A stretch of DNA of 64,000 nucleotides, from positions 26,352,529 through 26,416,528 of the forward strand of contig NC_135185.1 of the NCBI RefSeq assembly GCF_041146795.1, in the 5' to 3' direction. A program made the translations under genes and the position numbers. The notes beneath the pieces were generated by a model that saw only the letters and a program-made list of their open reading frames with translations, made no database searches and was not told the DNA's origin. Positions within the stretch are counted from its first letter, which is position 1; each line of letters begins with the position of its first letter. Origin of the DNA: Maylandia zebra (lineage: Eukaryota; Chordata; Actinopteri; Cichliformes; Cichlidae). Of the stretch, positions 1 to 64,000 are shown in pieces.

Positions 1-492
1 CCTGTTCCCGGCGTCGCGCCGATTCACAGCTACCTGTCAAGATTGTTCCTCCACCATCGGCAGGCAACGGCGAAGGCGGAAGTATGTAGCAGGGAAACAT
101 CTTGTCTTTTCACCGCATCTTTTCTCATTGCTTCTGAGACAGGATGCAGCCGACGTTTTGGGACACAGCTACAGAGGACTAGTTTGTCCAAAGAACCCTT
201 ACTATAAACGTCAGAGAATACAATACTGCGCACGTATTTAGATATAAATACAGGCATATGCATTTCTTAAAGAATATTATAATCAAAGAGTACTATTTTC
301 TAAAACAACAAATATTATAAAAGATTACTGTTTCCCTGAAATAAAGTAGGGAAATACAGTATGCGACAACAAAACAACAATAAAAGACAAAATATTTCCT
401 ACTTACCTGCACATGGTTAAGCTTCACAGCAAAAACAGAACAAACAAAACAAAAATTAATGTAATCAATTTATGAAAAATATAATGCAGGTA
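1..492. other. left-edge sequence, no gene recognised
   Basis: The first 260 bases are GC-richer than what follows and have a minus-strand open frame of 77 codons with no recognisable motif. They could be the 5' end of a gene lying to the left, but nothing proves it. The rest is AT-rich unique sequence. Confidence 0.3.
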
Positions 493-1415
493 ACCACTCA
501 CTTTATTAGGTATACCTGCTTGTCAAGAACTGTCTTAAATCCTTCATGGTACAGATTCAACAAGGTACTAAAAACATTCCTCAGATTGACATGACAGCAT
601 CTTACAGTAGCTACAGATTTGTTAGCTGCACATCCATGATGCAAATTTCCTGTTCAACCACATTCCAAATGCACTGTATTGAACTGAGTCTGTCTGTGTG
701 TTAGTACAGTGAACTCAATGTCATGTTCAAGGAACCACTCTGAGATTATTTGTGTTTTGTGACATAATGTGTTGTCCTGCCAAAAGCAGACATTAGAAAA
801 TGGAAACGCTCCCGTCATGGTCATCAACAATTACTTAAGTAGGGTTTTGTTGTGTTTAAATGAGGCTTGCTCAGCTGGCATGAAGTTACCCAAAGTGTGC
901 TATCCCTCACACCATTACATCACCATTAGCAGCAATCTAAACTATTGATACAAGGAACAATAGATCTATGATTTCATGTTCTTTATGTTGAATTCTAAAA
1001 CCGGAATGTTGTATCAAAAACTGAGAGTCATCAGATGTTGTATCCCAGTCTTCTATTGTCAAGTTGTGGTGAGTCAATATCAAATGTACCCTCATTTTTT
1101 TGTTCTTAGCTCTTGGGAGTGGCCAGCTGTGGTCTTCTACGGCTTCAGCACATTTGCTTCAAGGTTTGGTGCTTTTGGAGAGGTTCATCTGCATACTTTG
1201 GTTGTAACCAGTGGTTGTTTGAGTTACTGTTGTATATATATATATGGTTGTGAAGGAACCCCCACCCCCACTGCCCAGATCAGCAGTCCAAACTTTTGGC
1301 ACAAACATCCATCCTATGTTCATGTCACTTAAAACACATTTTTTTCTTCCCCATTCTGATGTTTGGCTTGAACATCAGCAGGTTATTTTAATCATGTCTA
1401 AATTAATTGCACTGG
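493..1415 (-). mobile_element. decayed Tc1/mariner transposon
   Basis: Read on the minus strand, the stretch follows the layout of the common teleost Tc1-like transposase gene. It begins at about 1415 with the remnant of the N-terminal DNA-binding region and ends at about 493 in a terminal sequence of the type cactttattaggt. Recognisable blocks are the reverse complements of the helix-turn-helix part (1290-1400), the central catalytic part (1000-1200) and the C-terminal block around 600-760. Stops and indels break every frame, so it is a dead copy. Identification is from remembered family sequence and needs a repeat-library match. Confidence 0.75.
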
Positions 1416-1739
1416 GTTTTAAACATAAATCCATACGGGATATTGAAATGCACTACCTTATACTGAGAAGTACTTTTTGGCCACTTATATCATTGCATTG
1501 TGCAATTCATAATCAACAACAAATAATCCGACTTTTGTAGTAAATAGCATTAAACACCTGCAAGACTTTATAAACCCTCAAATTATAATTGTACTATTCT
1601 TAAAAGTAGGTCATGTGGTGTTGAGGGTTGGGCTCAACACAGCAATATACTGAACATAGTTTGACAACAATAACAGCTCGTGGTTTTTGGTAAAAGATAT
1701 TCGTGGATTTATTTGTAAGCACTGTTCACTTCCACCTGT
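1416..1739. other. intergenic spacer before mtfr1l
   Basis: AT-rich sequence with no coding or repeat signal that I can recognise. It presumably contains the mtfr1l promoter; no clear TATA box is visible. Confidence 0.3.
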
Positions 1740-1910
1740 AGGAGGTGCTCTAGAACCAAGGAAAGGAAGCCCGTGAAGCTGCAGCCAATCAGATCGCAGG
1801 ACAGAGAGGTACAGGTTTCCGGCCTGCTGAACGACAACAATCTGAAAGACGAAGAGGAGAAGCTGCTGCTTCCACTTCATCGTCGGGATTGTAGTCATTT
1901 ATAATCAGCG
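1740..1910 (+). other. mtfr1l: mtfr1l 5' non-coding exon (start approximate)
   Basis: A GC-richer block ends in a consensus splice donor (cagcg then gtaagt at 1911). The next exon, 4038-4120, has a good acceptor (tctgtcttcag) and carries the start codon. The transcription start is not visible, so the left boundary is a guess. Confidence 0.55.
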
Positions 1911-2629
1911 GTAAGTTACAGTTTTCAAGCTTGTGCTGAATTCTGTTAAGTTGTACGAAACATGCTGAGATATGTTGATGAATTTTACATTTGAGGGGTC
2001 AAGCAGGGGGCCGTTTTTGGCGCTGCTAAAGCTAGGTGACGGTGCCTGTGTTTGGGACCATTTTTTAGGTTAGCTACCCGGCTAATGACAAACTCAGCAA
2101 AGCTGTTCGCAAATCACAGGACTAAATGTTATCTTTCTACCGCTTTGCACCTGCTTTCATCCAGTTTAACGTCAGACAAAGTAGCATGCGTCGTTTTCAT
2201 TAATAAAATTACCGGTTTTAGCTACCTAGCAATTTTAGCATTCACGATTATTACTCCGTTATTTGATGTTTACCAGATAGACGATGGAGTGTGATTAAGC
2301 TGTACCAGCTCTGACTAGCTCCCGAGGCGTGACAGTTTATAACACCTGTTTACGACTCGTTTTTTAAAAAGAAATTTCTCAAAAAAGCCACAATCAAATG
2401 AGTGCTGATAACTTAACTGTGTATTTGAGCCTTTTATGGCGATTTCTGATGTGTTTGGAAAGTTTGGTAAGTAACACGAATCGCCCTGCATTAGTACTAA
2501 GTAACAAGTCATCGATATTCACAACTGCTTTATATCATATTTTACTAAAACAAGCAAAATCAAATTTATGGGAGAGTACTAGTTCTTGTGAAGTAACCAT
2601 GTGTTCAGATTTTTCCTGTTACTCTTAAA
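1911..2629 (+). other. mtfr1l intron 1, part before the hAT insertion
   Basis: Nothing recognisable apart from ordinary intron sequence. The last eight bases, CTCTTAAA at 2622-2629, are the left target-site duplication of the hAT element that follows. Confidence 0.5.
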
Positions 2630-3087
2630 CAGTTTTGGGCAAGTTACTTTGAAAAAGTAATTAATTATAGTTACTAGTTAGTTCTTCAAAAAAAAGTAAC
2701 TGAGTTAGTAACTGAGTTACAATATTCTAAAAGTAATTTATTGAAAAGTAACTATTGCGTTACTTTAAAAAACGTTTAACCCTCTGGGGTCCAGGGTATA
2801 ATTGGCAATTTTTAACTACTTTTGATTTTCCCTCCCTTCTTATTTGCATCCATTTACCTTCGACCTTGATTTTTTAAAATAACCATTTCAAACTATTTAC
2901 AGAACAATCAGCTGTTCTGGATTCAATAAGATGCCACACAAATTATTTGTGCCACTCTGAAAAAATAATTTCTGTCCACTATAAGGGAGAACATCAAAGC
3001 CTGATACCTGCAGGTCTGACAGCAGCAGGTGTATCACACTCCAAACACGCTAAACATCACACATCTCTCACATCTCAAAACTCGCTC

Positions 3088-3101
3088 TCTCTCTTTTTCT
3101 G

Positions 3102-3133
<32 letters not shown>
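3088..3133. repeat. (CT)n microsatellite
   Basis: An interrupted run of CT dinucleotides inside the hAT element. It generates the serine/leucine-rich and arginine/glutamate-rich artefact frames in this area. Confidence 0.9.
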
Positions 3134-3137
<4 letters not shown>

Positions 3138-3210
3138 CACTCCTAAAACTTCCCCTGGTTTTTGGTTTTTGCTCATAAGCAGAGAGTGCTTGCTAGCGCT
3201 GTGCTTAGAC

Positions 3211-3433
3211 CAGGGGTGGGCAATTCCAGGCCTCGCTGGTGTCCTGCAGGTTTTAGATCTCACCTTGGGTCAACACACCTGAATCACATGATTAGTTTGT
3301 TACCACACCTCTGGAGAACTTCAGGACATGTTGAGGAGCTAATTTAGCCATTTAAATCAGCTGTGTCAGTTCAAGGACACATCTAAAACCTGCAGGGACA
3401 CCGGCCCTTGAGGCCTGGAGTTGCCCACCCCTG
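3211..3433. mobile_element. hAT MITE, copy 1 (nested)
   Basis: A 223-bp element with terminal inverted repeats CAGGGGTGGGCAA / TTGCCCACCCCTG and an exact 8-bp target duplication GCTTAGAC at 3203-3210 and 3434-3441. The two halves are partly palindromic: the block containing 'cctgcaggttttagat' recurs inverted near the right end. It has no coding capacity and inserted into the larger hAT element. A second copy sits at 5507-5733. Confidence 0.9.
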
Positions 3434-4105
3434 GCTTAGACAGTAAACGTGGCGAAACTATTGAGGAAAAAACACCGCGTATATATTGTTTATTATGACT
3501 CTGGTTTTACGTGGCCTATCAACACAATTTAAAAACTGGTTTATATCACCTTGTTGCTTTGTCTTTAAGTGGTCATGTGATTGGCTTACCACGACTACTT
3601 TATTCTTCCTCAGTCAAACAGCAGCACTCATGCGATTGTTTTGCACCCTTAGCTCCAGGTGTTGTGCTAGACAGTGATCGTGATTACCGTCTGCGGGAGT
3701 GCGTGCAGCTGCTTAAAGCTGTAGCGTCCAGATTACTTACAGCTACTTCCGTGCAACTGATATAAGATGCAGTAAGCTGAACACAGCTTCAACCATCTGT
3801 TTGTTGAAAAATAGTAACGGATCATATTTTCTTGTTAGTAACTGTAACGGCGTTGTAACGATAGGAATAGTAATTAGTTAGATTACTCGTTACTGAAAAA
3901 AGTAACGCCGTTAGTAATGCCGTTACATGTAACGCCGCTATTCCCATCATTGCTCTTAAATAATAAGCAATTTTCGGTCCCGAGAACTGGCAGTCTCTCT
4001 CACATGACATCTGTTTACTGAAATTCTCTGTCTTCAGACACTCCCAGCAATAAACTTTGGTGTGCAACTTCCTGATGAGACGAATGAGACTGATCCACAA
4101 TTAAC

Positions 4106-6788
<2,683 letters not shown>

Positions 6789-8655
6789 TGCGATCATGTT
6801 AATAAGAAATACCCAATCCTGCTGCTCCATGTAAGTCTGGGGAGAGACTCAGTTTTTGTAGTTCCTGTTTTAAAAGAAAAAAAGAAATTAAACCTTTGAC
6901 CACAAGTGTTAGGTAACTGTTTTTTCTTAGTTGCTTTTTTCTCTTTTCCTCGTGATTTTTAGGCCTTTGCCTGTGGATAATGTACCCGTGGATCCACAAC
7001 CTCGCTCCTCAGACCCAAGGCAATAGCTGTCTGCCAGAGATAGAACAAAAACACTTTGTCCCAGACACTTAAAACCAGTGCGGGTGCATTGTGAAGGGGA
7101 ACAGCCAACTCTTGGTAACAGTCAGTTTAAGCACTGCGTCACACAACACTTTCAGTGTGTTTCTCTCTAAAATTTCTTAGTTTTATTTTCAAACAGACTT
7201 GATCCCAATGATGACCAATCACTCGGTCATGTAAATCTGATTTGCTTTTGTTTTTATAATACTACACCGGGGAGGCTGACATTAAACCAGTATCATTTAG
7301 TTTTTGGACCCAAATTGTGGAATGCCCCTCGCTTTGAAGAGGGTACTGCCCGTCTTTCTTAGTTTTGTTTTCAGTTCTTTCACTAAGGAGATGCAAACCT
7401 GTTTTAGCTATGTCAAGAAGTCCTCTCGCATACTTGAAAATGTGTATGTACAGATGAAACAGCTGTAGTGCATATGCAGGGAAGTACTGCAGGTTTATCA
7501 TAAAAATCATTTAGGATGTTTGCTGTTGATGTGTGCATTTCAGTACTGAGTCTGTGGAAATGCACAGCATCATGTACTGTTGTATTGCTCGATCCACTAC
7601 ACTTCTGCCCTTTAGTTTCAGAGTAACATCCAGATCCATAGTCAGTGATTTTACAACTGAAAGGGGAGAGATTACATTGATAATAAAGAGGACAAAGGAG
7701 GGAAATATGCCCCCATCCTGAGTTGTATTTCCAGTAAAGCCAACAACAGATGCAAGCTTGTACAACTAAGACTCTTAACAATTTTGCCTGTGTGCAGCAT
7801 GACTAGTTGGTAGGGAAAACCATCTGTATAATGTTTATAATGTAATATTAAACAGGTGATTTTACTTTAGGCAGAGACTAAGCTTATGTGTAAGAGAGCT
7901 TTTACATCGTGCAGAGTTTTTACAGAAAGTCTATTTAGATCGGTCCACGCCTTACCTGTTCAGATGCCTAATTTTATCCCCTTGTTTATTCAAAGTGCCA
8001 TGGGTTTGTTTCATCCATCCTGCCCTCCGTTTGTCCTAAATGTGCCCTTTGTTCTCAGCTTTTATATTAAGACTCCCAAGCATACAGTTAGCCTGTTAAC
8101 CAGCTGTGTGTATGTGTGACATTCACAAGTGTTAGGTTTTTTTTATTTAAAAAAGAAGAAGAAAGTTGTCGCAAGAAAAATACTTCCACACGTGTCCCTC
8201 CTCCTCTGTTGTTGCTGTCATGTCCTGGCTGACAGGAGTGGGGATTTTCTTTGGTGTGGTTTTGCTGTGTGAAAAGATACTGCTAGGATATTTGTGTTTG
8301 AACTGAACAAGAATGTGCACATTCCTGTCTTCATGTAGTGGAGTTCAAGTTTTTCTTTGACTTGCTGGAACTGGCTCCAAGCTGAGTCTCGGTAGATCAT
8401 GTCACATGCTTGACTTGAACACTGAGGAAAATGCCATATGCAAGTTTAAATAGATTTACTAAGTCTCTAGACTTGAAATGATGACCCACACACCGCATTC
8501 ACTACCAGCTGCGTCACCGGTCGTCAGACTTGCTCCATTTGCTTTGAAATTCTAGTTTGAGCATTTGTCGCCATTGTATCTCCATGTAGTCTTGAGCCTG
8601 TCAACACCATTTTTTTTGTCATGTAAGGACTTGTAAATAAAGAATGTGCTGATGT
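6789..8655 (+). other. mtfr1l: mtfr1l 3' untranslated region with poly(A) signal
   Basis: No coding potential after the stop. The first convincing downstream poly(A) signal is AATAAA at 8636-8641, followed by a T-rich stretch. This implies a 3' UTR of about 1.85 kb. An earlier AATAAA-like site near 7680 would give a shorter form. Confidence 0.6.
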
Positions 8656-11514
8656 TTTGAAACAGCGTCATTTTTTTAAAAAATTACCATGCAGCGATGG
8701 ACGTTACCACAAGAGGGCAGTGCAGGTAAACCAAGGAGTTGATGCTCTATTCAAAGGCATGATGGTTCTTTGTTCAGAAACAGTTTGGCAGGTCTAAGTT
8801 CAGTAAGGAGGCAGCCTACTATTAGTTTTAGCGCTGGTGCAAAGTAACTTACAAAATAAAATACATTTCCTCATGTACTGTGCCAAAGTGTGATTTGAAG
8901 TTTCTTGTTCTTTGGTTTAGAAGCTAATTTATACTTCAAAGGAAAATCATGGACTTAAAAAAAACTCTGTATACAAAACCTACATTTAGATGAAACTAAG
9001 CACACATTAACTATATAAAGTAAATGATCTAAATCCATATTTCAACAATAAATTCATATCAGGTAGACAGTGGAATTCTCATAGATTTATGAATGGTATC
9101 CACTTATTTTGCATTGTATGTTCTAAATTATTCCACTGCAAGTCACAACTAAGTTTTGTGGATTCAGCTGTTATTGTTGCCCAATACAGAATATTTTATT
9201 GATATATTATTAGTGATGCCTTCACATGCAAGTAGTATCATGGTGTCAAAATAGAGCTAATTTTATCTTGTGCAAAAATGGGTCATTTGGCCCTAACAAT
9301 GAGAACCATTTTATAAAGAGGTCAAATGTCAAAATGCTCACATTCAACCAAAACAATGCTAACAGTTGTCAAATAAATACAGGAGTTACAAAGGTTCTCT
9401 GAAATGTAGTTGGATGGAAAAAGTAGCATAATATCAAAATCCTCAGATTTAAGTGTCTTTAAAATTACTTCTGTAAATGATGTGAACAGCTGTATTTAGT
9501 TGCTTTCCTTTCCCGATGCAACCTAACTCTAGCCCTCATGTAGATAATGTTAGATAAAGTTTAAGTGCATGTAATATCACATCATACCTACTAAATCTCT
9601 TCACTTGATTACTCCAGTGGAGTGTCTGTACTCATGTGACTTTCCACAATTATTGTTAACCCACATTCTTTCCCATTTCCTGTTTTTTCTCGGGATGATC
9701 CGGCCCCTCAGTGAATCGCAGTCTATTTTCTGTGAGAGTCCTTGGCCTACTTTGTCCCTCTTCACCTCCACGATGGACTTCCTACCTATTTTAGATACAG
9801 GGAGATGTCTGTGGAGAGCTCAATTAATAGGTCTCAGTGTCAAAATGAGGCTCCTCTAAACCTATAAATAAAGGCCTTTAGTTCAAAGTGACATTGACAC
9901 ATTTTCATCACTACGACACTCGTTAGAAGAATTTCAAAGCGGGCTAATGCACTTTTGAATGAGCAGCTGCAAAAAGTTCCTTAAAAATGTCAAAAGTGAT
10001 TAAACTTGACAGAACAAACCCAAACTTGGAGTTTCATGCCAGAGACGTGAGTTTTTACTTAGAGGTTGCTGTTCTTATAAATCCTGTCATATATGAATTC
10101 TATATTTCTGACTTCAGACGTCACATCAGACAGCACAATCAGCACCCTATCGGACTATAGACCACACCTCAAATGTGTTATTCCTGACTCAACTGAGTAA
10201 TGACTTATTTCCAGTTGCAGAAGTGAGTGCAGCAGCATATACTATGTAAAATATTGTTACTGGCAATTGTTTTGGTGATTTATTGCTTAATTGCTTTACC
10301 TAATTGCTTTACCCCCCTCCCCCTGTTAGTACACAGTACATTTACAGATGTAAGCACCACATTCTGGCACCTGCCTCTCAAAGCAGCAACACCTCTAAAA
10401 ATAGGTCACTATAAAGCCCCCTTCTCACAACAACAACACTTTGGCTTGCGCTGTGCACGAGTGATTTGCTGCGAGCAAATTGCAGCACAATGCAAGCGGT
10501 GCTTCCGGGAAGTACTTCCATGTGACTTTGACCACTATCACCTTAGCACAAACATATATAAAGAAACTGACTTTAGAGATTAAAAGCACTTTTTATACCT
10601 ACAAAATGTTTTTATTGCAACTTTAAAGTTAGTTGTTTTAACAGACTGACTCATCCTTCAGCCTCAAGTGGTCATTTGAGGAACTGCAGCTTTTGGGACC
10701 TGTGTGGCTTTGGAGTTTGGGCCATCGCCCCAAACTGGGAAGCAGCTCCAGCCAAGTTTCTGCTCTGGAAGAAGAATCGAAGCAGCAAGCATGCAAACAG
10801 TTAGAGCATCTGTCATTCTGGTCAGCATGTCTTGTCCATGTCCCTAACCACTAAAGCTTTTTGTCACTGTCTCTTTACATGACGGGAAGCTCTACAGAAG
10901 TCTGTCTTTGGAAGAAGAAACATCCCTCACGTGTCCCAGATGTTTTTTCATGCTGCCCAGAGACATCTGTTACTTTCAAGAACAATATGATCTGTGGGAC
11001 TGCTTTTAGGTTGCTTTGTGGCTGTAGAATTGGATGGGAGTTTTACTTTGAGCAGAAGGGTTGTCAGGGCTTCTCGTTTTGATTAATCCGTCTGACAAAT
11101 GTGCAAACAGCTATTGCAGAAAGGAGGGTGTGCCTGAGTTACAGCTGATGGAGTGATGGGAAGCCAGCCTGCAGCCATCAGTCTCACAGCTCAGGTGTAA
11201 CAGAGAACATGTCACAGGCGCAAGAATTTATAATAGCACATTCATTGCATCTTTCCCAGGGAATGGCTTCATTCGTAGCTCACACCTCAAAATACACCAT
11301 TAGCATTTGAGATCAAAATACACGCACTGAGGCTCCAGAGAAATGTGACATTAATATATCCGTGCAAAGACTCTGACACTGAATATTAAAGAATGATACA
11401 GTAATTAATGTAATAACATATAAATGACACATTTTCTATATCTATCCAAAACAGACTTTCAGTTTTTTAAATTGTTACATATATTTTGAATATGTTAGTT
11501 GAAATTTGCGCTTT
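8656..11514. other. intergenic, no gene recognised
   Basis: AT-rich sequence with only short chance frames. A block at about 10,640-10,700 ('cttcagcctcaagtggtcattt...') resembles a dispersed teleost repeat; related fragments may lie at 34,060-34,130 and 44,430-44,780. Nothing else stands out. Confidence 0.4.
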
Positions 11515-11705
11515 GAGACAACATTGAGATTTGTATATTCTCCCTTTGCTCGAGCTGGTTCTCTCCAGGTACTCCAGCTTCATCCTACAGTCCAAAGACA
11601 TGCTTGTTAGTTTAACTGATGACTCTAAATTTGCCATAGCCAAAGTGAGCATTGACAACCTATCCAGGGTCCAGTTTCAGCCCTAGAATAGCTGGGATAA
11701 AGCAT
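11515..11705 (+). repeat. diverged SINE/LINE-type repeat (relative of the copy at 17.5 kb)
   Basis: Contains, in plus orientation, degenerate versions of blocks present inverted at 17,490-17,858: 'ctctccaggtactccagctt', 'cagtccaaagacatgcttg', 'gactctaaattt' and, near the end, 'agctgggata'. The tRNA-like head is not recognisable, so only the body and tail survive. Confidence 0.7.
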
Positions 11706-13489
11706 TCTTTGTCAAAATATTGCAAAACTACTTGGTTTTCAGGTAGAAACCATGAAGCTGCTTTCACTTCTGCATAGAAATGTCACTTTTGCAGCTCAGC
11801 TGTGGAAATACCACAGGAAATACCAAAGGTAAAGTGCACTGGGCTTCATGATGATCAAAACAGCTCCCAAACTCTGTGCTCCTCATTATCCACCCAAGAG
11901 AAAGAGCAACCTGTGGAAACATGAGTGTTCCAGCGTTTCATTAATAGGTCAAGTGTTTGCTTTTTTTGTATGTGTGTGTGTGTGTGTGTGTGATTTATAT
12001 TGACCACGGCAGCATTATGTAAAGTGCTAACGGCAAAGCAATCCCAGTATGGCTTCACACCACTCTGATGTGCGCAAGACTTTTCAATTGTGTCTACCAT
12101 ACAAAGAAGAAAAAACACAGAATGTGTAAAAACGTAACAGCTTTTTTGTGTTTGCGTGTTCACTTCAAGTGTCATCTTCCACGTAGTATCGTAGCAACAA
12201 CCGACTGAATGAAGCAGCAACTGAGTGGATGACAAGGGTCTGGGGTAACACAAGCACAGCATCTGCTACTTCTACCCGCCCACCCTCCCCAAGAGTCACC
12301 CACGCATCCGCCCGCGTCATCAAGACACAGAACCAACACTTATGACTCACAACAGCAAAAGCTCCACAAGAGCTGTTGCAGCTCAATTGAATTCACTCTG
12401 TTGCTTCTATTTTGGGGCCTTTGTAGTGCTTCTATCTTATTAGTGGGTTAGCCCTCTACATGATTGCTTTGTGATGCAAAGTAAATTGCGTCTGTAAGTG
12501 GTGCTGTTGATAGCACTCGAGTGCGGCGTTACCCTGCCTCTCACTTTAACAGCGCGGCGAACCTGTTGCAGCTCTTTCCAGAACATCAGAGTAGAATACC
12601 TGTAAATTTACACAGTGTTAATTTAACTCTCACTTTATCTGCCTTTTATTTGATGCTACATTTGCTGAATTTCTTTTCTAACTTCAATTCGCAACAATTA
12701 CTTGCTTTCTTAAAAAGTCAGGACTTAATTATTTCTGTCACTTTTTTATGTCAAAAACAACATAGACCTTTAAATATGGCTCTAAAAAGTGCAAGTGAAT
12801 TGATAAATGACAAGAAAAGATGACATGAAAGGTGAGCGATGTAATGAAAATGAATTGCAGACAGGTCTAATGGGTTCTGTACGGGCAAAGCAGAGCACCT
12901 GATACCTGTCATTTGCTCAAATGCGTCATTTGACATCACAAATTGGAGAAAGTAATCTTTATGGCCTTAATTCAGCCTGCAAAATGATCATGCATGACAT
13001 TTGTTTCATTAGATGGCTTTGTAAGTAAATATCTAGAAAGCAGTTTAACGATCGGCTCATCTCAAAATGTAGACTCCCAAATTTGGTAAATCTGGTAAAC
13101 AAATAGGGCTATGATTGTTTTCAGAAATGATAAGGAGATGGATGCATGAATTAACCCCGAAGCTCTGAGTCATGTTTTGATTAGAAATTGATAAGAGCCA
13201 GTTTGTGAGTCCCAGATGGTACCCAGTATTGTGGCCTACATGGCAGCCATTAATAAGTGATGCAATTTCTGTAGCTAATAATATGATATGCAGAAATATG
13301 TGTTGACTCAAAGGAAAGACTGGATGTAAATAACAGTTTTCTTAAAGTGGCCTGTTACTGACATGAATGAAAAAAAACTGATGAGCTTACTTTGTACAAT
13401 TTATTCAGACGGATTTACTGGTCCCGTTTAGACCACTTTACATAAACATTACTAGCAAACTGCGGGTATTAACGGGCAACTTTTTTTTT
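11706..13489. other. intergenic, no gene recognised
   Basis: Nothing recognised except a (TG)11 microsatellite at 11,971-11,992. Its complement produces a run of histidine-threonine codons in a minus-strand chance frame. Confidence 0.5.
11971..11992. repeat. (TG)11 microsatellite
   Basis: Uninterrupted TG dinucleotide run. Confidence 0.95.
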
Positions 13490-13672
13490 TTTGGTATACT
13501 TTATTAATAATCCCTTGTAGAGAAATTTTAACCCATTGCGCAGCCACCAATCTAGCGCCCAGGGAGCAGAGTGTAGGGACTGTAACTTGCTCAGACGTAC
13601 CTCAGGGGAGCTGTTCGGTGGATTTGAACCCCCGCATTTCATCCCGATCATTGGGCGAACCTAGTGAGCTTT
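13490..13672 (-). repeat. tRNA-derived SINE fragment
   Basis: On the minus strand there is a pol III B-box-like motif (ggttcaaatcc, around 13,622-13,632). It is followed by the teleost SINE body ('ccctgaggtacgtctgagcaa', 'ctgctccctgggcgctag', 'tggctgc') and a short A/T-rich tail near 13,490. It lies just 3' of the tRNA-Ser gene on the same strand. A separate A box is not obvious. Confidence 0.65.
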
Positions 13673-13691
13673 CTCCTCCCGAAAATGAGAC

Positions 13692-13773
13692 CGACGAGGA
13701 TGGGATTCGAACCCACGCGTGCAGAGCACAATGGATTAGCAGTCCATCGCCTTAACCACTCGGCCACCTCGTC
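13692..13773 (-). tRNA. tRNA-Ser (anticodon GCT)
   Basis: The minus strand reads as a complete serine tRNA of 82 nt. The acceptor stem GACGAGG pairs with CCTCGTC, followed by discriminator G. There is an A box TGGCCGAGTGG, anticodon GCT (13,738-13,740 on the plus strand) in a TGGA/TCCA stem, the long variable arm expected of serine tRNAs, and a perfect T arm GTGGG-TTCGAAT-CCCAT. A T4 terminator follows within about 10 nt (AAAA at 13,682-13,685 on the plus strand). No CCA is encoded, as expected in eukaryotes. Confidence 0.97.
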
Positions 13774-14032
13774 ATGTGCTGCTCGAACGCTCAGGGTATT
13801 TGAGAGACCCATATTATTATTAAGGAATTTTGAAAGCTCAAGTTCGTGTTGTTTGTGAACTACCACTAGAGTTAATGCATCCTCATTCATCAAGCATCTC
13901 CTGTTTTAAAACTATGCCTTTAAAAATTAATTAAAATTAAATTAAATTAAAAATGAAATAAGAGTACATATATTCACAATATACAAGCAGTGGCAGCACT
14001 TAAGCACATCCTCACGCTTGCGTTATCGCTGA

Positions 14033-14033
<1 letters not shown>

Positions 14034-14110
<77 letters not shown>
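14034..14110. repeat. (AT)n microsatellite
   Basis: About 38 uninterrupted AT units. It abuts the outer edge of the left arm of the inverted repeat described next. Confidence 0.97.
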
Positions 14111-14119
14111 TGTATATGA

Positions 14120-14560
14120 ATTAAAGGCAGGGATTAACAGCGCAGTTGGAGTCCTTCTCTCACTTTAAATAAAACATCCCATTTCATGCCAAGTGTGCAC
14201 TTCTAATTACATGGCTGATAAAGTATGTAACCAGTGATCAAATATGAATTTTATGGCCCAGTCCTGTTTATCTGTACTTGTTCAGATGTTCCACTCTGTC
14301 ACTGTTATGAAGTCATAAAGTATCACCAGTATTTGAGTCACAGACACATTTATTAACCAGTAAATATGGGCCAACGTCTCAAAGCATGAATTTTCTGTAT
14401 GTGATTCTCTGTCTTTCAAAATGTCTGTGGAATTTATAATTAAAATATCTATAATTAAAGTTCTTGTTTATAATTCAAAACAATGAATATCGTTTAACTC
14501 CTGGCTTATTACTCTCTCTACTTCTACTTCTATATATTGTAGGTATTTTAGGGAATATTA
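14120..14560 (+). repeat. left arm of a large diverged inverted repeat
   Basis: Reverse complement of 15,080-15,600 at roughly 70-80 percent identity by eye. Shared landmarks, in order, are 'agggattaacagc.cagttgga', 'atgccaagtgtgcacttcta', 'accagtgatca', 'cagatgttcca', 'tttgagtcacagacacattta' and 'gtggaattta'. The family is unknown and no coding frame is shared. Confidence 0.85.
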
Positions 14561-14842
14561 TGTTTTCTTAGCCATTTAAAAAACTGTGCATCCTGTGGGG
14601 AAAAATGGACTTGAGATCTCAATACTAAGAGACAGACTAAAGCAGTGTTGATGGTAAAATTTTAAAATGATGACCATTTTTGTCCTTGTCCTGGTCCTCT
14701 GAGTTAATGTTATTTCAAATGAGGAGTGGTGGTGTTTTCAGTTCTCATTATGTGTGAAATATGTTCTTGATGTATAATTCCCTTTGAAAACTGTGGTGTA
14801 TCAAAAGTACAACCTTAGTTTCAAAGTTTTCATATCAGGTCA

Positions 14843-14935
14843 TCAGTCCATCCATTTACAACCATTTTCTTCCACTTATCCAATTCAGGTTAGTGGTTTG
14901 GTTGGAGCCCATCCCAGCTATTAGGACATAATAAA
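14843..14935 (-). repeat. fragment of SINE/LINE-type tail
   Basis: 'ccatccatttacaaccattttcttccacttatcc' followed by 'ggagcccatcccagct' is the tail block also present at 17,490-17,560. It lies in the spacer between the inverted-repeat arms. Confidence 0.6.
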
Positions 14936-15079
14936 AATACCCTCAGAAGAGCAACAACACATGACATATTACATCATGTCATTATTTATTTAACAAAAGC
15001 TAAGATAGTTTAATTCACTTCTAAAGATGGATTGGTCTGACCAATGAATCAAGGGCTTGGAAAGTGGAGGGAATAGAGG

Positions 15080-15600
15080 AAGCTATTAGCTTAATTGTAT
15101 ATTTTTGAAAACAAGAGTAGTTTGAGAAATCACTGGTATTGTGGTCAGCGTGTTGCTTCGTGGGATTTTGTTGTTGGTAACGAAAATATATGAGGAAAAA
15201 AACATAGTAATAATCTTTATAATATAAATTCCACAAAAACATCAAAAGCTAGAGAAGCCCTTACAGAAAACTTCAGCTCTGACATGATGATTGTCCATTA
15301 TTTGCCGGTCAGTAAATGTGTCTGTGACTCAAACACTAGTGATTTCCCTCAAACACATTTTCCTGCTTCATAACAGAGACAGAATGGAACATCTGGGCAA
15401 CTACAGATAAAGAGTACTGGACCATAAACCATCCTTTTTGACAAAAATGTGATCACTGGTTGCATACTTCATCAAATATGCAGTTCTTGTAGAAGTGCAC
15501 ACTTGGCATAAAGTGGGATGCTTTATCTATATTCTGGGATCAGTCCAGCCATGCAACCTGATTCATTAAAGAAGGATTCCAACTGTGCTGTTAATCCCTC
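15080..15600 (-). repeat. right arm of the large inverted repeat
   Basis: Partner of 14,120-14,560. The strongest matching part is 15,298-15,597. The inner part becomes AT-rich and the exact inner boundary is unclear. Confidence 0.85.
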
Positions 15601-16724
15601 TATAACACGGCTAGCCAAGATTTACTGGTTGCTTTAATAAGGGAACTGGTTAGCTTTCTCTCTTTTCTGCCTTTAATTATATACAAGTATAAGGTTGCTG
15701 AAGATAGCACAAGTGTGATGCTCACTTGTGAGTGCTTCAACATAGATGCAATTACCATATCCAGTAATGCAAAACCTTTAAAATCACGACTGTAACTTTA
15801 ACTAAGTTACTGAAAATATTAAAGTCAGTTAGTTAAACTTGACGTTATCTAGATAATTCAGTCTTGATAAGTTATCATTCTTGGAAGACAGACCTGAGGA
15901 AGAGATTATTATTTGTTAAATACACTGTAACAATGAACAGTTGTTCATCCTCTCACAGAGATGTGATCCTCTTAATGAAACAGGGGATCAGCTGTTCTGT
16001 GTTGCTTTTGGCCTCTGTTGTCTCATTAGTCCTGACTGGCACACAGTAGGCTAAAAAGTGACCAGCTGGAGACCAGCTACACTGTCAGGAAGTGCGTCAC
16101 TGGATCAAATACAGTGATGCAAGAACGGTGTATCAGTTTGAAAAGCTCCTACTTAAATCAGCATTCAGTAAAATGAACAAAATGTTCAATATCTCAATCA
16201 GCCGAGTTTTACACCTCTCGAGTGTGAGATCCTGTGAGGTGTTGAAGACTCATGAATCAGCAGAGACACATGAGGCAAAGTTGTTGTTTTAGAAACCTGC
16301 CATTAATATCAAACTGTGGTGTTCACAAAACATAAATGTGTGCACGCTTGAAGGGACATATGGACACGCCACAGGTGTATTATGTCTTAATTTCTCCAGA
16401 GGGTTTGGTGGAAGAATTGATGTCACTTTTCTAAGGGGGACTCCAACATATGATTCTCCATAAAGCCATAGCTGTTTTATTTTATTTTGTTTTTTTATCT
16501 CTAAAAAGAGATCATTAGTGAACCTCAGAAGTGTTCAATTTCAACATAGGGCAACTTTTCTGCATTTTTACTATTTGTACTAAGCTAACATTTTATTTGT
16601 GCTACTCTTTCTTATGCTGTGCACAGATACAAACTAGCAGGAGTAAGGAATATGTCTTAATATGTCTTAAAGGTAGAGTGAGGACTTCATGAAAACAAGG
16701 GCGTGGGGTAATGGTGTTCACCAG
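15601..16724. other. intergenic, no gene recognised
   Basis: Nothing recognised. A short tandem duplication 'atatgtcttaa' occurs at about 16,650-16,670. Confidence 0.45.
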
Positions 16725-16864
16725 CTTGTTTCTTATTCCCTAGTTATTGATCATCAAAACAGTGTTACCCTGGTTGCAAGTCAAGCAGGGTAACACTGTT
16801 TTAATGATGCCAACCGTGATTTAAAGCAACCTGATAACAGCGACTAAGGAATGAGAAACAATCT
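16725..16864. repeat. near-palindromic hairpin element of about 140 bp
   Basis: The inner arms are a perfect 17-bp inverted repeat (AAAACAGTGTTACCCTG at 16,756-16,772 and its complement at 16,786-16,802) around a 13-nt loop. The outer ends are also complementary (TTGTTTCTTATTCCCTAGT against ACTAAGGAATGAGAAACAA). The structure could be a small MITE or a transcribed hairpin. No clear target duplication is visible. Confidence 0.8.
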
Positions 16865-17489
16865 AATGATTAACCATGTATGCTAAAAAACAAACATATG
16901 ATTATTTTCAACTTAATAAGATGAAAATTATTTTCATAACTTTTTAAGAGGTCAGAAACAAAGAGGATTTTTAGTAGCATAATTTAAACAGAAAGTGTTT
17001 GTAAAAGCCATAATAACAAACTGTTTTACTGATTTCAGTCCTGCTAATCCTCATGCTAATGCATGAAATGAACTACGAGACATTTTTGTATATGTTGTGT
17101 AGATGACAGTGTAGCTCACGACAGAAATACTATTAGAAAGTGGAGTTTACCATGTGACAAAGGTCCCTGAATCAAAGTAGGTACTGTGTGTAGAGATAAA
17201 GTTGGCTACACGTGGTCAATTGTGAAAAAGTGAAAGCTCTCTCTCCCTCACACACACACACCTACTCCTAGCTCTCATTACTTTATTGTACCCTGCAGAG
17301 ACCAGTCTTGGGGTGGCTCTTAATAAGATAGGCTAATTAGACTGGGTTCTTGGGGAATCCACTTGCCCATTACTGTAACACATGCTGGGACATTTGTGTG
17401 TGTCTGCATAAATATGTGTAGGTGTGTGTCTGTTGTATATGCTGGTTCATTTGTACTTGATCACATCACTTTTTGAAGACTTACATTTC
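16865..17489. other. intergenic, no gene recognised
   Basis: Nothing recognised apart from short CT/CA runs near 17,236-17,262. Confidence 0.45.
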
Positions 17490-17858
17490 CATCCATCCAT
17501 TCGCTTCTGTTTCAGGGTCGCGGGGGGCGCTGGAGCCTATCCCAGCTGTCATAGGGCGAGAGGCGGGGTACACCCTGGACAGGTCACCAGTCTGTCGCAG
17601 GGCCAACACACAGGGACAGACAACCATTCACACTCACATTCACACCTAGTGGCAATTTGGATTTTCCAATTAACCTATCCCCACAAACTACATGTCTTTG
17701 GACGGTGGGAGGAAGCCGGAGTACCCAGAGAGAACCCACGCAAACACGGGGAGAACATGCAAACTCCACACAGAAAGATCCCGGCCTGATGGTGGAATTG
17801 AACTCAGGACCTTCTTGCTGTGCGGCAACAGTGCTAACCACTGTGCCACCGTGTAGCC
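17490..17858 (-). mobile_element. tRNA-derived SINE, nearly full length
   Basis: On the minus strand the head reads cacggtggcacagtggttag (A-box type), then a B-box-like gagttcaattcc. The common teleost body follows ('gtggagtttgcatgttctcc', 'ccaaagacatg', 'gtgaatgg') and it ends in the tail 'cccagc...atggatgga'. Some bases of the B box are degenerate. Despite the tRNA-like head it cannot fold as a tRNA gene. Confidence 0.8.
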
Positions 17859-19374
17859 CTTACATTTCCAATTTCATCAAATATGTTGCTTCTTTATTTC
17901 TCTACTGTTCGTGTCCAGTGAATCCAGATAGAATTACAATATTTGAAGGCTTCAAATTTGCTTGTTTGATCTGAAAATATTCAATTCAACAGAAATGCTT
18001 TGTAGTGGCTTATAATCTCTCTTATAATAATTTACTGTACAGAAGCTTAAATGCGATGATAGTAATCTTTTATCCAGGAAGTAATTTTCTTATCAATTTT
18101 CCACTGTGTTGTCAGAAAGTCACAGTTGGAATGAATCTTAAAATGAGTAATAATTACACAACAGATCTATCATTAGTTATGATAGCTAATGATCCAAACA
18201 TTCACTCAGTCTATCAGCCCTTCAATTCATCCCTGAATGTGACAACACTGATCATGTCTTCTTGGCACAGAAACTGATGTGAACGCCATATGTGTGTGAG
18301 CAGGAGACTACACTCCAAGAATAGCTTGGTGACATGTTGAGTCTCCCAGAGGAGCTGCGAACCCAACAGAAAGAGGCAAAATGTGGAGTTTGGCACATGC
18401 AAGTGTGACAAAGTCTGAGAGGGGATTTCATAACCTCATGGTATTCAAGACACAATGAGCGGAACCAGTCACCAGTGGCACCAGTGGATCAGACCCACTC
18501 TTCAGTGAGTAAAGCGAGGTTTTAATCTCATATTTGGTGATTTTTTTTTATAAGGACACATCATGAATGAAGAACAAGTCAGAAGTGTTACTCATTCATG
18601 TCGCGATAGCAAGACATTCATGAAGATCTTTATGACTTAACATGAATCACACTGCCTTCTTACAATTACTACTAGCATAAATACTTTTGCGCCCTTTTTT
18701 GTGCCACAAATTTGTGCCACAAATGTCATGTTTTCAGTAACTTTGGTGGATATAAGGTGTTTACAGCCTGTTCCTATTACTGAACTTTTGGTTCTGATGG
18801 AAATCTGGTAAAGAAATATTTCTCCAGTTAAATAATTATTAATATATTGCAATCATTGTAGACAAACAGATGTTAAATAAAGATATGCGAACAACCAGAG
18901 GATTATTGATGAAAGCTCTTTTGCATGTAAATCACTGTTAAAACAGCCAACTAAGTATGCTGATAAAATGTAATTAAACCATTGTTGTGCTACCACGATC
19001 AACAGGTTGTGGACGTTTTGTGCATTAATAGAATGTTAATGTTAGCATTTTGAGCATGTTAGCATCAGAGACTTTATATAGATGGATGTGCCCACCATGA
19101 CATGAGCCTCATGGTAAAGCCTCTAGGTGAGCATTTTGGCTGTTACAATTTTATGAAACAAAATGTGTTTGGAAACCAGACGTTGTGAGGGAAGGAGAAA
19201 CACTGCACACTCATATCTCAATTGTGAGGTCAACCTGCTCTAAAGCATATCCTGTTTTATCGTCTTTTTTGACTCCAACACGGTCCATGAAATAGAAAAA
19301 CCTCATTCTGTATCCAGAAATGCTTGAAACTACCTTGTTCCAAGTGTTATTTTCAAATTGTCCCATGTTGTCTT
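17859..19374. other. intergenic, no gene recognised
   Basis: AT-rich unique sequence with chance frames only; no splice-bounded exon or repeat recognised. Confidence 0.45.
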
Positions 19375-19980
19375 ATCTGGTAGTGGCCGATGGCTGGTTC
19401 TGGATGCTTCTTCCTGTTAAAAGGGAGTTTTTCCTTCCCATTGTCACCAATTGCTTGCTGATGAGGTCATGTGATTGTTGGGATTTTCTCTCTATTATTA
19501 TTGGGTCTTTACCTTAACATATAAAGTGCCTTGCGGTGACTATTATTGTGAATTCGTTCCTGTAAAGACTAAGCCTACGCTTGAAGCCACTGAGGTGTTC
19601 GATGGCGGAGGTGACATGATGCCACTGTCATGAATGACACTTGAGAGTGCAGCTGTACTTATCTTGTCCGTTTAACACATTTATTGCTTTCCATCAGTTG
19701 CATTTGTAGTTCAACAGTTCTCTTAGTATACAACTTCATTTAACATAAATCACAACAGCACAGAGATCACAAATTGTTTGCTCCTTCCGACCAATAACAC
19801 TTGACACTAATTACACGTGCCTACCTTAAACACTGTACCATAAAACATATTATACCATAAAAACACAAAAAGTGACCCCTAGTGGCACACATAAGGTAAC
19901 AACACAAAAAGGCTCCTACAGTTCCTATATAAATAAAATTAAACTGAATTGAATTGAATTAAATGGAATTAACTAACTGA
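19375..19980 (+). mobile_element. non-LTR retrotransposon 3' tail, split by a solo LTR
   Basis: The left half (19,375-19,560) carries the common teleost block 'cttcctgttaaaagggagtt' through 'aaagtgccttgcggtgac'. The right half (19,926-19,980) carries the expected continuation 'tatataaataaaatt' and a GAATT-type 3' microsatellite tail. The two halves are separated exactly by the LTR at 19,561-19,920. The LINE family name is uncertain. Confidence 0.75.
19561..19920 (-). mobile_element. solo LTR (360 bp)
   Basis: Begins TG and ends CA, with a perfect 5-bp target duplication GTTCC at 19,556-19,560 and 19,921-19,925. It sits inside a LINE tail whose two halves become continuous when it is removed. 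On the minus strand it contains AATAAA near its middle, so minus is the likely orientation. It is not similar to the LTRs of either BEL/Pao element in this window. Confidence 0.85.
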
Positions 19981-20169
19981 CTATAAAACCAGATTTCCCG
20001 AGGAGCTGCCCACTTCTGGCCAACTTAGAAACACTTAAGCTACATACACAGTCGAAGTTATTTGTAGCATTGTGGTGACTAGAGACCGTAGAAACTGAAT
20101 TGTAAACATTTCTCATCTTCCAGGAATCTTTCTGCCATTGAGAAAGAAACATACACAGTAAATTTCCCA

Positions 20170-20376
20170 GTGTTAAATCAGCAGTGTTAAAGTGTATTTA
20201 CTCTAATAGAGTCATTATAACGACAGCTGGAGCAAAACGCCTCCCAGTGTGGGTGATAATTCGCGGAGTTAAAAGAGGCAGTGTCAATGTTACTCTAGAA
20301 AGCTCCTCCCACCACAGACTCCTTTTCAAACCAAGAGGATTTTTCACGACGCCATTTTCTTTACATCAGTTACACG
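20170..20376 (+). other. probable 5' non-coding exon of the cargo gene
   Basis: Ends in a consensus donor (tacacg then gtaagt at 20,377) and lies immediately inside the left terminus. The start is not visible. The next recognisable exon begins at 23,054. The subterminal repeats overlap its 5' part, so the transposon end may act as its promoter. Confidence 0.45.
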
Positions 20377-20666
20377 GTAAGTTGTTCATATTCACTTATT
20401 AAAACCAACAATTTGACATTTTAAACACAAGTAGCATGTTAAAATAAGGTTACATTCCTTTTGTCCATGTTTATTATATATTTCATTTTGTACCTGAAGC
20501 AAATGTGACATTGTCTGTATGCTAACGTAAGGTTGTTAATTAGTGTTGGCTAAGACTGTAAGGCTTGTTAATTTATTTCAGTGTGTAGTGGTGATTGTGT
20601 TGTGTTCTAGCATGTTTGAAATTCCATTAAATTAAACCCTCCATGTGTTGGGAGCTACATATTAAC

Positions 20667-22357
20667 TAGGGGTGCAACGATACACAAAATTCACGGTTCG
20701 GTTCGGTTCGATACTTTGGTGTCACGGTTCGATATTTTTTCGATACAAAAAAAATGTTCATGCCTTTTTAATTTGTCATTTATTAAAATTATAAATATAT
20801 ATTTTAACTCAAAAGTACAGTTTTTAAATTTAACCCTAACCCTTGTGCGTGTTTTTTATTTTGACAGCGAATGCGCACCTGCGGACCACTTATGTGCAGC
20901 CCTGGTTATTTAGCTTGTCATATTGCAGCCACAGAAATTATTTTGTCCATGAAACCATAAAGCTGCACTTTCTTTTTGCCTTATAGTCTGATTTGTCATA
21001 ACTTCTCCGTTTTGTGGTAAGCTTTTCTTTGGCTGTCACTTCTTCACCCTGACCTGTCTTATTTGGCTCAGCAGAACTAAAATATATATCTGTCTGTGAA
21101 GGTTCTCAGTCATCCAGGTCATCGTAGTCAAATATAAATCCTGCTGCTTTTACACACGGACTCACATAAGCTCAGCGATTCTCTGCGCGATCAACCTCTC
21201 ACATGTTTAAGCTGCGGGAAATTTCACTTGTCATGTTTGCATAGTAAGCTAACGATTAATAAGACGATGTCAGAGGAATTGGTGCACAAATTATCATCAC
21301 TCACAGATCAGTGCTGTCGCTCTCTATACACAGTTCGCACGATTGCAAAGTGAAAGCAAAAAAACAAGCGCAAATTCAAACGCGATTTCAATATGTCACA
21401 TATTGACAGTGGCTCACCGATGCCAATGACATAATTACCCAGCTACATTTCCGAAAGAATGCAAAAGCATTGACATATATTTTTCCTTCTTACAATAGCC
21501 CGACGGGCAGGGAAGAGATAGATTTTGGTAACCCGACTGAAAAAATCGCTATCCCCAGGACGTCAGGCTAGCGATATTGCAAGCCCTGTATCTGATTGAG
21601 GAATCATGCATCTTTGGAAAAGAGAGTTTATTACAGAGAAATGTCTCTTTCCAAAATAAAAGCTATACTATCCGCTTCTTCTGGGTTATATTCTCAGCAG
21701 CATAAGGAGAATCATGTGCTAACAGCTGTCTAAATGACTCGGCTAAAGTTAGTAGCATGCTTGTTGTTTTTGTCTTTGCACTAGGATGATGTCGGCGTAA
21801 ATGTGCAGTCATATTCGTTGTGTTCCCACTAGTGCTTTCAGGTTAATCTCGTTGAAATGACCTTAACACCACAACATGGCAAATCTCCGTTAACGAGCTA
21901 CCGCCGATCGCCCCGTGCATGGGGCTAGACGGCCAACACGTTAACGAGCTAACTGCGCTAACACACTAGTTCCCACCCATGTAATTGAGCATTGCATGGC
22001 ACATCCAACATACTGTTTTACTTTAGTCCATGACTCGCTTACCTTCAGGGTCATACGTCACATGAAAACCAAAATAATTCCAAACGCCAGATCTGAATGA
22101 GGGTGGGGGAGGTGCCCTGCGCTCTTCCTTCTGACGATGCTGTCTGTGTTGAGCGCTCAGTGGATCTGCGCTCGACAGTGCAGCCTAGGCGGAGTAGTCG
22201 AACGCAGATTCACTGAGCGCTCCACACAGACAGCATCGTCAGAAGGAAAGTTGATAAAATAAATTACAAATGTTGTATTGTTCGATACATACGCGTACCG
22301 AACCGAAAGCACTGTATCGAACGGTTCAATATCGATACGAATATCGTTGCACCCCTA
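20667..22357. mobile_element. non-autonomous hAT element, 1.69 kb
   Basis: Terminal inverted repeats TAGGGGTGCAACGATA on both ends and an exact 8-bp target duplication ATATTAAC (20,659-20,666 and 22,358-22,365). The subterminal zones are rich in the CGGTTCGGT/CGATAC motifs typical of an abundant fish hAT family. There is no transposase frame. It contains an internal 50-bp inverted repeat (22,123-22,249). Confidence 0.92.
22123..22249. repeat. internal hairpin of the hAT element
   Basis: Arms of about 50 bp (22,123-22,174 and 22,199-22,249), each containing CTTCTGACGATGCTGTCTGT or its complement, with few mismatches and a spacer of about 24 nt. Much more GC-rich than the surrounding element. 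Confidence 0.9.
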
Positions 22358-22365
22358 ATATTAAC

Positions 22366-23053
22366 ATTAGCTAGCTAACTAGCATTTTGGCTAACCTTGA
22401 TGCACGGGCAATTCACTTGTTATTGTTACATTTTAAATTATGTAAGGCAAGCATTAACTAATTAAAATTTTACACTAATGTTACATATTTCACTTCTTTT
22501 TGGATACCTAGCTATAGAGGTCGTTTTCAGTAAGGTTATTGTCTTATTTCAATTCCGCTGCCTTTAGCGATTTTACAGTTACAGTGATTACAACCAGCAG
22601 GCAGTATAAACTTGATAAAGTATCCAAAATATCCAGGATTCAGTTTGTAATGTTTTCTTTTAGTAGTTTGAACTTAAGATGGCAGTGTTTGTATTTGTAG
22701 TGAGTTAACTTGATGTTAACTAATGATGGTATTGACACAAGTTACCTTTTTCCATTTTGGTTAGCAGACTGTTCAGTATGTTAAACTAAAGATGAACAAA
22801 ATACTGACTCCCTAGTGCTAAGTTAGATCAGACAAACGGTAAAAGTACTAGTAATTATTTTAGTTTTGTATTGAGAAATATATTTCATGTAGGTGAAATA
22901 CTCATTTAGTAAAGGCTTAAAAACTACAGCCAAGGGGCTGAAACACCTTGTTACACTGAAAAAAAAGTAACATACAGTGTAAGAAATAACAATGCAAGGC
23001 TGTTTTACTGGTATTTATGGGACTGGTTTAATATTAACATTTTCTGTTTTCAG
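22366..23053 (+). other. intron sequence of the cargo gene
   Basis: AT-rich, with no exon or repeat recognised. It ends in a good polypyrimidine tract and acceptor (tttctgttttcag at 23,041-23,053). Confidence 0.4.
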
Positions 23054-26047
23054 TAGTTCAATGAAGAGCACTGACTATAAGAAATTACTGTCTACAGGAA
23101 GCATGCTGCTTAAAGCAAAACTGGGAGGTGTGCAGAAATTTGCTAGAGTATCTGAGCCAAGCCTTAAGGAATTTTGATTGCCGGTAAGAAACCAACATTG
23201 TATAAAAAAAAAGGTGTTCAATGTGCTTTAAGTTCTTTTTGTTATTTAGTCTCTTCAAACTGCATTTTATGATTAATTGAAAATGATCTACGTTTTGGAA
23301 TCATCTTAGCTACGAATGTATATTTAGTGGAAAAACTGTATAATGTGAGTGTCACTCCTAATCTACCACTTATCAAGCATGTTAGTGGCGCTTAGTAATT
23401 TAGTTTTTTTTTTATTTGAGTCACTTTTGAAAAAGTATCTTGAAATGATCTTCATTTTAGGCTACAAAACATTAGATGTCATGTAATCTTTTTGTTTATT
23501 CAAACTTGTGTGCTTGTTTCCAGCATTTGCAAAGTTTGGTGTGCCAGCCGTAACAAAAGGAGTGAAAGTTTTTGATAGTTCAGGGACTGAATTGGATGAT
23601 GATATATTTGAGGATATAGTAACAGATCCCTCAACTGGGGTACTAACCATCAAATATGAAAAAGGTTTGTTTGAGTGATGTGTGTTTCACTGGATGTCAT
23701 TTTTTAGTATCATTATTACATTGCTTATTAAAAAGAGTTTATAAAATGTGTCTATGGAGGGACCATGTAAACTCATTTGTTTTGCTCCTGTTTTTGAGGT
23801 CTGGAAACAGCTGCTGCAGAAGTGTCTCCTGAGCTGTCCCAGTTATCATTGCCACATTCATCAGATTCACAGGGTACGGTCATCCTTTCAGACAGCCCTT
23901 TTAGGAAACGTCAGAAGCTGGATGCAGAAGCTAAGCAAGTAAGAGTTAGCAGATTTCCACATTCTTCTAACAGTGTCATTTTTGTTTGTAGTTTAAGTGT
24001 TCTGAACTGCAGTGGTTATATCAACATGTAGAATGTTTTTTTTATTGTGTTTTCCAGTTGGTGGAATCGATTCTCACCAACAAACCTGGTGGAGAATGTA
24101 TAATAAATGAATACAATCGGACCAAGTCTCTGGTGTCTGAAACCAGAAGAAAAACATACTGGTCAACATACTGGTAGCTGACTTGACAGAAAAAAATGGG
24201 TAATTTATTTCTGGCCCTGTGATTTTACTATTATTTTAAATCTCTATGAATTCCAGGGAAGCTGACTAGTTCTTTTCCTTTTGATCTTGCAGTACATCAC
24301 CACCACGGCAGGTAAAAGAAATGTATGCCAGAGGAATTGTAACCTTTTTCTCTTACCTCAGTGGCCCGTACTCCAAAAATGGCTATGTAAGTAGCTCATA
24401 GTAATAACTGATACAACCAAAATCACGTTTAAACATTTAAAATCCTGCTAAAATGTATGTCCTTATCAACTCTTCATTGTTACATAACTTATTTTGTTTA
24501 TTCATTTATCAGTGTCTGTACATGTCACTCTCCAAGGAACATTATTATGATGGCGAGGGTGGCACTGGGTACTTGGCCTGGAGGATTAAAGCCATACAGA
24601 GATGCACTGCTAAAGGGAGGCGATTATCATCTAGAGGTAACATTTATAATTCAGTGGAAATGCATAATACTGTTCCACATTGTGGTTCTTTATTAATAAT
24701 GGTTATTAAATGTTGTTATTAGTTTTGATAAAGCTGTATTTCATATTGTCTAGCACCAGGAGATGGATCATCGAGTGAAGACCAGTGTGGTGGACCAACT
24801 GTCAGACGAGAGTTGCAGTTTGTTACAGAGAAGTTACTGAGTGAGGATGAGTGCAAGGAAGCAATCTCTCTGATGAACAATTCAGCTGATGAAGACACAG
24901 TCACAACATGGTCCTTGACCTCCTGCTGTCAAGCAACATACTGTCTGTTTTTCCACGTTTCAAAGATATCAAAGGCTTGGTGAATATTTGTCATTACTTT
25001 GACAATGTAAACACACTTTAATATTTTATAGAAAGCAGATATAATTCTCTATTCTCTATCCCTGTTACAGATCGAACAGGATTTTGTACTGATGTTTGGT
25101 GAGGATGTATCAGGCAGGTTGCTGGAGAGGTGGCCAACAACATTCAAAAGAAGGATTATCCAACAAGGCAGAAACCTTCCTTCTACCAGTGACCTGGAAG
25201 AACTCTTGCTGGCAGCTGACTCTCCTGAGGATGCCACTGAGGTTAATGCTGACATTGGTGAGCTGTTGTTTCTTTGATTAGCACATTCAAAGCATATATA
25301 ATGTTTGTCACAGAACAGTTATCCTTTTTGTCTTTTGGGTCTACTCAAACATTTTATCAATGCATTGAAATATATTGTTGATGATGATTCAACTTTATTA
25401 AAAACAAATAATTTTTGCAGGCTGGGACAGTGACCTCTCAGCAATTCTATTGCTATTACATCTGATTCCACCATCTGGTCAGGGTCGGAAGAGACCAGGA
25501 AAGGTGTCAGCTTCTCAAGCAGAAAGGTGTCTTGTGGTCTTCAAGAAGGTTTGTGTTTCTTTTCTATTTTTATGTTATGAATTACCAATTTAAGAAACAT
25601 TTGATTCTTATTGCCTGTCTGTATTTGTCTTTTCAGACTGGAACAAATATCCAAAAGCACCTTGATGCCATCACTACCAGCACTCAACCCTACCTCCTGG
25701 CTGTTGGGGTGAAAAAGAATGACATCCACCGGTTCTTCATTATTCTTGACAAGAATGCCATACCATGCAAGTCTACCTCTTCACTTGGTGCTTTTGATGA
25801 ACTGTTTAAAGCACATTTTGTGTTTGGCACATCTTACAACACTATGCTTCACAACATGTACACGTTCATCCAAACCACAGGTTTTAGAAAATATTTAAAT
25901 ACCAAACACCTTAACTATTTTGACCAACAGGCTGACACTGATGTTAATCTACAGCATGATGTGGCAGTTAAAGAAATTAGCACTATAGGGGACGTGATGT
26001 CAACTAATGTAGAAGAAACACCCACAACATCTGAAAAGGTCAAATAA
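23054..26047 (+). pseudogene. cargo pseudogene, N-terminal and central exons
   Basis: Exons by splice signals: 23054-23183 (ATG at 23,061), 23524-23664, 23799-23938, 24058-24199, 24293-24386, 24537-24636, 24754-24979, 25071-25257, 25421-25548 and 25637-26047. The first two encode a domain of about 85 residues that looks like a beta-grasp/CIDE-N-type fold (LLKAKLGGVQKFARV..., GVKVFDSSGTELDDDIFEDI). A basic linker (SPFRKRQKLDAEAK) could be a nuclear signal. Later exons carry VKEMYARGIVTFF..., EHYYDGEGGTGYLAWRIK, FGEDVSGRLLERWPTTFKRRI and a tail with QPYLLAVGVKKNDIHRFFII and SLGAFDELFKAHFVFGTSY. These blocks recall a large uncharacterised fish family sometimes labelled SAMD3-like; I cannot name a function. 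Breaks: in-frame TGA at 23,175 after an apparent 1-nt loss, a short insertion and stop near 24,175, and a frame change between about 24,905 and 24,945. The exon borders remain good, so decay is recent. Confidence 0.7.
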
Positions 26048-26062
26048 GAGCACTTTGGATAT

Positions 26063-26462
26063 GTGTGCCTCTGCTGTTGGCTCACAGTAGCTGTGCAATC
26101 TACTTTGAATAGTTTTGTCTCCTCAATGGAGGAAGTGTTTTTTGAGATTCATACTCAGGCTAAAGATGCAGCCTTACAGAGTGTACCTTTACAGTACACC
26201 ACAAGTAAAAATAAATATAATAGTAATAAAATAAAGCATTGGGAGTCCTTTAGCCTGGAAAGATTAGCTTTAGGACCAGGAAAGATGGTGACACTTGGAG
26301 AGCTGGAAGAAGGTCCAGAAATTGCTTGGAGCTGTGTTGTCTACCAGTTTGTTTTCAGCTAAGTGGATAACAACACGGTATAGAGTACCGCCCTGACTTT
26401 ATCATCTGTACAGATGTAGTGTCTGAGATTCCGGTTTTTTGTAAGATCAAAAGTACTGTTGT
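26063..26462 (+). pseudogene. cargo pseudogene, C-terminal part before the retrotransposon
   Basis: An open stretch encodes SSMEEVFFEIHTQAKDAALQ and GPGKMVTLGELEEGPEIA. After a frame change near 26,365-26,390 it continues as YRPDFIICTDVVSEIPVFCK up to the insertion point. The matching downstream piece is at 33,090-33,301. It may be the 3' part of the same gene or the end of a second, mostly deleted gene of the unit. The stop at 26,045 favours the second reading, or a further mutation. Confidence 0.55.
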
Positions 26463-26912
26463 TGTTGTAGAGACCCACCTTTTAGCACATCCCAGCACAC
26501 CCACTCACTTCACCAGATGCACCTTGTTTAGTTCTCTCACCTTTGATTGGGTGTGGTGCTTGTCCTTGATTGCACTCACCTGTCACACATTATATGTCAC
26601 ACAGTACATAAGGACTGCATTCACTTTTGGCTCACTCTTTCCTCACTTCCACACGGGGCGGCAGCTGAGGTGAGGTTCTGTTTGGGTTTTTATTTTATGT
26701 AATGTTAAGGTAATGAGTAACTTGAATCTGTTTTCTTTCAGCATTGGCAGTCCATGTGTGTCTTTGTTTCCTTCCTTTTTTGCCTTATTTATTTGAGAAT
26801 AAAAGGAGTACCCTGAAAATAATTCTGCATTAGATGGCTGCTTTTCTTATTCTAACCGGATGAGCCCATGAAGCTGATTGCTTCAGCCCTGAACCTTCCT
26901 CCCTTCAAAACA
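26463..26912 (+). repeat. 5' LTR of BEL/Pao element 1
   Basis: TG...CA ended, 450 bp, with AATAAA at 26,798-26,803 and a TATA-like 'ttatatg' near 26,590. It is the only copy in a position to drive the ORF. Confidence 0.95.
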
Positions 26913-26928
26913 TGGTCCTCCGAGCCGG
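26913..26928 (+). promoter_or_regulatory. primer-binding site, tRNA-Tyr-like
   Basis: TGGTCCTCCGAGCCGG directly abuts the 5' LTR. It is complementary to the 3' end of eukaryotic tRNA-Tyr with one mismatch, judged from remembered tRNA sequence. Confidence 0.6.
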
Positions 26929-26943
26929 AGAGGTATTAGCATC

Positions 26944-29900
26944 ATGGATACACAGCAGCCATCTAGAAAATCCAGTCGTGATAGTAGACCTCCTGCCTAC
27001 CTGCAACAGTATGAAGTTCAGTACCCTGGAGCTAGAAGAGCTACATGTGAGACAGAGAGCCAAACTGAATGTCAGCACAGTGATAAAGACACACATGGGC
27101 TGCAGGATCCTGTCGGAGAGTCAGAAAGACCACCAGAGACATCCCTTGTTCCTTTACCCACCACCCAAGATGAGGTCATGAGGGAACTCCTAACGACCAT
27201 GAGGGAGATTAAGCAATTTATGGTTCAATCATCTCCTTCCCATTCTCGTAGCTCCAGATCTTCCATTCGCACAGTCTCATCTGATGGAATCAAAGCTTCT
27301 GTATGCAGTTTACGAGCCAGTCCTCAAACACATCAACAACATGAGCAGCTCCCAGTGATTGATACAGTAACCTGTCAATCACCCTTCCAGCCCCCGCAGA
27401 TTAGCCGTCAGTCTGGCTTAGTTACAGCTGCCAGCCCTCCTTTACCTAATTCAACAATACTAGATGTTGCTATCCCTTCAACTGGTTTGCCTAGACCAGT
27501 CCTTGCTACAGAAGATGAGACTCCCTTTGATTTCCTGGCCTTATCACGGCAGGATCCCGACCAGATCTCATGTGTTCAACCTGCTGTTCCTTTAGCTGAA
27601 GACCCTGTTCAACCTCTCATTCGCATATCTGACCACAAGCATTGCCCTCCTCTAGAGCAGCAACCAGCTACATCCAATACCTCATATGAACAGAAACCTT
27701 TGATATCTGGTACTGCTAGCTCGGGTCACTCCTCTAGCACGAGAACACATGTATATAAGCTTGAAGGTCCTTCATTTCCAGACCTTAGTAGAGAAGACGA
27801 GATGCAATACAGGATGTTACGGATGGCCCTTACAAACCTTCTTGATCCTCATGAGACAGAGCACTTCAAATATCATGTCCTTCTTGATCACCTCAAAGTA
27901 GACCAAGCTAAACGATTAGCTCTTGCCTTTTCCTACGCTCCTGACCCATACACTCAAGCCATCAAAGCCCTTGATGAGCGTTATGGGCAACCAAGACAGC
28001 TGGCATTGAAAGAGCTAAAGAATATACTGGAACTGCCTCCTATCAGAGCAGGTGATGGCCAGAGCCTTGATAATTTTGCTCTTCGAGTACAGGCTTTAGT
28101 TGGGTTGCTTAGCACTATGGGAGAACAAGGACGTGCAGAACTAGACTGTGGCTCCCATGTCGATCGCTTGTTAGTGAAGTTGCCTGCAGAGCATTTCAGT
28201 CGCTTCAAACGGCATGTTTACAGGGAACAGGGAGAAATGACGTATACCTTGCCTTTGTTCTCATCCTGGTTGCAAATGGAATGCAGGTGTCAACCAAAGA
28301 AGGCCAGTCCTGTTCCATCCTTCAACCAGACACGACCTGCCCGTAAGTACGCTTCTCCACTTACAACAATATTACATGAAGCAAATACATCTGATGATTC
28401 TGTACATGCAACACAGCCGATCATGACAACTAAGGCTACATGTGCATATTGCTGCTCACCAGAACATCACATTAGTAAGTGTCCTGGGTTTATTCAGAAG
28501 ACAAAGGATGAGAAAACAAACTGGATAAAAGTAAACAAACGGTGTTGGCGTTGTGCTAGGAATCATCAGGCCGCAAAGTGTGACCTAAAGAAAGCATGTG
28601 CCACCTGTATGGGACTACATCTCCAGATCCTATGCGATGTAAATAAGAGATCTAAAACTGACACTCATCCTGTAGTGAGGACGCTATACTTTGATAGACC
28701 TAGTGATTGTCCTAGTGTCCTTTTAAAGGTCGTGAAAGTGCTCCTGCGAAATGGCAAAAGAACCCTTGAAACATACGCAGTACTTGACGATGGCTCCCAG
28801 CGTACCATTCTTCTGACATCAGCTGCACAGCATCTCAACCTAACTGGGGAAGCAGAGAGATTATCACTTAGAACGGTCCGTCAGGAAGTTGAAACTATTC
28901 ATGGTTCTTCCGTAAGTTTCAAAATCTCACCCATCGCACACCCAGAGAAAACCTACACAATTACTAATGCCTTCACTGCAAATCACCTAGCACTTTCAGA
29001 CCACACCTACCCTGTATCATCTCTCCAACGGAGATACAAGCATCTTCAAGGTATCCCATTACCCATTATTAATAAAGCAGCGCCACTCCTGCTCATAGGC
29101 TCAGATCATACTCACCTCATCACGCCTACTGCTCCATTGAGACAGGGACCATATGAGTCTCCTGCAGGAGTTAAAACCCAATTAGGATGGACACTTCAAG
29201 GCCCGATCACAGATTTTCATCCCCAGAGCAGTACAGAGCACGTGCAGTGTTTGTTCACATCTCTCAGTTCATCTGCAGATGTACTGCGTTATCATGTTGA
29301 GAAGCTATGGCAACTAGACACTTTACCTGAATACAGTGAGAAATCTGTGATCCGATCAAAGCAAGATCAACTGGCACTGGAACTCCTTGAACAGGCCACA
29401 AAAAGGGTTGAGATCCATGGTGTTAATCGCTACGCCACTCCTCTTCTTCGGATGGCAAACTTTCCTCCTTTGAATGTCCCTCCAAATGTAGTCATGTCTA
29501 GACTCCGCAACACTGAGGCTCGGTTAGCTAAAGATCCTGGCAAAGCCATGTCTTACAAGGATCAGATTTTGAAATTGGAGCAAGCAGGCTATATAGTCAA
29601 ACTTAGCCCAGAGGAGATGCACAATAGCAAAGAAACCTGGTATATCCCTCATCATATGACAAGTCACAACAATAAAGATCGCATAGTCTTTGACTGCTCT
29701 TTCACATTTCAAGGTCAGTGTCTCAATAAGTACCTATTGCCAGGACCAATCCTAGGCCCAACACTTCTTGGTGTTTTGTTGCGTTTTAGGCAACATTCAG
29801 TAGCAATAAGTGGCGACATCAAAGGCATGTTTCACCAAGTCCGTCTTCTGCCTCCTGATAAACCACTCCTCCGATTCCTGTGGCGTGACATGAACAAAGC

Positions 29901-32592
29901 AGCTCCCCCTTCAGTGTATGAGTGGCAGGTACTCCCCTTTGGCACGACCTGCAGCCCTTGTTGTGCAATCTATGCACTGCAGAAACATGTGAAGGAATAT
30001 CAATCTGACAAAGATGTGCAGTCTTCAGTAATGCAGTGTTTCTATGTTGATAACTGCTTGCAGAGTTTTCCATCAGCAGAGTTAGCTCGAACACTCCTAG
30101 ACAAATTAAGAAACCATCTATCAGAAGGAGGCTTCGACCTTCGCCAGTGGGCCAGCAATAATCCTGTTGTGATTAGCCATCTACCATCTGAGGTAAGAAC
30201 GGCAAGTAATGAACTTTGCCTGACTGAAGACAAGCCATCTGGCCCACCTGAACGCACATTAGGATTATTGTGGAATTGTGAGACTGATTTGTTTGCCTAT
30301 AAATACAGAACTCTAGCCTCACACCCCACCACAATGCGTCGTATCTATGCAGTACTTGCTCGTCTGTATGACCCATTAGGCTACTTACTCCCATTCACAA
30401 CACGCGCCAAAACCTTGGTGCAAGAGCTATGGAGAAAAGAGAGAGATTGGGACGACCCTTCCCTTCCACACGACCTCTTAGAGGCATGGAAGTCCTGGGA
30501 AGAAGAACTTTGTTATCTCCCACAAATTGCCATCCCACGTTGCTATACTTCTAAGGAAATGGATGTTTCTACCACAGTTCGAGACATTCATATCTTCTGT
30601 GATGCTTCAGAGCGAGCATATGGTGCTGTCGCATATTTGAGATCAGATGATCTTGAAGGCCATGTAGAACTGAGTTTCTTGTTAGCCCGCTCACGTGTTG
30701 CTCCTAAACGGCATTTAACAATACCCAGACTGGAGCTATGCGCAGCCCTACTAGGCGCACGCCTCAGTGAGCTCATACAAACAGAACTCACCTTACCAGT
30801 CAGGACTACCACCCTTTGGTCTGACTCGACAACTGTACTTCACTGGCTTCAGTCAGATTCCTGCCGTTTCAAGGTATTCGTAGGAGCCAGAGTCTCAGAA
30901 ATTCAAAACCTCACAAACAGTCAAGACTGGAGATACATCAATTCAGCCACAAATCCTGCTGATGATGTTACGAGAGGTAAATCCCTGAAAGAGTTCCTTA
31001 GCCCAAACAGGTGGACTGAGGGTCCCTCGTTTCTGCATGAACCTCCAAATAACTGGCCCACAGTTACAGATCTCCATCCTGATGATGATCAGACTGAGTT
31101 AAAGAAATCCTACTTTTTTGGTATTGTCAGTATACCCTCCCATACATACACACCCAGCTTCAGAACGTATCAAGAGCTATTGGATTTCACGGCTCATTCA
31201 CTCTCCAACCAAAAGGGTAACATTCCTTCTGTAGCTGATTATCAAACAGCAGAACAAGAAATCCTTCGTCAGGCACAACTGGACAGTTTCGGTGAAGACT
31301 TAGCCCGTTTACAGTCAGACAAACCCCTCTCATCCGACAGCCGTCTATTGTGTTTGTCACCAGTGTTGTGCAGGAATTCTGGACTTATCCATGTAGGAGG
31401 CCGATTACGGCAAAGCCCAGACTTGGAATTGAATGTCATTCACCCAATAGTACTTGATCCTGCTCATCCAGTGACCAAACTGATCATACAAAATTATGAT
31501 GACAAACTGCATCATGCTGGTTCAGAAAGACTTTTTGCTGAACTACGTCGGAAATTCTGGATTCTCAGAGGAAGGGAAGCCGTACGCAGGCATCGGTATA
31601 GCTGCGTCGCATGTCAGAAATGGAGAGCACAGCCCATCATTCCCAAGATGTCAGACTTGCCTGCTGCTCGTCTTAGGTTATTCAAACCACCTTTCTACTC
31701 CACAGGAATAGACTGCTTTGGACCATACAAGGTCAAGACAGGCCGCAGATCGGAGAAAAGGTGGGGAATAATATTCAAATGTCTCACCACTCGGTGTATA
31801 CATCTTGACCTCCTAAACAGTATGGATACAGACTCCTTCCTCATGGCCCTCCAACGATTCATTTCTCGACGAGGAACACCCCTGGAAATTATATGTGATC
31901 AAGGAACTAACTTCAAAGGAGGAGATAAGGAACTACGGGCAGCTTTTAACAACCTTGCTCCGACTCTACAGCCGGTCCTGATGACTAAAAGAATCCATTT
32001 CAAATTCAATCCCCCGCATGCACCCCATTTCGGTGGAGCCTGGGAGAGGGAGATACGTTCTGTGAAGAATGCTCTGAAGAGAACCATTGGTGCACAGATG
32101 GTCACTGAAGAGGTCTTAAGAACAGTCCTAATTGAGATTGAAGGCATTCTTAACTCAAAACCCCTAGGCTATGTATCCTCAGACATTGCGGACATTGACC
32201 CCGTAACCCCAAACCTTCTCCTTATGGGCCGACATGATTCATCACTCCCCCTGGTATCCTATTCTGATTCTGACCTCCTAGGCCGACGACGATGGCGACA
32301 TGCACAAATATTGGCAGATCACTTCTGGCGACACTTCATAAGAGACTATCTACCATCCCTCCAAAGAAGACCCAAATGGCAGAAGGAAAAACCAGATCTC
32401 ACATTGAACTCTGTCGTCATGATTATGGATTCACACCTTCCACGAGCCCTTTGGCCTGTAGGAAGAGTGACGCGCTTGCTGAAAAGCCCAGATGACCACA
32501 TCAGAACTGTGGAGGTCTTAGTACAGGATAAAACCTATATCCGCCCTGTCTCCTGTCTGATCCCCCTGCCCTCGCTTCCTGACGAAGACTGA
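26944..32592 (+). CDS. BEL/Pao Gag-Pol polyprotein, intact
   Basis: Single ORF of 1882 codons starting 31 nt after the LTR. In order it shows: a polar N-terminal region; a Gag-like DUF1759 region at about residues 280-450; two CCHC knuckles (C500-x2-C-x4-H-x4-C, and CWRC...H...C shortly after); and an A17-type aspartic protease with LDDGSQ (D615). The reverse transcriptase has FDCS near 916, catalytic D958 in SGDIKGMFHQV and FYVDN (D1036, with N1037 in place of the usual second D). RNase H follows with D1220, E1264 and D1294. The integrase has a zinc-binding region and D1590, D1652 and E1701. A DUF5641-type C-terminus (RRRWRHAQ...) ends the protein. Length and order fit BEL/Pao. It would assemble capsids and carry out reverse transcription and integration of its own RNA. 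No frameshift or stop is present. Confidence 0.97.
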   Translation: MDTQQPSRKSSRDSRPPAYLQQYEVQYPGARRATCETESQTECQHSDKDTHGLQDPVGESERPPETSLVPLPTTQDEVMRELLTTMREIKQFMVQSSPSHSRSSRSSIRTVSSDGIKASVCSLRASPQTHQQHEQLPVIDTVTCQSPFQPPQISRQSGLVTAASPPLPNSTILDVAIPSTGLPRPVLATEDETPFDFLALSRQDPDQISCVQPAVPLAEDPVQPLIRISDHKHCPPLEQQPATSNTSYEQKPLISGTASSGHSSSTRTHVYKLEGPSFPDLSREDEMQYRMLRMALTNLLDPHETEHFKYHVLLDHLKVDQAKRLALAFSYAPDPYTQAIKALDERYGQPRQLALKELKNILELPPIRAGDGQSLDNFALRVQALVGLLSTMGEQGRAELDCGSHVDRLLVKLPAEHFSRFKRHVYREQGEMTYTLPLFSSWLQMECRCQPKKASPVPSFNQTRPARKYASPLTTILHEANTSDDSVHATQPIMTTKATCAYCCSPEHHISKCPGFIQKTKDEKTNWIKVNKRCWRCARNHQAAKCDLKKACATCMGLHLQILCDVNKRSKTDTHPVVRTLYFDRPSDCPSVLLKVVKVLLRNGKRTLETYAVLDDGSQRTILLTSAAQHLNLTGEAERLSLRTVRQEVETIHGSSVSFKISPIAHPEKTYTITNAFTANHLALSDHTYPVSSLQRRYKHLQGIPLPIINKAAPLLLIGSDHTHLITPTAPLRQGPYESPAGVKTQLGWTLQGPITDFHPQSSTEHVQCLFTSLSSSADVLRYHVEKLWQLDTLPEYSEKSVIRSKQDQLALELLEQATKRVEIHGVNRYATPLLRMANFPPLNVPPNVVMSRLRNTEARLAKDPGKAMSYKDQILKLEQAGYIVKLSPEEMHNSKETWYIPHHMTSHNNKDRIVFDCSFTFQGQCLNKYLLPGPILGPTLLGVLLRFRQHSVAISGDIKGMFHQVRLLPPDKPLLRFLWRDMNKAAPPSVYEWQVLPFGTTCSPCCAIYALQKHVKEYQSDKDVQSSVMQCFYVDNCLQSFPSAELARTLLDKLRNHLSEGGFDLRQWASNNPVVISHLPSEVRTASNELCLTEDKPSGPPERTLGLLWNCETDLFAYKYRTLASHPTTMRRIYAVLARLYDPLGYLLPFTTRAKTLVQELWRKERDWDDPSLPHDLLEAWKSWEEELCYLPQIAIPRCYTSKEMDVSTTVRDIHIFCDASERAYGAVAYLRSDDLEGHVELSFLLARSRVAPKRHLTIPRLELCAALLGARLSELIQTELTLPVRTTTLWSDSTTVLHWLQSDSCRFKVFVGARVSEIQNLTNSQDWRYINSATNPADDVTRGKSLKEFLSPNRWTEGPSFLHEPPNNWPTVTDLHPDDDQTELKKSYFFGIVSIPSHTYTPSFRTYQELLDFTAHSLSNQKGNIPSVADYQTAEQEILRQAQLDSFGEDLARLQSDKPLSSDSRLLCLSPVLCRNSGLIHVGGRLRQSPDLELNVIHPIVLDPAHPVTKLIIQNYDDKLHHAGSERLFAELRRKFWILRGREAVRRHRYSCVACQKWRAQPIIPKMSDLPAARLRLFKPPFYSTGIDCFGPYKVKTGRRSEKRWGIIFKCLTTRCIHLDLLNSMDTDSFLMALQRFISRRGTPLEIICDQGTNFKGGDKELRAAFNNLAPTLQPVLMTKRIHFKFNPPHAPHFGGAWEREIRSVKNALKRTIGAQMVTEEVLRTVLIEIEGILNSKPLGYVSSDIADIDPVTPNLLLMGRHDSSLPLVSYSDSDLLGRRRWRHAQILADHFWRHFIRDYLPSLQRRPKWQKEKPDLTLNSVVMIMDSHLPRALWPVGRVTRLLKSPDDHIRTVEVLVQDKTYIRPVSCLIPLPSLPDED

Positions 32593-32637
32593 TCCTGATC
32601 ATATCAACATATTTCTCACTAGAAATATGGGGGCGGC

Positions 32638-33089
32638 TGTTGTAGAGACCCACCTTTTAGCACATCCCAGCACACCCACTCACTTCACCAGATGCACCTT
32701 GTTTAGTTCTCTCACCTTTGATTGGGTGTGGTGCTTGTCCTTGATTGCACTCACCTGTCACACATTATATGTCACACAGTACATAAGGACTGCATTCACT
32801 TTTGGCTCACTCTTTCCTCACTTCCACACGGGGCGGCAGCTGAGGTGAGGTTCTGTTTGGGTTTTTATTTTATGTAATGTTAAGGTAATGAGTAACTTGA
32901 ATCTCTGTTTTCTTTCAGCATTGGCAGTCCATGTGTGTCTTTGTTTCCTTCCTTTTTTGCCTTATTTATTTGAGAATAAAAGGAGTACCCTGAAAATAAT
33001 TCTGCATTAGATGGCTGCTTTTCTTATTCTAACCGGATGAGCCCATGAAGCTGATTGCTTCAGCCCTGAACCTTCCTCCCTTCAAAACA
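32638..33089 (+). repeat. 3' LTR of BEL/Pao element 1
   Basis: 452 bp, identical to the 5' LTR by eye apart from one extra CT at about 32,905. Followed by the target duplication GTTGT. Confidence 0.95.
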
Positions 33090-33371
33090 GTTGTGAAAGA
33101 TGGCATTGTATTGCTCTGTGGAAAACTGATGGAAACCCTGTGTTTTGATGACCATTATCATGCATTTAGGGTCAGACTGCATCCCAATATGGTGCTGAAG
33201 ATGTTGAACATAAATGAGCTGTGTTGCTTCTTCAAATCAAGTATGGCATTTCAGATTCCTCCCTGTATGTCGTTCCATATTGCCGTTTTATGCTGAACTA
33301 ATTCATTGTTTTAAAGTGTTTTATACACTACATGAGATGTTTTTATATTTTGAGCCTGACATAAAAATAAA
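33090..33371 (+). pseudogene. cargo pseudogene, C-terminal end after the retrotransposon
   Basis: The reading frame left at 26,462 resumes here once one GTTGT copy is counted, giving KDGIVLLCGKLMETLCFDDH and then YHAFRV. After a further frame change or small intron near 33,240-33,254 the end SLYVVPYCRFMLN and TAA (33,299-33,301) can be read. AATAAA at 33,366-33,371 is the likely poly(A) signal. The block FDDHYHAFRV is a recurrent C-terminal motif of an uncharacterised teleost family, from memory. Confidence 0.6.
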
Positions 33372-33475
33372 GCTGTTAAATGTATTATCTAGTTGTGGTT
33401 TTTGCTCACTTGTTTTATATGTAAAAGCATTATTAAAAACCAGGTTTTCATGCTGCAAAACAGTGAATTGTGTGT

Positions 33476-33930
33476 AAAGGTAACACTACAGGAAGAGTTT
33501 TAGTAACATTATTTGGTGTAAAATTAATTACAAATTTTACTCTATGGGAGCTAATTTTTCACTAGAGATTAGTGTATGAATAACACAGTATAGAGTAACA
33601 TCAACTCCCATCAGAGTTCTTTGAACCCCCAGTGTTAATTTCAAATAACACAATTCAGTGTTAAAAATCAGTGGGATTTTACTCAAATAGAGTTAATTTA
33701 TCACTAGAATAGAGTAAATAATATGACACTACTAGTAGTGTTAAGTTGATTTAACACTATGCGGTGTTACTCTGTTAAATTTTTACTCTGTTTAGAGTTA
33801 AATTTACTCTAAAATTTTAACACTATAGAAAGAGTTGATTTAACACCAATTCTGAATGGAACCAAATAGACTCGGAAACAGTGTTAAATTTAACTCTAAG
33901 TGTTAGTTTGACACTGCAAATTTTACTGTG
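33476..33930. repeat. right subterminal repeat block of the large unit
   Basis: Dense irregular array of short motifs in both orientations: AGTGTTAA, TAACACT, AGAGTTAA, TTTACTCT. It ends in ...gcaaattttactgtg at the terminus. A shorter version lies at 20,154-20,310. Such subterminal arrays are typical transposase-binding regions in CACTA-like elements. Confidence 0.75.
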
Positions 33931-35326
33931 TACCCCTGATTAATGTATGACCTGGTAGTAAATATGTTCGAAGGTCACCTAGGCAACTGGAGGCTGGAAA
34001 GTCTGCAAATGACAAGCCATCAGCTTCAAAACAATGTGCAGTGAACAAATCAGTTTTATGTATTAGCTTCACTTTTCAGACCTGGAAACTATGTCCAACC
34101 TTTATATACAGTCTGTTTCTAGCATGCACATTAACATGTGTTATTTCAAAGCACCCCAAACCCAAGTACAGCTTCACTGGTGATGCTTTTATAACACTAT
34201 GGAACCAAAGTTGATTTGAAATGTATATGTGCAGGGAGGTCTACTTAAGAAATATAAGACATCCCAAAATGCATTTTCTCGTTAACATCCTATAACTCTT
34301 CGTCATGCATGAGAGGCCAGGTGTGATCAGGTAATGGTTCAGCCTACTTGTAAAAAAACCAAAAAGAATTCTGCATTTCTATGGTGTATGTGGTGCATGT
34401 GTGTGATATGTTTTTTATTCCTACCCTCAACATCAGCTGTTGCATTAGTATGAAAAAAGAACACATGTTTAAAATTTAGGAATACATGAAAATTTAGTGT
34501 GCGTTCTTTTATCTTTGTGAAGAAATAAAATCGTATTACTCTGGATTTAGTTACGGTCACAAATAAGTATCAAACCAAGTCTTTCAAATATTACATTTTT
34601 CCTGAGAAAGTAAATAGAAATTTGAGAAATTAATAAAAATGTGCTCTGTGGTTATAACAGTTGAAAGAGGTGGCTCATTGATGGGCATACCTCTTCTATT
34701 GTTCTTTTGGCTGATGCCTTATCCACAAGATGTCAACACATGGATCTGTATATTTGATTTGGCATACGGTATTCTTACACCAGAAGCTCTTCCTGATAGA
34801 ACCCTCCCAAGGGATCCTTCACATATTAGGCGAATGTGATGCAAGAATGTGGCAAGAATGTGGTTGATGGTTCCCATATGCAGGACTAATGCATTAATAA
34901 CAAGAAAGACAAATACTTAAAAACCAAAAAGCAACTGTGGACCTGAAACTGCACAACTCAGATCTTTGCATCTCCTTAATGAAACATTTCATTGGGAATA
35001 ATTAACCCCTATTCCTCCAGCCTATCGTCCTCCATCGCTCAGTATTTCTCTCATTTTTTCACGCCTTCTTTGCACTCTTGACGGACCAGCAGCTGAGAGA
35101 GGAAATTACAATGTTCTTTCCCTGTCTCGCTTTCACGCTTGGCTCTCTACGCTTGCTTCCTGGCACAATCGGTCAAGCACTTGGTTCTTTCTGTTGACAT
35201 GAGTCACAATAACCACACACATACACCACATGGACTGAATGTATCATTGACTCGTGCTCGGACTGACTAACCCGGGGGATTGTCTTGTGTTCTCTCCAGG
35301 TGGTGGGTTATCGTGTGAAAGCGCAA

Positions 35327-35364
35327 GACATCAGCTCATTTGCGGTGTCAAATGAGCTGATGTC
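35327..35364. repeat. perfect short hairpin
   Basis: GACATCAGCTCATTTG, six-base loop, then the exact complement (35,349-35,364). No U-run follows and no terminator role is expected in a vertebrate. Confidence 0.9.
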
Positions 35365-36659
35365 ATTTTTACACCACCCTTACTACTGTGAGAAAATACA
35401 GAAGTATACCCTTTGACAAATTAACAAGTCCAGGATGAGTCTAAGTGTTAAAACAAAGTCACACTCTTTATTAAGACTGATTGCTCTTTCTGAAAATAGG
35501 TTAAATCTGCTGACCTTCTGCGGGCTAATATAGAAAAACTCTAGACAAATAAAACCATCTTCACACCATCTAAACTACAGAAACACAACCTCTCAGTCAT
35601 TCACCTCAGCTGTATAGGTACTGTGTCATGACATATGTCAGTCAATCTTTGCACTTTCCTTTTTCTGTGTTTTCTCTGATGTATCACTCTTTAGCGCTGA
35701 ATGCATGCCCAATCACTGAACTTCATTTTGGATGATCCCGCAAAATGTAGAAAGAATCTGTTTCACCGTGGCTTGTTAAAATAATACATCCACAGTTTGG
35801 TGATAAAGATTTGACAAACAAAACACGATATTAATCTTGATGTTAGGAGGTAAACCAACCTTTCAGGAATGTGACTGACTTTTCTGGGATTGAATCCATT
35901 CTGCTCTGGATTACAAAAATCAATATGTAGTCTCACTCCTTGGGACTGTGTTGGTGTTTGCATTCCTGTCAGAGTGAGGAGGCTGCAGTCTGGCACCTGC
36001 CTCCTTCATCCTGCAACATAACTTCAAGGACATCACATCACAAGGGAGCCCGGAGGGAGGCATCATGATGTATCACTACAGTGAGTATCACATCTATCCC
36101 ATCTGAGGTGAAGTAAAACGCTTTATGTTTCACTGCGAAACCTAAAGAGTAATAACACTGCCAGTTTCCTCATCAGTAGCTTACCAGTGTGTGAATATAC
36201 TGGATTGTGTGAGTGTCGGCTTGGGGCTATTCTTTCTGAAAGTAATCCGCGACAGATGGACCTTGAAGGATATTTACTTGCTTAATACTGGTTTGACATT
36301 TTGGGAAATGGGGTATCCTTATTCATGTTATTGTTTAGTGTTAGATGAAGGTACAGATGCCTAGTACTTCTGAAGCTCACAAACTAGTATTATTTCCTTT
36401 GTTCACACAATAACTGAATGTGACAAAGTGCGCTATTTCTTACCTGAAACAATGAATTTCTTCATTTTTTCTTTGGTTTTGTAAGTGGTTTGGTTTTTTT
36501 CATGTCTTTAATCTAATCTAACTGGTCCATGATGTAGTTTAAAAGCTGATAGTCAAACATAAAAGGGTTATCAATCGTTTCATCTAAAGTCAGCAAGGGC
36601 TGTTACATCATCACCTTAATAATTTAGTATTTTGCTGGTAAAAACAAAGCTTCTATCTA

Positions 36660-36915
36660 TTTTCAGTACACACATGCTTATATTTGGCTGTCTATCTTTG
36701 TGAGGATATTTGGTGACGTAATTTAATACTAGCCCATTATCCCAACAATACAACTACAAGAGTTAGCATAAACCTAATTCTAACCTGGACCCGAGAAAAA
36801 CCTGTAACCCTGAAACAGGCCTTTGAAGAGAGTGTGAAAAAGTGAGGACCAACTCACTCAAAATGGTCTAGAACCTCAACCTGGTCCTCACTATAATAGC
36901 TAAACAAGTAAACAC
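36660..36915. repeat. degenerate dispersed teleost repeat
   Basis: Shows 'tatctttgtgaggata', 'taacctggacc', 'tgaaacaggcctttgaag', 'gtgaggacc' and 'ctggtcctcacta' in the order of a common fish repeat, from memory. Strongly diverged. Confidence 0.5.
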
Positions 36916-37429
36916 AAATGTGTTTGACCTTGACTAAAGTTCATGAGGTGAAAGACGTTTTTCTGACCTAAAAGAAAGTCTGATAACTCTAAAAAGGAAC
37001 TGCATGTATATCTGTAATCATGCATTTTTCTCCTTTGCAGCAGAAAAAATATCTCAGGTAGTATTTTAATTCGAAGCAGCTTATTTTTGTGCCATCATCA
37101 CACAGTCAAAAAAAAAAAATCTATTGTGAGAATTCTTTAGTTAGCGTTAGGTTGGTGTTCAAGCCTTACTCGAGTGAAGTTTTGCTGTCTAAAGCATTTC
37201 TGGAAAATTCTCTCAGTCTTTGTCAACTGAATTAATAAATAAAGCAGGTGGACCAATCTGAAGAACAATTTATTGACATTAATCTGAACAAGTGTGCTAT
37301 ACATAACATTTGGTTTGGAAAGAAGCGCATGCACTCGTGCAAAGAGCGTAGGTCCTTGACTTTTCTTTTAAGAAGAGCAATGATCCATTTGAGAATGAGC
37401 TTTTTCCCTTTGAGTGCATCTGGACAGAC

Positions 37430-37851
37430 TCGTTGTGTCTCCTCCTTCTCCATCCTTCTCAGCCCTACCCTCCCTTGATCGCTTACAGCTCTCCGCCCTC
37501 AAAGTATTGACAACGCGAGGCGCACGGCGCACAGCGTGGACTTGGAGATGTCTTGGCAGTTACGCACGACGCCACGATAAACACGAAAGCCTCCTTCAGA
37601 CGGACAGGGCACTTTGAAGCCGATCTGGAATTACTTGCAACTTTTGATTCCCAAACCACTTTTTTCCACCCTTGTGTCTTTTCAGTACGTTTTACTCCTC
37701 GTTTCTTCCCTCTTCACAATATATCAGCAACGGATCTAAACGACTTATCTTTTTTATTATTTCCATTAGAAGAACAGAAACGATGTAAACCGCTTGGGGG
37801 GGAAACGAACTCAGTTGAGCAGTATCTTTTTACAGAGTACAGACAGAGAGG
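37430..37851 (+). other. stac: probable stac 5' untranslated region
   Basis: GC-richer block directly upstream of the stac start codon, with CpG-containing sequence around 37,510-37,580. The exact transcription start is not visible. Confidence 0.5.
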
Positions 37852-40800
37852 ATGATTCCGCCGGCCAGCACAATTCAGGACGAAAGTGGGGGCAAAGAGG
37901 ACGAACGGGACCAGAATGAGACACCCAAATCCCCGACGGCGAACGCCAGCCAGCAAGAAAGCAAGGTAGGACTATCCCGTTGTTGTTGTTGTTGTTTTCT
38001 TCTTTACCACGAAAATGTTTTTCACTGCACGCCAGTGCAACTCTGAAAAGGAAATTAAGCAGGCTAAAAAAAACTTCTTTTAATACGAGATTTAAATGGG
38101 CTCAATTGGGATGAGCTCCCAGAAAGAAGACCGCACATTTCCTCCTCCTTTAAATGACCGATAACACACTGATAAAACATCCTAAAACAACCTGATGTGA
38201 TTAGATTTAAGGAAGCCATAACAAATAATACGAGCTGTAGCTTACAACTGGGAGACAAACCACGAAGATAACGAGGTTAAACAGAAGATAACGCTGAGAT
38301 CAGTTTAAACTCACAGCAGCAGCTCACATGCTCTCTGTGGTTTTATATGAGAAGTGTACTGTGGTGTTTTTCTTTGGAGGAGATAATAGAGAATAACCTG
38401 CTTAGTCCAGCTCTTGTGGGTACTGGTTTACATCAAGCATGGAAAGGTTATTTAAATTAAAACTGAATTAAAAACGGGAAACAATATGGTCTTAAAAATA
38501 TGTGCATTTTCATAAATAAATAAAAGGCACATGGCTTGGACTTTCTACTTGGAAATGAGGCTGTGTGATAGAGCTGGCAGCTGCCTCTGGCGTTTTACCA
38601 TCTATGTGGGTCACATGTTGACCCCCAGACTACTACATTTAGCAGTACAATATTGGACTACTGATCATGGCAGTGGATAGCTGTGACAGCTCTTCCCACC
38701 ACGACTCCCTTGCTGGGCAGATGAATCTCATGCTCCGTCTCCTTCTGACAGCGAGGTTGTGGTTTTTGTATGATCAAGTTGTTGTTCAGTTTTCTTAGTT
38801 TCAGCTGAAACATTTCAGCATGGGAACTCGTACTTTGGCACGTTTCGCTGGATATTTCAGCAGACTCCTGGCTGACTTTATGCAATTTCCAAGCTTCTGC
38901 CAAACAACCAGACTCACTTCCAGCATCATAGGTGATTTGTCATAGAGCAAAAAAGGCATTTAAAGAAAGTGTTTTAATTTTCTTACAGTCATGATAAGTA
39001 GAATAAATTCCTCAGAAGGCTGAACAAGTTTACAACCATTAAGTAAAGTTGTGTTTGTGTTTTTATCCCTCCTTTAAGAATACTGTGAGGCCTGAACATC
39101 AAAAGCGCAAGGTGAGCCTCCACTCTTGTGCAAACTGGCGCATACTGCTGATATCAGTCCGTCAGAAGAGTCATGATTGCATGTGAATAAAAGTTGTTCA
39201 CTCCACAACTTTTATTCCTCTTAACGAAGTCAGTGCCAACCAGGTTAAGTCCATCTTCACCCATATTTTTAGAGGGCACTCTTTGTTTAAGCTGCATCGT
39301 ATTTGAAGTCATTTGAGTTATAATCCCATGTGATAAATGGCTTTGGCGGATTGTGTTGCAGTGCTCCACCCAGCCCCCATTAACCCTCCCTGCTAACAGA
39401 GAGCTGAGAACTCATAGAGATTTGGCGCCATCGAAATACAGCATGAGCTCCTCCATGCATGCACACATGCCTTCACTGTGCTTTATTTTATATACATTAA
39501 AGCCACAGTAGAGCAAAAAAGAGGGCCTTTATCATCACACATCATCACACATTTACCGGTAGAAATAGGTTTTCCATCTACTTTTACTACTGTTTTTCTT
39601 TTCATGGATCAGCAGGAAAACAGCTGTAACAGGTTGCAGGGGGATGTATTTGTTCTGTAGGTTCATGCTTCTGTGTGTATGCGTTCATGCGTGGGTGATG
39701 ATGACAGAGAAAGGGTCTAAAATTGATTGTTTCCAGATTGACTTGCAGGACTGATTGATCTTCACCATAACAAAGCCGCAATGATAAGCACTCTAAGCAA
39801 TTTGTGCAGGCATGTTCACAAAAATGACAAGCGCAGAAACAATGCACCACGTATGACTGCGTCTGCGTGCTTTGCAACAAACACCAAAGAGGACGAATAA
39901 ATGCTCAGAGGTGTTTACAAAAGGCGGATGTAAAGACGAGTCGGTGCTGTGAGAGAGAATCATTAGGAGTCTTTCCCGACCTATCAGAAAACATAATCTA
40001 TTTTTCAATCGGGGATTTATAGCCACACCAGCCTGGAAGCTGAACCATAAAATCACATTAGAGTGGCTTAGCAATTCTTTATTATGTGTCTGAGCCCAGA
40101 TTTGAGTGGGTTTCAGGGGTACACACACTGGTTAAATTAAATGATTTGTCAGCGTGGAGCATTATGAATAGCGTTACTGTAAAGGAGAAGCATAATGAGA
40201 TTGATAGGGGCTGCTGCCAGAAATGACAGCACAGTGTGTGAGGAATGGTGTTAATGTGATACACTGGCCTAACCAGAAAATCACATTACCCTCCCAGGTA
40301 GGGAACCTGGAAGGTTTTCTACTGAAAGGTGATAAGTTGAGACCACGGTAATAGTCATGTTATCGGGCATCAGTGAATGAGATTTGCCTGACGGTTACTG
40401 CAGTAATGGACTTGGTCACTCAAAGATTTTCTGTCTCCTCATTTTCTCTCAAGCAGTCTGTCTTTTTCTCTTCTTTGCTCCACTTTTCTTGAACTCATCC
40501 TCTCCTGTTTCAGCTGCAAAGACTCAAACGCTCCCTGTCCTTCAAGACCAAGAGCGTCCGCAGCAAGAGCGCCGACAACTTCTTCCGGAACAGCAGCGAA
40601 AACAAGACGGAGCTCCTCTCAGACGTGAGCAGCAGCACGGGCCATCTTTGCAACATTGGGATGGCCCCGCCGCACAACACCAACCTCCCCATTCCTCCAG
40701 TTCCTCCGGCTATTCCCTGCGCTCCTCCTCCCACGTCGCGCTCACAACCACGCAACCCGATGCAGTTAGACTCAGCAGGACACTGCTTCATGGAGCACAT

Positions 40801-43800
40801 CTTTAAGAAGCCCACGTTCTGCGACGTCTGCAACCACATGATTGTAGGTAGGGGTAAAAGCACTGCTCTCCTTCATCATAACATCAAACACAGCTGAGAA
40901 GGCAAATGCCTGATCATCCAATGAGCCCTGCAATCATATCGTGAGGAAAAACCTTTTAATAATGAGCTCTCCACTAGGTGTTCTTCCACCAGAGAAACAT
41001 GCATTAAAGTGTGCGAAGGGTTGAACGCAACGTGACATGTGGATTTATGCTCCATTATCCAGTATGAATAGTTGGCAAAGCTCTAAAACACACACCATGA
41101 GTATCTAAACAACAAAAAAAAGACAATTGCACACCTGACACTGAGCATCTGACTTAATCTGTTGACACGTGACCAAAGTATCTCCATCCTTCTGATTCAC
41201 ACACTGAGCCCAGTCCCTCCATCTGTCTGCTGGGGTGTCAGATAGCCAGCAACGTCTGCGCCAGCACAGCTACCTGTTTTCCCCTTGCCAGATGTTCTGG
41301 TTCCTTTGGCTTAACCATCACTGCTAAGGCTCTGCATCTCAGGGAGTCTGCAGTTTGATAATTACAATTTGCTCAACTAGCCCCATGGCATCATGTTTGG
41401 TAGCAGATAAGAGAGATCAGACTTCGTACCGGGAAGGTAGACATGTAAACGAGCACCTACGTTTATAATTGTAGTTATGCCATCAGTTTAATATCTTGCA
41501 AGAGTTTCTGCTTCTATTTGCGCAATTAGAAGTTGCAGTTCAAGCGCAAAAAGTACTTCATGGTTATGAGGCAGGTGGATAAATGGTGACACTGCTGCTG
41601 TGTCAAACAGTGGTCCATTCAGGGTTTTCTTACAAACCAGGCGATATTTATCATATCACTGCAGTGAAAAAGAAACACGTGCACGTCTTTGATTGGTTAT
41701 AAAATAGTTGTGATCAGATCAGGTACACAACCGTCACTCCATATATACAGACTATTATTCCCAGACACCCAGGTTTTTAAATATAACAAAACACATTTAT
41801 GCCATTTATAAATGTCTTCATGTAAATTATGTCTCACAAGTTTTGGATGAAGGCTTCTGGACTGTCACAGTGCATAACAATTATCTGTTTGGCTGAACAG
41901 TGTAAGCATACTGCTTTTACTGTGGTTGGGATAAGATGTTGTGGTGTGGCTGATTTATAAAATGAATACCTTGTAAACGGGCAGCCTCTTGCTAGAAAGT
42001 CCAGAGAGGATATCCACTTTGGTGTTATTTTGCAATAAAGTTAAAGTCAGTACTTGATAATGAGTTTTATGAAGTTCTTACCACAGTTAAATGAATTTAT
42101 ATTGGAAAGTAGTTGAGTTCTACAGATTAATTTTATGATTTTAACCCGGTTTTCGCTCACATTAAAGGAAATTTAGAGGCTTTTCTTGGAGTAACACAGA
42201 ATGTATCATCACCCAAAGATAGAATCCGAACAAGAGGGAAACTTTTTCTAATGTGAGGCCACAGAAAAAAACTTTTCGCAGCTTTAGCTCACATACTGCT
42301 ACACATTTATGAACGTTGTAACATACGCTGGTCTGTTTTATCTGGTGTGATCGGTGAGGCGCATCCAGTGGCTTTGAATGAGACTCAGCTGGTCTGTTGG
42401 TGGTGAGGATGTGATGCTGCGCTGCCCTCTGGTCCACACATGAAAAAAAGATGCTGCCCTCGTCTTCAGTTGTCCCACCTTAATGAGAACACTATCGCTC
42501 TCTGTCTGTCCCTCCCTGTGTGTGTCTGTGTGTTTGTGTGTAATGATATGCGATGGTGTTATCAAATTCTGACTCAACATCCCAGAGTCAAAGAGCAGCA
42601 CACAGGAGACAGAAGGAGAGACACTAGAGGAGGAGAAAGGTGGACTCAAACTGATTGGATTGATTATTAAATCCTAATGGTCACCCACGAGGAATGTCTC
42701 CAGGTTTATGGAGTTAGATAATCATGCAACAAGTTTTTATAACATTTTTCAAGTAAAGTTCACATTTTTATGCACTGATATCCTGTCTTGCACCTCTAAA
42801 GGTACACAAATAGTGTTGCAAGCAGATATTTGACTTTCTAACAAAATAAATGAATAAGCTGTTATAAAAAATATCACATACACTCAAAATGTAAAAATAT
42901 AGCAAGGATGTGCTGTTTTTCTTTTAGACACTAGGATCAATCTAATATGAATTGTTCCTATTTCAGAAAAAAATGCCATATAAATCTATGTGTTTAGTGT
43001 ATTTATGATGCACCTTCACTATTAAATAATCAGTCTAATACATGTATGCTATTATTGCGTAAGGCAGACATAAAAGAAATAAACACCCACCTTCTTCCTA
43101 CTGGAGTCTTTTATTACCTCAATGCGTCAATTTCGGTGTGTCATTTAGAATAAAAATAGGTTTAATTATAGTATAGTGCTCGCTGACTCATTCATTAGGT
43201 CTACTAGATGAAGGTAAGGTAGTAGAACAAAGAGATTAATTCCTATTTGAGCAATAAAGATATTAGTTTTTAATTCATTTTTCAAAATGACCTGTATGTA
43301 AGATAGACGCCCGTTTACTTTCACGTACTGAAATTTGGATTTGCATAACATTAGATGTACTCACAGAATAACCAAGTTTCATTCTTCATGCTGGGATTTT
43401 CTGCATCAGCAAGGATCAATAAAAACAAAAGAGCTGTATTCAGTTTTCAAACCACACTTTCCTGCCACTTTAAACTTCTTCTCATTCTGTTCCATGCTTG
43501 TGTTTTCTGTCATTTATTACATAGTCTCTATGGTATGTATGGCATTTGCACATAAAGCATCCATCTTCACAGTTCGCTCATTTCCCTGGTAATTTTCGCC
43601 TTTTTCTGGCAAGAAAGAAAAAGCTTAAAAATGTATGACTATTCTTGCTCCTGATTTTCTGCGATAACAGAATATGCAGGATATGTGCAGAATATGTCAT
43701 GAAATCTCTGTCAGCTTATACGAGTTAAACAGTTATTTACTTTCAAAATCCCCTAAAAGACCCAAAGGATCCATGCTCACTCCTGGGATTAACAAAACTC

Positions 43801-46800
43801 GATATTCTGGCAAAATTAACACGCACTAATCGGTGCAATTAAACTCCTTAAATGTGCATGACAGGTTTAGTTGACCACGGAAAGAAATTAATCTTGTGCT
43901 AGGAGGTCAAGGTTTTCCCAGTAGAGATGCTTGGCTGTGGTGTTGAATGACACTTTATTACATCTCCCTCTAATACACATACAGTACTCGTGCACTTACT
44001 ATGTGAGAGTTTTGTTCGTGCTGGTGTCTGTGGCGTTTTCCGGTATTTTGTTACATTTCAGTGACACACTGCACGTCACGCACACATCTCACACGCACCA
44101 TATAGCTCTTTCTGTCACCCAGGATGCAAACGGTACGTGCTGTGACATCTCTGATTCTTAATTTATCTATTTTAGTGTTAAATCCAGCAGCTGACGTTGT
44201 CCGCCCTGCCTTGAAAGTGTCTCACGCACCAGCACGCCACTAACAAAAAACCATTACCAAATGTTAAACTGCATGGGAGCCATTGGGGAAAATGTCATTG
44301 GAGAAAGTCGGATCATGAAAAGTTTAAAGACAGTTAAATGTGAACAAAAACTGATGTATTGAAGTTTGAGCATTGGCTCAAAGCGGTAATTTCAGCATCT
44401 GTCAGTTGACGGGAAGGTCATTTATTTCCTGGACTGTAGACTGTATACAAAAGATGGACATAAAGTGTGACAATTTGTCTTGTCCATGAGAGGGTAAGAG
44501 GGTGGAGCTGCGTCATTACCAGCTATTAATTAAAGCTCTTCCATAATTAATTGTGATGCTATTTTTATGCTTTTATTAAGGGATGCTGGTGAAAACCTTA
44601 AAGCAGCTATGCCTGTAACATCACATCACTTCATGACTTAATACAATAAAATCAGATTAGCTGTGCATAAAATTCTTTGAATGAAAACTTGCTATAGATG
44701 CCAGTTGAGTAAAGGTTTTTCTGCATCTCTGTACTGGCTTAATTTTTCAGTCCCAGAGGTTTCCACGTGCTCCAGACTCTTATATCTCAGCAGTTACTGT
44801 GGCTGTTGAGATATAACAGCAACAATGTTATCTGACATTAATCAGATATGTGAATAAATAAATAAACAATGCTAACAGATACACTGAAAGGCTGCTTGAT
44901 GACCGATGCTGTGGAAGAAACTAACTGCAAGTCTGCAAGTAATTGTAAAGAAAGCTTCTTGTGGTCAGAGTTTAAGAAGAAGACGAGGTGGAGGGGTTAT
45001 TGTCTCAGTTAGGGTTATTTGCACGGGAAATCAGGAGGCGTGAAGTAAGGACGACGGCTTAATGGATCAATGTATGGCTGAGAGAAGGGCTGTCGGGAGG
45101 AGAGAGGAGGAAATGGAAGGAGAGAGGTTATGAGGTGAGATGAAGACGGTACAGAAAAGCTGGCAGGAGTCTTGTCCTTTACTGTACTGTAAATGAATAA
45201 TAAGCTTTAATGGCAGAGTATCCACAAAAAAAAAAGAGCAAATGCCAGAGAGATCAGCACTGTCACTCAGATTCCCCGCAGCTATAATGCCTTCAAGCCC
45301 TCAATGAAAAAGCACCTATACACACACGTACACACATCCAGACTAACATCATTATCCTTCCATTACCTCAGGAGGATGGCAGTGTCACCTTCCTATATGT
45401 GCCTGCTGAAACACAGCGGTTTGTTCCCTTATTAGTTAATATGGAGGCGTCTCATTATTCCCCCATGTTGGAATGAGTCAGCTCAAACAAGCCGATCAAC
45501 AACAGCTTGACAAGCGCTTAATTTGCTCCCTGTCCCAGTGCATGGACGAGAGCTTGAATCCGGATGTCTCAGAGATATCTCTCAGGGAGATCGTTTGTTG
45601 ACCTGAAGGGAAATGAAACTCGAGGTGCTCGTTAAGCAACACAATCAGTTGACCTGATTTAGAGCGACCTAGAAATCGGCGCAGGTTGCTTCTCATTGCC
45701 TCCGCGTCTGTCATTGTTGTTCTGTTGTTCTGTGGCGAGGGTTCAGGGCCGGGATCGCGTTTCTCTCAGTTTCTGTCTCAGCATCACTAACTCCACCTCA
45801 GCCAAGCGACACAACAGCTTTAAATGGGAAATACAGATACTGTTTTCCACCCATTACTGAGTTTCAAGTTCCTGTCACTGCTGTCCAGATCCAAATAGCT
45901 GTGACGCCAGTTTACATTACAGCACATGAAGAGCAGGCAGAGATTTTTCCCCCTTGTTGGCTAAGTAAACTACACACAAAGAGCTTAGTTTCTTAAGCAC
46001 ACAGTATCTCATGTTAACAGTCCTTTTGTGGGGGGTCAAGTTTCCTCTGATTACCTCTGCTCGATGACCCCCCTCGACCCACTCGTGAAACTGAACGTGC
46101 ATTTCTGAGGATGATCTGGATTGAAATCACGACATTGTTTCCTTGCCACTGTGGCGGGTCCACAGTAAACAGAAACGACACATACTGACAACACTTCTGT
46201 GAGGAAACTTGGAGCAGACAGATCATCTTATGTTGTGTCTGTTCCCTTTGATGCTCACAGAAGCAGATCGATGTTTCCTTTCGCATGTCCACATTTTCAC
46301 ACGCACATATGAAGAGCGTGGGCCTAAGCAGGGCACGTGCTTATTGATTAATCAATGAAGAGCCAGAGCTGCATAGCTGCCAGATTCCAACTAATAGCAG
46401 CTCTGGGACTTGGAAACATTGTACTCTTTTGTTAATATGAACGAGCTCTCATAGGATATACAGTGGCTGGTTGTAAGTGATGTTTGTTTTTTTAGCGTGG
46501 TACGTGCTGTATGTCTCATACCAGTTTATTGATTTTATCTTGCCATGTTAGATTTATTACTCCACAGACTCCCCACTTATTTCATAAGAAGATAAATTAG
46601 TCTTTTTTTCATATCTTGCCTCATGTCGCTTGATGCACAGCAGTCATAATAGCTGTCCATTAGCTTAAGCACTAAAGTTATTAGCTTACCAGCTTTGATT
46701 TGGACTGATTTATCACTTTTATTGGAAAATAGGTCAAGGCTTTGGCCAGCTTACTCGTCTCTCATTTGTATCTGACTGGAATAGAGGGTAGGGGATGATA

Positions 46801-49800
46801 ACTCTGAGTCTACAGGTAAATATGTCATATAGCTAACTTCTTTTGCCCTTGGGCAAGAATATGGTCTGTGATTGACAGTGATATCACGTTACATTTTTTA
46901 GGTTAGGAAGTTGACACGCTGAACTTCTTACCATTAGGCATAAAGCAAGGTCTTCTTCCTTCAAATGTGAAAGAAAAACATTGTTTTTTTATAATGAACC
47001 AACGAAATAAGCCGGAAGTTGGGCTACGTTTGCGAAAAGCTTCACTGAAGATTAGCTGCTGCAAACTTCTGAGGATGGCAAACAGAGAAAAAAGGGCAGG
47101 AAGGGTCGGGCAAAGAACTCAAGGTGTGTGGGGCATGTAGGGATTTATAGACATACGTGCTCCTCAACTCCTAAAAATACCAATATTCCCTATTTAATGC
47201 ATATCTACTGCTGGTATCTTTCTTTGTGAGGTTCATTCTGTTATACCTTTAAGACTCCGCCCTGTCCTTCTTATTTTCGTTTCTCTATCCTTCGCTCCAT
47301 TTCCCTTTATTTTTCTTTTATTAATCTACACACCTGCGTGCACAAATACACACACACTCTTGCTAAATGATTGCACCTGCATCGTTGCATAACTTTTGGA
47401 TCTCAAATTAATCTTCAATTATCTCATCAGCTGTGAGTCAGGCATTAATAAGTGACAGCGAACCTGCACACAGGTAGCAGTTTGACGAGCGATATTAACA
47501 CGGTGGAGACACGCCTGGCTCAGTCACAGTCGGACTGATTTTTGTAGAAGTGCACGCTGTGAGTTGCATTTTGTAAATTTTTGTCCCTGTTAAAATGTTC
47601 CACATGTCATTTCACAGGTTTTTCTCAGTGCATGCTGGGAAGGGCTCCAGAAACTAGGAATAAGAGTGTAAAAACAATGAATAAATAAATGAGACGCCGT
47701 TCTGGACAATATTTTCATCTCCTCTGCTTTTTTTCTCTGTAACTTGCTGTTTGGTTGTAAGAACACAATTTGATTCCAGCTCCCGACATTGCCTCTTTGT
47801 CTGTATGTATCAGGCACAACAGCCAAGCATGTGGTGTTCCTGGCGGGAAATACGGCGAAACACGGCCTCCGCTGCAAAGCCTGCAAGATGAGCCTCCACC
47901 ACAAGTGTGAGAACGGTGTTGGGCAGCAGCGTTGCATGGGAAAACTGGTAAGATGCATGATAAGACTCTTTCGGGAGACTGCGTCTCAGGAATATAATTA
48001 TTGATGTCAGTACTGTGATAGCAGATCAGAACTGGCTGTCTGACCGCTTCCCAGCAGAATGTGCTTATTCAGAAATCACACTCTATGTGTGAGTGTGCAA
48101 GTACATCTGTGACCACCATCCATCCTCGTCATCCTCCTCATCATCGTTATATCATCGCTGTCTCTGTGTTAGATAATGCAACTCATCGTTTACAAAAACA
48201 CTGACCTCCTCCCCTCCTCTCTCAAGTTCTGCCACGCTTCTGGACAAACGTGGTCACCGAGAGGCAGCTTCTTAAACCCACTATTGATGAAGTCACATGG
48301 GCAGGCTTTATGATGTGTTTGACATTTCAGAGTAGCGGCCTTACTTTAACACTCGGGGAACTGTGGAATTACAGGGTGGAGTGGTTATTAAGGACCTTAT
48401 CTGATATTTTATGTGCTCATCTAAAGTCTGTAAAATGCAAATGGACTGCATCTATGCAGCACTTTTCTAGTCTTATCAACAACTGAAGTGCTTCACACTA
48501 CAAGCCACATTTGCATGCCTGTATAGCATGTTTTTTATGGTACGCAGCATTGACATGTGGTGAGTTTTTGGGGTCCAATGCGATACCGAACATCTTTCCT
48601 CATACAGACATGAGGATCTGGGGATCAGATTAAGTGAATGAATAAACCTCATGATCCACAACCGCCTTTCTTAGGGGCTTTCAGCAAAAAATCTACAGTG
48701 TGCTTTAAATCCAGAACCTGTATTGTTTAATTTAGGAAGTTTCCCTATTAACAAGCTGATGCTCAGGAACCACAACATTCAGTGAGAGAGGTTTCAAATG
48801 TATTCATGTGATGAAAAACTTGGAGAAAATAATTATTATTGTGTCGTTTCACCCCAAAATGTGGTTTCTCCCCAAGAAACACATCACAGCCTCATTATAG
48901 AGTGATAACAACCTAAATTAGTGTTCTGTAATATGATTCACAATCTTGAATGGCTCGCATCATCTGTGAATGAAATTAAAATGAAACCTGGTTGTGGAAT
49001 GGGTCCACCGGGGTGGTCCGGGTGTTTTTAACTGGGGAGTTTTCGGCCTGACTTGTAAAAGCAACTGCCAAGAAGCATTTTCACTTCCATAGCAGTCCAA
49101 AAGCTGGAAGACTGGATCGAACTGGGACCTTTTAATCATTTGTGCTCATCCTGCACTGAAGAAAGAGACTTTAGAGCCACATGTTTGGATGTATACTTCG
49201 TGTCCACACCTCAACTTAGCAAATTTGTCTGAAATTACTAAAGGAAATGGAATAAGTTGAGTCGGATAAAGTGAATCAATGCGTGTAAATAATTTGGCAG
49301 TACAGGCAGTGTTTCTCCTTTTTCTTTGTGTCGTCTTTCCACCAGATGCCTTAGAGATGAGGCCTGTAGATATGATCGGCTCTCAGGAGTGGAAAATGAG
49401 GTCGAGAGGTCGAGCATAAAAAGGGAAGTTTCCCCAGTGGAGTACAGCTCTAAATTCAACTAACTCTAAACTTGGACTCTTCTGCTGCCATGCTTGTTTC
49501 TCTTGGCCTGAGAGCCACTCAGAAAGAAACTAAGTTAGCTCATCCTTTGAATCTTTGCTAACATGAAACCAGTGTGTTTCTGTACCCACTCATACATTTG
49601 TAGAGACTCTGTATCGAGTGCTGCTGATAATTACTGCTATTCAGCATGTAGTTCAGCTTTGCTGGTTACATAACATTACTTCAGTTAAATGTTTTACTAC
49701 AGCTAAGCTGGACACAACCTTTTCAGGGCTGACAATAATCAGTTAACAGCAAGTTTTTCTTATTCTACAGGAATGTGTTTTCTTTTTTCCACATAAATAC

Positions 49801-52800
49801 TACACTGCAGTTTGCAGTATAGTATGGTGGTCACTTAAAAAGAGAAGTTGACGCCTTTTTTCTGACGCACTCGGTTTATGTTAACATTCAGCCCGGACAG
49901 CTCCAGTACAAATAACGTTTCTGGGAGACTTGCCAGTTTGGATCAAACGTGATTATTAATCAATATGTGTCAGTTCATTGTGAGTCACTCTGTGAAACGC
50001 AGCTAAAACCCTCACAACAGTGCATGTTTTACATATTGGACTTAAAAACTCTGCTTCGACAACGTGATCCGAAAAGTAGTTTAACTAATTTAGCTCATTA
50101 CTCATAATGAACGCGGTGATTCACTCGTCAGCTTTTGATGAGCAGTGTTTATTGCAAATATCAACAATAACAGGGGTTCTGCACAATGCTGCAACACCTC
50201 CAAGACTTCCACTGCTTCATCCAGATGTTTTAGTGTTTTGTGTTTCCTTTGTACTCGGCGCAAATGATGGTTCAAAGTCTCAGTGCTACAGTCTCTGAGG
50301 TCAGAAGGGACACGCAGCAGATCTCTGAGATGCGGGTGCTTTGCCAAATTTGGTTTAGCTTCTCAAAAAGGGCGAAGTCACTGAAGTGATTTGCCATGTG
50401 TTGTCAAGGAAGTAGCATGTAGACAGCCACCCAAATGCAAGACACGAAGGTAGATGATGTGAGATCAGTCCAAAAACAGGTAGGGGATAATGGAAAACTT
50501 GAGGAGCAGACAGGGAACCTAGACAAATGAAGCAGGACTTTGTCTTATCTGGGTACCATTAGGATTAATCCTGGTTTTTCTGTACTATGAAAGTGGTTAA
50601 CATAAATAATGCTGAAGACCTACCAGGTGGTTATGATCAAGATATGAAATCACCGCTTACTGACCAACCAATTCTCTGGAAAATAACTTTACCATTCCTG
50701 GAAGATCCCACATACTTCTGTGCAAGAATAGCACGATGGTCGGAAGTCTTTGTCTGGTCCTGATGACTGTTAGTGTTAAATAGAGATTCTTAGACATTTA
50801 TTCCTATTTATTCTTAGATTATTTTCCCCCTGACACCTATTTGCACATAGACAAAACCTATGTTTGAATTCTATTTACATTTCATTTTTAATCTCAGATC
50901 GTTAAACACCACCAAATGTAAATGTAAAATGTAATTATAACACATCAGTTTCTCCTGTGTCATAGTGACAGAGCGGTGATGTTGGCAAGTCTGTTAATTC
51001 CACAGTCGGCATTTTTTCCAGCTGTCATTGCTGCCTCCAGATATACCAGACTTCATTAATTTAGTAGTTATTTCCCAGTCTTACTGACCAAAGATCTTAG
51101 AGCACTCACACATTCATACAGTGCTTTTAGTGCTACTGCTTTTCCTCTCGCGCAAACTCACGCTGCTGATTTGTCTGCAGCAGCTACGTTGCTTTTAGCC
51201 TGTATTATTCGTTTAACCTCTTCATATTTTTCTCATAGTACAGTTTTATCTTCTTTTACGCAACCAGCCGCTCTGCTGGCAGTACACTTATCAGTAATTG
51301 CGATTAGTCAGATGTCTGAACACCAGAGAAAACCGATTAGGTTAACTTATGCGGCGCTCCAGACATCTCAGACCTCGGATGTCTGAACCAGGGAGTGACG
51401 TCACACCTGAGTTCGTTGAGTGCGTAGCAGAAAAAGTGAAGAAAAACAGGTTTTGGTTTGGTTCTTAAGCTAGGTAGAGCTATCACTATTTTTTTTTTTT
51501 TTGCACTTAAAACACCGCCGCAGCACATTCACGGATAGAGGTGGGTCAGTGCTCTGTGTATGGTTTATTTAGTGAGGCACAAATACACAACGGTGGCAGT
51601 ACAGATTAAAAGTTTTACAGTTTTACTACTGTTTATGTTCAATGCCGCCAGCTTGGATTGTTGACTCTGGGTTGCTGGGGCTGAGTTGAGGGAGCATTCC
51701 AGATTTAACTTCTGACTGGGAACTCAGAAACTCTGACTTCTGACTTATTCAGGAACACAGCATTAGTGAGCTGATAACCAGCTTGAACTCACGTCAAACT
51801 TCTTACTCTGAGGACAAAGAGAGAGAGACTGGATTATTTATACAAGGACCAAGACACAGGTGAAGGGGATTACATGGGTGAAAACAATCAGGACAGTTAC
51901 AAAGTGGGAAGCAAAACGAACACGAGGCATGAAGGAAACAGTGCTTCGAAGTAAAGCGGGAACGATCCAAAAGACAAATACTAAACATGGAGACAAGAAG
52001 ACTCACACTAAACATAAAGACTGAGATGGGGAACACTTGAGAACAGATGGCTAAGCATAGGAAGATGAGCTGGATGATGTAATAAAGAGAGAAACTCAAA
52101 GTAGGAACTGAAGCTAAAATAGCTAAAGCTAAAATAAAGCAAGACAAGACATGGCTCAAATGCTAAAATAAAAGCTTATCTTACTACAGTATCAATGGAA
52201 ACATGAACCAAAACACAGGATTGCAAAACTATGAAGCAAAAACAAAACTCAAAGACTCAGTAGTATCAAAGGTATACAGCAGCAGTCCAAAACGTCAAAA
52301 AATACTGTTATACGGGCCAAAGTCAGAACCCAGAAACAAAAATCTCTTGGACCCAACCAAGAGCTACAGTGCAAAAGTCATGAGCCACCATTCATTTCTG
52401 CATATTTTGCTTCTAAGGAGCCAGACTTTCTGGTATTAAACAGATAAGATTTTAAAATGTCCTTCAAGAAGCCAAAGACTACTTAATGAAATTAAAAGAA
52501 AGTTCATATGAATGTGCTCATATTGACATTCAAGGTTTTCAAGCCAAGGTTTTGCCTTTTATACTAAATTTTCAAGAACTGGGTTTCTTTCAGTAATCAC
52601 TACATTTTTCCCAGTTTTTGTAAAAAAGAAACTTTCAAAGAAGACTTTGACATAGTACTTTTTATGTGTTATGTGTTGACCTTTTACATGTGATGCAGAT
52701 TACTTGAAAACGTGTTAGGATATAGCTATAATAATATTGTATTGATCCCTTCTAATTAATACATTTTCTGGATACTTCCAGAAACAAAACATTACATTTT

Positions 52801-55800
52801 CCCTGGACTATTTTCCCAATAAACAGGAAGTTGACAGATGAGTGTCTTTTTCCAGTTTTCTAAAGAAGTTTAGAAACTGCAAAGAAACTATAATTGTCAT
52901 ATACTGGATGGTTTGTAAAATAAACCTAAGCTGTCTGTGACTTCTGGCATCGAGCAGTGAGTGGTATCACTTTGTTTGTTGCCACGTGAACCAGATGGGC
53001 TCCAACGAGCACGCTCTTTTAACCTTTTCCTTAATGATTTTGGCCCTGGAAGTCTGACGCCTCGTTTCTTGAGATGTGCCCGAAGCGCTCAGGGGTTGCT
53101 TATTTTAGCCGCCTCATCACGAGAAGTGTCAAACGAAAAATTAATCAGGACTGATTAGCGACGCCGATTTCACCACCCGCGACTTGAGTACTCGAAGTGT
53201 AAACAAACGGGAAAAAAAGGCAACCCTATGAGCAAGAAACGCTCAGTGAGCCGCACATCCAGTTGGGAAATTAAGCTGCTTTAATCAAGCAACACTGACA
53301 ACAGTACAATATCGATGAATTGCTGCAGTGTGTGAAAATAAACTGCAAATATATACATTAATCATTACTGGGTGTGCTGTAGATGACACCAACATCATTT
53401 CAATCTTCTGTATGCTTACCAAGGATTCAGACCTGATGGGGTGGTATTGATTAGATGGAACGCAGGCAGGTAATAGATATATAAATGATAAATGTTTGAA
53501 GGCCTGGGAGATCGGGGGAAAACTTGACAGGCAGATAAATTACGATAAAAACTTTAGAAGTTGTCCTTCTCGGTTTCATAGCAGTGAACTCCATGAACCA
53601 AAGTATTATATTTGATCCTGTTTTCTACTGCTACACATTCAGATTTTAACTCTGTGTAACAAATCCACTGCTCTGCTATCATGGTCGTGCACAGTTCTAA
53701 AATTATAAATCATTAGCATGGAAGAAAAGTAAAGCTGAATAGGACTAATGTTGCTTCTCAGCCTCAGCTTAATGCAGTATTGAGTGTGGACCGAGTCTGA
53801 CGTCACTTTGTAAACAGAAACAGCCCCTTCAGCATCTGTGCTCCACTCCGCCCTTCATCTGTCTCTCCAACTATCCTCTATATGTTCGTTTCGTCATTTG
53901 CTTTGCAGAGTAAGCCATAAAAGCACATACCATTGACCACGTATTCATGCCTACACGCTTTTTGGTGCTGCTGTAGTTATTATGTCATTATGGTGTGATG
54001 AATATTGTCAACATTACAGAGCGTTATCTGTGTATGAAAACTCGTGATTAGTACTGGAATTGCTTTGTAGTGTTTGCCAGCTTTCCCCCTCTTTACCTTA
54101 TGCACAGGTTACAAAACGCAACACATGATCGATCTTAGAAAATGATATTCCCTGTCCTCCTCTTATTCTCACGAAAAGACGAAAAAAGCCATTTAGCTGA
54201 GGCTTTAAAGGTTTTGTTTTTCATGTTAATATTAGGCTCTGCATTCATTCACAGTGTTTGACTTCCATCCTGTGCACCATCCAGTGTAGCAGAACTTTAT
54301 CCCTATGAAGTGAGAGCCACATTCCGAGACTCCAAATGAACAGAGTTATGTGCTGTATTTAATGGTCGGAGCACTTTACTGCCTGCGGTGCTGTATATTG
54401 ATTTGTCTCTAATGCCTGTCACCGCTCTGTGTCTTTCTCGCTTCAGCCAAAAGGCTTTCGGCGGTACTACAGCTCTCCATTACTGATCCAGGAACAGTAT
54501 GGCTGCATCAAAGAAGTCATGCCTATTGGTGAGCAGCTTATCTTAGGATACTTTTGGTTCATTTCAACTTAATTCTCCCAAAACTGGGTTTCTAATTGAG
54601 CAGTTTCATAAAATGGATGCACAAGGTTTTACAGTCTGGTAATTTGCCACATGGTTTTGTGTCTGTAACATGCTTTTCTAAAGCCTGCGGCAATAAGGTG
54701 GACCCCGTGTATGAAGCCCTGAGGTTCGGCACATCATTGGCACAAAGGACAAAGAGAGCCAGCGGTTCTGAATCTCCCCACAGAAACTCTGTAAGAGCAA
54801 CATACCCCTCTCTACTTTTATTTAAAGATTAATTCGATTTATTTATTTATTTTGCCAGTTTCTTTTTGTCCATATCATAAAGTATCCTCTTTATTGTGGC
54901 ATATAAAGACTTTCTATCAGGAAATGGACTACACTTTATATTTTGTCTCACTGTAGCAGACACTGTGTAGCTGATGATCTAAATAGATATTGCTACTGCA
55001 GGGCTGTAAACACTACCAATAAAGGCAGTCTGGTCCAGACCTATGACAGGAACTCTCACGTTACAGCTCTGAAGATGAATTAAAATGATTGTTTAGCCAA
55101 AGTCCCTTCCGGCCTTCTTCCATCGGTACGTTTAATGCACAGGGAAATGTGTTCTTCACATTGTATCACTGCTAATGTAAGCTAAACTGCACGAGAAGTC
55201 TGGATACGCACCTCTGTATGATGACATTTGAAAGCTGTTGGGTTAGGGCCATTCTGTCCTGTCCTCTGCAGCTGTTAGTGAATGGGTGTATGTGTGTGTC
55301 AGTTGAGGCTTACAGAGACAATGTAATCTCAACGGGGGTTCTCATAATAGTTTCCAAATGTAGACTATGAAACAGCATGTTTACTGCTCGCCAGACTCCC
55401 AGATAGCTGGTTATTCTGTAAAAAAGAATGAATTTTAACTAATCCTGTGCTCAAACCTTCAACTATCTATCTAATTAGTAGTACATCATTCCCTCTCTAT
55501 TTCTGCACTTATCTAATTGAATTTTGCCCGTTCAATTTTTGTCTTTGCAGACCAGTGATTTGGATAAGGTTCCAGAGGAAGTTGTGGCTCACAGCAGCAG
55601 GCAGGAGCTGTCGAGAAAACACAGCGATGATGGTGAGTATTCACTGCAGTACACAGTGTGCATCTGGATTAATGCCACGTAGTGACAGGAAAAAATGCAC
55701 CGCTGTTGCTCTTCCCATAAATGAGAGAATTGAAGAAGGTTGCAACATCAAATTCTCCATCTATGAACCATCAACGAAATTTTCTCCTTATTCTCCATTA

Positions 55801-56458
55801 AAGTCAGTCTTTAAAATAAGATGTTCTGTGAACTTTTCTGTGTTCTTTACTGTGCTTAGCTCTTGATTCAGCAGTGGGCAGGGTTTTCCAGCTGTACAAT
55901 AGCATCTGTAGTAAAGGGCAATGCAGTGACCCTTTATACTCCAGAGTATTAAGCCTAAGACGATAGAACTAAAGACTACAAAAAGAAGACATTGTTTTGG
56001 AAAATGCTGTTTGAAGCATGGTAATAATACTGCTGAACTAACCGAACAAAAGAAGAAATGACTTCACTTTTAGCTTGTGTCATGTGCTCGCCTTCCAACT
56101 GCTCTTGTTTTATGAATAGCTCAAGCTAACAAGGAAAAAAGCTAATTATGTTAACTGAAAACTGTATGTGGATTTCTATGATCACAGATTTGAAGTGCCA
56201 CTTTCAGGCCAATGGTTCCCGCTGTAGACATGTTTATGCTCTTGATTTAGTCTTGATTTTCTTCCACATGTGACAACATTAGATCCATTTTTTGTCTTCT
56301 GATACAGTTATATCCTGCTACCTTAAAACTAAGTACAACTTTATTCAGACTGTTTAGTTGGGCAAAGTTCATTTTGTGTTGTTTTCTCAGTTTTTACGGT
56401 CGTTGAGAACGGGACAGAGCAGTACCACCACCCAGAAAGAAAACCCGACAGTTTGCAG
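37852..56458 (+). CDS. stac: SH3 and cysteine-rich domain protein STAC, 5' part
   Basis: Seven coding exons: 37852-37965, 40514-40847, 47814-47947, 54447-54528, 54684-54790, 55551-55632 and 56391-56458. Together they give 307 residues in one consistent frame with GT-AG borders; the gene runs off the right edge. The start MIPP and the blocks LQRLKRSLSFKTKSVRSKSADNFF, then IFKKPTFCDVCNHMIV, GLRCKACKMSLHHKC, RCMGKL, KGFRRYYSSPLL, YGCIKEVMPIACGNKVDPVY and LRFGTSLAQRTK match vertebrate STAC more closely than STAC2 or STAC3. Residues 128-190 are a C1 zinc-binding domain (H128, C141, C144, C170, C173, H178, C181, C190). The proline-rich stretch before it is longer than in mammals. The two SH3 domains expected at the C-terminus are not in the window. 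STAC proteins bind voltage-gated L-type calcium channels and modulate their trafficking and inactivation (family knowledge). Oddity: 11 extra residues in the C1 domain at the start of exon 3. Confidence 0.93.
37966..40513 (+). other. stac intron 1
   Basis: No gene seen. It contains a perfect 13-bp hairpin at 39,185-39,217. A 33-nt in-frame segment at 39,080-39,112 with a donor but a poor acceptor was considered as a microexon and not accepted. Confidence 0.6.
39185..39217. repeat. perfect short hairpin in stac intron 1
   Basis: GAATAAAAGTTGT, seven-base loop, exact complement. Function unknown. Confidence 0.85.
40848..47813 (+). other. stac intron 2
   Basis: 7 kb with no gene. A TG-rich stretch lies at 42,515-42,542. 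Fragments of a dispersed repeat may occur at 44,430-44,520 ('gactgtatacaaaagatgg') and 44,720-44,780 ('tttttcagtcccagaggtt'). The rest appears unique. Confidence 0.5.
47948..54446 (+). other. stac intron 3
   Basis: 6.5 kb with no gene. An A-rich dispersed repeat lies at about 51,790-52,400. A GC-richer block at 52,940-53,180 looks unique and could be a conserved non-coding element, but this cannot be judged from one sequence. Confidence 0.5.
51790..52400 (-). repeat. A-rich dispersed teleost repeat
   Basis: Segments such as 'gacacaggtgaaggggatta', 'gaaaacaatcaggacag' and 'aacatgaaccaaaacacagg' follow a common fish interspersed repeat, from memory. The complement of this stretch makes a hydrophobic, serine/phenylalanine-rich chance frame. 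A smaller similar fragment may be at 50,440-50,540. Confidence 0.45.
54791..55550 (+). other. stac intron 5
   Basis: Nothing recognised besides AT-rich intron sequence. It ends in a good acceptor (gtctttgcag). Confidence 0.6.
55633..56390 (+). other. stac intron 6
   Basis: Nothing recognised. It ends in the acceptor ttttctcag. Confidence 0.6.
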
Positions 56459-58376
56459 GTGAGAAACCATTATTTTACATTTTATAATAGATTGGTTTTG
56501 TGTGCATGTGCATGAGTATAGTACAACACTGAGAAGTACTGTTCTTGGAATACCAGTTTATCTGGATTGATGTTGTCGTTTTATATGCAGGAAAGAGTTG
56601 CACGGTTTCTTTTTTCCTTCTTAAATCTATGTAAATGTCAGATGGACAGACAGACAGTCCTTATTTATAAGTAACACGTGTTCCTCAAAGCCAAAAAGCA
56701 CAACAGCTGTCGGTTGTTTCAGCCCAGTTTGTTCTTCGGAAGCCACACGAGCTTCCAGTTTAGTTTAAAAACAGACATCTGAGGTACAGATTGATTTTTC
56801 ACATGCAGATACAATTTGTTGTCCTTTCACAAATTACAAAAAAGCTTTTTAGAGAAGCACTAAACTGGTAATTATATAGGTAAGAGCGAGAGAAAGTAAA
56901 GTGACTGCATCCTATAACTGTCTTTTCAGCAGTTTCAGCAACTCTGACTGTGTAGTGAACTTTTCCACATTTTCCCTCTTAGCTTTCACAACGTTAGTTT
57001 TTTTTTTGGAGCTCAGTTCCTGAACTTTCTGGCTCACCTGAGAACTGATACCCTGCCAGCCCGTTCTTCATCTCCGCCTCCATCATCACTGCTAAATTTC
57101 CCAGGACTTCGGGGGAGCACTCTCTTTTCTCTTCCTGCCGTAACAAATCAAACCCGGTCTGACACGACCACTGGCCAGCGCTGATACAGACAACTCTTGA
57201 CCTTGATGTTTGGATTCGGTCTGTTTATTCTCCACAGTGTAGATGCAGTGCAAAATTCATGCCAGAGAAAGAAAAAGGTTAAACCTCTGTGAATGTCTTA
57301 TCGCCCCCTGTGGAGCATCCATGAATATTTCATTGGCATATTTCAACTCTTCTCCTCCTCTCTGCCTTTTCCTTCCACGCTGGAATTTGTGGGAGAGGTG
57401 TTCTTAGTATTGATGCTCTTTGTAGATATTTTCTATGTGCCGCCATCTATTCTGTTTACTTTTATTGCTTAACATGTTTATCTCTGTTGTCAACAATGGA
57501 AAAAGACCACAGATACTCAGACAAACACAAAAATGAGCAAATATCCGTACAAGGGAACACACACGCGCAGATGCACATATAAACACCTCGACTCTGCAAT
57601 ATAATCTAGCAGTCCAGTCGTCCATTTCAGAGCTTGAAATGCATTGTGCAGTGTTATCAGGCTGGACCGAGCACAGCTGGCAGCAGGCTGTTTGTCTGTC
57701 AGCCGACAGCTCCATTAGCTCAGGCTGGCGGACAGACAGATGGAGGCACTGCAGGGTAATGAGCAGAGAAAGGAAAAAAGGTTGAAAACGGCTTCTTCCC
57801 TTGAGAAGGAGCAGTTTTCAAATTGAGATGAGGGACTCGCGGTCTCAAATGGGAACACATGACAGGATGGCCATCTGTTCACACTTTTCAGGTTTAGTGT
57901 TAAATTCTCAGAGATCAATAGCCAGTAAAATGGTCTGATTCTTGCTGATTAATGACATCTTTTTCCTTCTATTCTCTTTTTTTCTTGGTACCTTCTCTGT
58001 TTTCTTTTAAACTGCTGTGGCCTCTGCTCATTCACTGCTGCTGGACACATAAAACGTATCATCATTTGGAATCAACTCGTAAAAAATACTGATAAATATC
58101 ATTCAGGCCCCAGACCTGGAGCCTTTAAGTATCTTTCAGCTGTTTTTATCTTTATTTTTTGCAGCTTTGCTGTTTTGAATCAGCCTTAGCTCTAGACAGC
58201 AGGCAGCTGATTTAATGAAGATTTTCTGATGGCCCACTTTATTTGCCCACTCAGCAACAAATGGCATGCCTAGTTAGAGCTGGATCGTTCCAACAGGAGT
58301 TGTAGCCACCAGAGCTGAAGACAGCACTCGACTTACACTCGTGAGATGGCCAGCATAACACAAACATAACACATAA
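56459..58376 (+). other. stac intron 7, part before the retrotransposon
   Basis: No further stac exon found: no SH3-type ALYDF/ALYKF block with splice sites in any plus frame. The last five bases, CATAA at 58,372-58,376, are the presumed left target duplication of the BEL/Pao insertion. Confidence 0.55.
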
Positions 58377-58849
58377 TGTAGCATCCAGTCGAACTGAGAA
58401 GGCCAGAACTGATGGTTGTTGAATGACCTTTATTATTCCTTGCCGTGTATCAGACAACGAACCAACGTAAGAGCTAGACAAACAAATAAAACAATTACCA
58501 TATTATTCATGTAACAGCATCTTAACCGCTCATTACGCTGGTCTAACCGTTTTCTATTAAGCTATATAATACATATTATGCATTTCAGATTGCTCAAATT
58601 AAATCATATACATTACAAACCTTGTTCCCCTGTCGACTGTAGCTAGAACCATTTGTTTTCGTACAATTTAACTATATCCCTCTCTCCCTTTTCTCCGTTA
58701 GCATTAATTTTTCACCTTCTTCCGTCTTTCTGCACATCAAGCGTTTACCGTTAAAACATTCACTTCCGGTCCCACAGGAAGTTACCAAAACAAAAGCACA
58801 AACGTTACATTACGTGAATGTGGGCCAGCTTTACACATCCGCCGCTACA
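58377..58849 (-). repeat. 3' LTR of BEL/Pao element 2
   Basis: 473 bp, ends TGTAGC/GCTACA. On the minus strand AATAAA lies at 58,429-58,434. Confidence 0.93.
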
Positions 58850-58961
58850 CTCCCACCAAATTATTTGCTGTTACAAACAAATAAAACACAAATAATTTCT
58901 AAACAGGTAACTTAACAATGATAATACCTTTGTATATGCAACAACAAATTCTCATCGCATT

Positions 58962-61900
58962 TTAACTGCTTAGTGCATCTTGTTTTTCACAACTTTCCAG
59001 CAGTAGAACCAACTTATGAACTGGGCGTTCCACTGTAGACATCTTATGCAAACGTTCACCCTTTTTACTAAGGTTTCTGTCTGCAAAGGTTACTTTGACC
59101 TTTCTCACAAGTCCATCTTCGTCTGTTATGGTGTCCACAACCCTACCAAGTCTCCATTGGGATCGTGGCAGTATTTCTTCCTTGTCCATCACTATGTCAC
59201 CTACTTGCATATTCCTTTTAACAACATGCCATCTCTGCCGGACCCTGATGTTGTGCAGATATTCTCCCTTCCATCTGCTCCAAAATTGCTCCGTTAGGTA
59301 TTGCACCTGACGCCATTGCTTCCGGGCGTACAGATCCTCTTTAACAAACTGTCCTGGAGGAGGCAAGGCTGTTGTGGTCTTCATAGTTAGGAGATGATTT
59401 GGAGTTATTGGTTTCAAACTGTTTGGATCATTGAGATTGTCTGTCGTCAATGGGCGGCTGTTTACTATTGCAGCTGCTTCATAGAGAAAGGTTCTGAGCG
59501 ATGAATCGGTGAGTCGTCTCTTTGCGAGAGCGAGTGTGGCGTTGAGGACGTTTCTCACAGTCCGAATTTGTCGTTCCCATACTCCACCTGCGTGGCTAGC
59601 ATGGGGTGTGTTAAACACGAATTCACATTGTTTCTCAGATAGAAAGATTGTCAGTTTTTCAGTGTCTATTTCATTCAGTGCTGCACACAGTTCATTTTTG
59701 GCACCTACAAAGTTAGTACCTCGATCACATTTTATTTGTCTGACAGAGCCTCTCAGAGCTATAAAGCACCTTAGTCCATTAATGAAAGCGTCCGTAGTCA
59801 GGTCTTCTAACATTTCTACGTGTACTGCTCGTAAATAGAAACAAGTGAAAAGGAGAGCGTACCTTTTGTTTTCTTTTCTTGCTTGTTTGGTTAGGAACGG
59901 GCCGAAAACATCCATACCACAGTATGTAAAAGGCGGAGAATGCTCGACTCTTTCTGTGGGGAGATCTTTCATTTTTTGTCCTTCCACAGCTCTCCTTAGT
60001 CTCCGACATGTCACACACTGACGGATGTAGTCTGATACTGTTTGACTTAGCTTGGGAATCCAATAACCGCTGGACCGTATTTCGTTCATTGTGAAGCTCT
60101 TTCCTTGATGATTTATTCTTTCGTGACAGTGAGCGATTATGAGTTTTGTAGTATGATGGTCTCTTGGAATGACAGTTGGATGTTTGAATGTGTTAGGAAG
60201 CGATGAGTGTTGTAGCCTTCCTCCCACCTTGAGCACATTGTCTTCGTCCAAGAAAGGATCCAACTTGTAAATTTTGTTGCTCTCATGTAGTGCCTTTCCT
60301 TTGCTTAATGTCTTTATCTCATCTGAAAATGTTAGTCCTTGTAGGTTTTTGATAATCACCATTTCAGCGTTTTGTCTTTCAGTTACAGTGCTGAGTGACT
60401 TTGATTTGTCTCTGAGTAGGAAACGTTTGAGACGTGCTATGGCACTGACAGCGTGTGACCAGGATGAGAACCTTGTGAGACGGTCACAGAGACTTCTGTG
60501 TTCTGTAGTTTGGCTGTTGAGTGTTTGCACGTTTCTCACCTCTGGATCTCCCACCAAAAGTTCAATAGACTCTTTAGTTGGAAGGTTTAACTTCTTTTCC
60601 CATAAGAACTGAGGGCCTGTGAGCCAGTTTGATGATAGCAGTTCCGCTACTGATGTGCTCCTTGATGTTATGTCAGCGGGGTTTTCACTCGTCGGTACAT
60701 AGAACCATTGCTGTGGTGTAGTATTGTTTTGTGTCTCGCCTTCAGGTCCATTATCATCAATCTCTTTGGCATCACCCCTTTGTATAATGTCATTCATGTA
60801 TGTGACATAGTCTCTTTTGTATTTTTCATCACGCATTGGTTTACATGTGAGCTGATTGAGTCTGCTCTCGGCGAGTTGTCTGTTATCTGGCATTTGTAGC
60901 CTTTCTTTAAATGGCAATGGCATTTCATAATGTCCCTTTTCTGCTTGTGTTATGCCTTGTTCAAGTTTCTCAAGAAACCTAAGGTCGTCTTGAGACACCG
61001 GCTTTTCGTTTATTTCGTTTTCTTTAAAGTCCCTTTCTAGTGCACGTATTGCATCTGCGGGAGTACATGGAGGCATTTCTTTAACAGTTATTCTGTGACA
61101 GAGACTCCTTGTTGTCTCTGATGCACTGCATGGCACTGAGTTGCCAACTATGCTCCATCCTAAATCAGTTTGGATGGCATATGGCTCATTGTCTTTACCT
61201 AAGAGTACTTGTCTAGGCGCCAGAGCTTGGGGACAAGTATAACCTATCAGGAGACTCACCTCACAACTGAGGAGCGGTGGGATCTCATCTACAATGGACG
61301 ACAAATGACTCCACAGTTTTGCCGTGTCACATGTTGGTATGTGTTCTCTATTTGCAGGTATGTAGTCCTTTGTGTAAGCAGTTGGGAGCCTTAGCACAGT
61401 TGCTGAATTGTAACCTCTCACTAGAAGATCACACACCTTTCCGCTGCTTACTACTGCATTTTTACCCATCATTGTGGTAAGTCTGAGTTTCACAGGGCAC
61501 ACATTTGCTTGCAGTTTCTGTGTTACATCCTGATCTATAAAAACAGTGTCGCTCTGCGTGTCTAGTAGCGCATAGACTAGTTTTTCCCTTTGTGGATTAG
61601 CAGCCGTTGAGACCCATACTGGGACTATCATGGAGGTGCTGACTGTGTGTTCTGCTCTAGCGACATTTAACGCCATGGCTGTTGCACTTTCAGGTGAGTT
61701 CCCTTGTGTTGCGTTGTCTATACTCACTTGAGCTTGCTTTTCTCTTTGCAGACTAATGCTGTAGTTCTCATCGTGAAGACAGGTCGGGTGTCTCTTAGAG
61801 CAGGTTTCACAAGTGAGGCGCCGTTTGCAGTCCTTAGCACTATGACCTTGCTTTAAACAACCATAACAATGTTTATTGTCCTTTACATGTTTCTTTTTCA

Positions 61901-63593
61901 TTTCCAGGGTCATTTGCAGAAAGTTTGGGCACTTTATAAGTGGATGCAACTCTTGGCACAGTGTGCATGAAGAACTGTTGTATATTTTAGTCTTTGCATC
62001 TCTTTCAGTTGTGTTAATGTTAAATACACTTGCCTTGTTTCTTTTGACTTCTTTTGTGTTTCTTTTGTCATCATTTGTTTCCGGGGAGCGAAGTGCATGT
62101 ATGGAAGTGACTGGGTTACATGCTACTTCTGCTTCAAGCGAGAGAAAGGAGGCAAATTCACTAAAGCTGGGGAATTCACCACCGCCCATGAGTATCTTTG
62201 TTACATGCCTGTTCCATCTTGTGTTTATCCAGTCTGGCAATTTATGCAACAGTTTCTGATTTTCTTCACAGTCATTGAGTATTTGCAGTCCTTTCACGTG
62301 AGGCATAGCAAGTGTGCATGCATTCACAAAATCAGCAAAGTTCCTTAGCCCATCAGCATCTCTCGACTGTATTTTAGGCCAACTAGATAACTTCTCTCTA
62401 AATGCCCTTTGTAGCACGAAAGGCTGGCCATACCTTTGGTTTAACTTTGCCCAAGCATCGTTATACGCTTCTTCATCATTTCTGAAGAAAGTCCCTTCAA
62501 GGCACTTGCGAGCTGAGCCAGTTACATACCTTTTCAGATAGTACAGTTTATCTGCTGCTGACATGCCAGTTTGTTCAATAAGTGACATGAAAGTGGATTT
62601 CCATTCAATAAATTTTATTGGCTCACCACTAAACATCGTTGGTTCTGGCGTGGGGAGTCTATTTATTCTTATGCTGTCTTGTACCGCCTGTGCAAGCTGG
62701 CTGACACTAGGAGGGGTTGTTGGCGCCGGTATGGAGTATGATGGTACAGTGTGTTTGGGTGTGTGCTCTGGGTTCACCTTTTCCATCTTAACTGAATATG
62801 CATCATCAAGTTGCGACAACTCTCTGTTGTAGGCGTCCAACCTGGCGCGAGCGGCTTCCACCTCCCTTTCGGCTTTCAGGCGTTCCAACTCTGATGTTTG
62901 AACTGCCATTTGTTTCTTATGCTCCTCTTCTAGAGCCTTTATCTTTTCCTTCTGTCTTTGTTCCTCTTGTACAATCTTGTACTCTGCCTCCTTTGCTGCT
63001 AGTTCTGCTGCTGCCTCTGCTCGTTTTGAAGCAAGATGTGAGGCTGAAGACAGTTGGCTACGTTTCGATGCTGCAGTTGAACCATAGATGGACTGGGCAT
63101 AATCATGTTCTAATAGTCTGCGTAGACGTTTTCTTTCATATTCTCCATCAAAATCTCCATCTACACTGCTTATTCTTTCCAGGATGACTTTCACGATGTC
63201 ATGAGTAACTGCTTCACATGCATCGGTTTTTCTTCGTATGTCTGATGAAGGTGCAATGTGACTTCTCATTTCAGTGTACAGCTTTAGCAGTTCATCTTTT
63301 CTTTGCTCTACATCATCTGCAAGATCTGCCATTTCTTTCTCTGAAATGTCCAACTTTAATCTTTCTCTTGTTTCTCGCACTCGTATTTTCCATTGTTCAT
63401 AAAGAGTTAATAGTCTTTTTTCTTTTTTACTTATCTCTTCTTTCTGATAAGTTAGCATTTTTTCGGTTGGCACCTTGGCTCTTTCTGAACGCCTTGGAAT
63501 CGCAGAGTTACTTTGAGCTTTATCTTGTGGCTCATTTAATATTTGTTCTTTGTTTGCAAACTGTTCATTAATGTCTTCTTCTGAATCCTCCAT
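58962..63593 (-). CDS. BEL/Pao polyprotein lacking reverse transcriptase and RNase H
   Basis: One ORF of 1543 codons. The N-terminal 280 residues are strongly charged and predicted coiled coil (KEEISKKEKRLLTLYEQW, then EAEYKIVQEEQRQKEKIKAL). A Gag-like DUF1759 region follows at about 300-500 (PEPTMFSGEPIKFIEWKSTF). CCHC knuckles lie at about 540-600 (CTLCQELHPLIKC, CYGCLKQGHSAKDC). The A17 protease has LLDTQSD (D678). Around residue 953 the frame passes from DDNGPEGE, normally just before the reverse transcriptase, straight to WFYVPTSENPADITSR, normally the end of RNase H. About 430 residues expected from element 1 are absent. The integrase is complete: zinc region, D1228, D1290, E1340, then a DUF5641-type end. 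The frame is open throughout, so Gag, protease and integrase could still be made, but the copy cannot reverse transcribe by itself. Confidence 0.95.
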   Translation of the reverse strand: MEDSEEDINEQFANKEQILNEPQDKAQSNSAIPRRSERAKVPTEKMLTYQKEEISKKEKRLLTLYEQWKIRVRETRERLKLDISEKEMADLADDVEQRKDELLKLYTEMRSHIAPSSDIRRKTDACEAVTHDIVKVILERISSVDGDFDGEYERKRLRRLLEHDYAQSIYGSTAASKRSQLSSASHLASKRAEAAAELAAKEAEYKIVQEEQRQKEKIKALEEEHKKQMAVQTSELERLKAEREVEAARARLDAYNRELSQLDDAYSVKMEKVNPEHTPKHTVPSYSIPAPTTPPSVSQLAQAVQDSIRINRLPTPEPTMFSGEPIKFIEWKSTFMSLIEQTGMSAADKLYYLKRYVTGSARKCLEGTFFRNDEEAYNDAWAKLNQRYGQPFVLQRAFREKLSSWPKIQSRDADGLRNFADFVNACTLAMPHVKGLQILNDCEENQKLLHKLPDWINTRWNRHVTKILMGGGEFPSFSEFASFLSLEAEVACNPVTSIHALRSPETNDDKRNTKEVKRNKASVFNINTTERDAKTKIYNSSSCTLCQELHPLIKCPNFLQMTLEMKKKHVKDNKHCYGCLKQGHSAKDCKRRLTCETCSKRHPTCLHDENYSISLQREKQAQVSIDNATQGNSPESATAMALNVARAEHTVSTSMIVPVWVSTAANPQREKLVYALLDTQSDTVFIDQDVTQKLQANVCPVKLRLTTMMGKNAVVSSGKVCDLLVRGYNSATVLRLPTAYTKDYIPANREHIPTCDTAKLWSHLSSIVDEIPPLLSCEVSLLIGYTCPQALAPRQVLLGKDNEPYAIQTDLGWSIVGNSVPCSASETTRSLCHRITVKEMPPCTPADAIRALERDFKENEINEKPVSQDDLRFLEKLEQGITQAEKGHYEMPLPFKERLQMPDNRQLAESRLNQLTCKPMRDEKYKRDYVTYMNDIIQRGDAKEIDDNGPEGETQNNTTPQQWFYVPTSENPADITSRSTSVAELLSSNWLTGPQFLWEKKLNLPTKESIELLVGDPEVRNVQTLNSQTTEHRSLCDRLTRFSSWSHAVSAIARLKRFLLRDKSKSLSTVTERQNAEMVIIKNLQGLTFSDEIKTLSKGKALHESNKIYKLDPFLDEDNVLKVGGRLQHSSLPNTFKHPTVIPRDHHTTKLIIAHCHERINHQGKSFTMNEIRSSGYWIPKLSQTVSDYIRQCVTCRRLRRAVEGQKMKDLPTERVEHSPPFTYCGMDVFGPFLTKQARKENKRYALLFTCFYLRAVHVEMLEDLTTDAFINGLRCFIALRGSVRQIKCDRGTNFVGAKNELCAALNEIDTEKLTIFLSEKQCEFVFNTPHASHAGGVWERQIRTVRNVLNATLALAKRRLTDSSLRTFLYEAAAIVNSRPLTTDNLNDPNSLKPITPNHLLTMKTTTALPPPGQFVKEDLYARKQWRQVQYLTEQFWSRWKGEYLHNIRVRQRWHVVKRNMQVGDIVMDKEEILPRSQWRLGRVVDTITDEDGLVRKVKVTFADRNLSKKGERLHKMSTVERPVHKLVLLLESCEKQDALSS

Positions 63594-63728
63594 TTTAACT
63601 TTATTTTCCTTATGCCTTTCGCCGTTTTGTTCTCTGACCTGCTTCTGCCATCTGCTGGACGTTGTGGGAAATGCCGTTAAACCTTGAGCCCTCGTGGTGT
63701 AGCAAAATGGCGGCGGTCAAGCTCTTAC
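63594..63728 (-). other. 5' leader of BEL/Pao element 2
   Basis: About 135 nt between the 5' LTR and the start codon. It contains a GC-rich piece (ccgccgccattttg on the minus strand). No primer-binding site beginning with TGG directly follows the LTR. Confidence 0.6.
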
Positions 63729-64000
63729 TGTAGCATCCAGTCGAACTGAGAAGGCCAGAACTGATGGTTGTTGAATGACCTTTATTATTCCTTGCCGTGT
63801 ATCAGACAACGAACCAACGTAAGAGCTAGACAAACAAATAAAACAATTACCATATTATTCATGTAACAGCATCTTAACCGCTCATTACGCTGGTCTAACC
63901 GTTTTCTATTAAGCTATATAATACATATTATGCATTTCAGATTGCTCAAATTAAATCATATACATTACAAACCTTGTTCCCCTGTCGACTGTAGCTAGAA
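63729..64000 (-). repeat. 5' LTR of BEL/Pao element 2 (cut by window edge)
   Basis: The first 272 bases from the internal border are identical to 58,377-58,648. Confidence 0.95.

What the first reader, a model, noticed from the sequence alone, without database searches (positions are those of the whole stretch)
58962..63593. BEL/Pao element with an open frame but no reverse transcriptase or RNase H
Gag, protease and integrase are continuous in one 1543-codon ORF, yet near residue 953 (about position 60,734) about 430 residues are missing compared with element 1. Keeping frame by chance has odds of one in three. Identical LTRs show the copy is very recent, so it either deleted after insertion or was mobilised in this state by a helper. 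The second case would be a defined non-autonomous family that retains Gag and integrase.
Basis: partly seen in the sequence, partly recalled or inferred. Interest (0 to 1): 0.75.

Follow-up and report, generated by a model that had tools for sequence, protein, structure and literature searches.

The report
RT-less BEL retrotransposon family, still mobile
A recently inserted jumping element has lost its copying enzyme but keeps its shell and integration genes, and other copies with the identical loss show that it has been spread in that crippled state, presumably with enzyme borrowed from intact relatives.

Summary
Window 58962-63593 (-) is one 1543-codon frame with BEL/Pao Gag and an integrase that keeps D, D and E; reverse transcriptase and RNase H are absent (about 420 residues, against element 1). 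The two LTRs are identical, with a 5-bp target duplication, CATAA.

The junction is base-identical in 4 of 4 places found. One (C21, L007) has identical LTRs, another target duplication (GCAGG), other flanks and the whole frame open; another (C2, L008) is older. So the deleted form itself was mobilised. Differences gathered since then are mostly synonymous (pN/pS about 0.24), which suggests that the RT-less polyprotein still works. No RT+ copy with this LTR was found, but the genome holds at least 150 BEL RT-RNase H regions that could supply enzyme. The donor is unknown: the searches for it did not complete.

The type is known: mouse IAP 1-delta-1, and an RT-less BEL/Pao element with 470-bp LTRs in herring (PMC8233318). 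New here: independent insertions shown, selection after the deletion, and a sister lineage lacking the integrase core.

The parts
58372..58376 (.). target-site duplication CATAA (the partner follows the right LTR, outside the window, in L005)
   Evidence: flanks read
58377..58849 (-). 3' LTR of the element, 473 bp, ends TGTAGC...GCTACA
58850..58857 (-). purine-rich GGTGGGAG just before the 3' LTR (polypurine tract, by position)
58962..63593 (-). single ORF, 1543 aa: Gag - (protease motif) - [RT/RNase H missing] - integrase
   Evidence: pieces
62199..62633 (-). DUF1759 (Gag)
   Evidence: E 1e-16
61770..61967 (-). Cys/His knuckles of Gag (approximate limits)
   Evidence: read
61551..61574 (-). 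protease-like motif ALLDTQSD (Q where the usual triad has G; approximate limits)
   Evidence: read; no Pfam match
60729..60734 (-). deletion junction (EGET|QNNTTP), give or take a few bases; base-identical in 4 of 4 copies
   Evidence: placed by comparison with element 1
60672..60707 (-). last stretch of the RNase H region, WFYVPTSENPAD, kept behind the junction
59997..60158 (-). integrase H2C2 zinc-binding domain
   Evidence: E 9.3e-10
59574..59912 (-). integrase core from the first D (59910-59912) through the second D (59724-59726) to E (59574-59576)
   Evidence: alignment with element 1
59001..59321 (-). DUF5641, C-terminal integrase region of BEL elements
   Evidence: E 3.6e-24
63720..63728 (-). 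primer-site position: GTAAGAGCT follows the 5' LTR; no tRNA-like TGG there
58467..58475 (-). AGCTCTTAC within the LTR, complementary to the nine bases after the 5' LTR
63729..64000 (-). 5' LTR, cut by the window's end (runs to about 64201)

Best explanation
A small non-autonomous BEL/Pao-derived family. An in-frame loss of RT and RNase H arose once in an ancestor (shown: the junction is identical in every copy found). The deleted RNA was afterwards reverse-transcribed and integrated at least twice and probably three times (shown for two by separate target duplications). Reverse transcriptase must have come from another element (inferred). The element most likely still makes its Gag-integrase polyprotein, which packages its own RNA and takes part in integration, much as the fusion protein of mouse IAP 1-delta-1 acts in cis (inferred from purifying selection and by analogy; not tested).
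For: Identical junction in 4 of 4 copies. Window copy and L007: identical LTR pairs, target duplications CATAA and GCAGG, flanks that do not match. L007 keeps all 1543 codons, no indel, no stop. Leaving out one 19-bp inversion, the window copy differs from L007 by 20 synonymous and 15 other changes (pN/pS 0.245, binomial p 4e-5) and from L008 by 50 and 36 (0.235, p 4e-11). Codon positions 1/2/3: 7/7/21 and 17/16/53; behind the junction alone 1/2/11 and 6/7/31; other forward frames give 1.1 to 1.9. D, D and E kept. Possible RT donors: 150 of 647 candidates scored, all 150 over the Pfam cut-off, 55 by my count with open frames of 1900 aa or more.
Against: No partner with matching LTRs was found, and searches for RT+ relatives by Gag, integrase or protein did not complete. 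The selection signal could have been imported by recombination with RT+ relatives; of 16 informative sites among the four copies, 9 support one grouping and 7 conflict with it, so exchange is likely. With the inversion counted base by base the pN/pS is 0.356, and the integrase part then shows 10 synonymous to 15 other changes. L007 itself carries that inversion inside the integrase core. One reverse frame also gives 0.35, as expected where its third positions fall together. The protease triad is DTQ, not DTG or DSG.
Confidence: 0.85

Rival explanations
1. Passive passenger: mobilised wholly by proteins of other BEL elements; its own open frame is only a sign of youth.
For: Many BEL elements with long open frames are present. 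Two of the four copies have stops and small deletions (L006, L008). L007 has an inversion in the integrase core. Exchange with RT+ relatives could imitate selection (conflicting sites).
Against: pN/pS about 0.24 between copies that both descend from the deletion, with a codon-position-3 excess also in the integrase half. No close RT+ source of exchanged sequence was seen: the junction query gave only 4 matches, all of full length.
Confidence: 0.25
2. RT was deleted in this single copy after it inserted.
For: None beyond the identical LTRs, which only show that the copy is young.
Against: Three further places carry the base-identical junction, one with its own target duplication.
Confidence: 0.01
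3. Assembly error or collapsed reads.
For: Reads were not available.
Against: The same junction stands in four places on three contigs, in copies that differ by 1 to 3%.
Confidence: 0.01
4. The copies arose by segmental duplication, not retrotransposition.
For: L006 and L007 lie about 44 kb apart on C21 in opposite orientation, share 9 changes, and L006 lacks LTRs, so L006 may be such a copy.
Against: Window copy and L007 share the element from LTR to LTR and nothing beyond, and each has its own 5-bp duplication.
Confidence: 0.02

Closest known systems
RT-less BEL/Pao element of Atlantic and Pacific herring (PMC8233318; section 8 and passages read)
   Same: BEL/Pao; 470-bp LTRs (473 here); long ORF that keeps the integrase core and lacks the whole RT; eight further copies above 98% identity.
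   Different: 5.2 kb and 1180 aa there, about 5.8 kb and 1543 aa here. That paper says part of the Pao peptidase domain remains and the gap spans about residues 950-1270 of a zebrafish protein; here no part of that domain matches Pfam and about 420 residues are gone, so the right edge may differ. It does not discuss mobilisation in the deleted form in what I read.
Mouse IAP 1-delta-1 (PMC6466679, PMC7411935; passages read)
   Same: An internal deletion fuses gag and pol in frame; needs proteins in trans; the fusion protein helps in cis; very mobile.
   Different: An endogenous retrovirus of class II, with a 1.9-kb deletion of part of gag and pol; tested in the laboratory. Here BEL/Pao, Gag complete, RT-RNase H removed; nothing tested.
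RLG_Quinta with RLG_Cereba, and RLG_Sabrina, of wheat (PMC11302176; passages read)
   Same: Non-autonomous LTR elements that keep an intact Gag and are moved by autonomous partners.
   Different: Gypsy elements of plants; they lack both RT and integrase; for Quinta the partner is known.
Element 1 of this window (26463-33089, 1882-aa ORF)
   Same: BEL/Pao, recent, same order of domains; integrase 36% identical.
   Different: Has RVT_1 and Peptidase_A17, other LTR sequence and a tRNA-like TGG primer site; not a close relative and not shown to be the donor.

Membership tests
BEL/Pao LTR retrotransposon (autonomous) | DUF1759-type Gag and Cys/His knuckles | tested here: met
   (E 1e-16); knuckles read
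BEL/Pao LTR retrotransposon (autonomous) | Reverse transcriptase, RNase H and Peptidase_A17 region | tested here: not met
   no Pfam match in the pieces scanned; so it is not filed as an autonomous BEL/Pao element, only as a derivative
BEL/Pao LTR retrotransposon (autonomous) | Integrase with H2C2, D-D-E and DUF5641 | tested here: met
BEL/Pao LTR retrotransposon (autonomous) | Aspartic protease with the D-T/S-G triad | tested here: inconclusive
   DTQ in its place; PMC554778 (passages) reports other triads in BEL/Pao copies and takes them as probably inactive
Non-autonomous LTR retrotransposon family | Several insertions that share one defect | tested here: met
Non-autonomous LTR retrotransposon family | LTR pair with TG...CA ends and target duplication | tested here: met
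   window copy and L007; not so for L006 (no LTRs) and L008 (left LTR truncated)
Non-autonomous LTR retrotransposon family | Autonomous partner with matching LTR ends and primer site | tested here: inconclusive
   none among loci found by LTR; direct searches unanswered
IAP 1-delta-1-like element (works like) | Translated fusion protein that helps its own RNA in cis | not testable with these tools
   indirect only: pN/pS about 0.24
Same family as the herring element | Sequence similarity and same junction | not testable with these tools
   herring sequence not held; text only
TRIM or LARD | No coding capacity | tested here: not met
   1543-codon ORF; definition recalled

The most novel reading that the evidence does not exclude
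Division of labour inside one BEL family: lineage A (this element) keeps Gag and integrase without RT, under continued selection, while a sister lineage B with related LTRs lacks the integrase core in frame (C5, C15 and probably C23). If B or its kin kept RT, the two would supply each other's missing enzyme, a retroelement living as complementary halves. The B copies seen are truncated before RT, so B's RT is unknown.
Probability: 0.08. Interest if true: 0.8.

Novelty: new member of a known kind. Interest (0 to 1): 0.45.

Why it matters
It gives a clear natural case, outside mouse and plants, of an LTR element that was moved after losing reverse transcriptase while selection kept Gag and integrase. 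With the herring report it suggests that RT-less, integrase-bearing BEL elements may be a recurrent strategy in vertebrates or fish rather than debris. It makes a general question testable by counting: which proteins must an LTR element supply in cis, and which can it borrow?

Tried and rejected
Deletion after insertion: rejected, three further places have the same junction. Assembly error: rejected on the same ground. Segmental duplication: rejected for window copy and L007, left open for L006. A full-length copy with this LTR: looked for around the LTR matches. 33 matches; 18 stretches of 8 to 10 kb fetched around nine of the LTR places and the shorter loci L009-L038; element 1's RT gave no tblastn hit at 1e-6 in the 18 stretches, and P0002 gave one weak hit (E 0.58, in L040) at E up to 10 in L009-L056. 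LTR places without internal sequence in what was fetched may be solo LTRs. Remnants with integrase were found on C5, C8 (13.05 Mb), C15 and C23. The list is incomplete: 150 of 647 candidates were scored and element 1 of the window is not among the rows, so counts are lower bounds, and 'no RT+ copy found' is not proof of absence. Relatives in viral contigs: 4 stretches matched a pattern, 0 confirmed. PDB: one weak hit, Ty3 Gag-Pol, E 0.081. No structure was predicted. Papers: searches (one search was turned back for its wording); PMC2413153, the IAP cis paper, is not held and is known to me only through PMC6466679. PMC3118150 (passages): no occurrence of 'non-autonomous' or 'deletion'.

Organism: not identified; fish is a guess from contig sizes and a LINE-like ORF in L039.

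Full report
What is there. The element lies on the minus strand between two LTRs: 58377-58849 and 63729 to about 64201, the second running off the window. Both match the 472-bp LTR query at 100%; the full LTR is 473 bp with ends TGTAGC...GCTACA. The flanks give a 5-bp target duplication, CATAA. Inside is one ORF of 1543 codons, 58962-63593. Searched in pieces, it shows DUF1759 Gag (E 1e-16), Cys/His knuckles and a protease-like LLDTQSD, and an integrase with H2C2, DUF5641 and D, D, E lined up with element 1. No piece matched RT, RNase H or Peptidase_A17, which element 1 has. By eye against element 1, the frame goes from the entry of RT (KET|WYIPHH) straight to the last stretch of RNase H (QNNTTPQQWFYVPTSENPAD), about 420 residues lost, near 60732.

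Other copies. A 301-bp query across the junction found four places: the window, two on C21 and one on C2, each over the whole query at 99 to 100%, with the junction identical to the base. L007 (C21) is complete: identical LTRs over 474 bp, target duplication GCAGG, no shared flanks with the window copy, and all 1543 codons open without an indel. L008 (C2) is about 97% identical, with a stop at codon 140, two small deletions, an insertion of about 220 bp and damaged LTRs. L006 (C21, 44 kb from L007) is a fragment without LTRs, with a stop at codon 962 and a 10-bp deletion; it may be a local duplicate. So the deleted form moved: two insertions are shown outright, and L008 makes a probable third.

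Selection after the deletion. All four copies descend from the deletion, so their differences arose later unless imported. Window copy against L007: 46 differences, 11 of them one exact 19-bp inversion within the integrase core of L007. The remaining 35 are 20 synonymous and 15 not (pN/pS 0.245, p 4e-5); against L008, 50 and 36 (0.235, p 4e-11). With the inversion counted as single changes the first ratio is 0.356. Codon position 3 dominates, also behind the junction (1/2/11 and 6/7/31), and the two other forward frames give ratios of 1.1 to 1.9; one reverse frame gives 0.35, since its third positions coincide. Identical LTRs leave little room for changes after insertion in the window copy and L007. 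The reading is that Gag-integrase went on being selected in the RT-less lineage. The main caveat is exchange with RT+ relatives: of 16 informative sites, 9 join L006 with L007, 5 join L006 with L008 and 2 join L007 with L008.

Where RT comes from. None of the loci found by the LTR shows RT: no hit at 1e-6 in 18 stretches, one weak hit (E 0.58) at E up to 10 in L009-L056. The genome is rich in BEL elements: 150 of 647 candidates for Peptidase_A17 were scored, all 150 over the cut-off, 55 by my count with open frames of at least 1900 aa. That list is incomplete: element 1 is not in it. Which of them served is unknown; the direct searches did not complete.

A sister lineage. Integrase remnants next to related LTRs on C5 and C15 share one junction that removes 267 bp (C5; arithmetic) of the integrase core, with the second D. 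BLAST coordinates on C23 fit the same junction. In C5 the loss is a multiple of three; C15 has further small changes. These copies are cut off before RT, so whether this lineage had RT is open.

Priming. The nine bases after the 5' LTR are GTAAGAGCT, without a tRNA-like TGG, and are complementary to AGCTCTTAC at LTR positions 375-383. Of 4806 internal 9-mers, 13 have such a complement in the LTR. The site is unchanged in 13 of 13 LTRs compared, as are 41 of 464 9-mers. This resembles the self-priming of Tf1 (recalled) and is only a lead; a tRNA fragment was not excluded.

Known relatives. Mouse IAP 1-delta-1 has a 1.9-kb deletion that makes a gag-pol fusion; it needs proteins in trans, and the fusion helps in cis (PMC6466679, PMC7411935; passages). 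The herring TSHR paper reports a BEL/Pao element with 470-bp LTRs, an 1180-aa ORF, an intact integrase core, no RT and eight further copies above 98% identity (PMC8233318, section 8). In what I read it does not treat it as a mobilised non-autonomous family. Wheat Quinta and Sabrina keep Gag but lack RT and integrase (PMC11302176, passages). In the listings of seven paper searches I saw no other report of an RT-less BEL/Pao family; I read few of the papers listed.

Verdict. The finding is real and its bolder reading is right, but the kind is known, and the herring case is close. Confidence: mobilised in the deleted form 0.95 or more; borrowed RT together with its own Gag-integrase acting in cis about 0.6; 0.85 is given for the explanation as a whole, resting mainly on the first part.

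Noticed in passing
window 58467-58475 and 63720-63728: The nine bases after the 5' LTR are complementary to a conserved site inside the LTR, and the tRNA-like TGG is missing; possible self-priming as in Tf1.
   Followed up: partly
L007 (C21), ORF nt 3927-3945: Exact 19-bp inversion in the integrase core between the second D and E, in an otherwise open frame.
   Followed up: partly
L039/L040 (C5), L048 (C15), L028 (C23): Integrase remnants next to related LTRs share a deletion of the integrase core (267 bp in C5), a second deleted lineage.
   Followed up: partly
window 26463-33089 (+): A second BEL element with RVT_1, Peptidase_A17 and an 1882-aa ORF, near-identical LTRs and a tRNA-like primer site TGGTCCTCCGAGCCGGA.
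   Followed up: partly
G000 as a whole: At least 150 BEL Peptidase_A17 regions, many in open frames of about 2000 aa: an unusually active-looking BEL population.
   Followed up: no
window 61551-61574: Protease-like motif reads DTQ where D-T/S-G is usual; unclear whether the protease is active.
   Followed up: no
window 13691-13774 (-): tRNA-Ser (GCT) gene.
   Followed up: no
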